DNA from: Haloarcula sp. DT43
GTDB lineage: Archaea; Halobacteriota; Halobacteria; Halobacteriales; Haloarculaceae
Length of the DNA stretch: 64,000 nt
NCBI RefSeq assembly: GCF_037078405.1
Contig: NZ_JAYMGZ010000001.1
Span: 186,001 to 250,000, forward strand
Reading direction: 5' to 3'
Shown: positions 1 to 64,000 of the stretch, one piece after another
How positions within the stretch are numbered: the stretch's first letter is position 1
Layout of the letters: each line of letters opens with the position of its first letter
Translations under genes and position numbers: made by a program
Notes under the pieces: generated by a model
The model's input: the letters and a program-made list of their open reading frames with translations, nothing else
Told to the model about the DNA's origin: nothing
Database searches by the model: none

Positions 1-432
1 GGTGTAGTACATCGATTCGAGGTTCTGGGCCTGGCGGACGACGACGCGGCGGACGCCGTCGATGCGGACCCGCGAGCGGATGACCGGCACCACCGACTCG
101 TCCTGTGCGCCGTCGGTGACGAGCAGCGCCCGCACGTCCTCGCTGGCCGCGAGCGACGCGAGGACGGTATCGACCTCCTCGCCGACCGCGCGGTTGGCGG
201 CGACGTCGCTCCCGTCGACGCCGGTGACGGCCGCGACTTCGACCGGCTCGTCGGTGATGTCGTCGTAGATGTGGACGCCCTCGAAGAGGACGTTCACGTC
301 GGAGTCCTCCGGGTCGTTCGAGGCCAGCGCCACCGCTGCGTCCACGACGGCGTCGCGCCCGATGACGGGCGTCTCGATGCCGGTCTTGCGGCCGAGGTCG
401 TCGTCGAGGTCGATACACAGCACCAGCAGCAT
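1..432 (-). CDS. DUF373 family protein, C-terminus cut by window edge
   Basis: The 144 visible residues begin with an acidic N-terminal segment (LVLCIDLDDDLGRKTGI) followed by VIGRDAVVDAALALASNDPEDSDVNVLFEG, which I recognise as the start of the archaeal DUF373 proteins: a soluble nucleotide-binding-like N-terminal half followed by a multi-span membrane half. Only the soluble part lies in the window and the stop codon is outside it. The start is the ATG whose complement ends at 432; a TTTAA-type box on the minus strand near 452-459 sits at the right distance for a leaderless transcript. The molecular function of DUF373 proteins is unknown. Confidence 0.8.
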   Translation of the reverse strand, partial: MLLVLCIDLDDDLGRKTGIETPVIGRDAVVDAAVALASNDPEDSDVNVLFEGVHIYDDITDEPVEVAAVTGVDGSDVAANRAVGEEVDTVLASLAASEDVRALLVTDGAQDESVVPVIRSRVRIDGVRRVVVRQAQNLESMYYT

Positions 433-478
433 CTATCGGCGCTACGCCGTCTGTGTTTAACTTCTTTCGGGGACCGGC

Positions 479-970
479 TCAGTCCGGCGTCCCGCGGGTC
501 CGGCGTTCGACGAGCAACAGCGCCGCGAGGCCGAGGATGATGAGCGTGTAGGCCCCGGCCGCGAGGAGGGCGGCCTGTTCGGTGGCGTACTCGCCGGTGC
601 GGAAGATGATGGCCTTCCGGACCATGGCGATGACGCCCGTGTAAATGACCAGGCGGACGATGCGCCGGGTCTCGCTCTCCTGGGTGTAGGCGACGACGGT
701 CTGGTACACCTCGACGATGATAAAGAGGAGCAGGGCAGTGTCGATGAAGCCGACGACGACCAGCGGGTCGGTGATGTCGCCGCGGATGGCGCTCTGGAAT
801 ATCTGGAGTCCGAGGTCGAACACGCCGATGGCAAACAGCAGGACCAGCACCAGCGCCGCGACCACCTCGACGTAGCGGATGGCCGTCTCGCTGAGGGCCA
901 ACACCCTGTCGTCGAACGACTCCGCCGCCGGCAGCGACCCGCCCACGGGGTCGGACTCCTCGTCGTCCAT
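479..970 (-). CDS. PsiE-like membrane protein
   Basis: A 163-residue protein with four hydrophobic segments and short loops, typical of the phosphate-starvation-inducible PsiE family (DUF5654/PsiE-like) of small integral membrane proteins. The segment VVGFIDTALLLFIIVEVYQTVVAY and the following RRIVRLVIYTGVIAMVRK resemble the conserved family core. A longer reading frame exists upstream, but the methionine at 970 precedes an acidic soluble N-terminus and lies about 25 bases after an A/T-rich box (991-999, minus strand), so I use that start. The role is not established; the family is linked to phosphate stress in bacteria only by expression. Confidence 0.75.
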   Translation of the reverse strand: MDDEESDPVGGSLPAAESFDDRVLALSETAIRYVEVVAALVLVLLFAIGVFDLGLQIFQSAIRGDITDPLVVVGFIDTALLLFIIVEVYQTVVAYTQESETRRIVRLVIYTGVIAMVRKAIIFRTGEYATEQAALLAAGAYTLIILGLAALLLVERRTRGTPD

Positions 971-1007
971 ACGCCCGAGACGGACGCCAGCACATTCAAA
1001 GCGGTCC

Positions 1008-2348
1008 CTACCTGGCGTGGCCCGGGTCGGCCGGCCGCGGCTCGTAGGCCTCCGGTGTCGTCCCCAGTCTGGCGACGAGCCACAGCACCGGGAGCAACAG
1101 GACGCTCCCAACGACGAACGGCGACCAGTAGCCGACGGCGAAGTACAGACCGCCCATGACCGGCGGGCCGACGGTCCGGGCGAGGCTGCCAGCACCCTGC
1201 GTGATGCCGAAGGCGCTCCCCTGGACGGCCGCACTGGCCCGCTGGGAGACCAGCGCCGTCAGCGTCACCGAGAGGATGCCGTTGCCGAGCGGCAGCAGCG
1301 TCAGGACGAGCAGGAGGCCGAGCAGGTCGGCGGTGAGAAACGGGACGAGTGCGGTCAGGTCGGGCAGGACCGAGCCGATGGTCCGCGAGGTCGGGATGGC
1401 GCCGACGCCGACGACGAGGAGGCCGGTCCCGAGAATCGAGAGCCGGACCGGGCTGTACCGGGCCGAGAGCCGCCCGACCAGGACGCCCTGCGTGACGACC
1501 GCGAGGACGCCGATGTAGGTCAGCAGGAGCGCGCTCTGGGCCGCGGTGTAGCCGTAGATGTCGGCGACGTACGGGACGAACATCACCTGCACGCCCGAGA
1601 AGGCAAACGAGACCAGGAAGAACGCGGCGAGGAGCGGTCGGAGGCCGGCAGTCGCCACCGCCGTCCGGAGCTGTGAGAGCGCCGAGGGACGGTCGGTCGC
1701 CGTCGGGGTCCCGGAAGCGGGCCTGGACTCGGGGAGAAACAGGAGGGCGACGACGACGCCACAGAGGCTCGCGGCCGCGGCGGCGAAACTCGGGAGCGAG
1801 AACCGGGTGATTGGGACGGCCGCCGGTACGAGCGCGTCGACGGCGGCGACCGTGGCATCGAAGCTCAGTACCGCGCCGATGCCGGGGCCGAAAATGAACC
1901 CCAGCCCGAACGCGGCTCCGATAAAGCCCAGGGCGGCGGCCCGCCGTTCCGGCGGCGTCACGTCGGCGACGTAGGCCTGCGCGGTCGAGAGGTTCCCGCC
2001 CATCGCGCCGGCGAGCATCCGGGAGACGAACAGCAGCCAGAGCGCGTCGGCCAGCCCGAACACCGTCCACGCGACGACGGAGCCACACAGCGACACCACC
2101 AGCACCGGCCGGCGGCCGACGCGGTCCGACAGCGAGCCCAGCAGCGGCGCGAAGACGAACTGCATCGCGGAGTAGGAGGCCGCGAGCAGGCCGATGACGA
2201 ACTCCGTCCCGCCGGGGAACGACCGGGTGTAATACGGGAGGATGGGGATGACGATGCCAAAGCCCAGCAGGTCCAGGAAGACGACGAAGAAGACGACTGC
2301 GAGCCCACGGCGACGGGAGCCGGTGGTACCGGTCCCGGTGTCTGTCAT
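1008..2348 (-). CDS. MFS transporter, TetA/drug-efflux type
   Basis: A 446-residue, 12-span major facilitator. The first spans (VVFFVVFLDLLGFGIVIPILPYY) followed by the loop motif GSLSDRVGRRPVL match motif A of the 12-TMS drug:H+ antiporter group, and MLAGAMGGNLSTAQAYVADVTPPERRAA is the motif seen in TetA-like and MdtG-like proteins. The halves are joined by a short cytoplasmic loop around residue 200. It probably exports a small hydrophobic compound, but substrate cannot be read from sequence. The start at 2348 (MTDTGTG) is preferred over an upstream in-frame methionine because an A/T-rich box on the minus strand near 2370-2378 would place transcription just before it. It is divergent from the radical SAM gene. 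Confidence 0.85.
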   Translation of the reverse strand: MTDTGTGTTGSRRRGLAVVFFVVFLDLLGFGIVIPILPYYTRSFPGGTEFVIGLLAASYSAMQFVFAPLLGSLSDRVGRRPVLVVSLCGSVVAWTVFGLADALWLLFVSRMLAGAMGGNLSTAQAYVADVTPPERRAAALGFIGAAFGLGFIFGPGIGAVLSFDATVAAVDALVPAAVPITRFSLPSFAAAAASLCGVVVALLFLPESRPASGTPTATDRPSALSQLRTAVATAGLRPLLAAFFLVSFAFSGVQVMFVPYVADIYGYTAAQSALLLTYIGVLAVVTQGVLVGRLSARYSPVRLSILGTGLLVVGVGAIPTSRTIGSVLPDLTALVPFLTADLLGLLLVLTLLPLGNGILSVTLTALVSQRASAAVQGSAFGITQGAGSLARTVGPPVMGGLYFAVGYWSPFVVGSVLLLPVLWLVARLGTTPEAYEPRPADPGHAR

Positions 2349-2465
2349 ACCAGCCCCTGCGTCGGGGAGCCGGATAAGCGCGCCGGGGCAGTGTCCCGTG
2401 GGCTCCTCTCGCACGCCGAGCCCGATGCGCACGCTTTTTCCCGCTGGGAGCGGTGGCTAGAGACA

Positions 2466-3494
2466 ATGATTTCCGAGGGCTGCGAACAGTGCGCCAAAGG
2501 CGGCAAGATGGTGCTGTTCGTCTACGGCTACTGCGACCAGCGAGACTGCTTCTACTGTCCCCTCGGGGAGAACCGCAAGAACGTCACCCAGATGTACGCC
2601 AACGAGCGCCCCGTCGAGGACGACGCCGACGTCATCGAGGAGGCAAAGCGCATGAGCGCGCTCGGCACGTCCATCACGGGCGGCGAGCCACAGGAGGCCC
2701 TCGACCGGACCTGTCACTACCTCGAACTCCTGAAAGACGAGTTCGGCGAAGACCACCACACGCACCTGTATACCGGCATCACCGGCGGCCGCGAGAACAT
2801 GCGCCGGCTCTCGGAGGCCGGCCTCGACGAGATTCGCTTCCACCCGCCCCTGGAGCAGTGGGGCGACCTCCACGGGACCGAGTGGGAGGACATCCTCTAC
2901 ATCGCCCGCGAGGAGGGGCTGACGCCGGCCTTCGAGATTCCCGGCATCCGCGCCGAGGAGGAGTTCCTCGAGTTCTTAGACGAGGGCGCGGCCGACTTCT
3001 GTAACATCAACGAGTTCGAGATGTCCGACGGGAACTACCGCCGGATGCAGGAGGAAGGCTTCGAACTGAAGGACGACCACATGAGCGCCGTCGAGGGGTC
3101 CCACGACATCCTGGAGACGATGGGCGACCACGAGAAGGTGTACTTCTGTACGAGCGTGTTCAAAGACGCCGCCCAGCACCGCTCCCGGCTCAAGCGGATG
3201 GCCCGCAACATCCGCCGGGAGTTCGACGATGTCACCGAGGACGGCACGCTCGTCTACGGGAAAGCGTGGGTGGACGAAGCGCGACTCGAAGAGCTGGGCG
3301 TCCCCGAAGAGTTCTACGCCGTCAAGTCCGAACACGTCGAACTGGCGTGGTGGTTGCTGGAGGAGATGGTCGAGGAGGGCGACGTACCGAAAGGGGAAAT
3401 CGTCGAGCAGTACCCCACCTACGACGGCACCGTCGTCGAGCGGACGCCGCTGTCGGGCGGGGCGGGCGGCAGTCGAGCCACTGCCGACGACTGA
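2466..3494 (+). CDS. Radical SAM protein (COG2108-like) with unusual cysteine spacing
   Basis: A 342-residue protein whose N-terminus contains Cys6 and Cys9 and then a cluster Cys23-x4-Cys28-x2-Cys31 in YGYCDQRDCFYCPLGE. The latter is the iron-sulfur motif of a radical SAM enzyme, but the first gap is four residues instead of the canonical three. The following SITGGEPQEAL is the GGEP motif that contacts S-adenosylmethionine. The family is related to pyruvate formate-lyase activating enzyme and has no known substrate. An internal ATG at 2466 is chosen because a T-rich TATA-like box lies near 2431-2441 and because homologues, as I remember them, start with MISEGCEQC. The C-terminal 20 residues are low complexity. 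Stand-alone gene. Confidence 0.85.
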   Translation: MISEGCEQCAKGGKMVLFVYGYCDQRDCFYCPLGENRKNVTQMYANERPVEDDADVIEEAKRMSALGTSITGGEPQEALDRTCHYLELLKDEFGEDHHTHLYTGITGGRENMRRLSEAGLDEIRFHPPLEQWGDLHGTEWEDILYIAREEGLTPAFEIPGIRAEEEFLEFLDEGAADFCNINEFEMSDGNYRRMQEEGFELKDDHMSAVEGSHDILETMGDHEKVYFCTSVFKDAAQHRSRLKRMARNIRREFDDVTEDGTLVYGKAWVDEARLEELGVPEEFYAVKSEHVELAWWLLEEMVEEGDVPKGEIVEQYPTYDGTVVERTPLSGGAGGSRATADD

Positions 3495-3546
3495 GCATAC
3501 CGCGCCGGCCGGTCCCGTCGTCCCCTGTCTGTGCTGTCCGGGCGGA

Positions 3547-3556
3547 GCTTTATCTG
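3547..3556 (+). promoter_or_regulatory. TATA-like box for the 3586 gene
   Basis: GCTTTATCTG lies about 30 bases before the ATG at 3586, the spacing expected for a haloarchaeal promoter giving a transcript with a very short leader. Confidence 0.5.
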
Positions 3557-3585
3557 TTGGCTCGGAGAAATGCCGGTGACCCTCC

Positions 3586-4425
3586 ATGCGACTCGCTATC
3601 GACAGCGGCAAACTCCTGTACGCACTCGGCATCCTGTTCGCCGCGGCGGCGCTCCTGTACTTCGTCCGCGACGTCGTGTTCAGTCTCTCGATAACCGTGA
3701 AGGCGGCGCTGCTGTTGCTGGGCTTCGTTGTGTTCTTCGTGGCGGGCGTGAGCACCGAACGGGACGTGCTGGACATCGTGGCCTTCGCCCTCAGCGGCGT
3801 CACCTACGTCGTCTTCGCCGGCTACGTCGTCGTCCGGTACTCGCCAAGCGAGACGGGGACGTTCCTGTTGCTCGCCGCGTCGGCGGGGCTGTTCGTCGGC
3901 CTGGGCTACGCCTTGCGGGAGGGGCTGCCGACGCCGTCGCGCCGCACCGCCGGATACGCGCTCGGTGGCCTGCTGGTCGTGAGTGTGGTGCTCGTGGGGG
4001 CGGACGCGCTCAGCGGCGGCGTGGCCTACGACGTGCAGACGAACGAGTCGGTCACGGTGTCGGTGCCGGCCCCGGGACAGGGCTCGGGCGGGTTCCCGCC
4101 CGTCGACAGGCGACTCGGAACGGTCACCGCCTCGAACCCGTCGCCGTTCCTGCGGGCGCTCGAACTCCCGTCGGTCTCGGGCTGTCTGGTCGGGCCGACG
4201 AACGACCCGCTAGAGGACGTGTGGGTGACCGTCGAACGGGACTGGGACGAGGACACGATTCCGGGCTCGACGACCCGGTCGTACGCGGTCACCGGCGAGT
4301 TCCGCATAGACGCGAACCGGACGGAGGCGGTGACGTTCGCCATGGAGCGGGGCATCGACTGCGACGCGGACCGGTCCGAGCCGACGATAGCGATTCAGGT
4401 CAGCGGGCGCGACGGGGCCGACTGA
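3586..4425 (+). CDS. Hypothetical membrane protein with exported C-terminal domain
   Basis: A 279-residue protein not recognised beyond its topology. Residues 1-145 contain about five to six hydrophobic spans (LYALGILFAAAALLYFV, AALLLLGFVVFFVAG, IVAFALSGVTYVVFAGYVVV and others). The last span (LGGLLVVSVVLVGADAL) is followed by about 130 soluble residues rich in Ser, Thr, Asp and Glu, with two cysteines (SGCLVGP and GIDCDAD) that could form a disulfide outside the cell. A TATA-like box near 3550 supports the start. It converges with the zinc-ribbon gene: its stop at 4425 directly abuts that gene's stop at 4426. Confidence 0.7.
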   Translation: MRLAIDSGKLLYALGILFAAAALLYFVRDVVFSLSITVKAALLLLGFVVFFVAGVSTERDVLDIVAFALSGVTYVVFAGYVVVRYSPSETGTFLLLAASAGLFVGLGYALREGLPTPSRRTAGYALGGLLVVSVVLVGADALSGGVAYDVQTNESVTVSVPAPGQGSGGFPPVDRRLGTVTASNPSPFLRALELPSVSGCLVGPTNDPLEDVWVTVERDWDEDTIPGSTTRSYAVTGEFRIDANRTEAVTFAMERGIDCDADRSEPTIAIQVSGRDGAD

Positions 4426-4740
4426 CTACTCCAGTTCGGTGAGACACTCCTGGCAGTAGGTGGCGTCCCGTATGTTCGGCGTCCCGCAGGCCCCACAGGT
4501 CACGACCGACGGGGCGGTATCGGACAGCGGCGAGTCGTCGGTGAGCGCGTCGACCGGCCACTCCGGGTCGGCCGACGACTGGTCCATCGTCTCGGCGCGT
4601 CGGTTGACCTGCTGGATGAGTTCGTCGTCGCGCATCGCGTCGAGGGCGCGCCACAGCCCCAGGAACAACAGCGTCGGCGCGACGATGACGAACAGCCCGG
4701 CGACGACGCGCAACGCCAGTTCCACCTGGCCGAGTGGCAT
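4426..4740 (-). CDS. Membrane-anchored zinc-ribbon protein
   Basis: A 104-residue protein: one N-terminal membrane span (LALRVVAGLFVIVAPTLLFLGLW), an Arg/Asp-rich soluble region, then a C-terminal zinc ribbon with the pairs CGAC (in VTCGACGTPN) and CQEC. This architecture (one span plus a DUF7577-like or zinc-ribbon tail) is common among small haloarchaeal proteins of unknown function. The start at 4740 gives an MPLGQVELAL N-terminus that leads straight into the span; longer in-frame extensions are rejected as non-coding in character. No function is inferred. Confidence 0.75.
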   Translation of the reverse strand: MPLGQVELALRVVAGLFVIVAPTLLFLGLWRALDAMRDDELIQQVNRRAETMDQSSADPEWPVDALTDDSPLSDTAPSVVTCGACGTPNIRDATYCQECLTELE

Positions 4741-4834
4741 ACGGTACCAATGGGCTGGAGCGTGGAGTATCCTTCGCCCGGCTCCTCGTCGAGATGGGCA
4801 AGGGCTTCTTGCACTGGCTGGCTGAAGACGGTGT

Positions 4835-5350
4835 ATGGATGGCCCTATCGTGGCGGTCGGCGGCGGCCTCGTCGTGGTGTTGCTCCTCGGATTGAGCGCG
4901 TTCTTCTCGAGTTCGGAGATAGCCGTGTTCTCGCTGCAGGGGGACTGGATAACACAGCAGGCGGCGACGGGCGACCGACGGGCACAGGTGCTGAAGGAGT
5001 TACACGACAACCCACACCGCCTGCTGGTGACGCTGCTCGTCGGCAACAACATCGTCAACATCGCGATTTCGAGCATCGTCACGGTCCTCGTCGCGAGCTA
5101 TCTCTCCCCGGGGCCGGCGGTCGTCGCGACCACGGTGGTCACCAGCGTCCTGATACTGATTTTCGGCGAAATCGTACCGAAGGCGTTCGGCCTCGGCAAC
5201 GCGGAGTCGTGGGCGCTGACCGTCGCAACGTCGGTCCGGGTCGTCGAGCGGGTCCTCTCGCCGCTTATTACCCTGTTCGACGGCGTCACCAGTCGCATAA
5301 ACGCGCTCATCCCCGTCGAGGGCGACATCGAGAAGCCGTACCTGGAGTGA
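4835..5350 (+). CDS. DUF21 (CNNM-type) membrane protein lacking CBS domains
   Basis: A 171-residue protein with the DUF21/CNNM transmembrane domain: SAFFSSSEIAVFSL in the first span, the cytosolic stretch LLVTLLVGNNIVNIAISS, and LIFGEIVPKAFGLGNAE, all hallmark motifs of the CorC/HlyC/CNNM family associated with magnesium or sodium transport. Most relatives continue into paired CBS domains and a CorC domain; here the reading frame stops after EKPYLE, so this is a stand-alone membrane domain. Short forms exist in haloarchaea, so this is not necessarily a broken gene. Convergent with the yccF-like gene (3 bp apart). Confidence 0.82.
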   Translation: MDGPIVAVGGGLVVVLLLGLSAFFSSSEIAVFSLQGDWITQQAATGDRRAQVLKELHDNPHRLLVTLLVGNNIVNIAISSIVTVLVASYLSPGPAVVATTVVTSVLILIFGEIVPKAFGLGNAESWALTVATSVRVVERVLSPLITLFDGVTSRINALIPVEGDIEKPYLE

Positions 5351-5352
5351 CG

Positions 5353-5727
5353 TCAGTACTGGTACAGCGAGACGACGAACGGGAGTCTGTTGTACATCCA
5401 TATCGCCAGCGGGAGGCCGACGACGGTCACCGAGAGGGCGTAGGCGACGCCGGTCCAGACGCCGCTGGCCCACCAGCCGACGAAGACGAACCAGACGGCG
5501 CGGACGGGGAGCGAGTACTGCGACCCCCCGTCGGTCGCTTCGACGAGTCGGTCGCGGCGTTTGAGCGTCAGGACCAGCGGCACCTTGTTTATCATCTTGA
5601 TGCCCAGCGGGATGCCGATGATAGTGACGTTCAGGAACCACGCGAACGAGAGCCAGACGCCGGTCGCCCACCACCCGACGAGCAGGAACCACACCGCACG
5701 GACGAACAGAGACCGCTGGTCGCTCAT
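5353..5727 (-). CDS. YccF domain-containing membrane protein
   Basis: A 124-residue protein built of two tandem copies of the same hydrophobic unit: RAVWFLLVGWWATGVW near residue 8 and RAVWFVFVGWWASGVW near residue 72, each followed by a second span and a conserved IGIPLGIKMINKVP / VGLPLAIWMYNRLP segment. This duplicated pattern is the YccF (DUF307) family of inner-membrane proteins of unknown function. The start at 5727 is supported by an A/T-rich box on the minus strand near 5748-5758. Confidence 0.85.
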   Translation of the reverse strand: MSDQRSLFVRAVWFLLVGWWATGVWLSFAWFLNVTIIGIPLGIKMINKVPLVLTLKRRDRLVEATDGGSQYSLPVRAVWFVFVGWWASGVWTGVAYALSVTVVGLPLAIWMYNRLPFVVSLYQY

Positions 5728-5870
5728 ACTCGACCTACCCCGTCTGTCGGCATAAGTTTCCTGTCCGAGAACGGGACGGCGAGCGGGCACGACAAGGACG
5801 GTCACTGACGACTGGCGAAGCCTGCGCCGAAGTGGCCGCGGTCGACGACCGAGACCGATCGGTCGTCATC

Positions 5871-5903
5871 CCTCGAACCGGAACGTCCCGTTCCGCTGGA
5901 CGA
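5871..5903. repeat. 33-bp direct repeat, copy 1
   Basis: This 33-base stretch is identical to 6029-6061, which encodes the last residues of the neighbouring M29 aminopeptidase. Read on the minus strand this copy also spells VQRNGTFRFEG followed by a TGA stop, so it looks like a duplicated 3' end of that gene lying 158 bases further downstream. No promoter or start precedes it. Confidence 0.9.
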
Positions 5904-5913
5904 CCTGCCCCGA

Positions 5914-5981
5914 CCTTTTTCAGCGTCGGGTGCGCTCACTTGGTTCGCGCACCACTCCTCGAAAAACGTCGATGAAAAAGG
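5914..5981. repeat. Imperfect nested inverted repeat
   Basis: The outer arms 5914-5928 and 5967-5981 match at 13 of 15 positions (CCTTTTTCAGCGTCG against the complement of CGTCGATGAAAAAGG), and an inner perfect 7-bp pair GGTGCGC (5929-5935) / GCGCACC (5947-5953) extends it. It lies between the two 33-bp direct repeats. It could act as a terminator structure for the aminopeptidase or be the remnant of a small mobile palindromic element. Confidence 0.65.
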
Positions 5982-6011
5982 CCGACCGCTCACGCCGTTC
6001 GCGGCCGGTCC

Positions 6012-7103
6012 TCAGCCCTCGAACCCGTCCTCGAACCGGAACGTCCCGTTCCGCTGGACGATTTCCCCGTCGACCTCGATGAAGGAGTCCTCGCTCATGT
6101 CGACAATCATGTCGACGTGGACGGCCGACTCGTTCTGTTCGTTGTCCTCGCCGACGGTCTCCTCGTAGGCGCGCCCTACCGCCATGTGAACGGTGTCGCC
6201 CATCTTCTCGTCGAACAGCATGTTGTAGGTGAACTGGTCGATGTCGCGGTTCATCCCGATACCGAGTTCGCCCAGCCGGTTCGCGCCGTCGTCGGTCGAG
6301 AGGACCTCTCCGAGCAGGTCCTCGTTCTTCCCGGCGCTGAACTCGACGACCTCGCCGGCCTCAAACTCCAGGGCCACGTCGGTCACTTCCCGGCCCTGGT
6401 GGTACAGCGGCTTGTCGAAGAGGACTTGGCCCTCGACGCTGTCGGGGACCGGCGCGGTGAACACCTCGCCGCCGGGGAGGTTCTTTTCGCCGTAGTCGTT
6501 GAGCGTCCGGTTGCCGGCGACGGACAGCGTCACGTCCGTCGTCTCGCCCGAGACGATGCGGACCTCGTCGGCGGGGTCGAGGATGTCGACCATCTGGGAC
6601 TGGTGCTCCCGGACCGCGTCCCAGTCCTTGAGCACGGCGTCCCAGACGAAGTTCTCGTAGCCCTCGGTGGAGGTCTGGGCGAGCTGGGCGTTGGCGGGCG
6701 CGGGGTACTGGGTGAGACACCAGGTCTTCGACAGGCGCTCGTTCAGGAGCGGCTGCTGGGCCTGCTGGTAGGCCGCGGTGATTTCGGGGTCCACGTCGCT
6801 GGTCTCCGTGACGTTGTCGCTGCCCTTGATAGCGATGTACGCGTCCATCTCCTCGTACAGCGCCTCGACGTGGCTCGGCGTCTCGAACTCCTCGCGGTTC
6901 CGCAGGAAGGCCCGGCGGAACCGCTCGCCGAGGCGGTCCTGGACGACGAGCGGGTTCGCGCCGCGGTCGGCGGCGAACTCGTGGATCGCGACGACGAGGT
7001 TCTCGGCCTGGGGGTGGGCGTCGATGACGAGGTTGTCGCCCTCGCTCAGGTCGATAGAGTGGTCGACGATGACCTCCGCGTGTTCGCGGATGCGTGGGTC
7101 CAT
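6012..7103 (-). CDS. Aminopeptidase, M29 family
   Basis: A 363-residue M29-family metallo-aminopeptidase (AmpS/PepS type). It begins MDPRIREHAEVIVDHSIDLSEGDNLVID, the characteristic N-terminal helix and strand of the family. The C-terminal half carries NKNEDLLGE-type Glu ligands, LGIGMNRDI, then GDTVHMAVGRAY and the metal-binding HVDMIVDM, followed by the conserved end EVDGEIVQRNGTF. It should remove N-terminal residues from peptides in the cytoplasm using two divalent metal ions. A start 4 codons upstream is possible, but homologues begin at MDPR. The 3' end is duplicated downstream (33 bp). Confidence 0.9.
   Translation of the reverse strand: MDPRIREHAEVIVDHSIDLSEGDNLVIDAHPQAENLVVAIHEFAADRGANPLVVQDRLGERFRRAFLRNREEFETPSHVEALYEEMDAYIAIKGSDNVTETSDVDPEITAAYQQAQQPLLNERLSKTWCLTQYPAPANAQLAQTSTEGYENFVWDAVLKDWDAVREHQSQMVDILDPADEVRIVSGETTDVTLSVAGNRTLNDYGEKNLPGGEVFTAPVPDSVEGQVLFDKPLYHQGREVTDVALEFEAGEVVEFSAGKNEDLLGEVLSTDDGANRLGELGIGMNRDIDQFTYNMLFDEKMGDTVHMAVGRAYEETVGEDNEQNESAVHVDMIVDMSEDSFIEVDGEIVQRNGTFRFEDGFEG
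6029..6061. repeat. 33-bp direct repeat, copy 2 (inside aminopeptidase 3' end)
   Basis: Identical to 5871-5903. It encodes IVQRNGTFRFE near the C-terminus of the M29 aminopeptidase; after this copy the gene continues five codons (DGFEG) to its stop. Confidence 0.9.
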
Positions 7104-7146
7104 ACAGATAGGCACCGCCCGCGGCCCCTAACGGTTGCCCTCCCGG

Positions 7147-7272
7147 CTACTTCTTCTTGCTCTGCTGGAACCCCTCTTTGAACCCCTGGAAGGTCCGGCG
7201 GAGCATCAGGTACATGAAAAAGAAGAACAGGAGGACGGCGGCGAGGACGCCGTACATGAGCCAGTTTTCCAT
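7147..7272 (-). CDS. Small single-span membrane protein, 41 residues
   Basis: This short frame starts MENWLMYGVLAAVLLFFFF, continues MYLMLRRTFQGFKEGFQQS and ends in KKK. It has one membrane span followed by a basic cytoplasmic tail. The compact, clean composition and the position, divergent from the wHTH regulator at 7434, suggest a real gene; I recall similar conserved short proteins in haloarchaea. Function unknown. Confidence 0.7.
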   Translation of the reverse strand: MENWLMYGVLAAVLLFFFFMYLMLRRTFQGFKEGFQQSKKK

Positions 7273-7433
7273 ACCGGCGGCTTGTCGAGCGGCGCTCAAA
7301 GTCCTTTCGGGGGCTGGCGGTTCCGGCCCTGAGACGGGCGAAACCGAAGTGTAAAATCCCGGTTTGAGCGATAGCTACAACGAACGCTGTGCTTTGGCAA
7401 AGACTCATAATCCCATAGAACATACAGACGAGC

Positions 7434-8108
7434 ATGTCGTTGCTGCCTTCTCGGGACCCGGCGACCCCGGACGCCGAACCCCGAGTCATCGGTGTCGACA
7501 GTGATGATGCGGACGACGTGCTGTCGGCACTCTCGGCAGAGACCGCCCGCAATCTGCTGTCAGAGCTGAACAAGGAGCCAGCCCCGCCGTCGGAGTTGGC
7601 CGACCGGGTGGACACGTCGCTGCAGAACGCGCAGTACCACCTCAAGAAGCTCAAAAACGCCGGCGCGGTCGAGGTCGTCGACACGGCGTACTCCGAGAAG
7701 GGCCGCGAGATGGACGTGTTCGCGCCGGCGAACCAGCCGCTCGTCATCTGCGCCGGCGACGAACAGGAGACCTCCGGACTGCGGGCGGCGCTTGCGAACA
7801 TAATCGGCGGGGTCGCCGTCATCGGCTTCGCCAGCCTGCTGGTCCAGCAGATGTTCGGGAACTCGCTGTTCGGCGGCCCGACCGTCTCCTCGGGCAGTGC
7901 GGACACCGGGACCCGGGACCCGAGTTTCTACGCCGGGAACACCACCGTGTCCGACGGGGGCTTCGAGGCCACCGCGGGGGCGCTCGATACCGCCGCGCGG
8001 GGCGGTGCGGAGGCCGCTGCCGCCGCGATTCCGCCGGGACTGGCGTTCTTCGCCGGCGGCGCGTTCGTCATCGCGGGAATGGCAGCGCTGTGGTACGTGC
8101 GCCAGTAG
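7434..8108 (+). CDS. ArsR-type winged-helix regulator with membrane anchor
   Basis: A 224-residue protein. Residues 28-95 form a winged helix-turn-helix (VLSALSAETARNLLSELNKEPAPPSELADRVDTSLQNAQYHLKKLKNAGAV split over several elements) of the ArsR/HTH_20 type; the wing includes YSEKGREMDVFAP. The C-terminal part has two hydrophobic segments (about residues 123-145 and 200-222) separated by a Ser/Thr/Gly-rich exposed loop, so the DNA-binding domain is probably tethered to the inner face of the membrane. No metal-binding cysteines are visible, so the signal may be sensed in the membrane. A TATA-like CATAATCC near 7405 supports a leaderless start at 7434. Confidence 0.82.
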   Translation: MSLLPSRDPATPDAEPRVIGVDSDDADDVLSALSAETARNLLSELNKEPAPPSELADRVDTSLQNAQYHLKKLKNAGAVEVVDTAYSEKGREMDVFAPANQPLVICAGDEQETSGLRAALANIIGGVAVIGFASLLVQQMFGNSLFGGPTVSSGSADTGTRDPSFYAGNTTVSDGGFEATAGALDTAARGGAEAAAAAIPPGLAFFAGGAFVIAGMAALWYVRQ

Positions 8109-8130
8109 CGTCCGTGTGCGGTCGCCGCGT

Positions 8131-8640
8131 TTACCGTTCGACGAGCGTCGTCGATATCGGCGTCCCGTCCGGGGCGCGGAGCCGGACGCGAACGTCGCCG
8201 GCCACGACATCCATCTCGGCGTGGGCCGGCTGGTAGCGCCGCGGGTCGGCGTAACTGCCCGGATTGACCAGCGTCCAGCCGCCGAAGTCGTCGAGGCCCG
8301 GTCTGTGTGAGTGGCCGACGACGACCACGTCGGCGTTTTCCTGCCGGGCCAGCAGTCCGAGAGCGGTCTCGGTGTGTTCGTGCCCGTGGGCGACGACGAT
8401 TGTCAGCCCCTCCCAGGCGACGGTCGCCACGTCGGGGAGCCGGGCTCGGACCGCCGGCCCGTCGTTGTTCCCGACGACGCCGGTCAGGTCGTCGCACTCG
8501 GCGTCGATTGCATCGAGCACCCGCTCTGTCGTGAAATCGCCGGCGTGGACGACGTGGTCGGCCTCGCGGACGGCGTCGAGCGTCCGGCCGGTCAGTCGGT
8601 GGGCGTCAGTCCCGTGGGTGTCGGAGATGACGGCGAGCAT
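8131..8640 (-). CDS. YfcE/MJ0936-type phosphodiesterase
   Basis: A 169-residue calcineurin-like phosphoesterase. All metal-binding motifs are present: ISDTHG (residues 5-10), HAGDF, GNNDGP, VVAHGHEH and VGHSHRPG, then LVNPGSYADPR, as in MJ0936 and E. coli YfcE. It should hydrolyse phosphodiesters with two divalent cations; the natural substrate is unknown. It shares a promoter region with the divergent CDF transporter gene, including a TATAAAT box at 8662-8668 suitable for either direction. Confidence 0.9.
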   Translation of the reverse strand: MLAVISDTHGTDAHRLTGRTLDAVREADHVVHAGDFTTERVLDAIDAECDDLTGVVGNNDGPAVRARLPDVATVAWEGLTIVVAHGHEHTETALGLLARQENADVVVVGHSHRPGLDDFGGWTLVNPGSYADPRRYQPAHAEMDVVAGDVRVRLRAPDGTPISTTLVER

Positions 8641-8661
8641 ACCGCCGGTTGTCGGGCCAGG

Positions 8662-8698
8662 TATAAATCCAGAAGCATTTTGCGTCACGGTCGTGACG
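8662..8698. promoter_or_regulatory. Divergent promoter with inverted-repeat operator candidate
   Basis: TATAAAT at 8662-8668 is followed 14 bases later by a perfect inverted repeat CGTCAC-GGTC-GTGACG (8683-8698), only 8 bases before the ATG of the CDF transporter. If the box drives that gene, transcription would begin at about 8690, inside the repeat, a position where a bound dimeric repressor would block initiation. The repeat is seen directly; its regulatory role is inference. Confidence 0.5.
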
Positions 8699-8706
8699 GA
8701 AAAATA

Positions 8707-9678
8707 ATGGCAGGGAGCAAATCGGTCGTCATCGCCGCACTGATAGCCAACGGCGCGATTGCGATACTGAAGTTCTTCGGCTTCCTCCTGACGGGGAGCG
8801 CCGCGATGCTGTCGGAGACGTACCACAGCATCTCCGACACCGGCAACCAGGTGTTCCTGCTCATCGGCATCCGGTTCAGTTCGCGGGACCGTGACCGCCG
8901 GCACCCCTTCGGCTACGGCAAGGCGCAGTTCTTCTACAGCTTCCTCGTCTCCGTGTTCCTGTTCGGCATCGCCGGCTGGGAGAGCGCGAAACACGGGTAC
9001 AGCCAACTGACTTCGGGCGGCCACGGCGGCGGGGCACACGCCGGCGAGGCCGTCGAGTTCCTGTTTCTCTCCTTTACCCCGCCGGCCTGGCTGGACCCGC
9101 TGTGGGTCAACTACACCGTCCTGCTCGGGGCGTTCGCCTTCGAGACGTACGCGCTGGTGAAAGCCCGCGCGGAGATGCAACGGCAGATAGACCGCAACGA
9201 CTGGTCGGGCTACCGCGAGGCGTTCCGCAAGACCAGCGACGTGACGACGCTGACGGCGCTGACCGAGGACACCATCGCGCTGGCAGGTATCGTCATCGCG
9301 CTGGTCGGTCTGGTCCTCGAACAGATGACCGGGAACCCGTTCTTCGACCGGGTGTCGGCGCTCCTCATCGGCATCATGCTGATGGGCTTTGCCCTGGCGC
9401 TGGCCTGGGAGAACAAGCGCCTCCTGCTGGGGGAGAGCCTCCCGACGGACGAGGAACAGCGCCTCCGTGACATCGCCGTGCAGAACGAACACGTGGACGA
9501 AATCGTCGGCTTCCGGACCGTCTACTTCGGTCCGAACGAGGTCCTCGTCTTCGCGGACCTGCGGTTCGACCCCGCCCTCGATACGGAGTCGATAGACGAG
9601 GAGATAACGGCGCTTGAGTCGGCGATGCAGGACAGCAACGGCGACATCAGGAAAGTCTACATCGAACCGGAGCTGTAA
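8707..9678 (+). CDS. Cation diffusion facilitator (ZnT9-like subgroup)
   Basis: A 323-residue CDF-family efflux transporter with six membrane spans and a C-terminal cytosolic domain (about residues 240-323, ending DSNGDIRKVYIEPEL). Span 2 carries the metal site HxxxD (SETYHSISDTGNQ), followed by HPFGYGKAQFF, a family signature. Span 5 has LTEDTIALAG, an E-D pair in place of the His of classical zinc CDFs, as in the ZnT9/SLC30A9 group. The loop between spans contains a Gly/His segment (GGHGGGAHAGE). It exports a divalent cation such as zinc, manganese, cobalt or iron; which one is not decided by sequence. Its 3' end overlaps the convergent lipoprotein gene by 22 bp. Confidence 0.87.
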   Translation: MAGSKSVVIAALIANGAIAILKFFGFLLTGSAAMLSETYHSISDTGNQVFLLIGIRFSSRDRDRRHPFGYGKAQFFYSFLVSVFLFGIAGWESAKHGYSQLTSGGHGGGAHAGEAVEFLFLSFTPPAWLDPLWVNYTVLLGAFAFETYALVKARAEMQRQIDRNDWSGYREAFRKTSDVTTLTALTEDTIALAGIVIALVGLVLEQMTGNPFFDRVSALLIGIMLMGFALALAWENKRLLLGESLPTDEEQRLRDIAVQNEHVDEIVGFRTVYFGPNEVLVFADLRFDPALDTESIDEEITALESAMQDSNGDIRKVYIEPEL

Positions 9679-10406
9679 GGGTCGCTGTCCTCGAGCCACC
9701 AGGGAATCGGGACCCGGCCGATGCCGGTGGCGACCGTCATCCGGGCGTCGATATCCGGCCGGTCCGGCCGCCGCTCGACGTGTTCGACGTATCTGAGTAT
9801 CCCCTGCCGGTCGACGTACAGCCGCGACCGCTGGACCCCGGACCCGTTCTCGGCGGCCGGCGTCCCGGTGTTCGTCGCCGCCAGCACCGCGACTGGCCGG
9901 CCGTTCCACTCGAACGCGCCCACCCGCCGGTACTCGGTGCCCGACATGAGCAGGCGGAGGAGGTCACGCCCGGCCGGCGAGGCGACCAGCGACGTGTTCG
10001 GCGTCGCCGGCGTGGCCGAGTACGGGGTGTCGGGGTCGTCCCGGACGTTGGTGTACACCGTCCCGTTGGCGAGGACCACGTCGTCGGATATCGGGCCGAA
10101 GCGCCGCCTGACGCGCCGGACCTCCCGCTCCCGGTCTATCCAGACGTCGAGCGTGTTCTGTGGCCCGGCCTGTTCGACGTGGCGGTGGAAGCTCCGGCTC
10201 GCAAGCGCCCGCTCGTGGCGGTCGAGCAGTCGGTCCACGTCGACGCCCCCGTCACTGGTCGGGACCGGCACCGTCGCGTCCGGCGAGCTAGTGGGGACGG
10301 GGGCCGGCGTCACCGGGTCGGTGTCGCCCGCCGTCGGGTCGGCCGGGAAAACGCCGGAACAGCCGGCGAGAAGCGCGATGCCGACGGCGAGCGTGACGCG
10401 CCACAT
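9657..10406 (-). CDS. Haloarchaeal lipoprotein
   Basis: A 249-residue exported protein. The N-terminus has a Sec-type signal and lipobox LAGC with the cysteine at residue 16, followed by a Pro/Thr/Asp-rich linker to about residue 55 and then a domain of LolA/outer-membrane-lipoprotein-like beta strands (SFHRHVEQAG..., RRRFGPISDDVVLANGTVYT, SGTEYRRVG, LYVDRQGILRYVEHV). I place it with the DUF7537-type haloarchaeal lipoproteins, of unknown function. The start at 10406 puts the lipobox at the normal distance. Divergent from the helicase gene. Confidence 0.8.
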   Translation of the reverse strand: MWRVTLAVGIALLAGCSGVFPADPTAGDTDPVTPAPVPTSSPDATVPVPTSDGGVDVDRLLDRHERALASRSFHRHVEQAGPQNTLDVWIDREREVRRVRRRFGPISDDVVLANGTVYTNVRDDPDTPYSATPATPNTSLVASPAGRDLLRLLMSGTEYRRVGAFEWNGRPVAVLAATNTGTPAAENGSGVQRSRLYVDRQGILRYVEHVERRPDRPDIDARMTVATGIGRVPIPWWLEDSDPYSSGSM

Positions 10407-10482
10407 GCGTTCGACGAGGGGCGCTCGCGGCAAGTAGCTGTGGGGGCGAACCCTTTTGCCGGTGAACGGCCAATCGGGGCAC

Positions 10483-12657
10483 GTGGCAACGACGGACGAC
10501 GGCTACATGCGGTTTTTCCCCTTCGAGGAGCCGTACGACCACCAGCAGGAGGCGATGGGCACGATATACGACGCGCTCGACGAGGGCCGGGACGTGCTGT
10601 TCGAGGGGGCCTGCGGGACCGGGAAGACGCTCGCGTCGCTGGTCCCCGCGCTGGAACACGCCCGCGAGACGGGCAAGACCGTCGTCATCACGACGAACGT
10701 CCACCAGCAGATGCGCCAGTTCGTCGCGGACGCCAGAGCGATAACGGACCAGGAGCGGCTGCGGGCCGTGGTCTTCCGGGGCAAGGGCTCGATGTGTCAC
10801 ATCGACGTCGACTACGAGGAGTGTCAGGCACTGCGCGACACGACCCGTGACCTCGTCGAGGTCGAGAGCGACATCGCCGAACTCGAACAGCGGGAGGGGG
10901 AACTGCTCTCGGACGGGCAGGCAGGCAGCAGCGAGGCGATGGAGGCCCGCAACGCCGTCGTCGAGGAGCTTCGCGACCTCCAGGACGAACGCGAAGAAAT
11001 CGAAACCGAACGGTCGACCTGCGACCACTACTACCGGAACCTCACCGTCGACACCAGCGAGTTCTACGCGTGGCTGTTCGACGACGTGCGCACGCCCGAC
11101 GACGTCTACGAGTACGCCCACGAGCAGGGACTCTGTGGCTACGAACTGCTCAAGGAGGGGATGGACGGCGTCGACCTCGTCGTCTGTAACTACCACCACC
11201 TGCTGGACCCGACCATCCGCGAGCAGTTCTTCCACTGGCTCGGCCGCGACCCCGAGGACATCATCGCCGTCTTCGACGAGGCCCACAACGTCGAGTCGGC
11301 CGCCCGCGACCACGCCCGACGGACGCTGACGGAGAACACGCTCGACCAGGCCATAGCGGAACTCGACGGCGAGGACGACGCCCGCGCCGACGCCGCGGCA
11401 AACGTCATCGGGACGTTCCGGGACGCCCTCGTCGAGGCCTACGAGGACGCCTTCGGCTTCGGCGAGCGCGAGGCCGTCGACGAACACTGGGACGACGTGA
11501 CCATCGCCAACGACGACCGGAAGGACGACCTGACGCTGGCCTTCCTCCAGGGGTACACCGGCCCCGGCTTCCACGAGGAACTGGACCGCGCGCTGGAACT
11601 CGGCCGGGACCTCGACGCCCGCTACCAGGAGGCGTTCAAGGAGGGCGAACTGGACACCAGAAAGGAGTGTCAGACCCTCCAGGCCGCCGGCTTCATCGCC
11701 GACTGGCTCGACGAGACTGACGAGACCGGCCAGTATCCCGTCGTCAGCGTCCGCCGGGACGAGTCGACCGACGAGGTGTACGGCCGCGCGGAGCTGTACA
11801 CCTGCATCCCCGAGCAAGTGACCCGAGACCTGTTCAGCGACCTCCACGCCGCCGTGTTGATGAGCGCCACGCTCCGGCCGTTCGACGTGACCGAGGACGT
11901 GGTCGGCGTCGACGACCCGGTGACGATGGCCTACGGCGCGCAGTTCCCGGAGGAGCGCCGCCGGACCTACGCCGTCGACGGCCCCGCGCTGTTTTCCAGC
12001 GAGCGGGACAACCCCGAGACCCAGCAGCGCATCGCCCGCACGCTCGAAGACATCGTTCGCTTTACGCCCGGCAACACGCTCGTGTTCTGCCCCTCCTACA
12101 GCGAGGCCGAACGCTACCACGACATGACCGCCGTGAGCGCGACGCGGTACCTCGACGAGCCAGGGACGCAGGCCCGGGACCTCCGGGAGGCCTTTACCGA
12201 CGACAACGACGGCGTGCTCTACACGTCGCTGTGGGGGACGCTCGGCGAGGGCGTGAGCTACGACGGCGACGACGCCCGGACAGTGGTTGTGGTCGGCGTC
12301 CCCTACCCGCACCTCGACGACCGGATGGACGCCGTCCAGGACGCCTACGACGTGGCCTTCGACGAGGAGGACGACGCCGGCTGGCGCTACGCGGTCGAGA
12401 TTCCGACGGTCAGGAAGACGAGACAGGCCCTCGGGCGCGTCGTCCGCTCGCCCGACGACTTCGGCGCGCGCATCCTGCTGGACAAGCGCTACACCGAGGC
12501 CGCCGAGATGGAGATGCACGACTACGCGGTCCGCGGGACCTTCCCACCGGAGGAGCGCCGGGAGATGGTCGACATCGGCCCCGAGAAGCTCAAGTTCGCG
12601 ATGCTGAACTTCTATCAGGACATGGACGCCTACGACGGGCCGCCGCCGAAGCCTTGA
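10483..12657 (+). CDS. XPD/Rad3-like DEAH helicase with Fe-S cysteines
   Basis: A 724-residue superfamily 2 helicase. Walker A is GACGTGKT (residues 42-49), the Walker B box is FDEAHN (264-269), and the C-terminal core has SLWGTLGEGVSYDG and the arginine finger motif QALGRVVRSPDDFG (motif VI). Four cysteines at 105, 114, 180 and 218 match the 4Fe-4S domain of XPD and DinG helicases; between the second and third lies about 60 residues of predicted coiled coil (ELEQREGELL..., EELRDLQDEREEIE). It should unwind DNA 5'-3' in repair. A GTG start at 10483 is chosen over an upstream TTG because the bases before it (CCCTTTTGCC) look like promoter. Confidence 0.85.
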   Translation: MATTDDGYMRFFPFEEPYDHQQEAMGTIYDALDEGRDVLFEGACGTGKTLASLVPALEHARETGKTVVITTNVHQQMRQFVADARAITDQERLRAVVFRGKGSMCHIDVDYEECQALRDTTRDLVEVESDIAELEQREGELLSDGQAGSSEAMEARNAVVEELRDLQDEREEIETERSTCDHYYRNLTVDTSEFYAWLFDDVRTPDDVYEYAHEQGLCGYELLKEGMDGVDLVVCNYHHLLDPTIREQFFHWLGRDPEDIIAVFDEAHNVESAARDHARRTLTENTLDQAIAELDGEDDARADAAANVIGTFRDALVEAYEDAFGFGEREAVDEHWDDVTIANDDRKDDLTLAFLQGYTGPGFHEELDRALELGRDLDARYQEAFKEGELDTRKECQTLQAAGFIADWLDETDETGQYPVVSVRRDESTDEVYGRAELYTCIPEQVTRDLFSDLHAAVLMSATLRPFDVTEDVVGVDDPVTMAYGAQFPEERRRTYAVDGPALFSSERDNPETQQRIARTLEDIVRFTPGNTLVFCPSYSEAERYHDMTAVSATRYLDEPGTQARDLREAFTDDNDGVLYTSLWGTLGEGVSYDGDDARTVVVVGVPYPHLDDRMDAVQDAYDVAFDEEDDAGWRYAVEIPTVRKTRQALGRVVRSPDDFGARILLDKRYTEAAEMEMHDYAVRGTFPPEERREMVDIGPEKLKFAMLNFYQDMDAYDGPPPKP

Positions 12658-12716
12658 GTACGGGCAAGATTCGCGGGAAGCAGTCGGTTGATTCGGTGAT
12701 ACTACGACGCCCACGT

Positions 12717-12923
12717 ATGTCCGATAGTGCGATCATCGTCAGGCTGAACGGGATTCTGGCGCTCTTGCTCGCGGCGGTCAGCCTCCTCGGCGGCCTGGTG
12801 TTCGGTCGCGGGTACGCCGACGAGCTATTTTTTTCGGTCATGAGTTTCGTCGTCCTCGTCACACTGAGTATCGGCGTTGTGCTCGTCCGCTCGGCAGACC
12901 TCGGTGCACCACCGAGGACCTGA
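12717..12923 (+). CDS. Small two-span membrane protein, 68 residues
   Basis: The frame MSDSAIIVRLNGILALLLA, then a glycine turn, GRGYADELFF, and a second hydrophobic stretch VMSFVVLVTLSIGVVLV before a short polar tail. It has two membrane spans and no recognised domain. It follows the helicase gene by 59 bp in the same direction and precedes serB; base composition is slightly lower in GC than its neighbours. Function unknown. Confidence 0.65.
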   Translation: MSDSAIIVRLNGILALLLAAVSLLGGLVFGRGYADELFFSVMSFVVLVTLSIGVVLVRSADLGAPPRT

Positions 12924-13010
12924 ATCAGCCGATAGCGGTCGGTCGCCAGTAGCGTACCGTCCGACGTCAAATCGGATACTTTGAAACCCTCGACGTGAAA
13001 CGAGTGGGTA

Positions 13011-13643
13011 ATGCTAGTCGCCTTCGACTTCGACGGGACGCTCTCCGACTCGGAGATGACGGTCCTGCTCGGGAACCAGAACGGGACGGCCGAGGACATG
13101 GCCGACATCACCGAGCGCGCGATGAACGACGAAATCGAGTACGCCGAGAGCCTCCGCCAGCGCTGTGCGCTGCTGGAGGACCTCCCGGACGAGAAGGCGC
13201 AGGCGGCCTTCGACGAGGTCGTCCTGCGCCCCGGGGCGGCCGAGGTCATCGAAGCCCTGCGGGACGCCGGCGTCTACGTCGCCATCCTCACCGGCGGCTT
13301 CGAGCGCGGCGTCGAAGCTGCACTCGAAACGGAGGGGGTCGAGGTCGACGCCATCGTCGCCAACCGACTGCTCGTCGAAGACGGGAAACTCACCGGGGAG
13401 GTGCGTGGCCCGCTCATCTCCGGGACGAAAGACGACGCGCTCGAAGTCGTAACGGCCGTCACCGGAGAGGACCGGGACGCGACTATCGCCGTCGGCGACG
13501 GTGCCAACGACCTGCCGATGCTCGAAGTGGCGAACCTGGCCGTCGGCTTCGACCCGAAACCGGCCGTCGCGCCGTCGTGTGACACGACCGTCGAGACGAT
13601 GGCCGAACTGCACGACCTGCTGGAAGCCGAAGGGGTGCTGTAG
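13011..13643 (+). CDS. serB: Phosphoserine phosphatase SerB
   Basis: A 210-residue HAD-superfamily phosphatase. Motif I is VAFDFDGTLSDSE with nucleophile Asp6 and Asp8, motif II is AILTGGFERG, the conserved Lys is in ISGTKDDALEV and motif III is GDGANDLPML. The cap carries EDLPDEKAQAAFDEVVLRPGA. It dephosphorylates O-phosphoserine in the last step of serine synthesis; serA lies 18 kb away in the same window. Archaeal SerB proteins of this length are typical. A promoter-like ATACTTTGAAAC segment lies near 12977-12988. Confidence 0.88.
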   Translation: MLVAFDFDGTLSDSEMTVLLGNQNGTAEDMADITERAMNDEIEYAESLRQRCALLEDLPDEKAQAAFDEVVLRPGAAEVIEALRDAGVYVAILTGGFERGVEAALETEGVEVDAIVANRLLVEDGKLTGEVRGPLISGTKDDALEVVTAVTGEDRDATIAVGDGANDLPMLEVANLAVGFDPKPAVAPSCDTTVETMAELHDLLEAEGVL

Positions 13644-13917
13644 CGCGGTCGTTCCCGCCGGGCCGCTATCCGGGCCGGTCTCGCCGCTGTGCGCGATGAA
13701 AGGTCAGAATAGGGAGTGGCACACTCCCCACGGATGCGAGCATTGTTGTCGGACCAATGACAGAGTATGGTTGAGCATGAACCGACGCGTGCTCGCAATC
13801 GGCGACGGTTCGTTTAACACGTAAACCGCTGACGTAATAAGCTTGGTGAACGGGCGAATTATTGCACTCGTTCAGTTCGTATGTCCACAGACGGCCGGTA
13901 AAACACTACGCTACCGG
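13644..13917. other. Convergent intergenic region with a perfect hairpin
   Basis: This 274-base gap separates the 3' ends of serB and metY. It contains the perfect hairpin GGGAGTG-GCA-CACTCCC at 13712-13728, which could end either transcript, and a looser pair GCGAGCA (13736-13742) / TGCTCGC (13791-13797). The composition is lower in GC than flanking genes. I see no convincing gene. Confidence 0.5.
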
Positions 13918-15213
13918 TCAGTGCGTCGCCTGACCGATGGCCTGGTCGAGGTCGGCCTTGATGTCCTCGACGGACTCGGTGCCGACCGACAGGCGGACCA
14001 TGTCGTCGGTGACGCCGGCGGCGGCCTTCTCCTCGTCCGTGAGCTGCTGGTGGGTGGTCGAGGCCGGGTGGATGATGAGCGTCTTCGCGTCGCCGACGTT
14101 GGCCAGTAGCGAGGCTATCTCGGTCGACTCGACGGTCGTCCGGGCGGCGTCGTAGCCCGCTTCGAGGCCGAACGTTATCATGCCGCCGTAGCCGCCGTCG
14201 AGGTACTCGCTTGCGGCGTCGTGGGTCTCGTGGTCGTCGAGGCCGGGGTAGGTGACCCAGGAAACCTCGGGGTGGTCGTCGAGGAACTCGGCGACCGCCA
14301 TCGCGTTCCGGCAGTGGCGGTCCATCCGCGAGGGCAGCGTCTCCAGGCCCTGCATCGTCTGCCAGGCGTCGAAGGGGGACTGCTGGCAGCCGAGGTCCCG
14401 GAGGCCGCGGGCGATAGCGGCGTAGGTAAAGGCCGCGTCGCCGAAGCGGTCCCGGAAGTTCACGCCGTGGTACGCGGGGTTGTCGCCGGCGATTTCGGGG
14501 TACTTCTCTTTGTGTTCCTCCCACGGGAACGACCCGCCGTCGACGAGCACGCCGCCGACGGTGGTGCCGTGGCCGTGAATCCACTTCGTCGTGGAGTTCC
14601 AGACGAGGTCCGCGCCGTGCTCGATGGGGTTACAGAGGTACGGCGTCGCGAAGGTGTTGTCCACGAAGAAGGGGACGCCGTGGTCGTGGGCGATGTCGGC
14701 CAGGCGCTCGAAGTCGGGGGTCACGAGCGCGGGGTTGCCGATGGTCTCACAGTGGACGTAGGCCGTGTCCTCGTCGATGGCCTCGGCGTAGGCGTCGTAG
14801 TCGAGCGTGTCGACGAAGCGGGTCTCGACGCCGTTGCGCGGGGCGGTGTGGGTGTAGTAGGTGTAGGTTCCGCCGTACAGCGACGACGCGGTGACGACGT
14901 TGTCGCCCACGTCGGCCAGCAGGAACGTCGCGAGGTTCAGCGACGCCATCCCAGAGGCCGTCGCGACCGCGCCGACGCCGCCTTCGAGGGCGGCGAGACG
15001 CTCCTGGAGCATCCCGACTGTGGGGTTCATCAGCCGCGAGTAGATGTGTCCGGGCTTCTCCAGTGCGAACTGCTTGGCCGCGTCCTCGGCGTCCTCGAAG
15101 ACGTAGGAGGTGGTCTGGTACAGCGGCGGCGCGCGCGAGCGTGTCTCTGCGTCCGGCTTCTGCCCGACGTGTAGGGCGTCGGTCTCGAATCCGTGGTCTT
15201 GGTCCTCGCTCAT
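13918..15213 (-). CDS. metY: O-acetylhomoserine sulfhydrylase (aminocarboxypropyltransferase)
   Basis: A 431-residue PLP enzyme of the Cys/Met metabolism family. It has TRSRAPPLYQTTSYVFED, YSRLMNPTVGMLQERLA, ATASGMASLNLATF, SSLYGGTYTYYTHT, and the PLP lysine in WNSTTKWIHGHGTTVGG. Length about 430 and the KPGHIYSRL and internal insertion fit the MetY group rather than the shorter (about 390) cystathionine gamma-synthases. It should make homocysteine or methionine precursors from O-acetylhomoserine and sulfide in the cytoplasm. A TATA box on the minus strand at 15237-15246 supports the start at 15213. Confidence 0.88.
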   Translation of the reverse strand: MSEDQDHGFETDALHVGQKPDAETRSRAPPLYQTTSYVFEDAEDAAKQFALEKPGHIYSRLMNPTVGMLQERLAALEGGVGAVATASGMASLNLATFLLADVGDNVVTASSLYGGTYTYYTHTAPRNGVETRFVDTLDYDAYAEAIDEDTAYVHCETIGNPALVTPDFERLADIAHDHGVPFFVDNTFATPYLCNPIEHGADLVWNSTTKWIHGHGTTVGGVLVDGGSFPWEEHKEKYPEIAGDNPAYHGVNFRDRFGDAAFTYAAIARGLRDLGCQQSPFDAWQTMQGLETLPSRMDRHCRNAMAVAEFLDDHPEVSWVTYPGLDDHETHDAASEYLDGGYGGMITFGLEAGYDAARTTVESTEIASLLANVGDAKTLIIHPASTTHQQLTDEEKAAAGVTDDMVRLSVGTESVEDIKADLDQAIGQATH

Positions 15214-15236
15214 ACACTCGGGTTTCACCTGACGGG

Positions 15237-15246
15237 TCTTAATTGC
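15237..15246 (-). promoter_or_regulatory. TATA-like box for metY
   Basis: The minus-strand sequence GCAATTAAGA lies about 28 bases upstream of the metY ATG (15213), fitting a leaderless transcript. Confidence 0.55.
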
Positions 15247-15474
15247 GACCCCACCGGTCAGGCCCGCCACTGCTACGAGATACCGGTGATTCTTCGGGCC
15301 GTTTCCAAACGGATTCGGTGCTGCAAGGCCGTACAGGGTCGATATCGTGCTCCTGGAGAGACATGTAAGCGAGTGCTCGGGCCGGGAGCGAAGTGGCGCG
15401 ACGACCGTCGCGCCCGAAGCGACCCGGGGAAGGCAGGCCTGCATCAGTGACATCCAGCCGCAACTGACCAGCAT
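15247..15474. other. Intergenic stretch upstream of metY
   Basis: Between the metY promoter and the palindrome cluster there is no convincing gene. The palindrome CCGTTT-CC-AAACGG sits at 15301-15314, about 55 bases upstream of the metY TATA box, and could be a regulator site. Confidence 0.4.
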
Positions 15475-15497
15475 ACCGGTCGCCTGCGGCGACCGGT
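15475..15497. repeat. Perfect inverted repeat 1
   Basis: ACCGGTCGCC-TGC-GGCGACCGGT is a perfect 10-bp stem with a 3-base loop. First of three consecutive palindromes downstream of the DP1 gene. Confidence 0.9.
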
Positions 15498-15500
15498 TTC

Positions 15501-15530
15501 GCGCGAATCGCCGCGCGATTCGCGCCTTTT
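15501..15530. terminator. Hairpin 2 followed by T tract
   Basis: GCGCGAATCG-CCGCG-CGATTCGCGC (15501-15525) is a perfect 10-bp stem, directly followed on the plus strand by CTTTTT. It looks like an intrinsic terminator, though no plus-strand gene ends here; on the minus strand, where DP1 is transcribed, the tract would read as A residues before the stem. Confidence 0.55.
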
Positions 15531-15533
15531 TCG

Positions 15534-15578
15534 CCCACGTTTTTGCGCGGAGCGCACCGCTCAGCGCAAAAACGTGGG
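15534..15578. repeat. 45-base near-perfect palindrome abutting the DP1 stop codon
   Basis: Arms CCCACGTTTTTGCGC (15534-15548) and its exact complement (15564-15578) enclose a loop that itself folds as GAGCG-CAC-CGCTC, so the whole 45 bases form one long stem with a single mismatch. It begins immediately after the DP1 stop codon (complement of 15579-15581), in the position of a terminator or mRNA 3' end for polB/DP1. Confidence 0.85.
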
Positions 15579-17147
15579 TTAGGAGAACTTCCGGACCGTC
15601 ATCGAAAGCGTATCGAGGTCCAGAATCGGCGCGAAACCGGCGTCGGGGTCGATGTTGACGCTCTTCTGGAACGCGGTCTGGGCCTGCCAGCAGCCGGAGT
15701 TCAGCGCGAGGACGTTGTGGTACTCCCCCCAGCCGAGCTTGTGGACGTGGCCGGTGTGGAAGACGTCGGGGACCTCCTCCATCACCAGATAGTCACGGTC
15801 CTCCGGGGCCAGGCGGGTGTGGCCGCCGTACTGGGGCGCGACGTGGCGCTTCTTCAGGAGCTGGTACATCGCCTTGTGGGGCTCCTCGTAGCTGGCCTCC
15901 TCGTCGGGGAGTTCGGCGATGACCTCGTCCAGCGAGACGCCGTGGTACATCAACACCGTGACGCCCTCGACGGTGACCAGCGAGGGGTTCGAGTGGACCT
16001 GCGCGTCGTGGGCGGTCATGATGTCCCGCAACTCCTCGTCGAAGCCGGGCTGGGGCTCGGCCAGCCGGACGGCGTCGTGGTTGCCCGGAATCATCCGAAT
16101 CTCCATGTCGCCGGGGACCTCCTTGAGGTACTCGCTGAAGGCCTCGTACTGGTCGTAGATGTCGATGATATCCAGTTCCTCGTCCTGCTCGGGGTAGATG
16201 CCGACGCCCTCGACCATGTCGCCGGCGATGAGAAGGTACTCGACGGACTCGGCCTCGGGCGTGTGGAGCCAGTCGGTAAAGCGGTGCCAGGCGTCTTCCA
16301 TGAACTCCTGGCTCCCGACGTGGACGTCGGAGATGAGCGCCGCCTGAACGTGCCGGTCGGCGGTCGAGGGGCTGTGGGTCCGGGGCACGTCCGGGAAGTA
16401 CAGCGAGTCCACGAACAGGATGCCGGCGTCGTCGGCCAGCGTCCCCTCGACGGCGATGACCTCGTCCATGAGCAGCTGCTGGACCAGGTCGGCGATAGGT
16501 CGGTCTTTCATCACCAGACAGGGGAAGGTCCCGTTCGTGTCCTCCAGTTCGACCAGCCAGTGGCCGCTGGCCGTCGAGCGGATGTCCGAGACCATGCCGA
16601 TGAGCGCGGCCTCGCTGCCGCCGCCCATGTTCTCGATGGCGTCAGTCGGGCGGTGGTTCACCCGGCCCCGGAGCTTGCTCGCCAGTTTCTCGTAGCGGTC
16701 ACGGAACACCGCGACGAAGTCCGAGTACTCGCCGGTCCCAGTGGACTGGCCGGTCATGTCGTTGGCCACCTCGATGGCCCGGAGGGATGTGTCGACGTCA
16801 CGTGACCCCTCCGTTTCAGATGGAGCCGACGCGCCCGGTTCCGTCGACGTGGCTGTCTCCCTTCCAGTTGAAACGGAGGGGTGTGGCTGCGTCGGAGAGC
16901 CGGCAGTTTCGCCTCCAGCGCCGGGCTCTGGATTCGGCGATTTACTGGCGCTTTCTGTCGCTTCAATCACAGATTCGACGTGGTCGGTCGTCAGTTTCAG
17001 CGCGTCGTCGGGGACCGTTTCGAGTGCACGGTCGAGTGTCGTCGCCGGGTTCGGCGCGTCGGCGATTCGGGTCACCGCCTCGCGCTCCGCGTTGTAGCCG
17101 CGGCTCGCGAGTTCGCTGACGATGCGTGCCGGCGTCTCCAGAGGCAC
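15579..17147 (-). CDS. polB: DNA polymerase II (PolD) small subunit DP1
   Basis: A 522-residue PolD small subunit, carrying the 3'-5' proofreading nuclease. Residues 1-50 (MPLETPARIVSELASRGYN...) form the N-terminal domain; residues about 55-130 are a Ser/Thr/Pro/Glu-rich linker; then an OB fold (LVELEDTNGTFPCLVMKD, AVEGTLADDAGILFVDSLYFPD) and a calcineurin-like nuclease with ISDVHVGS, IAGDMVEG, PGNHDAV, MYHGVSLDEV and HTGHVHKLG, all metal ligands present. It acts with DP2 (33408-38564) in the replication fork. I start at GTG 17147 (MPLETPARI), as remembered for homologues; a GTG three codons upstream is possible. The linker-coding DNA contains two ORB-like elements. Confidence 0.93.
   Translation of the reverse strand: MPLETPARIVSELASRGYNAEREAVTRIADAPNPATTLDRALETVPDDALKLTTDHVESVIEATESASKSPNPEPGAGGETAGSPTQPHPSVSTGRETATSTEPGASAPSETEGSRDVDTSLRAIEVANDMTGQSTGTGEYSDFVAVFRDRYEKLASKLRGRVNHRPTDAIENMGGGSEAALIGMVSDIRSTASGHWLVELEDTNGTFPCLVMKDRPIADLVQQLLMDEVIAVEGTLADDAGILFVDSLYFPDVPRTHSPSTADRHVQAALISDVHVGSQEFMEDAWHRFTDWLHTPEAESVEYLLIAGDMVEGVGIYPEQDEELDIIDIYDQYEAFSEYLKEVPGDMEIRMIPGNHDAVRLAEPQPGFDEELRDIMTAHDAQVHSNPSLVTVEGVTVLMYHGVSLDEVIAELPDEEASYEEPHKAMYQLLKKRHVAPQYGGHTRLAPEDRDYLVMEEVPDVFHTGHVHKLGWGEYHNVLALNSGCWQAQTAFQKSVNIDPDAGFAPILDLDTLSMTVRKFS
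16804..16827 (-). promoter_or_regulatory. ORB-like element inside DP1, minus orientation
   Basis: Read on the minus strand it is CTCCATCTGAAACG followed by GAGGGGT, matching the origin ORBs (TTCCAnnTGAAACG + AAGGGGT) at nearly all conserved positions including the halophile-type G string. In the DP1 frame (minus strand) it encodes part of SETEGSRD in the low-complexity linker. Confidence 0.7.
16861..16886 (+). promoter_or_regulatory. ORB-like element inside DP1, plus orientation
   Basis: TTCCAGTTGAAACG (16862-16875) followed by GAGGGGTGTGG. The first 14 bases are identical to the origin-right ORB at 20931-20944, and the G string follows at the same spacing. With the element at 16804-16827 it forms a divergent pair about 36 bases apart. 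Confidence 0.75.
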
Positions 17148-17234
17148 GTTCCACACTCAGTGTCTGCGGGCAAAAGGATAGCGGACCGCCGGCCGTCACA
17201 AGATTGATACGCTGCTGTCGGCAATCCGAGGTAG

Positions 17235-17972
17235 ATGCGCCGGGACGAGCCCACCAGCGACGCACCCCGCGACGACGGGGACGCAGCGGAGGCGAACCCG
17301 TCGCTCCGTGTGGGCCTGTACCTCCGTGACGTCGGGACCAGCGTCGGAGCGGTCGTACTCGTCGGCGCGTTCCTGTTTGCCGTCAGCGGGGTGTGGCCCC
17401 CGCTGGTCGCCATCGAGAGCGGGAGTATGGAGCCACACATCGACACCGGCGACATGGTGTTCATCATGGACGCGGAGCGGTTCCCCGGGCAGGACGCTCG
17501 CCACGGCGTCGTCACGGCGGCGGCCGGCACGGAGACGGGGTACCGGACCTTCCAACGACACGGGGACGTCATCGTCTTCGAGCCCAACGGCAACGAGCAG
17601 CGAACGCCGGTCATCCACCGCGCGATGCTGTGGGTCGACGCCGGCGAGAACTGGTACGCCCGCGCGAACCCGGAGTACGTCGGGAGCGCGGATAGCTGCG
17701 ACGAACTCCGGAACTGCCCGGCCCCCCACGCCGGCTTCGTCACGAAAGGCGACAACGAGGTCACCAACAGCAGGTACGACCAGGTGAGCGGGGCGAGCAC
17801 CGTCGTGCGCCCGGAGTGGGTCATCGGGACCGGGACCTTCCGAATCCCGCGTCTCGGATACGTCCGAACACAGCCGTCCCGGTTGTCGAGCGCGTCAGCG
17901 CCGGCGGCGGTCGGCAGGTCGCCGGCCCCGGCGGCCTCCCCGGAACACGGCCTTCGGACAACAGAAAGTTGA
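17235..17972 (+). CDS. Type I signal peptidase (Sec11-like), first of tandem pair
   Basis: A 245-residue S26B signal peptidase. One N-terminal membrane span (TSVGAVVLVGAFLFAVSGVW, residues 35-54) precedes the catalytic box IESGSMEPHI with nucleophile Ser64; the general-base His128 is in TPVIHRAMLW and the Asp is in VTKGDNEVT (Asp173), the Ser-His-Asp arrangement of archaeal/ER enzymes rather than the bacterial Ser-Lys pair. Two cysteines (SADSCDELRNC) may form an external disulfide. It cleaves Sec signal peptides at the outer membrane face. A second paralogue follows 29 bp downstream. The C-terminal 35 residues are Ala/Pro/Ser-rich with no membrane span. Confidence 0.88.
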   Translation: MRRDEPTSDAPRDDGDAAEANPSLRVGLYLRDVGTSVGAVVLVGAFLFAVSGVWPPLVAIESGSMEPHIDTGDMVFIMDAERFPGQDARHGVVTAAAGTETGYRTFQRHGDVIVFEPNGNEQRTPVIHRAMLWVDAGENWYARANPEYVGSADSCDELRNCPAPHAGFVTKGDNEVTNSRYDQVSGASTVVRPEWVIGTGTFRIPRLGYVRTQPSRLSSASAPAAVGRSPAPAASPEHGLRTTES

Positions 17973-18001
17973 TTGGTCGGCTCCGAGTAGCCGCGGTACG
18001 A

Positions 18002-18703
18002 ATGGGCGGGCCAGACCGACGGTCGTCGGACGGCGAAGATACCGAGAGACCGGGAGGCATGGTGTACGTGACCGATATCGCCAGCAGCGCCGGCTCGGTC
18101 CTCCTGGTCGGGGTGTTGCTGTTCGCCATCAGCGGCGTCTGGCCCCCGCTGGTCGCCATCGAGAGCCCGAGCATGGACCCCCACATCAAGGAGGGTGACC
18201 TCGTGTTCGTGATGGAGGAAGAACGGTTCTCCGGGCCGGACGACCGCCACGGCGTCGTCACGGCGGCGAGCGACGACAGCTACCGGAAGTTCCAGCAGCC
18301 GGGCGACGTCATCGTGTACGAACCCGACGGGAACGGCCGACAGACGCCCATCATCCACCGCGCGATGCTGTGGGTCGAGGAAGGCGAGAACTGGTACGAC
18401 CGCGCGAACGAGGACTACATCGGCAGCGCGGACGACTGCGAGGAACTGACTTCCTGTCCGGCCGACCACGCCGGCTTCATCACCAAGGGCGACAACAACG
18501 GCCGGTACGACCAGGTCGGGACCAGCCCCATCAGCGAGCCGGTCAGACCCGGGTGGGTCGTCGGCACCGCGGAGATGCGGGTCCCGCTGCTGGGGCAGGT
18601 TCGGCTCCAGTGGAACCAGGCCGGGGCGACGGAGCGGGTGACGAACCGGACGGCGACGAACGCGACGGGCTCGACAGCCGTGAACGCGGCGGCGGCCGGA
18701 TAG
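18002..18703 (+). CDS. Type I signal peptidase (Sec11-like), second of tandem pair
   Basis: A 233-residue paralogue of the preceding gene with the same layout: membrane span (GSVLLVGVLLFAISGVW, 31-47), nucleophile Ser57 in IESPSMDPHI, His119 in TPIIHRAMLWV, Asp164 in ITKGDNNGRYD, and the paired cysteines SADDCEELTSC. The two proteins share long identical stretches (AISGVWPPLVAIES-type, RHGVVTAA, IHRAMLWV), so they arose by tandem duplication, but the loops have diverged (the second lacks the NEVT insertion). Start at ATG 18002 gives MGGPDRR; it probably shares a transcript with the first gene. Confidence 0.87.
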   Translation: MGGPDRRSSDGEDTERPGGMVYVTDIASSAGSVLLVGVLLFAISGVWPPLVAIESPSMDPHIKEGDLVFVMEEERFSGPDDRHGVVTAASDDSYRKFQQPGDVIVYEPDGNGRQTPIIHRAMLWVEEGENWYDRANEDYIGSADDCEELTSCPADHAGFITKGDNNGRYDQVGTSPISEPVRPGWVVGTAEMRVPLLGQVRLQWNQAGATERVTNRTATNATGSTAVNAAAAG

Positions 18704-18710
18704 ACGGCAT

Positions 18711-18735
18711 CGGGGGACCGTTTCACCTGGAACGA
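18711..18735 (-). promoter_or_regulatory. Partial ORB core between sec11-2 and orc1
   Basis: On the minus strand TTCCAGGTGAAACG matches the ORB core (TTCCAnnTGAAACG), but the following bases are GTCCCCC, that is, a C run instead of the G string. Only half of the element is conserved. It lies in the 58-base gap between the second signal peptidase stop and the orc1 stop. Confidence 0.4.
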
Positions 18736-18761
18736 GTCGGCGGCCGACGGCGCGATTCGGG

Positions 18762-20315
18762 TCAGTTGTCGAAGCGGGCCTGGACGAACGGCTGGACGTC
18801 GTCGATATCGCCGAGCCGCGAGTCCGACAGGAGCACCGCTTCCGTCTCCTCGGTCGGGACTGACAGCGAGATTTCCTTGGTCCGGCCGTACCGGCCCTTC
18901 GAGACGACGACGGCGTTGACGATGCCGAGCATGTCCAGTTCGGAGATGAGGTCGGTGACGCGGCGCTGTGTCAGGATGTCGGCGTCGATTTCCTCACAGA
19001 GGTTCTTGTAGATGTTGAACACCTCGCCGGTGTTGATGTTGTGGACGCCGTTTTTCTCCAGGAGGATGATGGCAAAGAGGACTATCTTCGACTGGGTGGG
19101 GAGCGTCCTGACGACTTCGACGACGCGGTCGAGTTCTATCTTCTCCTGGGCCTGCCGGACGTGGTCTTCGAGAACGTTGTCGGTCTGGTCGCGCTCGGCG
19201 AGTTCCCCGGCCGTCCGGAGGAGGTCGAGCGCGCGGCGGGCGTCCCCGTGTTCCTGGGCCGCGAAGGCCGCACACAGCGGGATGACGTCCTCGGTGAGCG
19301 CGTCGTCTTTGAACGCCACGTCCGAGCGCGCCTGGAGGATGTCCCGGAGCTGGTTCGCGTCGTAGGGCGGGAAGACGATTTCCTCCTCGCCGAGGCTGGA
19401 CTTGACCCGCGGGTCGAGGAAGTCGGTGAACTTCAGGTCGTTCGAGATGCCCATTATCGAGACGCGGGAGTTCTCCAGTTCGGAATTCATCCGCGAGAGG
19501 TTGTACAGCGTGTCGTCGCCGCTCTTCTCGACGAGCTTGTCTATCTCGTCGAGCATGATGACGACGACGCGCTCGTGGTAGTCGACGGCGTCGAAAAAGG
19601 AGCTATAGACGCGGTCGGTCGGCCACCCCGTCATCGGGACTTCCTCGAACTCCGACTTGTCGGCCTGGAGCGACTCGATTTCGCTGTCGATGTCGGTCAC
19701 GGAGTCGAACGCCACGGCTTCGAGTGCGTCCGTGTCCTCGCGTGCGCGCGACCGGAGGTCTTCGAGTTCGTCGACGCGGTCGTCGATGAGCGCCGCGTTC
19801 TTGTCGATGAACTTGTTGGCGAGCTGGGCCAGTACGCGGTACTGGGTGTCGGTCACCTCGCAGTTGATGTACTCCACCTCACAGGGGACCTCGTACTTCT
19901 GTGAGGTCGTTTCGAGTTCCTCACTGACGAACTTCGCGCTCGCCGTCTTTCCGGTCCCGGTCTTCCCGTAGATGAGGATGTTCGACGGCGTGTCACCTCG
20001 GAGTGCGGTGACGAGAATCGTCGCCATGTTGTTGATCTGCTCCTCGCGGTGGGGCAGTTTGTGCGGCGTGTACGACGGGCGAAGCACCTCCTTGTTCTCG
20101 AAGATGGGTTCACCTTCGAGCAGGTCGTCGAACAGGCCGCGGGACGCCTCGTCCGACGGGTCATCCGAGCCGGTATCGAGGTTGTCGAGGATGACGTCGT
20201 CGAGGTCGGACGGCCCGGTATCGGTTTCCACGTCGAGCGTCCCGTCAGCGTCGGCGGACGTTTCCGTCGCCGACGAATCAGACGACGGGTCCGGGTTGTC
20301 ACGTTCGTCAGTCAT
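18762..20315 (-). CDS. orc1: Orc1/Cdc6 replication initiator
   Basis: A 517-residue archaeal Orc1/Cdc6 protein. An acidic, low-complexity N-terminus (1-60) precedes the AAA+ core: Walker A GKTGTGKT (117-124), Walker B VVIMLDEIDK (Asp256, Glu257), sensor 1 MGISNDLKF, sensor 2 HGDARRALDLL. The C-terminal winged helix follows with FNIYKNLCEEIDADILTQRRVTDLISELD. It binds ORB elements to load MCM at the origin. The gene is transcribed away from the 859-bp intergenic region containing ORBs, the standard arrangement of the conserved chromosomal origin of haloarchaea (oriC1 with its cognate orc). Confidence 0.94.
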   Translation of the reverse strand: MTDERDNPDPSSDSSATETSADADGTLDVETDTGPSDLDDVILDNLDTGSDDPSDEASRGLFDDLLEGEPIFENKEVLRPSYTPHKLPHREEQINNMATILVTALRGDTPSNILIYGKTGTGKTASAKFVSEELETTSQKYEVPCEVEYINCEVTDTQYRVLAQLANKFIDKNAALIDDRVDELEDLRSRAREDTDALEAVAFDSVTDIDSEIESLQADKSEFEEVPMTGWPTDRVYSSFFDAVDYHERVVVIMLDEIDKLVEKSGDDTLYNLSRMNSELENSRVSIMGISNDLKFTDFLDPRVKSSLGEEEIVFPPYDANQLRDILQARSDVAFKDDALTEDVIPLCAAFAAQEHGDARRALDLLRTAGELAERDQTDNVLEDHVRQAQEKIELDRVVEVVRTLPTQSKIVLFAIILLEKNGVHNINTGEVFNIYKNLCEEIDADILTQRRVTDLISELDMLGIVNAVVVSKGRYGRTKEISLSVPTEETEAVLLSDSRLGDIDDVQPFVQARFDN

Positions 20316-20326
20316 AGTCGAGAGAG

Positions 20327-20348
20327 TTCCCCTTCGTTTCGTGTGGAG
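20327..20348 (-). promoter_or_regulatory. ORB next to orc1 start
   Basis: On the minus strand CTCCACACGAAACG followed by AAGGGGAA. It begins 12 bases from the orc1 start codon, so Orc1 binding here could also repress its own gene. Confidence 0.65.
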
Positions 20349-20650
20349 GGAGTCGGAGACACCGGAACAGAGGGAGCGAGGAGTACGTCAGTACCGTCGT
20401 TAGTGAGCATCAACGCTCTCCAGTGTGTCCAGTTGAACCACATGAACCGTACCGTGAGCAGATATTAAACATTTCGGTACATCACCCATGAAACACATAT
20501 TGATACATTGATTGATTCGGCGCACGGGTACTGTCGTGATAGGGTGGGCCGCGGGAACAGCGCGGGAGCGACTGCGGATGAAAGAGTGGAGTCGAGGTCA
20601 CATCGAGTGGATCGGGATAGCGCCGCGTCCCAGTGGACGAACCCCGGAAC

Positions 20651-20681
20651 CCCCCCCCCACCCCTTCGTTTCCGGTGGAAC
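20651..20681 (-). promoter_or_regulatory. Origin ORB, left
   Basis: Minus strand GTTCCACCGGAAACG followed by AAGGGGTGGGG and five more G, a full ORB with extended G string. It flanks the AT-rich zone on its left side with the G string pointing away. Confidence 0.88.
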
Positions 20682-20711
20682 GGGAAACAGGCCCGGGGTG
20701 GGGGGGAGAGA

Positions 20712-20835
20712 CTGTAGAAGATTGTCTTTAGAGGAGAGAAAGATTTAATACACAATGATATAAACCAAAGCCGTACTAGACAAAAATATGCTTTTAGGAA
20801 CAGTTGTGTACAGTTTTCTAGCGTCTAGGCCGTTC
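20712..20835. other. AT-rich duplex-unwinding zone of the origin
   Basis: The stretch is markedly AT-rich against a very GC-rich background, includes GATTTAATACACAATGATAT and CAAAAATATGCTTTTAGG, and has repeated CTAG-containing short words (TACTAGAC, TTCTAGCGTCTAGG, TTCTAGCTAGAG) at 20774-20842 that could form small inverted repeats. Confidence 0.7.
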
Positions 20836-20929
20836 TAGCTAGAGAAATCGCGAACCGCGCTGACTCAAACGGCCGGTCCGCCTCCGGTCTACCCCCCGTC
20901 TCAGCCGTCCCCACCCCAGGGGTTCCGGC

Positions 20930-20958
20930 GTTCCAGTTGAAACGAAGGGGTGGGGGGC
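20930..20958 (+). promoter_or_regulatory. Origin ORB, right
   Basis: GTTCCAGTTGAAACG followed by AAGGGGTGGGGGG. The G string points away from the AT-rich zone, mirror image of the left ORB. Confidence 0.88.
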
Positions 20959-21174
20959 TACGGTCGTCGTCCGCCCCAGTGGCTCGGGTTCGTCGCCGGA
21001 CTCGACTCGAACAGCTCCCACCGGCCGTCCCCGTCCTGACGCTTCGCTACTGGTTCGTACTGCCCACGTAGTGTCAACGGTGAAACTAGTGTCTGACGTA
21101 GGCTTAAGTGAATTCGCCTATCTTTTACGGGCAGAGCCGCCATACCGGACGACTCCGGGCGGCGGGAGGATAGG

Positions 21175-21816
21175 ATGGGATTGTTAACAAACCTCAAAGA
21201 TAGCATCTCACGTGCGGCATCGACGCTGTTCTCCGAAGAGGACCCGAAACGCATCGGGATTTACGGCCCGCCGAACGCCGGCAAGACGACGCTGGCGAAC
21301 CGCATCGCCCGCGACTGGACCGGCGACGCCGTCGGGCCGGAGAGTCACGTCCCCCACGAGACTCGCCGGGCCCGCCGCAAGGAGAACGTCGAAATCGAAC
21401 GCGACGGGAAGAAAGTGACAATCGACATCGTCGACACGCCGGGCGTGACGACGAAAGTCGACTACACCGAGTTCCTGGAACACGACATGGAGAAAGACGA
21501 CGCCGTCCGCCGCTCGCGGGAAGCGACGGAAGGCGTCGCCGAGGCGATGCACTGGCTCCGGGAGGACGTCGACGGCGTCATCTACGTCCTCGATTCCGCG
21601 ACGGACCCGTTCACGCAGGTCAACACCATGCTCATCGGCATCATCGAGAGCCAGGACCTGCCGGTGCTGATTCTCGCGAACAAGATAGACCTAGAGGAGT
21701 CGTCGGTCCAGCGCATCCGAAACGCCTACCCTCAACACGAGACCATTCCGCTGTCCGCGCTCGAAGGGGACAACATGGACGAGGTCTACGACAAAATCGC
21801 GGAGTACTTCGGGTGA
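21175..21816 (+). CDS. Era-like GTPase, origin-associated (OapA-type)
   Basis: A 213-residue GTP-binding protein next to the origin. G1 is GPPNAGKTT, G3 is VDTPGVTT, G4 is LANKIDLEE, G5 is PLSALEGDN; the switch region has a basic EVTRRARRKENVEIERDGKK-like strand. The N-terminal 25 residues are helical and amphipathic (MGLLTNLKDSISRAASTLF), which could contact membrane. As first of the three conserved genes beside haloarchaeal oriC1 (Era-like, DUF2073, zinc ribbon) it corresponds to the ori-associated protein set I know as Oap; the mechanism in replication is not settled. Followed 4 bp later by the DUF2073 gene. Confidence 0.85.
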   Translation: MGLLTNLKDSISRAASTLFSEEDPKRIGIYGPPNAGKTTLANRIARDWTGDAVGPESHVPHETRRARRKENVEIERDGKKVTIDIVDTPGVTTKVDYTEFLEHDMEKDDAVRRSREATEGVAEAMHWLREDVDGVIYVLDSATDPFTQVNTMLIGIIESQDLPVLILANKIDLEESSVQRIRNAYPQHETIPLSALEGDNMDEVYDKIAEYFG

Positions 21817-21820
21817 TATA

Positions 21821-22204
21821 ATGGCAGAAGTCAAAGACCCAGACGACGGCGTCCAGATAGACCTCATCAGCGGCGAGCGCATGGCGGGGCTGGCCTCGAT
21901 GGAGAAAATCCGGATGATACTCGACGGGGTCCGTGACGGCAACATCGTCATCCTCGAAGAGGGACTCTCCCCCGACGAGGAGTCCCGGCTCATCGAAGTG
22001 ACGATGACCGAAATCAGCCCCGACGAGTTCAACGGCATCGAAATCGAGACCTACCCCAAGTCCGAGGCCGCCGACGCCAGCATCCTCGACCGGCTGATGG
22101 GCAAGCAGTCGACCCAGAAGCTGACGGTCATCGGGCCGGCCAACCAGATAGAGACGCTCCACAAGGACGAAACGCTCATCAGCGCACTCGTCTCCCGGAA
22201 ATAA
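21821..22204 (+). CDS. DUF2073 protein, origin-associated (OapB-type)
   Basis: A 127-residue DUF2073 protein. It begins with VQIDLISGERMAGLASMEKIRMILDGVRDGNIVILEEGLSPDEESRLIEVTM, the family core, followed by EFNGIEIETYP and a C-terminal TVIGPANQIETLHKDETLISALVSR strand-helix. No catalytic motif is visible. It is co-transcribed with the preceding GTPase and the following zinc-ribbon gene, which shares one base with it. Conserved with the origin in haloarchaea; function unknown. Confidence 0.87.
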   Translation: MAEVKDPDDGVQIDLISGERMAGLASMEKIRMILDGVRDGNIVILEEGLSPDEESRLIEVTMTEISPDEFNGIEIETYPKSEAADASILDRLMGKQSTQKLTVIGPANQIETLHKDETLISALVSRK

Positions 22205-22821
22205 TGCCCCACCAGTGTACGGACTGTGGCCGTGGCTTCGACGACGGGTCCAAGGAGATGCTCTCGGGGTGTCCCAACTGCGGCGGGAACAAGTTCCAGT
22301 ACCGGCCCGAGGGAGCCGACATCTCCGGGACGCCGGACGCGGAGCCACCGGAACCACCGGGCCCCGACAGCAGCGTCGCCCGGACCGTCGGCAAGACCGC
22401 CGCATCGGTGCGTGACCTCGTCGGCGGTTCGGGCGCTGACGCCGACCCACAGGACCCATCCCACTCGACAGACTCGCCGTCGACCCCGGCCGAGGACTCG
22501 GCCCAGGCCAGCGCCCGGGGCGACGTCGTCGAGCCGGACGAACTCCCGTCGAACGTCCCGTCGGCGTCCGAATCCGACCACCAGTTCCGCCCCGTCGGTG
22601 CTGACCCCGACCCGCCGGCGGAACCGGACCAGGAGGACCGCCCCGACCTGGAGGAACTCCGGGCGGAACTCAACGACCAGTTCGAGTCGATAAAGGTGCT
22701 GGAACCCGGCCAGTACGAGCTGAACCTGATGGAGCTGTACGACCGCGAGGAGTACATCATCGCGCTCCAGGAGGACGGCCACTACTCGATTCAGGTCCCG
22801 GAAACCATCCGTTCGGAGTGA
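22204..22821 (+). CDS. Zn-ribbon protein, origin-associated (OapC-type)
   Basis: A 205-residue protein. The N-terminal 35 residues are a zinc ribbon (HQCTDCGRGF, then SGCPNCGGNKFQY) of the DUF2072 type. A Pro/Asp/Ser/Glu-rich disordered linker (about 40-145) separates it from a conserved C-terminal domain (LRAELNDQFESIKVLEPGQYELNLMELYDREEYIIALQEDG), the only other conserved part. It is the third gene of the origin-flanking triad. Its ATG overlaps the previous stop by one base (TAATG). Function unknown; a DNA or protein-binding role is likely. Confidence 0.85.
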   Translation: MPHQCTDCGRGFDDGSKEMLSGCPNCGGNKFQYRPEGADISGTPDAEPPEPPGPDSSVARTVGKTAASVRDLVGGSGADADPQDPSHSTDSPSTPAEDSAQASARGDVVEPDELPSNVPSASESDHQFRPVGADPDPPAEPDQEDRPDLEELRAELNDQFESIKVLEPGQYELNLMELYDREEYIIALQEDGHYSIQVPETIRSE

Positions 22822-22887
22822 CCAACGCCGCGAATTGCCCCGTAGAACCGCTGCACACACCATTACGTATCGACGCCGGCACAACCA

Positions 22888-22896
22888 TTATATAAT
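22888..22896 (+). promoter_or_regulatory. TATA box for the 22923 small gene
   Basis: TTATATAAT lies 27-35 bases before the ATG at 22923, one of the best TATA boxes of the window. Confidence 0.65.
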
Positions 22897-22922
22897 ATGC
22901 CGTGGATGCTTCCGATAACGCC

Positions 22923-23048
22923 ATGAGCCACCGGGACCGCTCGAAATCGAACTCACACCTCGAAGAGTGGGCGTCGCTCCTCGGTGCCGACATCGACGAC
23001 GACGGGCGCGACGGCGACGTGCTCGACGACGGGGACGACCACGCCTGA
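22923..23048 (+). CDS. Small acidic hypothetical protein, 41 residues
   Basis: The frame starts MSHRDRSKSNSHLEEWASLL and ends in an Asp/Gly-rich acidic tail (DIDDDGRDGDVLDDGDDH). The basic N-terminus and very acidic C-terminus with a short amphipathic centre are unlike a shadow frame, and a strong TATA box sits at the leaderless distance. I recognise no family. Confidence 0.5.
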   Translation: MSHRDRSKSNSHLEEWASLLGADIDDDGRDGDVLDDGDDHA

Positions 23049-23139
23049 GTCGGGGCCGTCGGGCCAGTCGCTCGCAGCTACGGCCACCGCACCGGGCGAA
23101 AAAACAGTTCGAGGACGGCACCGAGTTCCGACAGCTCGG

Positions 23140-24054
23140 TTACGAAATCTTGTCGTACTGGTCGGAGAGCTTCTCGGCGGCGTCGGCCATCAGGTCCTGC
23201 TCGTAGTCGTCGAGGTCCCACTCGACGATTTCCTCGACGCCGTCGCTCCCGAGGCGGACCGGGACGCCGAAGGCGGTGTCCTCGTGCCCGAACTCGCCCT
23301 CCAGTTTGACTGACGCCGGCAGCACCTCGCCGGTGTCGTGGAGGATGGCCTCGACCATGTGGGCGACGCCGCGGGCGGGGCCCCACTCGGTCGCGCCCTT
23401 GCGCTCGATGACGTCCATCGCCGACTCCTGCAGGTCGCCAAGCAGCTGTTCCTTCTCGTCGTCGCTGAACTCGGGGTCGGTCCCGTCGACGCGGACCTTC
23501 GAGAACACGGGGACCTGCGCGTCGCCGTGCTCGCCGAGGATGGTCGCCTCCACGTTCTGGACCGGCGCGTCGAACTCCTCGCTCAACACGTAGCGGAAGC
23601 GCGCGGAGTCCAGGCGGCCGCCGAAGCCGATGACCTGTTCGCGCGAGCGGTCGCCGGCCTCGTAGAGGTGGCGGTTGAGCAGGTCGACGGGGTTCGAGGT
23701 GGTCAGCGAGATGTAGTCGTCGTTGTACTCGTCGAGCGAGGACTGGATGTCCTCCATGATGGGCGCGTTGTCGCCCGCGAGGTCGATGCGTGTCTGGCCC
23801 GGCTGGCGCGGGATACCGGCCGTGATGACGACGACGTCGGAGCCGGCGGTGTCCTCGTAGCCGCCCTGGCGGACGCGCGTGTTCGAGTCGTAGGCGATGC
23901 CGTGGTTCGTGTCGGCGGCCTGCCCGACCGTGTCGTCTTCCTTGTCCGGGATGTCCACGAAGACGAGTTCGTCAGCGATGTCACGGAGCGCGATGTTGTA
24001 CCCTGCGGCTGCGCCGACCGTTCCGGCTGCGCCGACTACGCTTACCTTTGTCAT
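23140..24054 (-). CDS. mdh: Malate dehydrogenase
   Basis: A 304-residue L-malate dehydrogenase of the LDH-like group. It starts [22 protein letters not shown] (nucleotide-binding GxxGxxG-type loop), carries the oxaloacetate-selecting Arg in [13 protein letters not shown], the catalytic Asp/His in [13 protein letters not shown] and [10 protein letters not shown], and a very acidic surface. It is nearly identical to the well-studied Haloarcula marismortui enzyme as I recall it, including length 304. It interconverts malate and oxaloacetate in the citric acid cycle with NAD. A TTTAAC-type box on the minus strand near 24081-24090 supports the start. Confidence 0.96.
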
Positions 24055-24080
24055 ACCATTCGGAAACGCTCGGGCGCGAA

Positions 24081-24090
24081 CGTTAAACGT
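24081..24090 (-). promoter_or_regulatory. TATA-like box for mdh
   Basis: Minus strand ACGTTTAACG lies about 27 bases before the mdh ATG (24054). Confidence 0.55.
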
Positions 24091-24180
24091 GTCGAAACCC
24101 CGATTCCGCCGGTCATCGTTCAGGCAGTTCGGCGTCCCGCACCCGTAAACTGTTTTCAGCCCCGTGGCGTTGTGACACGT

Positions 24181-24972
24181 ATGAGCGACTTCGACAAGGA
24201 AGCCGAACGCGAGAAACTCCGCGAGAAGTTCGAGCAGGAGGAGGACAACCGAGCAGCGACCGAACAGATGAGCGAGCTCCTGTTGAAGGGCGCGACCATG
24301 ACGAACGCCCACTGCAGCGACTGTGGCGACCCCATCTTCCGCTACGACGGCCAGGAGTTCTGTCCCACCTGCCAGAAGCCGGTCGCCCGGGACACACAGG
24401 CAAACGGCGCGGACGCCCCGGACGCTGACGAACAGGCCGACGACGGCGACCGCATCGAGGTCGCCGACCCCAGCGACGAGGCCCACGTGCAGTTCGGCGA
24501 CGCCGACGAGGCAGCGACCGAGCCGGGCGCTGCCGGCGACGCCGACGAGCAGGAGACCGCATCTGCCGGGGCCGACTCCCCTTCGTCACCGCCCGAGGCG
24601 GCGTCCGCACCGTCGGCGGACGACCCGACCGCTCCACCCGAAGCGGGGGGTGACCGGTCGACCCAGCCGTCCGGCCACTCGGAGCCAGCGCCACAGACCG
24701 CCCGAGCGGGCGCTTCCCCGGAGCCTGACCAGCCGACGCCGAACGCACAGTCCCGTGAGACGGCGTCACAGAACCCCCCTGTTTCCGCTCGACGCACTTC
24801 CTCCGACGCCGACGACGTCGCGGCCCACATGGAGGCGGCGTCCGCGTTGCTGGCCGAGACCGCGCACCGATTCGCCGAGCGTGCCGCCGCGACGGAGAAT
24901 CCCCGCGAGGCCCGCGAGCACCTCGAAGCGGCGCGAGAAGCGGCGGAGGCGCTGGACGCGGCGCGGTTCTAG
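24181..24972 (+). CDS. p27 autoantigen (SSSCA1)-type zinc-ribbon protein
   Basis: A 263-residue protein. The N-terminal helix [16 protein letters not shown] and [39 protein letters not shown] (zinc ribbon with cysteine pairs at about 45-48 and 60-63) match the Sjogren syndrome/scleroderma autoantigen 1 (Auto_anti-p27) family. A long acidic, Pro/Ala-rich linker (70-215) leads to a C-terminal Ala/Glu-rich helical segment ([23 protein letters not shown]..., [17 protein letters not shown]). The function in archaea is unknown. Its stop overlaps the convergent hef stop by 4 bp. Confidence 0.85.
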
Positions 24973-27425
24973 GCGTCGTAGTCGCTGGCGACGACTTCCC
25001 GAATCCGGGCGGCGGTCACTTCGCCGATGCCGGCGACTTCGAGCAGGGCGTCTTCCTCGGCGGTCATCACCGCCTCGACGCTGCCGAAGTGTTCGAGCAG
25101 CGTTCGGGCGGTCACCGGCCCGACCTCGGCGATGGCGGCGACGACGTACTCCTGTTGCTCGGGGAGGGTCTTGGACTGCTTCTCGCCGTGGACGCTCACC
25201 TCCCGGTCGGCCGTCTCCTGCTCCCGCCCGGCGATGACTTCCAGCAGGTCGGCGGTCTCTGCCTCGTCACTGGTCCGTAACACGCTCGCGCCGAAATCGA
25301 CCGCCAGCGACGCGAGCGCCCCCTGAATCGCCTTGTGGTGGACGTTCCGCGCGCCGAAGAGGTCCTCGCCCTCGATGACGACCACGGGGCGGGCGTAGTG
25401 GCGGGTGGCGTCGCCGACCTGCTCGAACATCGAGCGGTCGCCGCCGGTCAGCGTGTCCATGAAGTCCGCGACGGTCTTGCGCTCGACGACCACCCGGTCC
25501 GAGAGGACGTAGTCGCCGACAGCCAGCGTCTCGAGTCGCGTCTCGACGCCATCCCGCGTCGAGAGGTCGCGGGCGATAGTCGAGTCGAGTTCGCGCTGGT
25601 CGGCGACGATTTCGACGCCGTCGTCGCTGCCGGCGCTGGCGACCGTCCCCTCGTCGTCGCCTTGCCCGCCGCTCTCGCCGCTATCCGCCGCCGACGCTTC
25701 CGCGAAGGCGTCCAGTCCGGCCTGGCCGTCGCCCTCGGCGGCCGTGGCACCCCTCGCGTTTCCGGTGGAATCCCCTCGCCCTGTGGCGGTCTCCGCATCG
25801 CTGGTTCCACCCGAAGCGGCCCCCTCGGCGTCGGCCTCCTCGTACTCGTCGAGCCCGGTCTGGTCGAGGCGGGCCTCCAGTTCCCCGGCGACACTCTTGA
25901 GTTCGTTCAGCTCGCGTTTCATCCGCTTCTGGTCGTTTCTGGCCTTCCAGAAGTACGCCTCGTCGCGGGTGTCCTCGGCCAGCAGGACGACGACCCGGCC
26001 CTCGGCCTGCCGGCCGGTCCGGCCCTTGCGCTGGATGGCCCGAATCGCGGTCGGGACGGGCTCGTAGAACAGCACGAGGTCGACCTCGGGGACGTCTAGG
26101 CCCTCCTCGGCGACGGAGGTGGAGACGAGCACCTCGAACTCGCCGTTCCGGAAGCGGTCCAGCGTCTCCTGTTGCTGGGTCTGTGTCATCCCCTCGCTGC
26201 CGTCGGTGTCGCTCTGCCCGACGAACTTCTCGGTCGTGAAGTGGTCCGAGAGGAAGTCCACGAGCGTCTCGGCGGTGTCCCGCGACTCCGTGAACACGAT
26301 GACGCGCTCGCCGTTCTCGATGCCGAGCGTCTCCGCGAGCAGCATCCGGGTCTGGCGGAACTTCGGGTGGAGGTCGTCGTAGGACTCGGCTTTGCGCATC
26401 GCCTCGCGGACCTTCGGCTCGCTGACCAGACGCTGGTCGGCCTTCGACGCGCCGGAGGAGCGGGCGGCCTCCTTCAGGCGCTCGAAGTACCGCCGCAGGG
26501 ACTCGACGCTCTGGGTCTCGACGTAGGTGACGGCTGTCCGGAGCTTCCGGATTTCGGCGAGCAGGCTCATCCCCTGGTATCCCTCGCTCTGGTCGTTGTT
26601 CATCAGCTTCCGGAGGTCGGCCTGCATCCCCTGAATCTCCCGCTCGGAGAGGTCCGCCGAGGACTTGTTCGTCACGCCCAGGTCCTTCAGCTGCGACAGG
26701 CGGTCTTCGATGACTTCGTTGATCCCGTCCCGAATCTCGACGACGACCTCGGGGAGTTCGATGCGGTTCCAGTCGACGCTGGTGTCGTGGGTGTACTCGG
26801 CCACGTCGGCGTCGTCCTCGGTCATCACTGCGACCTCGCTAAGCCCGAGGTTCTCACACACTTCGAGGATGGCCTCCTCGTCGTCGCCGGGCGAGGCGCT
26901 CATCCCCGTCACCAGCGGGTTCTCGGCGTCGGCGTGGTAGCGGTCGGCGATGTAGTTGTAGGCGTAGTCGCCGGTCGCGCGGTGGCACTCGTCGAAGGTG
27001 CAGTGGGTCACGTCCGCCAGCGAGACGCGGTTGCCGACGAGGTCGTTCTCGACGACCTGCGGCGTCGCGATGACGACCCGGGCGTCTTCCCAGAGGGCGG
27101 CGCGGTCGTCGGGGCGGACCTCGCCGGTGAAGACGACGACCTCCTCGGGGTCGAGTTCCAGCGCCTCGCGGTAGAACTCGGCGTGTTGCTGGACCAGCGG
27201 CTTCGTCGGGGCCAGCATGAGCGACTTTCCGCCGACGGAGCTGAGTCGCTCGGCGGTCACCAGCAGCGAGACCGTCGTCTTGCCCAGGCCGGTCGGGAGA
27301 CAGACCAGCGTGTGGTCGCCGCTGGCCGTCTCCGCCAGTTCGGTCTGGTAGCGGCGGTTCTCCAGGAACTCCGGCGTCACCAGCGGGCGCTCGACGTGCT
27401 CGCCACCGGCGTCGGTGGTCGCCAT
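24969..27425 (-). CDS. hef: Hef helicase-nuclease (Hef/XPF family)
   Basis: An 818-residue fork-specific repair protein. The N-terminal SF2 helicase has Walker A LPTGLGKTT (43-51), DECH box 145-148 (FDECHRATGDYAY) and motif VI QRKGRTGR. A low-complexity linker (about 535-600) joins it to the XPF-type nuclease GDYVLSDRVVVERKTVADF (catalytic GDX(n)ERKxxxD, about residues 630-655), followed by tandem HhH motifs at the C-terminus (LLEHFGSVEAVMTAEEDALLEVAGIGEVTAARI). Hef processes stalled forks and D-loops and is a PCNA partner. The linker DNA contains an ORB-like element at 25748-25771. Confidence 0.95.
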   Translation of the reverse strand: MATTDAGGEHVERPLVTPEFLENRRYQTELAETASGDHTLVCLPTGLGKTTVSLLVTAERLSSVGGKSLMLAPTKPLVQQHAEFYREALELDPEEVVVFTGEVRPDDRAALWEDARVVIATPQVVENDLVGNRVSLADVTHCTFDECHRATGDYAYNYIADRYHADAENPLVTGMSASPGDDEEAILEVCENLGLSEVAVMTEDDADVAEYTHDTSVDWNRIELPEVVVEIRDGINEVIEDRLSQLKDLGVTNKSSADLSEREIQGMQADLRKLMNNDQSEGYQGMSLLAEIRKLRTAVTYVETQSVESLRRYFERLKEAARSSGASKADQRLVSEPKVREAMRKAESYDDLHPKFRQTRMLLAETLGIENGERVIVFTESRDTAETLVDFLSDHFTTEKFVGQSDTDGSEGMTQTQQQETLDRFRNGEFEVLVSTSVAEEGLDVPEVDLVLFYEPVPTAIRAIQRKGRTGRQAEGRVVVLLAEDTRDEAYFWKARNDQKRMKRELNELKSVAGELEARLDQTGLDEYEEADAEGAASGGTSDAETATGRGDSTGNARGATAAEGDGQAGLDAFAEASAADSGESGGQGDDEGTVASAGSDDGVEIVADQRELDSTIARDLSTRDGVETRLETLAVGDYVLSDRVVVERKTVADFMDTLTGGDRSMFEQVGDATRHYARPVVVIEGEDLFGARNVHHKAIQGALASLAVDFGASVLRTSDEAETADLLEVIAGREQETADREVSVHGEKQSKTLPEQQEYVVAAIAEVGPVTARTLLEHFGSVEAVMTAEEDALLEVAGIGEVTAARIREVVASDYDA
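25748..25771 (-). promoter_or_regulatory. ORB-like element inside hef
   Basis: Minus strand TTCCACCGGAAACG (same 14-base core as the left origin ORB) followed by CGAGGGGTG, one base longer than the origin element before the G string. It lies in the DNA coding for the Hef linker. A weaker core match (TTCCACCCGAAGCG, plus strand) follows at 25805-25818. Confidence 0.6.
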
Positions 27426-27492
27426 TACCCACGCGTTCGTCCCGCCGGTGGTTAAGGGTTCAGATACCGCGGTGAAAGTGAACGGCGGCCGG

Positions 27493-28083
27493 TCAGAACG
27501 GGAGGTACCGGACGCCGACCCACATCGCCAGCGCGCCCAGCACCGGAATCGAGAAGTTGTCGTCGACGACGTAGCCGGCGATGCGGGGCTTGACCCCGTC
27601 GGCGAACGTCGCCGCGATACCGCCGAGGACGGCGGCCGCGGGGGGGACGAACGGGGCCGCGAGCAGCGTGCAGACGCCGAACATCACCAGCAGGACCCAG
27701 GCCTGCTTGACGTTACTGGCGTCGCCCGAGCCCAGCAGGCCGCTGATGGGGTCGCCGATGGCGAGCATCAGCATCGCCGGGACGGCGACGTCGGTCGTCA
27801 CGCTCGGCAGTTCGACGGCGAAGGCGACGATAGCTATCCCGACGATGTACAGCGCGTAGCCGGCGGGGTTGTCCTGCTCGTACTCCCGGGTGAGCCGGTC
27901 GTACACCACCCAGTCCAGCCCGGTCGTCAGCCGCACCGCTTCCAGAACGATGACGACGACCAGCGCCACGGCCAGGAACCCCTGGACGACGCGCCACGTC
28001 ACGAGGTCCGGCCAGCCGAGGTGTGCCAGCGGGACCGTCGCGCCGGTGACGTGAACGAGCCGCCGGGATACCTCGTCGGCCAT
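27493..28083 (-). CDS. Dolichol kinase-like membrane protein
   Basis: A 196-residue integral membrane protein of the SEC59/dolichol kinase-phosphatidate cytidylyltransferase type. About five to six spans; the C-terminal half has AIGDPISGLLGSGDASN, the AxGDxxxxxxG motif of CTP-dependent lipid kinases, and FADGVKPRIAGYVVDDNFSIPVLGALAMW. It probably phosphorylates dolichol or another polyprenol using CTP for the lipid carriers of protein glycosylation. The ATG is directly adjacent to the glyS stop (0 bp), so it belongs to the CBS-glyS transcript. Confidence 0.82.
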   Translation of the reverse strand: MADEVSRRLVHVTGATVPLAHLGWPDLVTWRVVQGFLAVALVVVIVLEAVRLTTGLDWVVYDRLTREYEQDNPAGYALYIVGIAIVAFAVELPSVTTDVAVPAMLMLAIGDPISGLLGSGDASNVKQAWVLLVMFGVCTLLAAPFVPPAAAVLGGIAATFADGVKPRIAGYVVDDNFSIPVLGALAMWVGVRYLPF

Positions 28084-29820
28084 CTACAGGTCGTCGAAGG
28101 TGCGGTCGCCGGTGCTGAGCTGTTCGAGCGTCTCCGCCAGCCCGTCGACGGGGAGCCGCTTCTGTTCTGTCGTGTCCCGCTCGCGGACGGTGACAGTGTC
28201 TTCCTCCAGGCTCTCGTAGTCGACGGTGACGCAGTAGGGGGTCCCCACCTCGTCTTGGCGGCGGTAGCGCCGGCCGATGGCCCCGGAGTCGTCGTAGGTG
28301 ACCGAGAGGCCGGCGGTCCGGAGGTCGTCGGCGATTTCGCGGGCCAGGTCGTCCATGCCGTCCTTGTCCATCAGCGGGAAGACGCCGACCGTCGTCGGGG
28401 CCTGTTCCGCCGGCAGCGAGAGGTACGTCCGCTCCTCGCCGTCGACCTCGTCGGTCTCGTAGGAGTGTGCGAGGACGGTGTAGATGATTCGGCTCACCCC
28501 GAAAGAGGGTTCGACGACGTGTGGCCGGACGTGTTCGCCGTTCTCGGTCACCTCGTCGACGCTGAAGTTCGTCTCCGCGACGGGGACGGTGTAGTCCTCA
28601 CCGTCGACCTCCACGGTCACCTCGTCCGCGTCGAAGGCGTCCGGGTTCCGCTCGGCCAGCGCTTCGAGCGCGTCGGCGACCGCGCCGGCCGACCCGCCGA
28701 ACTCCGGCCCGAGGTAGCTCATGTCGGGGTCGACGGTGGCCCGTTCGACGGTGACGGGCTCGTCGTACTGCTTGAAGACGGTGAAGTCCTCGCCGGAGTG
28801 CTCGGCGTGCTTCGAGAGGTCGTAGTCGCCCCGATACGCGAAGCCGGTTATCTCTATCCAGTCGCCGTCGACCTCGCTCTCGGCGTCCCAGCAGTCGGAG
28901 GCGTAGTGGGCCCGCTCGCCGGCGAGGTGCTGACGGTAGCGGAACCGGTCCATGTCGACGCCGATGCGCTCGTACCATCCCTTGGAGACGCCGAGGTAGT
29001 AGGCGACCCACTCGCTCTCGACGACGCCCTCGTCGACGGCCTCACGGACGGTGAGTTCGCGCTGGCCGCCGTCCGCGGCCTGCTGCTCGGCGGCAGAGTA
29101 CAGCGGGAGCGTCACGTCGGCGACCTCGGAAAGCGGCGGCTCGTCTTCCTCGGGGTCGACGAAGTGCTCCAGTTCGGCCTGCGTGAACTCCCGGACGCGG
29201 ACGAGCGACTTGCGGGGCGAGATTTCGTTCCGGTAGGCCTTCCCGATTTGCGCGACGCCGAACGGAAGCTGGTTCCGGGCGTACTCCGAGAGCTGGGGGA
29301 ACTCGACGAAGATGCCCTGGGCGGTCTCCGGGCGGAGGTAGCCCGGCGACGACGACCCCGGTCCGATGTTGGTCTCGAACATGAGGTTGAAGTTGTCGAC
29401 CGGCCGGTCGGCCAGGGACGCGTGACAGGAGGGACACTCGATGCCGTGCTCGGCGATGAGCTCCATGACCTCCTCGTTCGGCAGGGACTCGGCCTCTTCG
29501 ATGTCGGTGTTGTCCTCGACGAGGTGGTCGGCGCGGTGGGTCGCGCCACACTCGCCACATTCGACTATCATGTCGTCGAAGCCATCGAGATGGCCCGACG
29601 CCTCGAAGACGGGCTCGGGCATCACGTCGGGGGCGGAGATTTCCTGGTGGCCCTCCTTGACGACGTAGCGGTCCCGCCAGGCGTCCTCGACGTTCGATTT
29701 CAGCGCAGCGCCCTGCGGGCCGTAAGTCCAAAAGCCCGCCGCGCCGCCGTAGGCGCTCGACGAGGGGAAGTAGAAGCCGCGACGCTTGGCCAGCTCGGTG
29801 AGCCGTTCGCCCTCGCTCAT
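28084..29820 (-). CDS. glyS: Glycine--tRNA ligase
   Basis: A 578-residue class II eukaryotic/archaeal-type glycyl-tRNA synthetase (alpha2). Early motif RRGFYFPSSSAYGGAAGFWTYGPQG, zinc ligands CGECGATHRADH...CPSCHAS, class II motif 2 FGVAQIGKAYRNEISPRKSLVRVREF, motif 3 VVEPSFGVSRIIYTVL and the C-terminal anticodon-binding domain ending RTFDDL. It charges tRNA-Gly in the cytoplasm. It is 4 bp overlapped by the upstream CBS gene (ATGA-type junction) and adjacent to the dolichol kinase gene, giving a three-gene transcript. Confidence 0.95.
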   Translation of the reverse strand: MSEGERLTELAKRRGFYFPSSSAYGGAAGFWTYGPQGAALKSNVEDAWRDRYVVKEGHQEISAPDVMPEPVFEASGHLDGFDDMIVECGECGATHRADHLVEDNTDIEEAESLPNEEVMELIAEHGIECPSCHASLADRPVDNFNLMFETNIGPGSSSPGYLRPETAQGIFVEFPQLSEYARNQLPFGVAQIGKAYRNEISPRKSLVRVREFTQAELEHFVDPEEDEPPLSEVADVTLPLYSAAEQQAADGGQRELTVREAVDEGVVESEWVAYYLGVSKGWYERIGVDMDRFRYRQHLAGERAHYASDCWDAESEVDGDWIEITGFAYRGDYDLSKHAEHSGEDFTVFKQYDEPVTVERATVDPDMSYLGPEFGGSAGAVADALEALAERNPDAFDADEVTVEVDGEDYTVPVAETNFSVDEVTENGEHVRPHVVEPSFGVSRIIYTVLAHSYETDEVDGEERTYLSLPAEQAPTTVGVFPLMDKDGMDDLAREIADDLRTAGLSVTYDDSGAIGRRYRRQDEVGTPYCVTVDYESLEEDTVTVRERDTTEQKRLPVDGLAETLEQLSTGDRTFDDL

Positions 29821-30662
29821 AGCCCTCGCAGCAGGTCGACGTCGCGCACGATACCGGTGAGTTCGTCACCGGACAGCAGCGGTATCTGCTCGATGTCGTG
29901 CTCTATCATCAGCTGTGCCGCCTCCTCGGCGGTGCGGCGCTTGTTCACCGTCACGACGTCGGCGGTCATGAACTCGCGGACGGGCTCGACCGGGAGCTCG
30001 ACGTTTCGCGTGGGCATGTACCGCCCGCCGACGGCCTTGATGCCCTCCCAGGCCCAGTCGTCGTCCTGGTTGGCGATGGAGTCGCCGGTGTCGTCCTCGC
30101 CCTCGACGACCCGGGCGACCGCAATGATGTCGACCTCGGTGAGCATCCCCGACATGTCGCCGTCGTCCCCGAGGACGACGCCGTAGGGGACGTTCGCGTG
30201 GGAGAGTTCCCGCTCGGCGACGGTCAGTGGCGTCTCCTCGTAGACGCAGTTGATGTCCCGGTTGGCGAGGTCGCCGACGACCGTGTCGCCGCCGACGTCG
30301 CCGTTGGCGATGGACCGAATCACGTCGGTCACCGTGATGATGCCCTCCAGTCGGCCGTCGACGATAGGCAGCCGGCGTTCGCCGTCTTCGAGCATCACCC
30401 GGGCGGCGTCTTCGATGGCTGTGTCCCCACTAATCGTCGGGACCTCCTCGACGAGCAGGGCGAGCTGGTCCTCGTCGGGGTTCGCGATGAGCGCGTCACG
30501 TGAGATAATCCCTCTGAACTCCTCGCCCTCGTCGGTCTCCTTGATGACCGGAACCGACGAGAAGGCCCGCTCCTGGAGGTACTCCAGAACGTCGTCACGG
30601 GTGCCGGGGATGGTGACCGTGACGACCTCCGAGCGTGGCGTCATAGCGTCTGCGACGTTCAT
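29817..30662 (-). CDS. Four-CBS-domain protein
   Basis: A 281-residue cytosolic protein consisting of four CBS domains in two Bateman pairs: MTPRSEVVTVTIPGTRDDVLEYL...GIISRDAL, EDGERRLPIVDGRLEGIITVTDVIRSI, NVPYGVVLGDDGDMSGMLTEVDIIA, and MTADVVTVNKRRTAEEAAQLM...GIVRDVDLLRGL. These sense adenosine nucleotides or similar ligands in other proteins. The start at 30662 (MNVADAMTPRSEV) is chosen as the normal start of a CBS unit; eight extra residues upstream are possible. First gene of the glyS transcript. Confidence 0.88.
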   Translation of the reverse strand: MNVADAMTPRSEVVTVTIPGTRDDVLEYLQERAFSSVPVIKETDEGEEFRGIISRDALIANPDEDQLALLVEEVPTISGDTAIEDAARVMLEDGERRLPIVDGRLEGIITVTDVIRSIANGDVGGDTVVGDLANRDINCVYEETPLTVAERELSHANVPYGVVLGDDGDMSGMLTEVDIIAVARVVEGEDDTGDSIANQDDDWAWEGIKAVGGRYMPTRNVELPVEPVREFMTADVVTVNKRRTAEEAAQLMIEHDIEQIPLLSGDELTGIVRDVDLLRGL

Positions 30663-31025
30663 ACTGCCAGAACTTCCTGCCCGCATCTACTAAGTCCTTA
30701 ACATCCGTCCGTTTTCCCCGCTCGGGTCCCGGAGTGGGCGACCACTGACTGGCACCGGCGGCCGGGCTGGCGCTGTCCGCGAACCCGACTGACTCCGAAC
30801 AAATTCGCATTCTGCCATATCGAAGCCCCGTGCCGGGACACGAGTAGAACGCCCGTCTCGACCCGTTTGTGGTTGAATTGTAAGGGTATACCTGCACTGA
30901 CCAGCGACCCACTCTCCCCCGTCCTGACAGTATCTGGACTATTGTCAGACTGTTGGCCGGCGCTCGTAGCTCTCCCCTCTATGGGTTTCGCTAAATTTTT
31001 ATACGGTTGTTACATATTATCATGC
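30663..31025. other. Intergenic region upstream of the DUF7556-type gene
   Basis: A 363-base gap with divergent promoters. No gene is evident. An inverted repeat CTGACA (30924-30929) / TGTCAG (30943-30948) with a 13-base spacer lies about 50 bases upstream of the TATA box of the plus-strand gene and could bind a regulator. Minus-strand TTAAGGACTTAG near 30690-30701 is a possible promoter box for the CBS operon. Confidence 0.5.
30996..31003 (+). promoter_or_regulatory. TATA box for the 31026 gene
   Basis: TTTTTATA lies 23-30 bases before the ATG at 31026. Confidence 0.7.
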
Positions 31026-31193
31026 ATGGAGTCGAACACTGTCGCTCCGGTCGAGACGGCTGCGGACGGGGACATCATGGCGTCCGTCGAGGAAGGGCCG
31101 ACGGACCAGTTCATCGTCGCTGACGTGACCCGGGACGACGCCTATCTCACACTTCCGCTCGCGGACGCGGCCTCGCTGCCGGCCTGGCGATAG
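31026..31193 (+). CDS. Small haloarchaeal protein (DUF7556-like), 55 residues
   Basis: A 55-residue protein: MESNTVAPVETAADGDIMASVEEGP then TDQFIVADVTRDDAYLTLPLADAASLPAWR. The second half (IVADVTRDDAYL...ASLPAWR) is a conserved pattern I remember from small haloarchaeal proteins annotated as DUF7556; that DUF number is from memory. No function is known. A strong TATA box supports the start. It lies 131 bp upstream of serA in the same direction. Confidence 0.7.
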   Translation: MESNTVAPVETAADGDIMASVEEGPTDQFIVADVTRDDAYLTLPLADAASLPAWR

Positions 31194-31324
31194 GCCGCTT
31201 GCCCGGTTCGTTTCTTCCCGCTCCCTCGCTCACAGCGGACGCCACGAGTGGTGCGGTTTTCTGCACCTGTGGCCGCTCGGCGGAGAAAACAAGCGTTATG
31301 CCGCCCCAGTAAGTTCGGTTCGGT

Positions 31325-32911
31325 ATGAAGGTACTCGTTACGGACCCTATCGCCGACGCCGGCCTCACACGCCTCCGTGAGGCGGGTCACGACGTCGAAA
31401 CAGCCTACGAGGTCGAGGGCGAGGCGCTCCTCGAAGCGGTGGCCGACGCGAATGCGCTCATCGTCCGCTCCGGCACCGAAGTCACCGAGGAGGTGTTCGC
31501 GGCCGCGCCCGACCTCATCATCGTCGGCCGGGCCGGCATCGGCGTCGACAACATCGACATCGACGCTGCCACCGACCACGGCGTCATCGTCGCCAACGCC
31601 CCCGAGGGCAACGTCCGCGCCGCCGCCGAACACTCCGTCGCCATGGCGTTTGCCACCGCTCGCTCCATCCCGCAGGCCCACGACCGCCTGAAAAGCGGCG
31701 AGTGGGCCAAAGGCGAGTTCCTGGGCACGGAGGTCAACAACAAGACGCTGGGCGTCGTCGGCTTCGGCCGCGTCGGCCAGCAGGTCGCCAAGCGACTGGG
31801 CAGTCTGGGCATGGACATCGTCACGTTCGACCCCTACATCAGCCAGGAGCGGGCCGACCAGTTCGGCGCGGAACTGGTCGACGACCTCGAGGACTGCCTC
31901 GCCAAGTCCGACTTCATCACCATCCACACGCCGCTGACCCCCGAGACAGAGAACATGATCGGCGAAGAGGAACTCGCCGAACTCGAGGGCGGCTACGTCG
32001 TCAACTGCGCCCGCGGCGGCATCATCGACGAGGCGGCCCTCGCCGAGGCGGTCGAGGACGGCGTCCTGAAGGGTGCGGCGCTCGACGTGTTCGGCGAGGA
32101 ACCCCTCCCGGAAGACAGCCCGCTGCTCGGCGTCGAGGACATCATCGTCACGCCCCACCTGGGCGCGTCGACGGAGGCGGCACAGGAGAACGTCGCCACC
32201 TCCACGGCCGACCAGATAATCGCCGCGGCCAACGGCCAGCCCGTCGCCAACGCCCTGAACGCGCCGTCGCTCGACGAGGCGACGTTCCGGGAGGTCGGGC
32301 CGTACCTCGACCTCGCCGACACCGCCGGCCGCATCGCCGTCCAGCTGTTCGGCGGCCACATGGCCGAAGTCGAGGTCACCTACGCTGGCGACATCGCCGA
32401 GCAGGACGTCGAGTACGTTACGGCCAGCGCGCTGAAGGGCGTGTTCGCCCCCTCGGACCTCCAGGTCAACGCCGTCAACGCCCCCCAGATAGCCGAGGAG
32501 CGGGGCATCGACGTGACCGAGTCCAAGACCCGCACCTCCGAGGACTACCAGAGCCTCATCACCGTCACCGTCTCCGACGGCGAGGAGTCCGTTTCGGTCT
32601 GTGGGACCCAGTTCGGCGGCGAGGAACCCCGCATCGTCCGCATCGACGACCACCGCATCGAGGCGGTCCCCCACGGCCACATGCTCGTCGTCCGCAACCG
32701 CGACGAGCCCGGCACCATCGGCTTCATCGGCACGGTGCTTGGCGACGCAGACATCAACATCGCCGGGATGTTCAACGGCCGCGAGACCATCGGCGGGGAG
32801 GCCCTGTCCGTCTACAACCTCGACGAACAGCCGCCACAGGACATCATCGAGCGGCTGAACGACGACAGCCGCATCATCGAGACGACCTACGTCGCACTCG
32901 GCGACGAGTAA
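31325..32911 (+). CDS. serA: D-3-phosphoglycerate dehydrogenase
   Basis: A 528-residue type 1 SerA. The substrate-binding domain (1-100) is followed by the NAD domain with VVGFGRVGQQVAKRL, the catalytic Arg in VNCARGGIIDEAAL, Glu in FGEEPLPEDSPL, and His in TPHLGASTEAAQ. After an allosteric ASB domain (about 320-450) a C-terminal ACT domain (LVVRNRDEPGTIGFIGTVLGDADINIAGM) provides serine feedback control. It catalyses the first step of serine synthesis from 3-phosphoglycerate; serB is at 13011-13643. Typical length for the family (about 525). Confidence 0.95.
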   Translation: MKVLVTDPIADAGLTRLREAGHDVETAYEVEGEALLEAVADANALIVRSGTEVTEEVFAAAPDLIIVGRAGIGVDNIDIDAATDHGVIVANAPEGNVRAAAEHSVAMAFATARSIPQAHDRLKSGEWAKGEFLGTEVNNKTLGVVGFGRVGQQVAKRLGSLGMDIVTFDPYISQERADQFGAELVDDLEDCLAKSDFITIHTPLTPETENMIGEEELAELEGGYVVNCARGGIIDEAALAEAVEDGVLKGAALDVFGEEPLPEDSPLLGVEDIIVTPHLGASTEAAQENVATSTADQIIAAANGQPVANALNAPSLDEATFREVGPYLDLADTAGRIAVQLFGGHMAEVEVTYAGDIAEQDVEYVTASALKGVFAPSDLQVNAVNAPQIAEERGIDVTESKTRTSEDYQSLITVTVSDGEESVSVCGTQFGGEEPRIVRIDDHRIEAVPHGHMLVVRNRDEPGTIGFIGTVLGDADINIAGMFNGRETIGGEALSVYNLDEQPPQDIIERLNDDSRIIETTYVALGDE

Positions 32912-32933
32912 CGCCGTTCTCCGAGCCCGCGGC

Positions 32934-33149
32934 CTATTTGCCGTCGATGACCCGCTCGTAGCGGTCGACGACGGCCTGGCGGTGTTCCCGCTCCCGTTCG
33001 AGTTCGGTTTCTAGCGAGGCCACCCGCGAGCGCAACAGCGCTATCTGTATCTGATAGATGGTGCTGGGCGTCTGTCGGGGCGGGGGTAACGGGGTCCCCG
33101 ACCGGTCCCCGGAGTCGATAGGCGGCGCTGAATCGCGGGACGAAGCCAT
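32934..33149 (-). CDS. Small coiled-coil protein, 71 residues
   Basis: After a disordered N-terminus (MASSRDSAPPIDSGDRSGTP) the C-terminal half is a charged heptad pattern, YQIQIALLRSRVASLETELEREREHRQAVVDRYERV, predicting a coiled coil with likely oligomerisation. Similar short coiled-coil proteins near serA and polC exist in haloarchaea (DUF7310-like, from memory). Function unknown. The start at 33149 follows a Met preceded by a possible longer frame. Confidence 0.6.
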   Translation of the reverse strand: MASSRDSAPPIDSGDRSGTPLPPPRQTPSTIYQIQIALLRSRVASLETELEREREHRQAVVDRYERVIDGK

Positions 33150-33407
33150 ACCCGTCGTCAGGACCGCCACCGGCAAAAACACCCGTCGGACGGCCGTCAC
33201 GCGCCCGTCAGTCACCTTGAGAGGTCCGGTGTCGGTACGTCGCCGACACCCAACAGTTCGGCGAACGGCGGATTCATCGCCCTGATTGCAGGTCGCTGAG
33301 AACGCGGTCCGAATTTAAACCCCGACACGAACACAGACGCACCCGCTGAGACATCCCGTCTGACAGGCTGATCCGATCAGGCGTCCCGAGGACGGTCCCG
33401 GGACGGC
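33150..33407. other. Intergenic region with hairpins, 3' of polC
   Basis: GGTGTCGG-TACGTCG-CCGACACC (33228-33250) is an 8-bp perfect stem, and GTCCCG...CGGGAC lies near 33383-33402 close to the polC stop. They may mark ends of the polC transcript. No gene is evident. Confidence 0.5.
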
Positions 33408-36400
33408 TCACATGAAGTCCGCAATACCTGACTGTTTGTTGTGGTCGTTCTCGAACACCGACTCGATTTTCCGCTCCAGGATTTTGAGTCGCTGTTTCGT
33501 GTAGTCCCGCGCGCCGAACTCGTCGGCGACGCGGATGGCCGTGTCGATGTACTTGTTGACCGACCCCTCGTGGACCGTGAGGTTCACTCGGCCGCCACAC
33601 TCCCGGCAGTCGCCGGTCAGCGGGGCGCGCCGGAACGACTCCCCGCAGTCCAGACACCGGACCTCCTGCCTGGAGAACGCCCGGAGGTTCCCGATGAGGT
33701 CCGGCAGGAAGTGGTACTCGATGATGCGCTCGGCCACGTCGCTCTCGACGACGGCCCGGAGCTTCCGGGAAATCTCCAGTTGGGCGTCCATCTTGTCCTC
33801 CATCGACCCGAGCGTCTTGTACGCCGAGAGGTCCGGCCCCGCCGCGATGTTGGCCGTGTCGTGAGTGTGGCGGAACTCGGTGTACTCCCGGTCGGTCCCC
33901 AGCGTCTCCTCGGCGATTTTCATCACGTCCTCGACCGCCGTCGGGTCTTTCATCTCGCGGGTGGCCTCGTAGAACTCCCGGGGGTACGACTCCATGATGT
34001 CCATGTTGTGGGCCTCGTCGTCGATTTCGCTCGGGTCGATGCGCGAGGACATCACCAGCGGCGCGTCCATCTGCCCACCGCGCTGGTTCGGCAGATAGGA
34101 CTTCGAGAAGTTCAGCAGGCCGTCCATCAGGAGCATGACGCAGTCTTCGTCGCCGTCACACTGCTTTTGCGAGGTGTCGTTCGCAATCAACGAGTGCGTG
34201 TCAGCAACGGTGAGACAGTACGTGTGGTCGGCGTCTGACTGGGCCGTCGTGACGTCGGTAATCTCGTCGACGAAATACTCACCGCTCCCGCCGTCGAAGA
34301 CCCGCCGCCCGGACGGTGCCGTCTCCGTAACGTGTTTGGCCAGTCGATTCCGTTTTCGCGAGAGATGTAAGTCGACCGTCTCCGCGAAACGAACGGCATC
34401 GGTCGACGTGATGTGGAGAACGTACGATGGTGCCGACATCGATTCGTCGTCGATATCGTAGAAGTCCGGGAATTTCTCGACGAGCGGAACGGGATCGGTG
34501 GTAGTGACACGTGCCGTGATCCCAAGGCGAGTGAGCAAGGCGAACAGGTCCTCTTTCAGTTCCCGACTGACCGTCGTCGCCGATACCTCTAGGGCGTTCT
34601 TGGCAACCGTCCCGTCACCGCTGAAATAGCCGCTGAGATACGCGGCGACGAGACTATCGGGCGCGTCGAATATGCACGGCGGCACTCGCTTGTCCTTCGA
34701 ACCCGTTCCACAACCGAGCACCGTCTCGAAGAACACGCGCGGCAGTCGCCCCGAAACGGTGACTTTCACATCGTTCTCTCGGTAGGCGTTGACGCCGAGC
34801 GCATCCTCGAACGCTTCGACAAAGAAGTCACGTGCCTCTGTTTCGTCTCCCGAGATCGTCGTCTGATGAATCGTCCCTTTCGCCGTCGACTGCTCACGAG
34901 CGAATCCCTCTGCCGCGTAGTAGCCAAGTAACGTCGCGAGTTCCTCGTCGAGCCCGACGAACCGGTCGATTTCGACGGAGTCGCGCTTCATGCCGAGCCC
35001 AATGTCTTCCGGGAGTCGCTCGACGACGGCCTCTCCCGTGCCGACCAAGTCGACCAGCAGAGAGACGGGCAGACTCTCCCGGTAGACGTAGTTGCTCAGT
35101 GCCTTCTTGCTGAGCCCAAGAAACTCTGCTGTGCTCTTCAATGGATAGAACGTCCCCTCCCAATCTGCTTCGAGCGCCTCCGTAAAGAAGTCGTAGAGCT
35201 CCTCTTTGTCCAGGCCTTTCACCATGAGTGACTCGTTGGGGACGTCGTCGCAGTCGATGAACTCTTCGAGGAGATCGAACCGAGCACCGGTGCCTTCGAT
35301 GTCGACCGCTTTGGGTTTCACTAGCGAATCTGACGTGGTAAGTTCGCTCGCCCGTTTACTCGTGAGTCCGTCGCCGTCGAAGACGTGCATCTCGTGGTCG
35401 GGCGTTACTGTGACCTCACGACCGCTCCGCGTTTCGACGGTGATGAGATGGTCGGGTGACGGGTGTTTTGACACAGCTTCGACCGGTTTCCGAACGACGT
35501 TCCCGTCTTCGTCCAGCGAGGGCACCCGAACCTCCCCGTCGAGCTCCGTAACGAGCGTGCCGAAGTCGTCTTCCGTTTGGTCGTCCAGGCGTTCCTCGAC
35601 GAACGCCGCGATATCGTCGTAGCGCCACTTGTCGCTCTCGTTCTCGTACCAGAGTTTCGTCTCCGGATGGAAGCAGTTCCGACGCTTAGCCGCGTGAAAA
35701 TACGGATGTGCATACCCTACGGCCGCTGATGTGAAGCCGACGACGCGACCGACGGTCGCAGCGCTGGTGTGGGGGGCCATCCCGAACACGAGTTCGCCGA
35801 CGAGGTCCTCGCGGTCGTCGAACTCGTAGAACCGCTCCAGCCCGTAGTACTGTTCGAGGAGGTCGTCGACGAAGCGGGCGGTCTGGAGCATGTGTTCGGC
35901 CGCGCCATCCGAGAGGACGATGTCCTGGACCTTCAGTTCGACCAGTTGGTCGTCGTGGGTCAGCGGGTCGCCGTGGATGTCCTCCTCGTAGCCCAGCCCG
36001 CGGAGCCGCTCGGCGGAGACGTCCAGTTCCGAGGCCCGGACCGCCGTCACCGGCAGGTCAGTCATGTCGTAGCGCACCGTGCCGTCCTTGAACGCCGACA
36101 CGTCGTGTTTCGCCCGGAGGACGCCCTTCTCCATCGGCTCCGGGACCTTCTCCTCGGAGGTGAGCCCCTTGACGGCTTTCAGCTGTTCGAAGGCCGTCTC
36201 GCGTTCGCCGACGGTCTGCAGGGCGTCCCGATACGCTTCCTGCAGGTCAAGCGTCTTGTACTGGGTCGGCGAGGCGAGCGTCTCACAGCGGGCACACTCC
36301 GCGCGGCCGGACTCGTCGCGCTCGACCTCGGCCTCGCAGTCGGGACAGACGTACACCGGCTCGGTGGTGCCGCCACACTCGGGACAGCCCGCCTGGTGGG

Positions 36401-38564
36401 TCTCGGTCCCGCAGTCGGGACAACGCCGACGGGCGATTTCCACCTCGACGCGGCCGGGCGTGTCGCTCATCCCGTCGGCGTGTTTCGTCGCCTTCGCCAC
36501 GTCCCGCTGTGCGCCCCCGGCCTCGCCGATGGGGCTGAGCGTGTGGACGGCCGGCGAGAGGTCACGGCGCTCGGATTTCTCCGGGCGGCCCATCCGGTTG
36601 CCGATGCGTGTCGGCGCGCGCTCGCGGACCTCGAAGGGCGCGATTTCGTTGACGGCCTCGATAGCGTTTTGCCCGTCTTCGGGTTCGGCGTCGTCCGCGA
36701 CACCGATGGCGTCGACCGACTCGCTCTCGCCGTATGTCCGCGCGTCCGCCGAGAGGTCAGCGCGAGTCCAGTCCCGCTCCAGCGAGCGGTCGAACCCGAG
36801 CGTCCGAACCAGCGGCACCCAGTCCGTGACGGTGATGGTCTCGTCACCCTGGGTGTGTTCGACGAGCAGGTGCTCCAGTGTCTCCCGGACGGCGTCGGTC
36901 CGGGGCAGGACGAGCGCGCCGTCGTCGGTGTGGGCGGCGGCCGCGTTCTCCGCCTCGGGGTCGGCGTACGCGCCGTCGGCCTGGGCGACGTGGCCGTCCC
37001 CGACGGCGTCGGCGAGCGCACACACCTGGTCGACGCTCACGTCGTGCCAGAGGTAGGTGTACTTCGGGTGCAACGGGGCGTCGTACTCGGTGGCCCACTC
37101 GATGGCCTCGTCGGCGCTCGGGTCGGCCAGGTCGGTATGGGGCGAGTCCCGCATCGCCTGTACGTCCGCGCCGCCGGCGTCGAGGTCCTGCTCCCACCAC
37201 TCGACGGTGTAGGAGGCCGGCGCGAGCGGATGGTTGTTCTCGACGAACTCCCCGTAGTTGACCAGGTACTCCCCGAGGTCGAGTATCTTTTCGACGCCGT
37301 TGCGCACCTCCAGGGCCTCCTCGGCGTCGTCGATGCGGCGCACGTCGCCGTTGGCGAGGCGCACGGTCGGTCCCTCGATGGTGTCGACCGGGACGACCCC
37401 GGCGGCTTTCCCCGGCCGCTCGGTCTTGATCTGCGTGCCGGTCGCCAGGAAGTCGTCGACGAGGTGCATCGTCGCCGGGTGGACGCCCGCCGTCGCGAAG
37501 CCGTGGTTTCTCGCGCGGCCGTAGCGCAGTCGGAACCCGCCCGCCTTCGACGGGTGGGAGAACACCGGCCGGCCGGCGATGAGGTCCCGGAGGTACTTCT
37601 CCGCGGGCTCGACGCGTGGCGGTCCGGCCTGCTCGCTGGTGTCCTCGCCGTCGGCGTCCCCGCCTTCGCTCGCGTCGTCGCCGCTCGCGTCCTCTGTGTC
37701 CTCCTCCTTGTCGGCTTCGTCCTTGCCGATGGTCCCGTCGATGAGGTCCTGGAGCCACGGCCAGTCGACCTCGTCGAGGTTCCGCGTGTAGCGCTGAATC
37801 TTCGGCGCTTTCAGCGCGATGCCCTCGGCCAGCACCAGACACATCCCGCCCCGGGGCGAGTTCGAGTCGACGCGTTCGAGGTCGCGGTACCCGGACACCT
37901 CCTCGTCGCCGGTCGCCTCGCCGTCGAGCATGATAGGCATGTGCTCGGCGATGAACTTCGTCTCCTTCTCCTTCGGGGAGTACTGCAGGCCGGTGTCCTT
38001 GTCGTAGAGGTCGATTTCCTCGGCGTACCGGCCGATTTCCTCCTCGCGGGCCTTGTACTGGTCGATGCCCAACAGTGCGCGGGCGTAGTCCGCGACCAGC
38101 ACCGAGAGGGCCTGGGCCGTCCCGCCGGCGGAGCGAATCGGGCCGGCGTAGTAGACGTTGATGAACTCCGTGCCGTCGTCGTTTTCCAGCAGTTCGACGC
38201 GGTCGATACCCTCGATGGGGGCGGCGACGACCCCCTCGGTCAGCAGGGCGACGGCGGTCCGGACCGCGCCCTCGACTTTCCCCTCGCGGCTGTCGTAGTC
38301 GCCGACGGTCCCCTCGACGAAGTCCTCGACCAGCTCCAGGGCGGCCTCCTCGCGGGACATCTGGCCCTCGAGTTCGCGGACCCGCTCGGCGACACCGTCG
38401 ATGCCGAGGATGTTCTCGACGCGGTCGGCCATGTCCCGGGCGGTCGGAATCTCGACCTCGGGCTTCGGGTCGCCGCCCCGCTCCTTGGCCCGTTCGGCCA
38501 CGTCGAAGGCGGCTTCGAGCTGGGTTTCTAGCGTTTCGAAGTACTGTTCGTCGGCCTCCCGCAT
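33408..38564 (-). CDS. polC: DNA polymerase II (PolD) large subunit DP2, intein-containing precursor
   Basis: A 1718-residue precursor of the PolD catalytic subunit. Host residues begin MREADEQYFETLETQLEAAF and end in a zinc module (RCLDCGESFRRAP...CRECGG) and a PCNA-motif-like tail (NKQSGIADFM). A second zinc module (CPDCGTETHQAGCPECGG..., residues about 710-765) precedes the catalytic core whose metal-binding motif is CDGDEDCVMLLMDGLLNF. That motif is interrupted by an intein between AAKRRN and CDGDED (precursor residues 964-1468); the mature protein is 1213 residues. A long acidic linker (around 280-320) is a halophilic insertion. It forms PolD with DP1. One base separates its start from the upstream gene's stop. 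Confidence 0.95.
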   Translation of the reverse strand: MREADEQYFETLETQLEAAFDVAERAKERGGDPKPEVEIPTARDMADRVENILGIDGVAERVRELEGQMSREEAALELVEDFVEGTVGDYDSREGKVEGAVRTAVALLTEGVVAAPIEGIDRVELLENDDGTEFINVYYAGPIRSAGGTAQALSVLVADYARALLGIDQYKAREEEIGRYAEEIDLYDKDTGLQYSPKEKETKFIAEHMPIMLDGEATGDEEVSGYRDLERVDSNSPRGGMCLVLAEGIALKAPKIQRYTRNLDEVDWPWLQDLIDGTIGKDEADKEEDTEDASGDDASEGGDADGEDTSEQAGPPRVEPAEKYLRDLIAGRPVFSHPSKAGGFRLRYGRARNHGFATAGVHPATMHLVDDFLATGTQIKTERPGKAAGVVPVDTIEGPTVRLANGDVRRIDDAEEALEVRNGVEKILDLGEYLVNYGEFVENNHPLAPASYTVEWWEQDLDAGGADVQAMRDSPHTDLADPSADEAIEWATEYDAPLHPKYTYLWHDVSVDQVCALADAVGDGHVAQADGAYADPEAENAAAAHTDDGALVLPRTDAVRETLEHLLVEHTQGDETITVTDWVPLVRTLGFDRSLERDWTRADLSADARTYGESESVDAIGVADDAEPEDGQNAIEAVNEIAPFEVRERAPTRIGNRMGRPEKSERRDLSPAVHTLSPIGEAGGAQRDVAKATKHADGMSDTPGRVEVEIARRRCPDCGTETHQAGCPECGGTTEPVYVCPDCEAEVERDESGRAECARCETLASPTQYKTLDLQEAYRDALQTVGERETAFEQLKAVKGLTSEEKVPEPMEKGVLRAKHDVSAFKDGTVRYDMTDLPVTAVRASELDVSAERLRGLGYEEDIHGDPLTHDDQLVELKVQDIVLSDGAAEHMLQTARFVDDLLEQYYGLERFYEFDDREDLVGELVFGMAPHTSAATVGRVVGFTSAAVGYAHPYFHAAKRRNCFHPETKLWYENESDKWRYDDIAAFVEERLDDQTEDDFGTLVTELDGEVRVPSLDEDGNVVRKPVEAVSKHPSPDHLITVETRSGREVTVTPDHEMHVFDGDGLTSKRASELTTSDSLVKPKAVDIEGTGARFDLLEEFIDCDDVPNESLMVKGLDKEELYDFFTEALEADWEGTFYPLKSTAEFLGLSKKALSNYVYRESLPVSLLVDLVGTGEAVVERLPEDIGLGMKRDSVEIDRFVGLDEELATLLGYYAAEGFAREQSTAKGTIHQTTISGDETEARDFFVEAFEDALGVNAYRENDVKVTVSGRLPRVFFETVLGCGTGSKDKRVPPCIFDAPDSLVAAYLSGYFSGDGTVAKNALEVSATTVSRELKEDLFALLTRLGITARVTTTDPVPLVEKFPDFYDIDDESMSAPSYVLHITSTDAVRFAETVDLHLSRKRNRLAKHVTETAPSGRRVFDGGSGEYFVDEITDVTTAQSDADHTYCLTVADTHSLIANDTSQKQCDGDEDCVMLLMDGLLNFSKSYLPNQRGGQMDAPLVMSSRIDPSEIDDEAHNMDIMESYPREFYEATREMKDPTAVEDVMKIAEETLGTDREYTEFRHTHDTANIAAGPDLSAYKTLGSMEDKMDAQLEISRKLRAVVESDVAERIIEYHFLPDLIGNLRAFSRQEVRCLDCGESFRRAPLTGDCRECGGRVNLTVHEGSVNKYIDTAIRVADEFGARDYTKQRLKILERKIESVFENDHNKQSGIADFM
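34161..35675 (-). other. Intein in PolC/DP2 (505 residues) with LAGLIDADG endonuclease
   Basis: Block A starts CFHPETKLWYE; block B is VTVTPDHEMHVFDG; blocks C and E of a LAGLIDADG endonuclease are LLGYYAAEGFA (Glu instead of Asp as acidic residue) and YLSGYFSGDG; block F includes HTYCLTVADTHSLIAND. The C-terminal junction reads TSQKQ|CDGDED: the last intein residue is Gln, not Asn, and the penultimate is Lys, not His. A Cys follows as extein +1. Gln-ended PolII inteins are known from Pyrococcus abyssi, and splice. A helix-turn-helix-like part (TAEFLGLSKKALSNYVYRES) lies between blocks B and C. Base composition is visibly less GC-rich than the exteins. Confidence 0.9.
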
Positions 38565-38565
38565 C

Positions 38566-38988
38566 TTAGATGTTCCAGAGGTCCAGGTCGGTCGGTTCGT
38601 CGTGTTCCCGCCGTAGCTCCGTGTCGAACCCGCGGACGTACAGTTCGCCGGCCCAGACGGTACCGGCGTTCAGGTGGCCGGCGACCGCCTCGCCGTCGGG
38701 CCGGGAGAGGACGGCGTGGGTGTGGGCGAACCGCTCCCCGTCCAGGTGCGAGATGTTGCCCATGCAGGCGGCGACCTCCAGGGGCTCGTCGAAGGTCAGC
38801 GAGTCGTACTCGGTGCGGTCCTGGTCGTAGAACATCAGCTCGGCGTCCTGGACCGCCCCGAGACCGTAGAAGAAGCCGGCGTCGATGCCCTGTTCGTCCG
38901 CGAAGGACTCTATCTGGGCGCGCCAGTCCCCGCCGTGGTCCAGCCGGCAGACGAACTCGGACGTACTGTCGACTTCGCGGTAATCCAT
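38566..38988 (-). CDS. PPC/DUF296-domain DNA-binding protein
   Basis: A 140-residue PPC (plant and prokaryote conserved, DUF296) domain protein: FVCRLDHGGDWRAQIESFADEQGIDAGFFYGLGAVQDAELMFYD, then MGNISHLDGERFAHTHAVLSRPDGEAVAGHLNAGTVWAGELYV with the conserved histidines that line a metal or ligand site. In plants such domains accompany AT-hooks; in prokaryotes they form trimers of unknown role. The gene ends one base before the polC ATG, so the two are co-transcribed. Confidence 0.85.
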   Translation of the reverse strand: MDYREVDSTSEFVCRLDHGGDWRAQIESFADEQGIDAGFFYGLGAVQDAELMFYDQDRTEYDSLTFDEPLEVAACMGNISHLDGERFAHTHAVLSRPDGEAVAGHLNAGTVWAGELYVRGFDTELRREHDEPTDLDLWNI

Positions 38989-39184
38989 ATCTGTAGCCGA
39001 CGGCAGGCCGCTCCAAAAGCGTTGCTTTCGGACCGACCGTTTATCTCCGAAGCCGGGACCACCCCCGCCGTGACGTAGCCACGGCCCGGCGCGTCCAGCG
39101 GTCGCGCGGCACACCGCGCCGGGTTCGACGCGTGCCGCCTGTTCGCCACCATCGGGAACGTCGACCGTCCGACACCGACCAGCG

Positions 39185-39694
39185 CTACGCCGGCAGCGAC
39201 ACCCGGCTGACCGGCTGACTCCGGTCGGCGTCGTAGAAGGCGAGTTCGTCGACGGTCCACCGGACCGGCTCGACGGCCCGCTCGACCAGCCGCGCGGCCG
39301 CGTCGCGGTCCCCGCCGCGGGCGACGGTCACGTGCGGGACGTACGCCTCGCCCTCCATCCCCTCGACGGGGTCGAACCGCCCACAGAGCCGCTCGTGCAG
39401 GTCGACCAGTCCGGGGCTCTCGACGGCGAGGTACACCACCGGCGACGGACCGGTCACGGCCGTCTCGAATAGCTCGGCGCCGGAAACCTCCGCCTCGAAC
39501 GCCGGCTGGCCGCGGAGCGCCTCGCGCCCCTGCGCTTCTAGCCGAGCGTACGCCGCGTGGTCGCCGTCGCCCAGTCGCTTGGCGACGAGCGTGTGTTCGC
39601 CCCGGCCACGCCGCTGTGCGAGCGGCAGTTCGGCCGCGAGGTCGGCCGCCAGCGACGTGACCGCCGACGGGAGCGGGACGTTGATGCTGTACAC
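39185..39694 (-). CDS. 2'-5' RNA ligase family protein (2H phosphoesterase)
   Basis: A 169-residue 2H phosphoesterase-superfamily protein. Both HxT motifs are present: HTLVAKRLG (residues about 40-47) and HVTVARGG (about 118-125), with ARLEAQGREALRG and VDELAFYDADR typical of the family. It may act as cyclic phosphodiesterase or 2'-5' RNA ligase. A GTG start at 39694 gives MYSINVPLPSAV, as in relatives I recall; an upstream TTG is rejected. The gene is monocistronic on the minus strand. Confidence 0.82.
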   Translation of the reverse strand: MYSINVPLPSAVTSLAADLAAELPLAQRRGRGEHTLVAKRLGDGDHAAYARLEAQGREALRGQPAFEAEVSGAELFETAVTGPSPVVYLAVESPGLVDLHERLCGRFDPVEGMEGEAYVPHVTVARGGDRDAAARLVERAVEPVRWTVDELAFYDADRSQPVSRVSLPA

Positions 39695-39734
39695 ACCGCG
39701 TGGGTCGCCCGCTGTGGGCAAAAAGCGCGCGGTC

Positions 39735-39923
39735 CTACAGCCGGTCGAGCAGCCACAGGACGATGAGGACGACGAGGACGACCCCGAGTAGCGGCTGGAG
39801 CGGGCCGAGTAGCCAGCCCAACAGCCCCAACACCCCGCCGACGATTTCCAGCACCAGCCAGACGATGACCAGCGCGAGGACGATTTTCAGCAGCGAGTCC
39901 ACGTCGAGTTTGGCTCTGTCCAT
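39735..39923 (-). CDS. Small two-span membrane protein, 62 residues
   Basis: MDRAKLDVDSLLKIVLALVIVWLVLEIVGGVLGLLGWLLGPLQP with a second hydrophobic stretch ending LVVLIVLWLLDRL: two membrane helices and almost no soluble part. I remember near-identical short haloarchaeal proteins (DUF7554, number from memory). Function unknown. The start at 39923 avoids nine extra residues with no family support. Confidence 0.75.
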   Translation of the reverse strand: MDRAKLDVDSLLKIVLALVIVWLVLEIVGGVLGLLGWLLGPLQPLLGVVLVVLIVLWLLDRL

Positions 39924-40077
39924 GCTCGACACGACTCCGTCGCGGGGCAAACCCCTTGTGGCCGCGTAGACTGGCGATTCGTGTCGGGCCCGGACGACTG
40001 AGACGCAGGGTCGCCGACTATCAGTTCACACAATCGGCAATAAACGATATACCTGCCGAGGGGATAGCCGCGGTAGG

Positions 40078-41160
40078 ATGGGCCGGACCGTTGGGACGCT
40101 GGTAGCCGTACTCGCCGTGACAGCACTGCTCGTACCGACCGCGACCGGGGTCGGTTTCGGCGGTCTCGAACAGCAGTCGGTCGACCCGGACGTGGTCGTG
40201 ATGACTGCGGACGTGGCCCCCGATGGGACTGCCGATTGGACGGTCGCCTACCGGATTCGGCTGGACGACGACAACGCCACGCAGGCGTTCGAGGACCTGC
40301 GGGCGGACGTTCGGGCCGACTCCTCGGCGTACACGGACCGGTTCAGGGACCGGATGCAACGCACCGCCGGGGCCGCCGAAAACACGACCGGCCGCGGGAT
40401 GGCCATCGAGAACGTCACCGTGAGCGCGCGCGAAGAGACGTTCGGCCAGACCTACGGCGTCGTCACCTACCGGTTCCGGTGGACGAACTTCGCCGCCGTC
40501 TCCGGCGACCGCATCGAAATCGGCGACGCGCTCTCGGGGCTGTTTCTGGACGCCGAGACCTCGCTGACCGTGCGCTGGCCGGCGGACTACCGGGCCGACT
40601 CCGTCGCCCCCGCGGCCGACGAACGGGGCAACGGCTCGGTCACCTGGCGGGGGCAACAGGAGTTCGGAGCCAGCGAGCCGCGGGTGGTCGTCAGTCCGGG
40701 CGACGCTGGCGGTGACAGCGGGGCGAACGGGCTCCTCGTCGGTGGCGTTCTCGCGCTCGTCGGTATCGCTGTCGCGGCGTACGCGCTCAAGCGGTACGGC
40801 GCGTTCGGTGGCGGTGAGCAAGCCGAGCCGCCGGCGTCGATGGTCGACTCGGACGATTCCGAAGCGGAGACCGCGGCTGGCACCGACGCCGATGCCGGCG
40901 AACCGCCGGCGGAACTGCTAAGCAACGAGGAGCAGGTCCTGCAACTGCTCGAATCGAACGGCGGGCGGCTCAAACAGCAGCAGGTGGCTGGGGAACTCGA
41001 CTGGACCGACGCCAAGACGAGTCAGGTCATCGGTGGCCTGCGCGACGAGGACAAGGTCGAGACGTTCCGCATCGGCCGGGAGAACGTCGTGACGCTCCCC
41101 GATACCGACGTGACCGGTGCGAGCGGTGACGGGGGCGACGGCTCCGACGAGACACAGTAA
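40078..41160 (+). CDS. Membrane-anchored winged-helix protein with exported sensor domain
   Basis: A 360-residue protein. A signal/anchor (TVGTLVAVLAVTALLVPTATG, 4-24) exports a DUF4897/DUF7345-like beta-rich domain (ADVAPDGTADWTVAYRIRLDDDNATQAF..., FRWTNFAAVSGDRIEIGDALSGLFL, TVRWPADYRADSV). A transmembrane segment near 215-240 (GLLVGGVLALVGIAVAAYAL) leads to a cytoplasmic winged helix-turn-helix (LSNEEQVLQLLESNGGRLKQQQVAGELDWTDAKTSQVIGGLRDEDKVETFRIGRENVVTLP). It looks like a one-protein sensor-regulator. A TATAAACGATATA-like segment lies about 40 bases upstream. Followed by a secreted-protein gene (137 bp). Confidence 0.85.
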   Translation: MGRTVGTLVAVLAVTALLVPTATGVGFGGLEQQSVDPDVVVMTADVAPDGTADWTVAYRIRLDDDNATQAFEDLRADVRADSSAYTDRFRDRMQRTAGAAENTTGRGMAIENVTVSAREETFGQTYGVVTYRFRWTNFAAVSGDRIEIGDALSGLFLDAETSLTVRWPADYRADSVAPAADERGNGSVTWRGQQEFGASEPRVVVSPGDAGGDSGANGLLVGGVLALVGIAVAAYALKRYGAFGGGEQAEPPASMVDSDDSEAETAAGTDADAGEPPAELLSNEEQVLQLLESNGGRLKQQQVAGELDWTDAKTSQVIGGLRDEDKVETFRIGRENVVTLPDTDVTGASGDGGDGSDETQ

Positions 41161-41260
41161 TAAAGCTACCGACAGTTTAGCGGGGCCTACGGTTCAGAAC
41201 CGTCGCTGTAGTGCGGTTTTAATCCGGCTTAATCGGCGCTAACCCGGACCCATCGACTCC

Positions 41261-41270
41261 TATTTATAGG
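41261..41270 (+). promoter_or_regulatory. TATA box for the 41298 gene
   Basis: TATTTATAGG lies about 28-37 bases upstream of the ATG at 41298, a very good haloarchaeal promoter. Confidence 0.75.
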
Positions 41271-41297
41271 GTATTCGGGGGCCAAGTACGGAGCGTA

Positions 41298-42083
41298 ATG
41301 AGACGAGCGACTCCGGTCGTGCTGGCAGTGGTGCTCGTGGTGGGCACCCTCGCCGCGGTGCCCGCCGCGACGATGGCACAGGAGACCGACACGGTGACCG
41401 AACAGGCCGACGCGAACGCGACGCCCCCCGGCGCACAACTGGCGGGCGTCGTCAGCGTCCAGGGGGCCGAAATAGACGGTGAAGTACAGTCCCGCACGTT
41501 CGGCATCCGCGTTGCACAGGCAAACACCGACGACGCGAAGGCCGCCGTCGTCGCCGACCAGCTGAACGACTCCGAGGCCCGCCTCGCGGAACTCCAACAG
41601 CGCAAACGGGCGCTCGAACGGGCCCGCGAGAACGGGTCGATGAGCGAGGGCGAGTACCGAGCGAAGGCCGCACAGCTCCACGCTGAGACGAAGACCGTCC
41701 AGCGGCTGACCAACGAAACGAACGAGACCGCCAGCCGGCTCCCCGCCGAAGCCCTGGAGCGGAAGGGCGTCGACGCGTCGGCAATCCAGGCCCTCTCACA
41801 GCGCGCGAACGAACTGAGCGGCCCCGAAGTGGCCGCCATCGCACGGGGCATCGCCGGCCCGGGCGTCGGCCAGCAGGCTCGGCCTGACAGCGCACGCGAC
41901 CGTGGCGGCGACGTAGCGACTCGAACCGAGGCGGACGACCGACCCACCGACCGCGAGCGGACGCCGATGAGCGACCGGCCTGCCGGCAGTGACGCAATCA
42001 ACGAGACGGCGACCGACGGCGCGGAACCCGAAGCCCCGACCGGGAGCAACGGAGCCGACGCCGGCGGCCAACGGAGCGGCTGA
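41298..42083 (+). CDS. Secreted coiled-coil haloarchaeal protein
   Basis: A 261-residue protein with a Sec signal peptide (VVLAVVLVVGTLAAVPAATMAQ, cleavage near residue 26), an exported domain starting LAGVVSVQGAEIDGEVQSRTFGIRVAQ, a coiled-coil helix (RLAELQQRKRALERARENGSMSEGEYRAKAAQLHAETK) and a long Arg/Asp/Pro disordered C-terminus. It resembles the DUF7096-like proteins I remember as partners of the membrane wHTH gene just upstream. No function is known, but the gene pair suggests that the secreted protein is a ligand or modulator of the sensor. Confidence 0.72.
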   Translation: MRRATPVVLAVVLVVGTLAAVPAATMAQETDTVTEQADANATPPGAQLAGVVSVQGAEIDGEVQSRTFGIRVAQANTDDAKAAVVADQLNDSEARLAELQQRKRALERARENGSMSEGEYRAKAAQLHAETKTVQRLTNETNETASRLPAEALERKGVDASAIQALSQRANELSGPEVAAIARGIAGPGVGQQARPDSARDRGGDVATRTEADDRPTDRERTPMSDRPAGSDAINETATDGAEPEAPTGSNGADAGGQRSG

Positions 42084-42200
42084 GAAGGACGCTTGCAGCC
42101 GGGTACACCGGGCTGTGCCCTGCTCCCCGTCACCGCGGCAGAACCGCGACCCCCGGAACGTGTGTCTGGGGACCTCACACACGCCACTGCCAACACGGAA

Positions 42201-42210
42201 ACTATTAGTA
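42201..42210 (+). promoter_or_regulatory. TATA-like box of the arg leader
   Basis: ACTATTAGTA stands 25-34 bases before the ATG of the arginine-rich short ORF at 42235. Confidence 0.4.
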
Positions 42211-42234
42211 CTCGACTCACACAGCAGAAAGTAC

Positions 42235-42330
42235 ATGACGCGGCCCCCTCGTACCACGACGCTCGCTTCGGACAGCGAGGGGTCCGTCCGTTTCTCCCCA
42301 CGCCGGCGACGACGACCGGGCCGTTTCTAG
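42235..42330 (+). CDS. Candidate arginine leader peptide, 31 residues
   Basis: This short frame begins MTRPPRTTTLASDSEG and ends SPRRRRRPGRF. Nine of 31 residues are Arg, including five consecutive codons (CGC CGG CGA CGA CGA; CGA is unusual in this genome). The TAG stop falls in the loop of a GGGCC-GTTTCTA-GGCCC hairpin at 42318-42334. Its position 135 bases upstream of argG and the TATA box just before it suggest a translated attenuator leader responding to charged tRNA-Arg. An alternative is a chance frame in a GC-rich stretch. Confidence 0.4.
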   Translation: MTRPPRTTTLASDSEGSVRFSPRRRRRPGRF

Positions 42331-42464
42331 GCCCACTACTACTCACTCTTCATTCGACAGGTTCGCTTCGTCGCCAGACACCGTCGTCGTCGGTTCGGCG
42401 GACACTCGGTCGCTGCTGACCGGAAACCGACAGGCACACCACGGCACCAATCCAGAACACATCC

Positions 42465-43712
42465 ATGCCAGAAGGAAACGGAACCGTCGCGCTCGCGTTC
42501 TCGGGCGGGCTCGACACGACAGTCTGCGTATCGCTGCTGAAAGAGGAGTACGGCTACGACGAGGTCGTCGGCGTCACCGTCGACGTCGGCCAGCCCGATT
42601 ACGAGTTCGAGGAGGCCGAGGAGACGGCCGAGGCGCTGGGCGTTGAGCAGTTCGTCGTCGACGCCAAGGCGGAGTTCGCCGACCTCTGTATCGAGGCCGT
42701 GAAGGCCAACGCCGACTACCAGGGCTACCCGCTCGGGACCGCCCTCGCGCGCCCGGTCATCGCCAAGGCTATCCTCGAAGTCGCAGAAGAGGAGGGCTGT
42801 TCGGCCGTCGCCCACGGCTGTACCGGCAAGGGCAACGACCAACTGCGCTTCGAGGCCATCTGGCGCGACTCCGACCTCGACGTCATCGCGCCGGTCCGCG
42901 AACTCGGGCTGACCCGCGAGTGGGAAAACGAGTACGCGGCGGAGAAGGGCCTGCCCGTCGAGGGCGGCGACGGCGGCCGCTACTCCATCGACACGAACCT
43001 CTGGAGCCGCTCCATCGAGGGCTCCGAACTCGAGGACCCGAGCACCATCCCCGACGACGACATCTACAAGTGGACCGAGAACCCCTCGGACAAGGACGCT
43101 GAACTCGTCGACATCGAGTTCGAGGAGGGCGAGGCCGTCGCCGTCGACGGCGAGGCCCTCGACACCGTCTCGCTCATCGAACAGCTCAACGAGCAGGCCG
43201 GGGCCCACGGCATCGGCCGCACGGACATGATGGAAGACCGCATGCTCGGGCTGAAGGTCCGCGAGAACTACGAGCACCCCGCGGCCACGGTCCTGCTGAC
43301 GGCCCACGAGGCGCTCGAAGGCCTCGTCCTCACGCAGGAGGAGCGCCAGTTCAAGGCTCAGGTCGACCAGGAGTGGTCCCAGAAGGCCTACCAGGGCCTC
43401 GTCGACGCGCCGCTGACGGGCGCACTCGAAGCGTTCATCGACGACACGAACGAGCGCGTCACCGGCAGCGTCACCGTGAAGCTCGAGGGCGGGCACTGCC
43501 GCCCGGTCTCGCGCGAGTCCGACTACGCGGTCTACAGCGAGTCCGCGGCCTCCTTCGACGAGGAGGACGTCTCCGGCGGCATCACCCAGCAGGACGCCAC
43601 CGGCGTCGCGAAGTACCACGGATTCCAGTCCCGTCTCGCCAACAAGATTCTCGAAGACGTGAAGAAAGGCGCGGCCGTCACCGACGGCAGCGGCGAGGGT
43701 ACGGAGGAGTAA
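42465..43712 (+). CDS. argG: Argininosuccinate synthase
   Basis: A 415-residue argininosuccinate synthase. The N-type ATP pyrophosphatase loop LAFSGGLDTTVCVSLL is at residues 9-24, the citrulline/aspartate site has YPLGTALARPVIAKA and VAHGCTGKGNDQLRFE, and the tetramerisation part follows. It joins citrulline and aspartate using ATP. It forms a transcript with argH (4-base gap) and is probably governed by the leader region upstream. The preceding in-frame start is ATG 42465. Confidence 0.95.
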   Translation: MPEGNGTVALAFSGGLDTTVCVSLLKEEYGYDEVVGVTVDVGQPDYEFEEAEETAEALGVEQFVVDAKAEFADLCIEAVKANADYQGYPLGTALARPVIAKAILEVAEEEGCSAVAHGCTGKGNDQLRFEAIWRDSDLDVIAPVRELGLTREWENEYAAEKGLPVEGGDGGRYSIDTNLWSRSIEGSELEDPSTIPDDDIYKWTENPSDKDAELVDIEFEEGEAVAVDGEALDTVSLIEQLNEQAGAHGIGRTDMMEDRMLGLKVRENYEHPAATVLLTAHEALEGLVLTQEERQFKAQVDQEWSQKAYQGLVDAPLTGALEAFIDDTNERVTGSVTVKLEGGHCRPVSRESDYAVYSESAASFDEEDVSGGITQQDATGVAKYHGFQSRLANKILEDVKKGAAVTDGSGEGTEE

Positions 43713-43716
43713 ACGG

Positions 43717-45246
43717 ATGAGCGACGGCGGGGACCGCGACGCGGACGAGGCCAACGGCGGCGAGGCCGCGGCTGACGCGAATGCCGACGGCGACGAGACC
43801 GTCGTCCGCCGCGAGCGCTTCGCTGGCGGCCCCGCCCGCTCGTTCCTCTCCTCGCTCGCCGACGACGAGCGCATCTTCGCGGCCGACCTGGCCGTCGACC
43901 GCGCCCACGTCGTGATGCTCGCGGAGCGGGAGATAATCGACCGCGAGACGGCCGGCGAGATTCTCGCCGCGCTCGACGGCGTCGAGGCGTCCGGCCACGG
44001 CGCGCTCCCCGACGGCGAGGACGTCCACGAGGCCATCGAGAGCGCGGTCATCGACCGCGTCGGGCAGTCGGGCGGGAAGATGCACACCGCCCGCTCGCGC
44101 AACGACGAGGTGGCGGCCTGCATCCGGTACCGCCTGCGCGAGGACGTGCTCGATCTGGTCGAGACCGTCATCGGGGCCCGCGAGCAGTTGCTCGACGTGG
44201 CCCGCACCGAGCGCGAGACGGTGATGCCAGGCTACACGCACCTCCAGCCCGCACAGCCGACGACGGTCGCACACTGGGTCCTGTCCTACGAGCAGGCGCT
44301 CCAGCGCGACACCGCGCGGCTGCTCGATGCCTACGGGCGAATCAATCAGAACCCGCTCGGCTCGGCCGCCTTCGCCGGGACGCCGTTCGACGTGGACCGC
44401 GAGCGAACCGCGGAACTGCTCGGGTTCGAGTCGGTCGCGGAGAACTCGATGGACGCCTCGGCGACCCGTGACTTCCTCGTCGAGACGACGAGCGCCGTCG
44501 CGACGCTGGCGACGACGCTGTCGGGGCTGGCCGAGGACGTGGTCGTGATGGCGAGCAAGGGCCACGTCGACCTCCACGACGACTACGCGTCCACGTCGTC
44601 GATCATGCCCCAGAAGAAGAACCCCGACACGCTGGAACTGGTCCGCGGTCGCACAGGCGACGCCGTCGCCGGGCTGAACGGCCTGCTGACCAACCTCAAG
44701 GGCCAGCCCCGCGCCTACAACCGCGACCTCCAGCGCGCCGGCCGCCACGCCTGGGACGCCATCGACAGCGTCACCGAGAGCGTGGAAGTAGCCGCCGGCG
44801 CGGTCGCGACGGCCGACTGGCCTGCCGAGACACTTGAAGCCGCGGCCACCGACGGGTTCGCGACTGCGACTGGCGTGGCCGACCTGCTGGCGATGGCCGG
44901 CGTCCCCTTCAGGACGGCCCACGAGGTCGTCGCCGAGGCGGCCGCGGGCCTGGGTCCCGACGAGGACGCGCCCGACTACGCGGCGCTGTCGGCCGTCGCC
45001 GAGGACGTGCTGGGCAAACCCCTGTCGGCGTACGTCGACCGGGAGGCGCTGGAGGCCGCGCTCGACCCCACGGAAAGTGTCGCCATGCGGGACTCTCGCG
45101 GCGGACCGGCCCCCGAAGCCGTCGCCGAGCAGGTGGCGACGGCAGCGGACGCGCTCGCGGTGGACAGCGACGCGCTGGCCGACCGCCGGCATGCGGTTTC
45201 ACGGGCGGCCGACCGCCGCCGGACGGAGGTGGACCGATATGTCTGA
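43717..45246 (+). CDS. argH: Argininosuccinate lyase
   Basis: A 509-residue member of the fumarase/aspartase superfamily. It carries IDRVGQSGGKMHTARSRNDEVAACIRYRLRE, MPGYTHLQPAQPTTVAHWVLSYEQ and the mobile signature TSSIMPQKKNPDTLELVRGR. It splits argininosuccinate to arginine and fumarate. A purine-rich Shine-Dalgarno-like GGAGG near 43702-43706 lies before the ATG. The N-terminal 25 residues are an acidic extension (MSDGGDRDADEANGGEAAAD). Confidence 0.94.
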   Translation: MSDGGDRDADEANGGEAAADANADGDETVVRRERFAGGPARSFLSSLADDERIFAADLAVDRAHVVMLAEREIIDRETAGEILAALDGVEASGHGALPDGEDVHEAIESAVIDRVGQSGGKMHTARSRNDEVAACIRYRLREDVLDLVETVIGAREQLLDVARTERETVMPGYTHLQPAQPTTVAHWVLSYEQALQRDTARLLDAYGRINQNPLGSAAFAGTPFDVDRERTAELLGFESVAENSMDASATRDFLVETTSAVATLATTLSGLAEDVVVMASKGHVDLHDDYASTSSIMPQKKNPDTLELVRGRTGDAVAGLNGLLTNLKGQPRAYNRDLQRAGRHAWDAIDSVTESVEVAAGAVATADWPAETLEAAATDGFATATGVADLLAMAGVPFRTAHEVVAEAAAGLGPDEDAPDYAALSAVAEDVLGKPLSAYVDREALEAALDPTESVAMRDSRGGPAPEAVAEQVATAADALAVDSDALADRRHAVSRAADRRRTEVDRYV

Positions 45247-45270
45247 GCGACCACCGTCCCCTCGCGGGAC

Positions 45271-45368
45271 AATTATGCCATAATTCTGATATACAATTCA
45301 GTAACGTCGCGGATTCGGGAGCTTTACACCGTTAGGGCGTAGTCTGTGTAGTAAATTTATTCTGATAT
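45271..45368 (+). promoter_or_regulatory. AT-rich regulatory region of the lysW-argF transcript
   Basis: It contains the perfect palindrome AATTATG-C-CATAATT (45271-45285) and a 10-base direct repeat ATTCTGATAT at 45283-45292 and 45359-45368. The TATA-like CTTTAAGT at 45378-45385 follows, 27-34 bases before lysW. Such AT-rich palindromes in a GC-rich genome are typical sites of Lrp/AsnC-type regulators; which protein binds is unknown. Confidence 0.55.
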
Positions 45369-45377
45369 GTTCGAAGG

Positions 45378-45385
45378 CTTTAAGT
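45378..45385 (+). promoter_or_regulatory. TATA-like box for lysW
   Basis: CTTTAAGT is 27-34 bases before the lysW ATG. Confidence 0.6.
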
Positions 45386-45411
45386 GGGTCGCTATCACAG
45401 GATGAACCACA

Positions 45412-45576
45412 ATGGCAGAATGCATCGAGTGCGGGGCCGACGTGACCCTGCACGACGACCTCGAAGTCGGAGAGATTGTCGACTGTGCGACCTGTGGTGC
45501 CGAACTGGAAGTCGTCGGCACGGACCCCGTCGAGCTCGACAGCGCGCCCGAGCTCGAAGAGGACTGGGGTGAGTGA
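45412..45576 (+). CDS. argW: Amino-group carrier protein LysW/ArgW
   Basis: A 54-residue carrier protein. It has a zinc ribbon (ECIECGADV and DCATCGAEL: cysteines 4, 7, 25, 28) and the conserved C-terminal EDWGE, whose terminal glutamate gamma-carboxyl is linked to the amino group of glutamate or alpha-aminoadipate by ArgX/LysX. Intermediates stay bound to it through the ArgC, ArgB, ArgD steps. Gene order (with argG, argH, argF) indicates arginine synthesis rather than lysine, since haloarchaea make lysine by the diaminopimelate route. It is too short to be detected easily, but it is unmistakable. Confidence 0.93.
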   Translation: MAECIECGADVTLHDDLEVGEIVDCATCGAELEVVGTDPVELDSAPELEEDWGE

Positions 45577-45660
45577 GGTGTTCGCGGTGGCGCGGCGCAC
45601 TGCGCCGTATCCGACCGTGGCGCCTGTGGCCGCGAGCCGCGAACTGACGGAGGCCGAACC

Positions 45661-46590
45661 ATGAAAGTCGGACTCCTCTACTCGCGCATCCGCCGGGACG
45701 AGAAGCTCCTGCTGTCGGAACTGCGCGAGCGCGACCACGAGATAGAGAAGATAGACGTCCGCAAACAGCAGTTCAACATCAGCGAGGCCCCCGAGGCCTT
45801 CGCGGACCTCGACATCGTCGTCGACCGCTGTCTGGCGACCAGCCGCAGCGTGTACGCGACGAAGTTCGCACAGGCCTACGGCGTCCCCGTGGTCAACGGG
45901 CCCGAGGTCGCCAACACCTGTGCGGACAAGGTCAACAACAGCCTCGCGCTAGAGGCTGCGGGCGTGCCGACGCCCAACACCGACGTGGCGTTCACCAAGG
46001 ACGCCGCGCTGGAGTCCATCGAGAAGTTCGGCTACCCCTGCGTCCTCAAGCCCGTCGTGGGCTCGTGGGGCCGCCTGATGGCGAAGATAGACTCCCGCTC
46101 GGCCGCCGAGGCCATCCTGGAACACAAGGAGACGCTCGGCCACTACGAGCACAAAATCTTCTACGTCCAGGAGTTCGTCGACAAGCCCGGCCGCGACATG
46201 CGCGTGCTGGCCGTCGACGGCGAGCCAATCGCGGCGATGGTCCGCTCCTCGGACCACTGGCTCACCAACGCCGCCAAAGGAGCCGAAACCGCCGAGTTCG
46301 AACTGGACGGCCGCGCGCTGGAACTGGTCGAGAAGGCCTCCGACGCCGTCGGCGGCGGGCTGCTCGGCATCGACCTGATGGAGGTCGGGGTGTCGCAAGG
46401 CGACACCCAGGACGCGAGCGACGACGAGTCGCGAGCGCGTGAGTTCGAGGACTACACGGTCCACGAGGTCAACCACACCGTCGAGTTCAAGGCGCTGAAC
46501 GAGGTCACCGACGTGGACGTGCCCGCGGAGGTCGTCGACTGGCTCGAAACCAAGGCGGCGACCGAGAGTGACGCCGAGGTGACGGCATGA
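45661..46590 (+). CDS. argX: Glutamate--LysW ligase ArgX (LysX family)
   Basis: A 309-residue RimK-type ATP-grasp ligase. MKVGLLYSRIRRDEKLLLSELRERDHEIEKIDVRKQ at the N-terminus, then VNGPEVANTCADKVNNSLALEAAGVPTPNTDVAF, CVLKPVVGSWGRLMAKIDS, ILEHKETLGHYEHKIFYVQEFVDKPGRDMRVLAVDGEPIAAMVR, and VEFKALNEVTDV at the end. It attaches the substrate amino group to the C-terminal Glu of LysW using ATP. In this cluster the substrate is presumably glutamate. The last four bases overlap the argC ATG (ATGA). Confidence 0.88.
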   Translation: MKVGLLYSRIRRDEKLLLSELRERDHEIEKIDVRKQQFNISEAPEAFADLDIVVDRCLATSRSVYATKFAQAYGVPVVNGPEVANTCADKVNNSLALEAAGVPTPNTDVAFTKDAALESIEKFGYPCVLKPVVGSWGRLMAKIDSRSAAEAILEHKETLGHYEHKIFYVQEFVDKPGRDMRVLAVDGEPIAAMVRSSDHWLTNAAKGAETAEFELDGRALELVEKASDAVGGGLLGIDLMEVGVSQGDTQDASDDESRAREFEDYTVHEVNHTVEFKALNEVTDVDVPAEVVDWLETKAATESDAEVTA

Positions 46591-47624
46591 CGTACACGGC
46601 GAGCGTCGTCGGCGGTTCGGGCTTCACCGGCGGGGAACTGCTCCGCCTGCTCGACGGCCACCCCGAGTTCGAACTGGCCCAGGCGACAAGCCGCTCGAAG
46701 GAGAACAAGACCGTCGGCCACTCGCACCCGAACCTCCGGCACTCGGACCTGCGTTTCTCCTCGCCGGAGGACCTGGAATCGGTCGACGTACTGTTCGCCG
46801 CGACGCCCCACGGCGTCTCGATGGAGCAGATAGACGCGTTTCAGGAGGCCGCCGGCACGGTCGTCGACCTCTCGGCGGACTTCCGACTCGATTCCGAGGC
46901 CCAGTACGACGAGTGGTACGACGGGCACACGCGCCCGGACCTGCTCGAAGAGAGCGAGTACGCGCTGCCGGAACTCAACCGCGGCAATCTCGAAGGCGCG
47001 GACCTCATCGCTTCGGGCGGCTGTAACGCCACAGCGACGATTCTGGGCCTGCTCCCGCTGTTCGAGGCCGACATCCTCTCCGGCGACGAGCAGGTCGTCG
47101 TCGACGTGAAGGTCGGCTCCAGCGAGGGCGGGGCCGGCGGCGGCGAGGCCTCCAGCCACCCCGAGCGCTCGGGCGTCGTCCGCCCGTACGCGCCCACGGG
47201 TCACCGCCACGAGGCCGAGATTCAGCAGTTCCTCGGTATCGACGTGTCCTTCACCGTCCACGCGGTGGACATGATCCGCGGCGCGAGCGCGACCTGCCAC
47301 GTCTTCCCCGAGGGCCCGGTTTCGAAGGGCGACCTCTGGGGAGCCTACCGCGGGCAGTACGAGGACGAACCGTTCGTCGAACTCGTCGCCGGCGGTGGCG
47401 GCGTCTACCGCTACCCCGAGCCCAAGTCGGTCGCGGGCACGAACCGCGCCGAGGTCGGCTTCGAACTCGACCCCGGAAACAAGCGACTGGTCGTGTTCTC
47501 GGCCATCGACAACATGATGAAGGGGTCGGCGGGACAGGCCGTTCACGCCGCGAACGTCGCCCTCGGCATCGAGGAGACGGCGGGCCTGGAGTTCCAGGGA
47601 CTCCACCCCGTCGGCGCACCGTAA
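46587..47624 (+). CDS. argC: LysW-glutamyl-phosphate reductase (ArgC/LysY)
   Basis: A 345-residue ArgC/LysY-type dehydrogenase. The NADP loop VVGGSGFTGGELLRLLDGHPEFELA starts it; the catalytic Cys is in LIASGGCNATATIL and the His in PTGHRHEAEIQQFLG. It reduces the LysW-bound glutamyl phosphate to semialdehyde. The GGGAGAGGGEASSHPER loop is the small insertion common in LysW-specific enzymes. Overlap by 4 bases with argX and spacing of 18 bases to argB. Confidence 0.9.
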   Translation: MTYTASVVGGSGFTGGELLRLLDGHPEFELAQATSRSKENKTVGHSHPNLRHSDLRFSSPEDLESVDVLFAATPHGVSMEQIDAFQEAAGTVVDLSADFRLDSEAQYDEWYDGHTRPDLLEESEYALPELNRGNLEGADLIASGGCNATATILGLLPLFEADILSGDEQVVVDVKVGSSEGGAGGGEASSHPERSGVVRPYAPTGHRHEAEIQQFLGIDVSFTVHAVDMIRGASATCHVFPEGPVSKGDLWGAYRGQYEDEPFVELVAGGGGVYRYPEPKSVAGTNRAEVGFELDPGNKRLVVFSAIDNMMKGSAGQAVHAANVALGIEETAGLEFQGLHPVGAP

Positions 47625-47629
47625 CCCCT

Positions 47630-47635
47630 GGAGGT
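47630..47635 (+). promoter_or_regulatory. Shine-Dalgarno site of argB
   Basis: GGAGGT lies seven bases before the argB ATG (47643). It stands out because most starts in this genome are leaderless or overlap the previous stop. Confidence 0.65.
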
Positions 47636-47642
47636 AGTTTTC

Positions 47643-48503
47643 ATGACTGTAGTCATCAAAGTCGGTGGCGCTCGCGCGGTCGACCCCGCGGGGGCCCTTG
47701 CGGACGTGGCATCGTTAGTGGCAGACGGCGAGCGGGTCGTGGTCGTCCACGGCGGCTCGACGAAGGTCGACGAGACGCTCGAACGGCTCGGCGTCGAACC
47801 GGAGTACGTCGAGACGCCGTCGGGCATCGTCGGCCGGTTCACCGACGAGACGACGATGGAGGTGTTCGAGATGGCCTTCGGCCACCTCAACACCCAGCTC
47901 GTCGCCGGCCTCCAGAGCGAGGGCGTCGACGCGGTCGGGCTGAACGGCGTCGACGGCAAACTGCTCTACGGACCGCGCAAGTCCGCAGTGCGGGTCGTCG
48001 AGGACGGCAAGCGCAAGATTCGCCGTGGTGACCACTCGGGCACCATCAAGCGGGTCAACGGCGACCTGCTGGAGACGCTGCTTTCGGATGGCTACACGCC
48101 GGTCGCGGCACCGCCGATGGCCGGCGACGACGACGGCGAGGTAATCCCAGTGAATACGGACGCCGACCGCTCGGCGGCCGCCATCGCCGGCGAACTCGAC
48201 GCGACGCTGGTCCTCCTGACCGACGTCGAGGGCGTCTACGCGGACCCCGAGGACCCGGCGACGCTCATCGAGGCCGTCGAGACGGCCGCCGACTGGGACG
48301 CCCTCGAAGACGCGGCCGAGGGCTTCATGAGCCGGAAGATAATGGCCGTCGAGGAGGCCCTCGACGGCGGCGCGCCCGAGGCGGTCGTGGCCGACGCCAA
48401 CGCCGACGAGCCGATTTGCTCGGCGCTCGACGGCGGCGGCACGCACGTCTACGCCGGCGCACTCGCACAGGACGACCAACAGACGGAGGAAACAGACACA
48501 TGA
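47643..48503 (+). CDS. argB: LysW-glutamate/acetylglutamate kinase (ArgB/LysZ)
   Basis: A 286-residue amino acid kinase-fold protein. It begins VVIKVGGARAVDPAGAL, has VVVHGGSTKVDETLERL, VGLNGVDGKLLYGPR (LysW-type, lacking the acetylglutamate motif), KVNGDLLETLL and PVNTDADRSAAAIAGELDATLVLLTDVEGVY. It phosphorylates the gamma-carboxyl of LysW-bound glutamate. The stop overlaps the argD start (ATGA). Confidence 0.9.
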   Translation: MTVVIKVGGARAVDPAGALADVASLVADGERVVVVHGGSTKVDETLERLGVEPEYVETPSGIVGRFTDETTMEVFEMAFGHLNTQLVAGLQSEGVDAVGLNGVDGKLLYGPRKSAVRVVEDGKRKIRRGDHSGTIKRVNGDLLETLLSDGYTPVAAPPMAGDDDGEVIPVNTDADRSAAAIAGELDATLVLLTDVEGVYADPEDPATLIEAVETAADWDALEDAAEGFMSRKIMAVEEALDGGAPEAVVADANADEPICSALDGGGTHVYAGALAQDDQQTEETDT

Positions 48504-49627
48504 GCGGATTCGTCTTCAACGAGAAACCTATCCAGATAGAGCGCGGCGACGGCGCGTACGTCTACGACGACGGCGGCACAGAGTACCTAGACATGGGCGC
48601 GTCCTACGCCTGCGTCCCGCTCGGGCACGGTCACCCGGCGGTTCAGGACGCGGTGAGCGAGCAACTGGAGAAAATCACCTACGTGCAGGCGTCGTACCCC
48701 AACGCCGAGCGGACGGCGCTGTACGAACTGCTCGCCGACACCGCGCCGGACCCAATCGACAAGACCTGGCTCTGTAACTCCGGGACCGAGGCCAACGAGG
48801 CGGCGCTGAAGTTCGCCCGCTCGGCCACCGGGAACTCCAAAATCGTCGCGACGATGCAGGGGTTCCACGGCCGGACGATGGGTGCGCTGGCGACGACCTG
48901 GAAGGACAAGTACAAGAAGCCCTACGAGCCGCTCATCGGCGACGTGGAGTTCGTCCCCTACGACGACAGCGAGGCGCTGGCCGAGGCCGTCGACGAAGAC
49001 ACGGCCGCGTTCATCGTCGAACCGGTCCAGGGCGAGGGCGGCATCAACCCCACCTCGGACGGCTACCTCGAAGCCGCCCGGGAGATTACCGAAGAGGCCG
49101 GAGCGGCGCTCATCTTCGACGAGGTCCAGACGGGCATGGGCCGGACCGGCGCGCTGTGGAACTCCCAGCGGGCCGACGTCGCGCCCGACATGATAACCGC
49201 GGCGAAGGGGCTTGGCAACGGTCTCCCCGTCGGCGCGACGCTGTGCCGGGACTGGATAGCCGAGGACTACGGCTCCCACGCATCGACGTTCTCCGGCGGG
49301 CCGGTCATCTCCGCGGCCGCCGGCGCGACGGTGTCGACCATCGTCGAGGACGCCGTGCCGGAGAACGCCGCCGACATGGGCGAGTACCTCCAGGCGGAAC
49401 TGGAGGCGGCTATCGGCGACGACGTGCGGGACATCCGCGGCGAGGGCCTGATGATCGGCGTCGAGGTCGGCCGCGGCGCGAACGCGGCGCTGAAGAAGCT
49501 CGCGCTGAACCACCAGGTGCTCGCGCTGCCGGCCGGCCGCACCGTGGTCCGACTGCTCCCGCCGCTGACCATCGCCGAGGCCCACGCCGACGCCGTCGTC
49601 GACGCGATGGTGGAGGTGGTGGGATGA
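48500..49627 (+). CDS. argD: LysW-semialdehyde aminotransferase (ArgD/LysJ)
   Basis: A 375-residue class III PLP aminotransferase of acetylornithine/LysJ type. GAYVYDDGGTEYLDMGASYACVPLGHGHP at the N-terminus, CNSGTEANEAALKFAR, AAFIVEPVQGEGGINP, IFDEVQTGMGRTGALW, and the PLP lysine in MITAAKGLGNGLPVGATL. It converts LysW-bound semialdehyde to the amine using glutamate. Overlaps argB and argE by 4 bases each. Confidence 0.92.
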   Translation: MSGFVFNEKPIQIERGDGAYVYDDGGTEYLDMGASYACVPLGHGHPAVQDAVSEQLEKITYVQASYPNAERTALYELLADTAPDPIDKTWLCNSGTEANEAALKFARSATGNSKIVATMQGFHGRTMGALATTWKDKYKKPYEPLIGDVEFVPYDDSEALAEAVDEDTAAFIVEPVQGEGGINPTSDGYLEAAREITEEAGAALIFDEVQTGMGRTGALWNSQRADVAPDMITAAKGLGNGLPVGATLCRDWIAEDYGSHASTFSGGPVISAAAGATVSTIVEDAVPENAADMGEYLQAELEAAIGDDVRDIRGEGLMIGVEVGRGANAALKKLALNHQVLALPAGRTVVRLLPPLTIAEAHADAVVDAMVEVVG

Positions 49628-50685
49628 GCGAAGCCGCGACGCGCGAGGCCGACACGGAGGCCCGCGACCTGCTGGAGACCATCGTCCGCACGCCCTCGGT
49701 CTCGCGGAACGAGCAGGCGGCCGCCCAGCGGCTGGTCGAGTTCTTCGAGGCCCACGACCGCGAGGCGTGGCTCGACGAGGTCGGCAACGTCCGCGCGCCC
49801 GACGACGACGGCGTCCTGCTGACCTCTCACATCGACACCGTGCCGGGCGACATCCCGGTCCGCGTCGAGGAGACCGACGAGGGCGACGTGCTGTGGGGCC
49901 GCGGCAGCGTCGACGCGAAGGGCCCGCTGTGTGCGATGGCCGTCGCGGCTGTCCGCACCGGGGCCTCCTTCGTCGGCGTCGTCGGCGAGGAGATCGACTC
50001 GAAGGGTGGCCGCTACCTGGTCGAGGACCGCGAGACGGCACCGGGAGCCGTCATCAACGGCGAGCCCTCCGGCTGGGAGGGCATCACGCTGGGCTACCGC
50101 GGCCTGCTGGCCGGGACCTACGTCGCCACGAGCGAGTCCGGCCACTCCTCGCGCCCGGAGAACAACGCCATCCAGGACGCCATCGACTGGTGGTCGTCGG
50201 TCGACGACGAGTTCGCCACCGACGAGTGGCACCCCGTCTTCGAGCGGGTCACCTGCAAACCCGTCGAGTTCAAGGGCGGCACGTCGACCGACGGGCTGAG
50301 CGTCGAGGCGACGATGGACGTCCAGCTACGGGTGCCCCCGGAGTACAGCACCGACGAAATCCGGGAAATCGCCGACGGGTTCCTGGAGAACGGCACGGTC
50401 AACTGGGACGACCGGGTCGAACCGGTGATGCAGAGCCCCCGGACCAACGTCGCGCGGGCGTTCCGGGCCGCCATCCGCCAGCACGAGGGCGACCCCACGC
50501 TGCTGCGCAAGACCGGCACCAGCGACATGAACGTCTACGCGAAGGCGTGGGACTGTCCGATGGTGACCTACGGGCCCGGCGACTCCGACCTCGACCACGC
50601 GCCCAACGAACACCTCCCGCTCGACGAGTACGACCGCTCCGTCGCGGTGCTCGAAACCGCGACCGAACGCCTGCTGGAGGACTAA
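49624..50685 (+). CDS. argE: LysW-ornithine hydrolase (ArgE/LysK)
   Basis: A 353-residue M20 metallohydrolase. TSHIDTVPGDIPV holds the first metal ligands (His, Asp), followed by LWGRGSVDAKGPLCAMA (bridging Asp), VGEEIDSKGGRYLVE (catalytic Glu pair) and SDMNVYAKAW. It releases ornithine from LysW. The tight ATGA junction with argD and the adjacent argF (1 base apart) show a single transcript. Confidence 0.9.
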   Translation: MSEAATREADTEARDLLETIVRTPSVSRNEQAAAQRLVEFFEAHDREAWLDEVGNVRAPDDDGVLLTSHIDTVPGDIPVRVEETDEGDVLWGRGSVDAKGPLCAMAVAAVRTGASFVGVVGEEIDSKGGRYLVEDRETAPGAVINGEPSGWEGITLGYRGLLAGTYVATSESGHSSRPENNAIQDAIDWWSSVDDEFATDEWHPVFERVTCKPVEFKGGTSTDGLSVEATMDVQLRVPPEYSTDEIREIADGFLENGTVNWDDRVEPVMQSPRTNVARAFRAAIRQHEGDPTLLRKTGTSDMNVYAKAWDCPMVTYGPGDSDLDHAPNEHLPLDEYDRSVAVLETATERLLED

Positions 50686-50686
50686 C

Positions 50687-51583
50687 ATGGACATACTCGA
50701 CGTCGACGACCTCACGACCGACGAACTGACCACCGTCCTCGACCGGGCCGCGGCCGTCAAGGCCGACCACGGCGAGGGAGGGTCGAGCGACCTGCTCGAC
50801 CAGCAGACGCTCGGGATGATATTCGAGAAACCGTCGACCCGGACCCGCGTCTCCTTCGAGACGGGGATGACGCAACTGGGCGGCCACGCCGTCTTCCTCG
50901 GCCCCGACGACATCCACCTGGGCCACGGCGAACCCGTCAAGGACACCGCCCGCGCGCTCGGCCGCTACGTCGATTTCATCATGGCCCGCGTGTTCGACCA
51001 CGCCGACGCGGAGGAACTGGCCGAGTACGCGGACGTCCCGGTCATCAACGGCCTGACCGACGACGCTCACCCCTGCCAGACGCTCGCCGACCTGCTGACG
51101 GTCCGCGAGCAGTTCGGCGACTTCGAGGACGTCTCCGTGGCGTGGGTCGGCGACGGCAACAACGTCTGCCAGTCGTTCGTCATCGGCGCGGCGATGGTCG
51201 GCCTCGACCTCACCGTCGCCACGCCGGAGGGCTACGGCATCTCCCACGACGTGGCCGACCGCGCCGCCGCCTTCGGCAACGCGCCCGAGACCACCCACGA
51301 CCCCGAAGCGGCCGTCGCCGACGCCGACGTGGTGTACTCCGACGTGTGGGTCAGCATGGGCCAGGAGGACAAACGCGAGCAGAAACTGGCCGACTTCGAG
51401 GGGTTCCAGATTACGACGGGCCTGCTCGAAGACCGGCCGTTCATGCACTGTCTCCCCGCCCACCGCGGCGAGGAGGTCACCGACGACGCCATCGAATCCG
51501 ACAACGCCATCGTCTGGGACCAGGCGGAAAACCGGCTGCACGCCCAGAAGGGGCTGTTGGTCTGGCTGTCCGAGCAGGCGTAA
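50687..51583 (+). CDS. argF: Ornithine carbamoyltransferase
   Basis: A 298-residue ATCase/OTCase-family enzyme. Carbamoyl-phosphate binding motif EKPSTRTRVSFETG (47-60), DAHPCQTLADLLT, and ornithine-binding HCLPAHRGEEV. SMGQEDK in the C-terminal domain also fits OTCase. It converts ornithine and carbamoyl phosphate to citrulline. Last gene of the lysW-argF transcript; a hairpin follows its stop. Confidence 0.94.
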   Translation: MDILDVDDLTTDELTTVLDRAAAVKADHGEGGSSDLLDQQTLGMIFEKPSTRTRVSFETGMTQLGGHAVFLGPDDIHLGHGEPVKDTARALGRYVDFIMARVFDHADAEELAEYADVPVINGLTDDAHPCQTLADLLTVREQFGDFEDVSVAWVGDGNNVCQSFVIGAAMVGLDLTVATPEGYGISHDVADRAAAFGNAPETTHDPEAAVADADVVYSDVWVSMGQEDKREQKLADFEGFQITTGLLEDRPFMHCLPAHRGEEVTDDAIESDNAIVWDQAENRLHAQKGLLVWLSEQA

Positions 51584-51900
51584 CCCGAACGGAGTGCGGG
51601 GCGGCTTTTGCCCCACGTCTTTGCGTGAGCGGTCCCCGCAGCAAACAGCGTGAGCGAGGAAACCCGACGCGAAAAAATGGCCCACGGAGGGATTGCTGGC
51701 GTAACTGGTCGATCTGGAACGAAAATTTCGATCCCTCCGACTCACCGGCTGACTGCTGAGAAGCACCGATTCAGACCGACTGAACGGAGCTGACGGCTCT
51801 CGGACTACTTCGACTCGTCTCGAAAACGATGTGGGGCCGCTGTGATCTCTACCCGAAACGATGGCCTTTTCGCTACGTTTGGGGCAGTTTCACAACCCAG
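51584..51900. other. Convergent intergenic region after argF
   Basis: A 317-base gap. The hairpin GGGGC-GGCTTTT-GCCCC (51598-51614) lies 15 bases after the argF stop and may terminate the arg transcript. Further right GC composition falls and the sequence looks degenerate; I see no gene. It separates the arg operon from the oppositely oriented PRTase gene. Confidence 0.5.
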
Positions 51901-52878
51901 TCACAGGAACACGGACGAGGCTCGCTTGAGGAAGTCGACGGGGTCGGACCTGAGTTGGTTGACGTAGCGGACGGGGTTCGACTGCACCGCCTTGATCGAT
52001 GCACGCCCCTCCCGGGTGACCCGGTGGAGGTACCCCTGCTGGAGCATCACGTTGCGCTCTTTGCTGTAGACCGGCTTGCTCGTCCGTCGAGCGATCTTGC
52101 GCGCCTGGTTGTGTGAACTCTCGATGAACAGTTTCGCGTCCGTCGACTGATAGACGTCGGCCTTGTACTCAGCGTGGTCGCCCGCGGCGACGCGAGCCGC
52201 CTTGTTGGGGTACTGCATCATCACCAGTTCGTCGTACTCGATGCCGTGCTCGTCGAGCCAGGCCGCCGTCTCTTCGCGGTACCGCTCCAGCCGGCAGGTC
52301 ACGATCCGGCCGATAGACACGGACGGAACGCACTTCGGTCTGACCGTGGTGAGAAAATCACGGTAGTTCGCCCCGTCGTCGTTCTCCGTCGGGGTCGGAT
52401 CGCGGCACAGGATTCCGTCCAGGTCGACGCAGGCGTCGTTGAGAAAGTCGTGGTGCATCATGTTCCACTCGAAGACGCGAGGGAAAGGGAGCGTCTGGGC
52501 GTACGTGTCGACGAACCGCTCTGACCCCTCGTCGACGTACACGGCCCCGTAGTACGTCTCCGCCGGAAGGTCGAGTGACTCGATTGTCTCTCGTGCTTCG
52601 GTCATCGCTCCGCCCTTGTAGACGGTGTCGTCGACGATCAGAATCTTCGAGAACGCCGAGACGTCGAACTCGCCGTCGTAGCGCTCACCCGCCTGGAGGA
52701 GCCGACCCTCCTGCAGTCCCTCGACGTCCGTCATGGGTAAGTTGAGGTGAAGCGACAACAGATTCGAAACGAGCATCCCGCTTCTCGGGATGCCGACAAT
52801 CAGGTCGAGATTATCCGGCAAGTCGACGATCCAGTCTTGCGTATCGGCGCTGAGATGATCGAAACTCCTGTAGTTCAT
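51901..52878 (-). CDS. Phosphoribosyltransferase-HAD fusion protein
   Basis: A 325-residue protein with an N-terminal type I phosphoribosyltransferase fold (DLIVGIPRSGMLVSNLLSLHL, then the PRPP-loop-like ILIVDDTVYKGGAM with Asp83 and Asp84) and a C-terminal HAD-like half (DACVDLDGILCRDPTPTE, Asp152 and Asp154). The PRPP loop is altered: canonical DDxxxTGxT has Lys88 in place of the first Thr and Met92 in place of the second. Similar PRTase-HAD fusions occur in archaeal polysaccharide or glycosylation loci. Composition is slightly less GC-rich than the arg operon; possible transferred gene. Substrate unknown. Confidence 0.75.
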   Translation of the reverse strand: MNYRSFDHLSADTQDWIVDLPDNLDLIVGIPRSGMLVSNLLSLHLNLPMTDVEGLQEGRLLQAGERYDGEFDVSAFSKILIVDDTVYKGGAMTEARETIESLDLPAETYYGAVYVDEGSERFVDTYAQTLPFPRVFEWNMMHHDFLNDACVDLDGILCRDPTPTENDDGANYRDFLTTVRPKCVPSVSIGRIVTCRLERYREETAAWLDEHGIEYDELVMMQYPNKAARVAAGDHAEYKADVYQSTDAKLFIESSHNQARKIARRTSKPVYSKERNVMLQQGYLHRVTREGRASIKAVQSNPVRYVNQLRSDPVDFLKRASSVFL

Positions 52879-53283
52879 TGTTTGCTTGCATGGCAAGTAT
52901 TAGCATTTCCCTGGTCCGGATGGCGCGACGGGACATGCGCTTACTTGTTTCCATAGTGATAATCATGGTCACCTATTAAGTACTTCGAACTATCGAGTGT
53001 GTGTCATCTGCGGACGAACCGCTGTACGGGCCGTCCTTATCCGGCTTTACGGCGGCCGTTACCGGTTCCGTCGGTGGCTCTCGCCCGACAGATGCCCTGT
53101 CTGTTGCCGAAACCTCCCGCGGCTCCAGTCGAACCGATGCCCATTTTTCTACGGTTGACAACACATCTCACAGTGTCCGTGGGCCTCGCATTGCCCTCGG
53201 ATCGGACCGACTGACGCGCGTGCCACTGGGTGAGGACGAGGTAACGGCTCCGTTTATCCGCCAGGAGATGAAACACCTGGTCA
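52879..53283. other. Intergenic region between PRTase and HTH genes
   Basis: A 405-base gap with two AT-rich patches (52892-52905 and 52960-52990). One reading frame (53001-53318) begins at GTG after a possible TATA box (52973-52982) but overlaps the next gene and has no recognisable family, so I do not call it. A TTTATC box at 53253-53258 precedes the HTH gene. Confidence 0.4.
53253..53258 (+). promoter_or_regulatory. TATA-like box for the 53284 regulator
   Basis: TTTATC lies 26-31 bases before the ATG at 53284. Confidence 0.5.
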
Positions 53284-53673
53284 ATGGCGGTCGACTCCGC
53301 GACAGACCGGGACGGTGACCTACTCGTCGACGACGAACCGGCGCTCTCGAACGTGATGGCCTGTGTCTTCGGCGTCCAGGAACACGAAGTCCGGACCTAC
53401 CGGACGCTGCTGCAGACGCCCGCCAGCACCGTCGAGGAACTCGCCGAGGAGCTCGGCCGGGACCGCTCGAACGTCAACCGGTCGCTGTCGACGCTCCGCG
53501 AGAAGGGGCTCGCGACGCGGCAACGGCGGCTCCTCGACGGCGGCGGCCACGTGTACCAGTACACCGCGACACCGCTGTCTGAGGCCCGCGAACTGATGCA
53601 CGAGACGCTCGACGAGTGGACCGCCGCGGTCCACCACCGCATCGACGAGTTCGACGCCAGCCCCGACGAGTGA
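53284..53673 (+). CDS. TrmB/MarR-type winged-helix regulator
   Basis: A 129-residue protein. The central part EHEVRTYRTLLQTPASTVEELAEELGRDRSNVNRSLSTLREKGLATRQRRLL is a winged helix-turn-helix of the TrmB N-terminal or HTH_24 type, followed by the wing GGGHVYQYTATPLSEA and a C-terminal helix (LMHETLDEWTAAVHHRIDEF) for dimerisation. No ligand-binding domain is attached. It lies upstream of thrC in the same direction, with its own promoter. Target unknown. Confidence 0.8.
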   Translation: MAVDSATDRDGDLLVDDEPALSNVMACVFGVQEHEVRTYRTLLQTPASTVEELAEELGRDRSNVNRSLSTLREKGLATRQRRLLDGGGHVYQYTATPLSEARELMHETLDEWTAAVHHRIDEFDASPDE

Positions 53674-53740
53674 GCGCCGGGCGGGCGCGGTACGGCCGGC
53701 AACCGTCCGACTTTTGCCCACTGGGGGCATGGTCCCGACA

Positions 53741-55114
53741 ATGGCTGACCTGCAACTCACCGACGACGTGCCACCGGTCGCCGACGACGGCGTCTGGCTG
53801 ACCTGCATCGAGTGTGGTGAGACGTTCGCGCCCTTCGACGAGATTCGCTACACCTGCGACGACTGTGACGGCCTGCTCGAGGTCCGCTACGCCGACCTGC
53901 CGACCTTCGACGAGTTCGAGGGCTCGGGGGTCTGGCGGTACAACGCCGCGCTCCCGTTCGAGGAGGGCGTTACGCTGCCGGAGGGCGACACGCCGCTCCA
54001 CGAGATGCCGCGTCTGAAAGACGACATCGGCGTCGACGCGCTCCGCGTGAAACACGAGGGGATGAACCCCACCGGCTCGTTCAAGGACCGCGGCATGACC
54101 GTCGGTGTCCGGGTCGCCCAGGAGGTCGGCGTCGACCGACTGGCCTGTGCCTCGACCGGCAACACCTCCGCGGCGCTTGCGGCCTACGGCGCACGCGGCG
54201 GGATGGAGACGCTCGTCCTCCTGCCGGCCGGCAAGGTCGCGGCCGGGAAAATCGCGCAGGCGAGCCTCCACCGCGCCCGGATTCTGGAGGTCGACGGCAA
54301 CTTCGACCAGTGTCTCGACATCGTCCAGGACCTCGCCGCCCGCGGCGAGGCCTACCTGCTGAACTCGCTGAACCCGTTCCGCCTGGAGGGCCAGAAGACC
54401 ATCGGGCTGGAAATCATGGAGGAGTTCTACGCCGACCACGGCGAGTACCCGGATCGCATCGTCCTGCCAGTCGGCAACGCCGGCAACACCGCGGCGCTGT
54501 ACAAGTGCTTCCGCGAACTCGTCGCGGCCGGCGCGATAACCGAAGCCCAGGTGCCCAAGCTCACCGGCGTCCAGGCCGAGGGGGCCGCCCCGATGGTCGA
54601 GGCCATCGAGGAGGGGTACGAGGACACCCGCCGCTGGGAGGACGTCGAGACCCGCGCGACGGCAATCCGTATCGGCAATCCGGTCAACGCGCCGAAGGCG
54701 CTGCCGGGCATCCGCGAGACCGGCGGCACCGCGGTGGCCGTCTCCGACGAGGAAATCACTGAAGCACAGCGCGACATCGCCGGCGAGGGCGTCGGCGTCG
54801 AACCGGCGTCGGCGGCCTCCGTCGCCGGCCTCCGGAAACTCCGCCGCGAAGGCGAGGTCGATAGCGACGAGTCGGTCGTCTGCCTGACGACGGGGCACCT
54901 GCTCAAAGACCCCGACGCGGCCGCCGAGGCCGGCAACGACCCCGAGCCCGTCGAAAACAGCACCGAAGCCGTCCTGGAACTCATCGAGGACGACTCGTCG
55001 GTCGCCGCGACGGTCCGGCGGCAGGTCTCGAAGGCCGCCGACGCGCCGCTGGTCCCGGCGCTGGTCGCCGGCGGCCTGGGCGTCGCGTACCTCTACCGGA
55101 AACTCCGTTCGTAG
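53741..55114 (+). CDS. thrC: Threonine synthase with C-terminal hydrophobic tail
   Basis: A 457-residue threonine synthase. An N-terminal zinc-ribbon-like segment has Cys22, Cys25, Cys39 and Cys42; the PLP lysine is Lys115 in NPTGSFKDRGM; other motifs are STGNTSAALAAYGA, LLPAGKVAAGKIAQA and PVGNAGNTAAL. It converts O-phosphohomoserine to threonine. After the usual end of the fold (CLTTGHLLKDPD) about 60 more residues follow, finishing with a hydrophobic stretch (residues about 435-452) and RKLRS, like a tail anchor. A TATA-like ACTTTT near 53710 favours ATG 53741 over in-frame ATGs upstream. Confidence 0.9.
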   Translation: MADLQLTDDVPPVADDGVWLTCIECGETFAPFDEIRYTCDDCDGLLEVRYADLPTFDEFEGSGVWRYNAALPFEEGVTLPEGDTPLHEMPRLKDDIGVDALRVKHEGMNPTGSFKDRGMTVGVRVAQEVGVDRLACASTGNTSAALAAYGARGGMETLVLLPAGKVAAGKIAQASLHRARILEVDGNFDQCLDIVQDLAARGEAYLLNSLNPFRLEGQKTIGLEIMEEFYADHGEYPDRIVLPVGNAGNTAALYKCFRELVAAGAITEAQVPKLTGVQAEGAAPMVEAIEEGYEDTRRWEDVETRATAIRIGNPVNAPKALPGIRETGGTAVAVSDEEITEAQRDIAGEGVGVEPASAASVAGLRKLRREGEVDSDESVVCLTTGHLLKDPDAAAEAGNDPEPVENSTEAVLELIEDDSSVAATVRRQVSKAADAPLVPALVAGGLGVAYLYRKLRS

Positions 55115-55140
55115 AAGGACGGCGGGACGTCTCGACTCCG

Positions 55141-55539
55141 TCAGTGCTCCGCCCGCTCGGGCTCTAACCGGTACCGTGTCGTCTCCTGCCCGTCGAACCG
55201 GGGGCCGTTTCCGGTCGAGGCGAACCCGACGGCCTCGACGGCGGCCCGAACCTCTGATTCTTCCTCCGGAAGCAACAGTTCGACGGTCATGTGTTCCCGG
55301 CGGGCGAACTCGATTGGGTCGGCCAGGAGGTTCTCGCAGGCGTCGCCGGACCCGGCCAGCTGCGTCACGTGGACGGTCCCACGCTCGGCGTCGAAGCTCA
55401 CGAACCCTACCACCTCGTCGTCGACCTCGGCCACGCGGACGGTGCGGTCGTGGACGAGGTTCCGCATCACGTCCGGCGGCCCGTCCGCGAGGGCGGCCAG
55501 TCGCTCGGCGTCGTCCTCGACAGCGTCGCGGATATCCAT
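55141..55539 (-). CDS. GNAT family N-acetyltransferase
   Basis: A 132-residue protein with a short GNAT fold: MDIRDAVEDDAERLAALADGPP, VRVAEVDDEVVGFVSFDAERGTVHVTQLAGS, ACENLLADPIEFARREHMTVELLLPEEESEVRAAVEAVGF. The acetyl-CoA motif A is weak: the usual RGxG loop is replaced by GSGDAC, so catalytic activity is uncertain. The start at 55539 (MDIRDAVEDD) is chosen over an upstream Met. Convergent with thrC (26 bp apart) and divergent from the aspartate kinase gene. Confidence 0.75.
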   Translation of the reverse strand: MDIRDAVEDDAERLAALADGPPDVMRNLVHDRTVRVAEVDDEVVGFVSFDAERGTVHVTQLAGSGDACENLLADPIEFARREHMTVELLLPEEESEVRAAVEAVGFASTGNGPRFDGQETTRYRLEPERAEH

Positions 55540-55748
55540 ATCTGTGTGTGGGAACCCCATGCAAATAAACGGTGTGTCGGTGGCGCCCGGCCGCCCGGGT
55601 CGCGCCCGTCTCCGGACAGCAGGGCTTCACACGACGGAATCCGCCGGTCGCGGTCGACAGTGAGAGCCGGTCACAGATGAACACAGTTATCCCGAGCGAC
55701 GGACAACGCGAGGGCAATGACTCACGCACACACGGGCGCGGTGGTAGC

Positions 55749-56924
55749 ATGCGCGTAGTCGCCAAGTTCGGCGGGACGAGCCTCGGCAGCGGCGACCGCA
55801 TCAACCGGGCGGCGGACTCGATTGCCGCGGCGGTCCAGCAGGGCCACGAGGTCGCGGTCGTCGCCTCGGCGATGGGCAACACGACCGACGAACTGCTCGA
55901 AGAGATAAACTACGACGCCGACTCCGCGGACCGCGCGGAAATCGTCTCGATGGGCGAGCGGACCTCCGTCCGCATGCTCAAGGGGGCGCTCGCTGCCCGC
56001 GGCATCGAGGCCGTCTTCCTCGAACCCGGCAGCGAAGACTGGCCGATAATCACCGACGAGTACGGCGAGGTCGACGTCGAGGAGACCCAGAAGCGCGCCC
56101 ACGCGCTGGCCGGCCAGCTCAAGGACGTGGTCCCGGTCATCACTGGCTTCCTGGCGGAGGACCACGAGGGCAACGTGACGACGCTGGGCCGTGGCGGCTC
56201 GGACACGACCGCCGTGATGATGGGCGACTACATGGACGCCGACGAGGTCGTCATCGTCACCGACGTGGAAGGCGTCATGACCGGCGACCCCCGCGTCGTC
56301 GAGGGCGCGCGAAACGTCGGGAAGATCTCCGTCGACGAACTCCGCTCGCTGTCGTTCCGCGGGGCCGAGGTGGTCGCGCCGTCGGCGCTGTCGTACAAGA
56401 CCGGCGACCTGGGGGTCCGCGTGGTCCACTACCAGCACGGCGACCTGCTCTCGGGCGGCACGTCCATCGAGGGCGAGTTCCAGAACCTCATCGACCTGCA
56501 GGAACAGCCCATCGCCTGCGTGACCGTCGCCGGCCGCGCCATCCGGAACAGCCCGGGCATCCTCGCGGACCTGGCAAGCGCCATCGCGGACGAGGAGATA
56601 AACATCGAGGCCAACTCCTCGGGGATGGACTCGCTGACGTTCTACGTCGACGAGGACGATGCCGAGGAGGCCGAGGCGCTGTTGCACGACCGCATCGTCG
56701 ACGACGAGACGCTCTCGTCGGTCACCGTCGAGGACGAAATCGCCGTTATCCGCGTCACCGGCGGCGACCCCAGCCAGTCGGCGCTGGCCCACCAGGTCGT
56801 CGCGCCGCTGTCCGACGCGCACATCCACCTCTACGACGTGATTACGTCAGCCACGTCGGTCTCCGTGTTCGTTCCGTGGGAGGACCGCGAGCAGGCCCTC
56901 TCGCTCGTCCAGGACGTGTTCTGA
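55749..56924 (+). CDS. lysC: Aspartate kinase
   Basis: A 391-residue aspartokinase. The kinase part has AKFGGTSLGSGDR (KFGG motif), SAMGNTTDELLE, SMGERTSVRMLKGALAARG, TTLGRGGSDTTAV and VVIVTDVEGVMTGDPRVV. The C-terminal half has two ACT domains (CVTVAGRAIRNSPGILADLASAIADEEINIEANSS and AVIRVTGGDPSQSALAHQVVAPLSDAHIHLYDVITSATSVSVFVP), so it is feedback regulated. It phosphorylates aspartate for threonine, methionine and lysine synthesis. thrC is close by. The start ATG at 55749 gives MRVVAKFGG. Confidence 0.92.
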   Translation: MRVVAKFGGTSLGSGDRINRAADSIAAAVQQGHEVAVVASAMGNTTDELLEEINYDADSADRAEIVSMGERTSVRMLKGALAARGIEAVFLEPGSEDWPIITDEYGEVDVEETQKRAHALAGQLKDVVPVITGFLAEDHEGNVTTLGRGGSDTTAVMMGDYMDADEVVIVTDVEGVMTGDPRVVEGARNVGKISVDELRSLSFRGAEVVAPSALSYKTGDLGVRVVHYQHGDLLSGGTSIEGEFQNLIDLQEQPIACVTVAGRAIRNSPGILADLASAIADEEINIEANSSGMDSLTFYVDEDDAEEAEALLHDRIVDDETLSSVTVEDEIAVIRVTGGDPSQSALAHQVVAPLSDAHIHLYDVITSATSVSVFVPWEDREQALSLVQDVF

Positions 56925-56925
56925 G

Positions 56926-57579
56926 TTAGTCCGTCGACGACGCCTGCTCGAACCGGCTCGCCGGCAATAGTAGCTCGCTGACCTCTGGCAGGTGCTTCAG
57001 GTTGTAGACGATTTTCGCGTTGTCCGAGACCGGCGCGGCGATACACGACAGCCGAATCCCCTTCTCGGTGAGGTCCGGCGGGAGGATGTGACTCGCCGGC
57101 GACGGCATCTCGCCCTCGACGACCGCGACCGCGCAGTTCGTGCACGCCCCGCCCCGACAGGCGAAGGGCCACGCGAAGCCGTTCTTCTCGGCCGCCTCGA
57201 GCAGCGTGTCGTTCGGGTCGACGTAGAACCGCCCGAAGTCGGTCGAGCGCAGGCCCGCGTCGGCCGCCTTCTCGAACAGGTCCTCGTCGCCGAGCGACCA
57301 GCCGTGGTCTTCCAGCACTTCGAAGTTGAGAAACTCCACCATCGGGTCCTCCGGCTCCGGCGGGGCGTCGGACTCGGGCTCGGCCGTCTCGTCCGGGAGC
57401 GGGTCCCCCGGCTCGTACCCGTTCTGCAGTCGCTCGTAGGCCGTCTTGACCGCCTGGAACTCGGCCGTCGACCCGCCCTGGTCCGGGTGGGCCTCCTTGA
57501 CCCGCTGGCGGTAGGCGTCGACTATCTCCCCGTCGTCGGCGTCGGGCAGGATTCCGAGAACCTCGAATGGGGACTCCAC
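56926..57579 (-). CDS. J-domain/[2Fe-2S] ferredoxin fusion
   Basis: A 217-residue protein. Residues 1-50 form a DnaJ-like J domain with the HPD motif (EAHPDQGG, 31-33) and following helix AEFQAVKTAYERLQNG; a Pro/Glu/Asp linker (55-80) leads to a plant-type ferredoxin with FACRGGACTNCAVAVV (Cys141, Cys146, Cys149) and LSCIAAP (Cys179), the four ligands of a [2Fe-2S] cluster. The combination suggests a redox or cluster-transfer protein that recruits DnaK. Start at 57579. One base separates its stop from the convergent aspartate kinase gene. Confidence 0.85.
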   Translation of the reverse strand: MESPFEVLGILPDADDGEIVDAYRQRVKEAHPDQGGSTAEFQAVKTAYERLQNGYEPGDPLPDETAEPESDAPPEPEDPMVEFLNFEVLEDHGWSLGDEDLFEKAADAGLRSTDFGRFYVDPNDTLLEAAEKNGFAWPFACRGGACTNCAVAVVEGEMPSPASHILPPDLTEKGIRLSCIAAPVSDNAKIVYNLKHLPEVSELLLPASRFEQASSTD

Positions 57580-57636
57580 ACCACACAGTAGCGGTCACGG
57601 ACATAAATCCCCTCGTCCCGCTGCAGTATCTGCAGG

Positions 57637-58335
<699 letters not shown>

Positions 58336-58402
58336 TGGTCGTTCCTATCCACTGAAGGGTCTTGAGTGTCGGTGCTGACGCAGCCGCCGTGTCGCCGGCG
58401 GC

Positions 58403-59011
58403 TCACTCGCCGTTGTAGACGGCCACGTCGAACGCGCCAGCGGTCCCGCTGACGCCGGCCGCGCAGACGGCGTGCTCGTACTCGTGGTCGTACACCTCGC
58501 GCGCCGCCGCGTCGGCCTCGCTCGCGGCCAGGTCGAACGCGGTCGGGCTGTCTTCTTCGTAGGTGGCGACGAGCGTCGGCTCGGTGACCTCCTCGACCAG
58601 CAGGGCGTCCCGGCGGACGGTCCCGACGACCGCGCCCGGCCCCTCGACGGTCGTCGTCGGGTCCGCCGCGTCGACGCCGACGATGCCCGCGATTCGTGGC
58701 GTGTCGTAGTCGTCCTTCTCGAAGTCAAGCGACAGGAGCGGCTCAGCCAGCGCGTCCCGCGCGGGGTAGCCCAGTTCGAGCTTCTCCGCGATGGGGTCGA
58801 CGTGCGAGCCGTTGCCCACGACCGCGCCGCGCTCGGTGACGCGGACGCCGTTGTAGGAGATGTAGGGGTTGTCCGTCTCCGGCGCGTCCGGCGTCGGCTC
58901 GACGGTCACGGTACCGTCTCGCTGGACGGCCTGGCGGTTCGGGAACGAGCGCGAGGAGACGCGGTACGCGCCGACCTCGGGGCCGACGACGACGAATCGT
59001 CCGACGTACAT
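58403..59011 (-). CDS. purO: IMP cyclohydrolase PurO
   Basis: A 202-residue archaeal-type IMP cyclohydrolase. It begins [30 protein letters not shown], then [62 protein letters not shown], which is PurO. The enzyme closes the purine ring of FAICAR to IMP. The C-terminus is [29 protein letters not shown]. It lies upstream of tRNA-Gln on the opposite strand. Confidence 0.92.
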
Positions 59012-59145
59012 ACCCGACTGTGGTCGACACCCGGAAAAAGCGGTGTCGATGTCGCGCCGCCGAGTGCGCACGTAACGGTGTTGTGCTCCGAGCGGCGGCT
59101 GTGAGGGCTGCTGACACGCTTCATGTCCGACCGAATCGCGCAACG

Positions 59146-59153
59146 CTTACAAG
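59146..59153 (+). promoter_or_regulatory. TATA-like box for tRNA-Gln
   Basis: CTTACAAG lies about 29-36 bases before the tRNA 5' end. Confidence 0.45.
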
Positions 59154-59181
59154 GGGGCACGCGATACAGTAGAGTGCGCTC

Positions 59182-59254
59182 AGTCCATTGGGGTAGTGGC
59201 CAATCCTGAAGCCTTCTGGGGGCTTCGACCCTGGTTCGAATCCAGGATGGACTA
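59182..59254 (+). tRNA. tRNA-Gln(CUG)
   Basis: A complete 73-base tRNA: acceptor stem AGTCCAT pairing with ATGGACT plus discriminator A, D arm GGGGTAGTGGCCAATCC, anticodon stem GAAGCC/GGCTTC with loop TTCTGGG (anticodon CTG at 34-36), T arm CCTGG-TTCGAAT-CCAGG. Anticodon CUG reads CAG (Gln), in keeping with remembered haloarchaeal tRNA-Gln. CCA is not encoded. No intron is visible. Confidence 0.95.
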
Positions 59255-59331
59255 TTTCTGGGGCGACCACGTTCGATAGTCACATCCGTCTCGCACCCCG
59301 GATTCTTGTAGCTCGCCCCGAGAGTACGCGT

Positions 59332-59763
59332 ATGGCTCCCGCGCACGTGCTCGTCCCGCTCGACGGCTCGCCGCTCTCGGACGAGGCGCTGACCTACGCG
59401 CTGTCGACCTTCGACTGCGAGATAACGGTGCTGAACGTCGTCGCGCCCCTCGACGCGGGGATGAGCGAGGGCGGGCTGCTCGAACCGGGTGACGAGCGCC
59501 GCGAGGCGGCGATGGAGCGGGCGAACGACCTCGTCGAACGAGCGAGGCGGCGGGCGGCCGAGCGCGACCAGGCCGTCGACACCGCCGTCGAGTCCGGCGA
59601 CCCGGCGGAGACGATTCTCGATGCGGTCTCCGAACGGGACGTCGACCAGGTGGTGATGGGCGGCCACGGCGGGGCGCGAAACGAAATCGCCCGGCGGCTG
59701 CTCGGGACCGTGGCGACGGCGGTCGTCAGCGAAGCGCCGGTGACGGTGACGGTCGTGCGGTAG
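59332..59763 (+). CDS. Universal stress protein, UspA family
   Basis: A 143-residue UspA-domain protein. It has HVLVPLDGSPLSDEALTYAL (ATP-binding-like start), a linker rich in charged helices (ERANDLVERARRRAAERD), then DQVVMGGHGGARNEIARRLLGTVATAVVSEAPVTVTVV, including the G2xG9xGS/T-like motif (GGHGGARNEIARRLLGT) of the ATP-binding subgroup. It probably binds ATP and dimerises. Next to the Pit permease gene (convergent). Confidence 0.85.
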   Translation: MAPAHVLVPLDGSPLSDEALTYALSTFDCEITVLNVVAPLDAGMSEGGLLEPGDERREAAMERANDLVERARRRAAERDQAVDTAVESGDPAETILDAVSERDVDQVVMGGHGGARNEIARRLLGTVATAVVSEAPVTVTVVR

Positions 59764-59775
59764 CCGTCGGCACCC

Positions 59776-60969
59776 TTACGCCTGGCCGCCGAGGACCGCT
59801 GCCAGCGCCTGGTACACGCCGTAGCCGACGGCGACGCTCGTGACGAGCGTGATGAGCCAGAAACCGACGGTGACGCCGATTTTCCGGCGGGAGACGCCGG
59901 CCGACCCGCCCGCGAGGCCGCCGCCGATGACCCCGGAGATGATGATGTTGTTGAACGAGATGGGGATGCCCAGCGCGATGGCGGCCTGGGCGATGATGAA
60001 GCCGGGGACCAGTGCGGCGATGGACCGCCGGACGCCGAGCTGGGCGTACTCGCGGGAGGTGGCCTGCAGGAGACGGGGCGCGCCCATCCACGCGCCGCCG
60101 AGGATGCCGGCGGCCCCGAGCGCCAGCAGGAGGAGGCCGGGCAGGCCGAGTTCGATGCGGTAGAGGTTCTCCAGCGGTCCGGTGGCGAGGCCGACCTGGC
60201 TGCCGCCGCTGGAGAACGCGACGACGCTGCCCAGCGCGACCAGGAAGGTCTTGATGCCCTCGTCGACGGCGGCCTGGGTCCGCAGGCGGATGTAGTAGAA
60301 GCTCCCGGCGGCGACCAGCAGCGTCAGGACCACCGCGGCGACCTCGGTCCCGGCGACCATGGCCGCGAAGCCCGCGAGTGAGCCCTGCTCGCTCCCGGGC
60401 GGCGAGGGGATGACGCTCAACTGGACGTTGGCGACGATACCGCCGACGACGCCGGCCAGCAGTGGGACGCCGACGGTCTCCGGGATGTCGTCGCGGCGAA
60501 GGAGCGTCGCAGTGAGGTAGGCGAGGCCGCCCGAGACCGGCGGGACGAGCAGCCAGAACGTCGCGATTCGGCGGTAGGTGCCGAACACCGGGTCGCCGCC
60601 CAGCGAGAGGCCGACGCCGACCATCGCGCCGGTCGTCGCGAACGCCGCGGGAACGGGATAGCCCGAGTAGATGCCGAAGGCCATGAACGCCGTCGCGGTC
60701 AGCAGGCCGGCGACCGCCGCAAGCGACGTGATGGTCGCGCCGTCGATGAGGCCAGCCCCGACCGTCTCGGAGATGCTCCCGCCCTGTGTGAGCGCGCCCA
60801 GTGCGGCGAGGATGCCGATGAGGAACGCGGCCCGCATCGTCGAGATGGCGTTCGCACCGATGGCCGGGGCGAAGGGCGGCGAGTTGCTGTTGGCACCGAG
60901 CGTCCAGGCGGTCACGAGGCCGGTGACCGTCGCGAGGACGACCAGCGCCCAGAAGACGACGGTGGTCAC
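59776..60969 (-). CDS. Pit-type inorganic phosphate permease
   Basis: A 397-residue integral membrane protein of the PHO4/PitA family with about ten to eleven spans. Conserved sequences are WTLGANSNSPPFAPAIGANAISTMRAAFLIG and AFSSGGSQVGLATGPLENLY, the two inverted repeats of the transport core. It takes up phosphate by symport with H+ or Na+ (metal-phosphate complex in Pit). The motif GANS replaces the GAND of many homologues. Divergent from the BmpA gene and convergent with uspA (12 bp). Confidence 0.88.
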   Translation of the reverse strand: MTTVVFWALVVLATVTGLVTAWTLGANSNSPPFAPAIGANAISTMRAAFLIGILAALGALTQGGSISETVGAGLIDGATITSLAAVAGLLTATAFMAFGIYSGYPVPAAFATTGAMVGVGLSLGGDPVFGTYRRIATFWLLVPPVSGGLAYLTATLLRRDDIPETVGVPLLAGVVGGIVANVQLSVIPSPPGSEQGSLAGFAAMVAGTEVAAVVLTLLVAAGSFYYIRLRTQAAVDEGIKTFLVALGSVVAFSSGGSQVGLATGPLENLYRIELGLPGLLLLALGAAGILGGAWMGAPRLLQATSREYAQLGVRRSIAALVPGFIIAQAAIALGIPISFNNIIISGVIGGGLAGGSAGVSRRKIGVTVGFWLITLVTSVAVGYGVYQALAAVLGGQA

Positions 60970-61132
60970 CGCGTGCCGGGCCCCTTCGAGGCCTGCCTGC
61001 CGTTGCTGTGTGAACCCGACCGGTGTGTCATTGCCAGCCGTTCACACTCAGTGCATAAAATGCTCGCGGCGCCGGACGGCGACGCCACCTTGGGACGATT
61101 TGTCGCAGATGTGGCTAATGTGTGACACCGAA

Positions 61133-61142
61133 GTCTTTAACG
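61133..61142 (+). promoter_or_regulatory. TATA-like box for the BmpA gene
   Basis: GTCTTTAACG lies about 24-33 bases before the ATG at 61166. Confidence 0.55.
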
Positions 61143-61165
61143 CCCATCGACACCGCTGGTGGGAC

Positions 61166-62275
61166 ATGTCACAACGGAGACGCACGTTCATCAGCAGCGT
61201 CGGTACCGCAACTGCAATCGGGTTAGCCGGGTGTCTCGGCGGCGGTGACGGCGGGAGCGACGGCGGGAGCACCGCGAGCGACGGCGGCGACGGCGGCGAC
61301 AGCGGCCCGGCCGCCCGCGTCGGAATGGTGTACGCGACCGGCGGCCTCGGCGACGGGTCGTTCAACGACCAGGCCCAGACCGGGGCCATCCGGGCGGCGG
61401 AGGAACTCGACATCGAATACGACGAATCCCAGCCCGAGGCGGTACAGGACTTCGCGAACCTCCAGCAGCAGTACGCGCAGTCGACGAACCCGGACTACGA
61501 CCTGGTCTGTTGTATCGGCTTTCTGCAGGCCGACGCCCTCACCGAGAACGCCGAACAGTACCCCGAGCAGAACTTCATGATCGTCGACTCCGTCGTCGAC
61601 GCGGACAACGTCGGCTCGTACGTGTTCGGCGAGCACCAGGGCTCGTTCCTCATCGGCGTGCTGGCCGCCCGCCTGTCCAGCCAGGACTTCTCGGCCGGTG
61701 GCGGCTCCACGCAGGGTGACTCCACGAACGTCGGCTTCGTCGGCGGCGTCGAGGGCGACCTCATCGGCCGCTTCGAGGCCGGCTACAAGGCCGGCGTCAA
61801 GCACGTCAACGAGGACATCGACATCCAGACGGCCTACGTCGGCGACTTCAACGACCCCTCCGGCGGTCAGGAGGCGGCCCTCTCGATGTACAACTCCGGG
61901 GCCGACATCGTCTACCACGCGGCCGGCAACACCGGGACTGGCGTGTTCCGGGCGGCCCAGGAGGCGGGCCGGTTCGCCGTCGGCGTCGACCGCGACCAGT
62001 CGGTCACGTTGGAGAACTTCAGCGACATCATCCTCGCGAGCATGGTCAAGCGCGTCGACAACGCGGTGTACACGTCGGTCGAATCCGTCGTCAACGACAA
62101 CTTCGAGGGTGGGGCGGTGAACACGCTCGGCCTCGAACAGAACGGCGTCGAGGCGGTGTACGGCCAGCAGCTCGGCTCGGAAATCCCACAGAGCGTCAAA
62201 GACGAGGTGTCCGAGGTCCGCCAGAGCATCATCGACGGCGACATCAGCGTGCCGACCGACCCCGGCAACGTCTGA
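61166..62275 (+). CDS. BmpA-type lipoprotein, ABC transporter substrate-binding protein
   Basis: A 369-residue extracytoplasmic receptor. The N-terminus SQRRRTFISSVGTATAIGLAGC is a twin-arginine signal (RRRTFI) with lipobox LAGC (Cys23), so it is exported folded by Tat and lipid-anchored. A Gly/Asp/Ser linker precedes the Med/BMP fold (ARVGMVYATGGLGDGSFNDQAQ, DLVCCIGFLQADALTENAEQYPEQNFMIVDS, FGEHQGSFLIGVLAA, GFVGGVEGDLIGRFEAGYKAGVKHV, AGRFAVGVDRDQSVTLENFSDIILASMVKRVD). Binds nucleosides or similar. The following two genes encode the ATPase and permease. Confidence 0.9.
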   Translation: MSQRRRTFISSVGTATAIGLAGCLGGGDGGSDGGSTASDGGDGGDSGPAARVGMVYATGGLGDGSFNDQAQTGAIRAAEELDIEYDESQPEAVQDFANLQQQYAQSTNPDYDLVCCIGFLQADALTENAEQYPEQNFMIVDSVVDADNVGSYVFGEHQGSFLIGVLAARLSSQDFSAGGGSTQGDSTNVGFVGGVEGDLIGRFEAGYKAGVKHVNEDIDIQTAYVGDFNDPSGGQEAALSMYNSGADIVYHAAGNTGTGVFRAAQEAGRFAVGVDRDQSVTLENFSDIILASMVKRVDNAVYTSVESVVNDNFEGGAVNTLGLEQNGVEAVYGQQLGSEIPQSVKDEVSEVRQSIIDGDISVPTDPGNV

Positions 62276-62325
62276 CCGGCCGACCACGCGCGGACGCATA
62301 TTTTTGCCAGACCTGTGGAACCGTG

Positions 62326-62335
62326 AAGTTAAAAC
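62326..62335 (+). promoter_or_regulatory. TATA-like box for the ABC ATPase gene
   Basis: AAGTTAAAAC lies 25-34 bases upstream of the ATG at 62360. Confidence 0.5.
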
Positions 62336-62359
62336 TACGGGCAGTTAACGGCTCTGAGT

Positions 62360-63916
62360 ATGGAACAGGCCGTCCACCTCGATGGTATCACGAAGCGGTT
62401 CCCGGGGGTCGTGGCGAACGACGACGTCGACCTGGCGGTCGAGAAGGGGACGGTTCACGCACTGCTCGGCGAGAACGGTGCGGGCAAGACTACCCTGATG
62501 AACGTCCTCTACGGGCTCTACCAGCCCACGGAGGGGACGGTCAACGTACACGGCGAGGCAAAGCAGTTCGACTCGCCACGCGACGCAATCGACGAGGGCG
62601 TCGGCATGATTCACCAGCACTTCATGCTGGTCGACCCGATGACCGTCACCGAGAACATCACGCTCGGCAACGAGCCCCGCAAGTGGCTGGGGCTCACTGT
62701 CGACCGCGAGCAGTCCCGCCGAGAGGTCCGTGACCTGTCCGAACGGTACGGGTTCGACGTCGACCCCGACGCCCGCATCGAAGACGTCGGCGTCGGCGTC
62801 CAGCAGCGCGTCGAGATTCTGAAGGCGCTGTACCGCGGCGCGGACGTCCTGATTCTGGACGAGCCGACCGCGGTGCTGACCCCGCAGGAGGTCGACGACC
62901 TCTTTCGCGTCCTCGAAGAGCTGACAGACCAGGGGAAGACGATAATCTTCATCACGCACAAGCTCGGCGAGGCGATGGAGGCCGCCGACGACATCACCGT
63001 CCTGCGGGAGGGCAGAAACGTCGGGACGGTGCCGGCCGACGACATCACCCGCGAGGAACTGGCCGAGATGATGGTCGGCCGCGAGGTGTTGCTCGACCTC
63101 GACCGCGAGCCTGCCGAGCCGGGTCGGGCGGTTCTCGACGTCGAGGACCTCGTCGTGGAGGACGACCGGGGCGTCCGCGCCGTCGACGGGGTCTCGCTGG
63201 ACGTCCGGGCCGGCGAGGTGCTGGGCATCGCCGGCGTCGACGGGAACGGGCAGTCGGAGCTGGTCGAGGCGATAACCGGACTCCAGGTGCCCGACGAGGG
63301 CACCATCACGTACGACGGCGTCGACCGGACCACCGACAGCCGACGCGAGCGCATCGACGCCGGGATGGCCTACATCCCGGAGGACCGCCAGGAGCGGGGC
63401 CTGGTGATGGACTTCGACCTCGTCGAGAACGGCCTGCTGGGGAGCCAGCACGCGGCCGACTACACCTCGAACGGCCGCATCGACTGGGACTACACGCGCG
63501 ACCACGCCGAGGAGATAATCGAGGAGTACGACGTGCGGCCCCCGAACGCCGACGCCGACGCGAAGTCCTTCTCGGGCGGGAACCAGCAGAAGTTCGTCGT
63601 CGGCCGGGAGTTCGCGCGTGACCCCCGGCTCGTCGTCGCCTCCCACCCCACTCGCGGCGTCGACGTGGGGTCGATGGAGTTCATCCACGACCGCATCAAC
63701 GCCCTCCGGGAAGCGGGCCGGGCCGTGTTGCTCATCTCCTCGAACCTCGACGAGGTCCAGTCGCTCTCGGACCGCCTCGCGGTCATCTACGAGGGCGATA
63801 TCGTCGACGTCGTCGACCCCGAGCGCGTGACCGAGGAACAGCTCGGACTGCTGATGGCGGGCCAGCAACCCGACGCCGTCCCGACCATCGCGGCCGACGG
63901 GGAGGGCCACCGATGA
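62360..63916 (+). CDS. Nucleoside-type ABC transporter ATPase, two nucleotide-binding domains
   Basis: A 518-residue protein with two fused ABC domains, as in YufO/NupO and RbsA/MglA-type importers. First domain: Walker A GENGAGKTT (37-45), signature VGVGVQQRVEIL, Walker B VLILDEPT, H-loop FITHKLGE. Second: a degenerate Walker A (GVDGNGQSEL, lacking the GKS/T, typical of this family), signature SFSGGNQQKFVVGREF and ASHPTRGVDVGSM. It couples ATP hydrolysis to uptake of the BmpA ligand. TGA stop overlaps the ATG of the permease gene. Confidence 0.92.
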   Translation: MEQAVHLDGITKRFPGVVANDDVDLAVEKGTVHALLGENGAGKTTLMNVLYGLYQPTEGTVNVHGEAKQFDSPRDAIDEGVGMIHQHFMLVDPMTVTENITLGNEPRKWLGLTVDREQSRREVRDLSERYGFDVDPDARIEDVGVGVQQRVEILKALYRGADVLILDEPTAVLTPQEVDDLFRVLEELTDQGKTIIFITHKLGEAMEAADDITVLREGRNVGTVPADDITREELAEMMVGREVLLDLDREPAEPGRAVLDVEDLVVEDDRGVRAVDGVSLDVRAGEVLGIAGVDGNGQSELVEAITGLQVPDEGTITYDGVDRTTDSRRERIDAGMAYIPEDRQERGLVMDFDLVENGLLGSQHAADYTSNGRIDWDYTRDHAEEIIEEYDVRPPNADADAKSFSGGNQQKFVVGREFARDPRLVVASHPTRGVDVGSMEFIHDRINALREAGRAVLLISSNLDEVQSLSDRLAVIYEGDIVDVVDPERVTEEQLGLLMAGQQPDAVPTIAADGEGHR

Positions 63917-64000
63917 GCGACGACGGCCCGCAGTCCGGCGGCGACGACACGACGCCGGGGTCGGACGACCGGTGGTCACAGTACCGACAGCGGCTCATCA
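63913..64000 (+). CDS. ABC transporter permease, N-terminal fragment cut by window end
   Basis: The ATG at 63913 overlaps the ATPase stop (ATGA). The visible residues MSDDGPQSGGDDTTPGSDDRW are an acidic, disordered N-terminal extension, and the frame runs out of the window. By gene order this should be the first permease of the BMP/nucleoside system, but no transmembrane part is in view. Confidence 0.6.
   Translation, partial: MSDDGPQSGGDDTTPGSDDRWSQYRQRLI

Follow-up and report, generated by a model that had tools for sequence, protein, structure and literature searches.

Does the short, arginine-rich open reading frame (ORF) that precedes the argininosuccinate synthase gene argG of Haloarcula sp. 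DT43 govern the arginine genes behind it, and if so, how might arginine be sensed and the signal be passed on? The locus lies in a 64,000-nucleotide stretch of DNA (the window), in which a first-pass annotation, made from the letters alone, had proposed an arginine attenuator composed of an Arg-rich leader ORF, a hairpin at its stop codon and an alternative pairing of the Arg codons, all 5′ of argG. We find each of these elements in the sequence where that annotation placed it (Table 1). Comparative sequence analysis strongly supports one part of the proposal, a predicted Arg-codon leader ahead of an arg operon, but the alternative pairing of CGACGACGAC with GTCGTCGTCG is not a class-wide switch.

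The leader ORF and the arg gene cluster

Table 1. Positions of the leader features and arg genes of Haloarcula sp. DT43, in window coordinates.
Feature	Position	Strand	Basis
TATA-like box TATTAGTA	42203–42210	+	sequence; box centre ~28 nt 5′ of the uORF ATG
Leader ORF, 31 codons, Arg-rich toward its end	42235–42330	+	sequence; orthologues in 30/30 Haloarcula and class-wide
Hairpin I within the leader ORF, start-proximal codons with conserved GGGTCC region	42237–42292	+	fold −25 kcal/mol; arm covariation
Putative regulatory Arg codons CGC CGG CGA CGA CGA, one codon 5′ of hairpin II	42301–42315	+	codon counts
Hairpin II, GGGCC-gtttcta-GGCCC	42318–42334	+	arms 42318–42322 and 42330–42334; covarying arms
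G-free C/U/A tract immediately 3′ of hairpin II	42332–42355	+	G counts over 94 leaders
Haloarculaceae element: S1 CCGTC (42381–42385) with GGCGG (42397–42401); loop GTCGGTT (42389–42395) with AACCGAC (42425–42431)	42381–42431	+	alignment
argG, argininosuccinate synthase	42465–43712	+	NF010392, 663 bits (cut-off 512); TIGR00032, 458 bits (cut-off 268)
argH, lysW/argW, lysX/argX, argC, argB, argD, argE/lysK, argF	43717–51583	+	NCBIfam matches

The leader ORF translates as MTRPPRTTTLASDSEGSVRFSPRRRRRPGRF, ending in PRRRRRPGRF before the stop codon, and has the nine Arg residues and the five consecutive Arg codons, three of them CGA, that had been described for it. Its TAG stop codon (42328–42330) lies for the most part in the loop of hairpin II, again much as claimed. 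Nine co-directional genes, argGHWXCBDEF, follow 3′ of the ORF; since argH to argF continue on the strand of argG, the leader stands ahead of the whole arginine pathway cluster, and the close spacing of the genes suggests that they form an operon, with co-transcription inferred. The closest named relative of this argG is that of Haloarcula salina (98% identity). No Rfam riboswitch or leader family matches the window above its gathering score. Elsewhere in the window, a 1718-codon ORF on the minus strand (33408–38564) resembles, as judged by eye only, an intein-interrupted DNA polymerase D large subunit.

An AT-rich promoter-like box, defined as a 7-mer with at least six A/T, is found ~28–31 nt 5′ of the leader (uORF) ATG in 94 of 94 distinct leaders, compared to 5% of control positions. 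A box-to-ATG spacing of ~30 nt is typical of leaderless haloarchaeal transcripts, and with the centre of the TATA box ~28 nt before the uORF ATG, the transcript of the window should be leaderless or nearly so. A start of argG transcription 3′ of position 42330 would have refuted the proposed attenuator. We searched for a promoter-like box that might mark one, in the absence of transcript data, and find none directly before argG in the Haloarculaceae; the only box is that before the uORF, so that the leader promoter should be the sole promoter in this family. A second AT-rich promoter-like box is seen near −30 of argG in Natrinema-, Natronococcus-, Haloferax- and Halorubrum-like genomes, which makes a second, unattenuated promoter likely in these lineages. 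A recurrent CGGTTAGC motif also stands 40–100 nt before argG in loci of these four types and is absent in the Haloarculaceae.

Conservation and specificity of the leader

The lack of any Arg-rich short ORF at this place in related species would likewise have spoken against an attenuator. Such an ORF is present before argG in 30/30 Haloarcula genomes with a readable argG upstream region and in all 78 further loci of the class Halobacteria, which come from named organisms, mostly of other genera, and for which ORF length was left unrestricted; Haloarcula and these loci provide the 94 distinct leaders used throughout. A covariance model was built from 67 of the 94 leaders and applied to an even sample of 145 genomes of the class. 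It gives exactly one match in 88 of them (E of 0.001 or better), each on the strand of argG and 75–182 nt 5′ of that gene. Among the 57 genomes that gave no match, twenty were inspected, chosen to cover the groups concerned; in 19 of these the leader is present but its hairpin has diverged, with arms that are, for example, GGGGTC/GACCCC in Halobacteriaceae-type and GGCCC/GGGCC in Halorubrum-type genomes, where the genus labels are inferred from likeness to named loci. The leader is thus present in 107 of the 108 class genomes examined (88 by the model and 19 by inspection); the one inspected genome from which it is absent has an unusually diverged argG (57% identity). Haloferax also carries the element, and GTG is apparently the start codon of one Halorubrum-type leader. 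Leader length ranges from 22 to 87 codons, and in four leaders in-frame insertions with hairpin-forming repeats extend the ORF, up to 87 codons, with the frame intact. In a 197-genome sample of the phylum the covariance model, which is tuned to Halobacteria, finds no match outside that class, and a screen of 29 methanogen argG loci reveals no Arg-run uORF.

Specificity within the genome was assessed by scanning 1.25 Mb (the window plus 60 stretches). A leaderless-type box precedes 1196 short ORFs in this DNA, of which 51 also form a hairpin at the stop codon; the argG leader is the only one of the 1196 in which a stop hairpin is followed by a G-free run of at least 19 nt. A motif search for second copies in this genome returned two sites, both unrelated and located within or next to other genes, and the one Leu-rich candidate from a de novo scan has no leucine gene behind it; all three were discarded. 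No comparable leader is found upstream of hisG, trpC or ilvB, and argF, checked as a further amino-acid gene, belongs to this very arg cluster. In Haloarcula a near-invariant CTTATGTACACTTCTGTACGTTAGTGTTCAGTA directly adjoins the start of trpC; it resembles a palindromic operator that overlaps the TATA region.

Codon choice and RNA structure

CGA had been suspected to be rare in these genes, and it is: it makes up 8.2% of the Arg codons in seven window genes and 1.6% of 1634 in the 94 argG genes, compared to 62% of 471 in the last 12 codons of the leaders (Fisher p about 6e-196, a statistic that ignores relatedness). The enrichment is concentrated in the four codons immediately 5′ of hairpin II. 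Arg occupies the last codon that lies wholly before this hairpin in 94/94 leaders, in 84% as CGA; it is found at the second to fourth codons back in 71–80% and farther away in 26% and less. Because the Arg run covaries with no other segment among 57 representatives (z −0.3 with s1, +1.8 with s2 and −1.8 with the downstream region), decoding accounts for the choice of CGA better than pairing does. The tRNA-Arg with the UCG anticodon should be the sole reader of CGA in archaea. According to Elf and Ehrenberg (PMC1183508), it is the synonymous codon with the most starvation-sensitive tRNA charging that attenuators employ, and selective charging has been verified for Arg isoacceptors in E. coli (PMC1183508). 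Putative sensing of arginine via the leader codons is well supported by these comparisons; that charged tRNA-Arg itself is what is sensed is an inference, made without expression data.

Covariation was evaluated in 57 representatives less than 75% alike by asking, for each leader, whether its own two arms pair with lower energy than arms swapped between leaders. Hairpin I pairs better with its own arms (−25.9 vs −21.6 kcal/mol; z −9.8), as does hairpin II (z −4.5), and for both hairpins 0 of 2000 permutations reached that strength. Four arm combinations are seen in hairpin II: GGGCC/GGCCC, GGCCC/GGGCC, GGGGC/GCCCC and GGGGTC/GACCCC. A stop hairpin is present in 88/94 leaders, compared to 7% of shuffles, and in 87/94 the frame is maintained from the ATG to a stop codon located within hairpin II (no ribosome data bear on this). 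An uncorrected MAFFT alignment, in which some loops are misplaced, has double changes in 3/6 pairs and modest Watson-Crick covariation, and nothing exceptional emerges when single sequences are folded, whether the whole leader or the part downstream. The frame of four Natronorubrum/Salinadaptatus leaders passes through hairpin II and stops ~65–80 nt farther on, with the Arg codons and the hairpin kept; these leaders are a natural experiment on whether the hairpin must contain a stop codon.

Hairpin II is followed by a G-free tract of ~15–17 nt in all lineages, and nearly every one of positions 3–16 after the hairpin is G in only 0–2% of the 94 leaders. The tract is composed of C, U and A and in these 94 leaders lacks the U-run that a terminator of the trp/his type would require. 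Neither is there evidence of a class-wide antiterminator pairing among the 57 representatives (segment 2:3 z 0.3; segment 2:4 z −0.6). Pairing of the GGGTCC region with one or the other arm of hairpin II slightly exceeds shuffles (60 vs 41 and 77 vs 64 matches), yet shows no covariation, and was rejected as an antiterminator. The 10-base alternative pairing that the first-pass annotation had invoked exists, in that CGACGACGAC (42307–42316) is complementary to GTCGTCGTCG (42383–42392), but only in the closest Haloarcula clade is it strong; as a class-wide switch it was rejected, with a z of −1.8, and it is missing in Natrialbaceae and Haloferacaceae.

Between the leader and argG, the Haloarculaceae have an element of their own, which may be a pseudoknot or two alternative hairpins, as read from an alignment with no formal pseudoknot test. 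Its stem is CCGCC/GGCGG or CCGTC/GACGG in other members, and its loop variants GTCGGGT, GTCTGTCGA and GCCGGGT match ACCCGAC, TCGACAGAC and ACCCGGC, respectively, 25–45 nt before the argG ATG. The arms apparently change together between subclades of the family, an impression of compensating changes drawn from the alignment; RNAalifold support for this region downstream of the leader is weak. In four Haloarcula-type genomes an extra hairpin of ~80 nt is inserted within the element.

A proposed mechanism and competing explanations

From the observed anatomy, position, codon bias and covariation of the leader, we propose, with a probability of roughly two in three, a translation-dependent attenuator in which arginine is sensed through the speed at which CGA is read and the ribosome acts by occluding hairpin II; the output step is inferred, as there are no expression data. 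The first ribosome would start at the 5′ ATG and follow RNA polymerase, and hairpin I, to which we attribute a pacing function by inference only, would possibly pause the polymerase and keep the two in step. When charged tRNA-Arg is ample, the ribosome, the presumed sensor, would clear the CGA codons, terminate at the stop codon and leave. Hairpin II would then form and, together with the unstructured G-free tract now laid bare, serve as the putative negative signal, ending transcription prematurely or otherwise reducing expression of the genes beyond it. Under a shortage of charged tRNA-Arg(UCG), the ribosome would wait on the CGA codons with its leading edge covering the 5′ arm of hairpin II, ~3–13 nt from the A-site codon; hairpin II could not form under that edge, and polymerase would proceed into argGHWXCBDEF. 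The switch would thus be the ribosome itself, by occlusion, and a conserved antiterminator would be unnecessary.

We favor termination as the output because the leader is class-wide while its distance to argG and the sequence between them are not, and because a hairpin alone can terminate transcription in a reporter in Haloferax volcanii, where such a hairpin, located 5′ of a termination site, ended 59% of transcripts (PMC7237163). Known Haloferax terminators have a T-stretch (PMC7237163) and aCPSF1 binds a U-tract (PMC8716108); the tract that follows hairpin II has neither, and termination at this point is therefore unproven. Three further features count against the proposed attenuator: a second promoter, which seems from its sequence to precede argG in lineages such as Natrinema, Natronococcus and Haloferax and would partly bypass the leader, the displaced stop codon, ~65–80 nt on, of the four Natronorubrum/Salinadaptatus leaders, and the merely modest Watson-Crick covariation of the uncorrected alignment.

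The absence of a canonical U-run terminator also leaves room for the same sensor to have a different output, in which stalling on the leader alters the translation or stability of the argG mRNA, by rearrangement, reinitiation or cleavage, and does not terminate its transcription. The extra structured element 25–45 nt before the argG ATG in Haloarculaceae, with which the CGA run pairs over 10 nt in the clade of the window, would suit such a role, but the element and the pairing are restricted to a family and a clade, respectively, while the leader is class-wide; moreover, nothing near the argG start covaries with the leader across the class, and several lineages start argG from a downstream promoter of their own. 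We consider this output unlikely, if still worth keeping in mind. We give little credence to the idea that the nascent chain itself is the regulator, an Arg-rich peptide that would arrest the ribosome at the stop codon with arginine, as in the fungal arginine attenuator peptide (AAP), or with another metabolite, as in SpeFL and TnaC. An Arg run with a PG(R/L) ending is common, and a ribosome held at the stop, which lies inside the hairpin in 87/94 leaders, would overlie hairpin II as well as some of the tract; however, the endings vary freely (PGR, RGR, ALR, PAL, PGL, GRF, GRL, GLC, APSGQ, PGLLAQ) while the RNA hairpin is kept, and the stop codon is displaced in some leaders. A comparison of the leader C-termini reveals no conserved peptide residues near the putative arrest site. 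The last residues vary because leaders differ in the frame in which they read through the conserved GGGCC/GGCCC hairpin; what is constant is the in-frame Arg codons and the RNA structure, which favors codon sensing over a peptide arrest that would leave the choice of CGA unexplained.

Equally improbable, in our judgment, is that the ORF is a separate small gene for a short basic peptide with a function of its own, with hairpin II and the tract as its terminator. It does have its own promoter and start codon, and its reading frame is maintained, but the amino-acid sequence of the N-terminal half is poorly conserved, the ORF varies in length from 22 to 87 codons and is never found away from argG in 88 genomes, and no other argG promoter is seen in Haloarculaceae. 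Finally, runs of CGA/TCG triplets are frequent in a GC-rich genome, and CGA repeats of this kind in high-GC haloarchaeal DNA could by chance yield a meaningless ORF; the class-wide conservation of a single-copy, argG-linked leader refutes this explanation, its codon bias and covariation speak against it, and we attach next to no weight to it.

Relation to known attenuators and implications

Leader-peptide attenuation in response to amino acids is textbook bacterial regulation. The argG leader has in common with the bacterial trp, his, leu, thr and ilv attenuators a short leader ORF before a biosynthetic operon, a run of codons for the end product, a hairpin inside the leader ORF, a later hairpin near the leader stop and codons suited to sensing starvation; it meets the trp/his-type criteria of a leader ORF directly 5′ of a biosynthetic operon on the same strand, with co-transcription inferred, and of a run of cognate codons, here Arg codons ahead of arg genes. 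It differs from them in being archaeal, in having a leaderless ORF without a Shine-Dalgarno sequence and Arg codons that abut hairpin II, in the amino acid, arginine, with a strong preference for the single codon CGA, and in lacking a U-run and a class-wide antiterminator (segment 2:3 z 0.3). We do not classify the argG leader as a bacterial-type attenuator, as it fails the U-run terminator and the antiterminator as tested.

The fungal AAP, encoded by the arg-2/CPA1 uORF, and E. coli SpeFL are likewise encoded by uORFs that precede arginine- or ornithine-related genes; both are arrest peptides, and the AAP is not an Arg-codon run. SpeFL responds to ornithine and TnaC to tryptophan. The Rho-dependent tna leader of E. 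coli (TnaC) is similar in that a ribosome at the leader end masks RNA by the stop codon and that unstructured, G-poor RNA comes next, but TnaC depends on its peptide sequence and on free tryptophan, whereas the end of the argG leader peptide varies, and we know of no Rho in archaea. In archaea the counterpart of Rho is aCPSF1/FttA, and the signal known for it is a U-tract (PMC8716108). Mycobacterial leaderless uORFs are also short leaderless ORFs at the 5′ ends of transcripts, in a possible attenuation setting, and are bacterial (PMC4633059). We find no prior description of an archaeal amino-acid leader of the argG type in the open-access literature, with subscription journals and preprints outside the scope of the search, and the novelty of a putative arginine-sensing leader in archaea is provisional.

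The broadest formulation of these findings is that the leader is an ancestral, class-wide haloarchaeal attenuator, formed by a leaderless, CGA-rich ORF with the ribosome as the arginine sensor, by occlusion of one hairpin without an antiterminator and by a new type of archaeal termination signal, a hairpin with a G-free tract and no U-run; taken as a whole this remains tentative, and we rate its chances as somewhat short of even. If true, archaea couple translation to the fate of the transcript at defined sites. The leader would then lend itself readily to testing transcription-translation coupling, as well as termination signals, in genetically tractable haloarchaea, e.g., Haloferax, and would be a natural example of attenuators that use the most starvation-sensitive synonymous codon.
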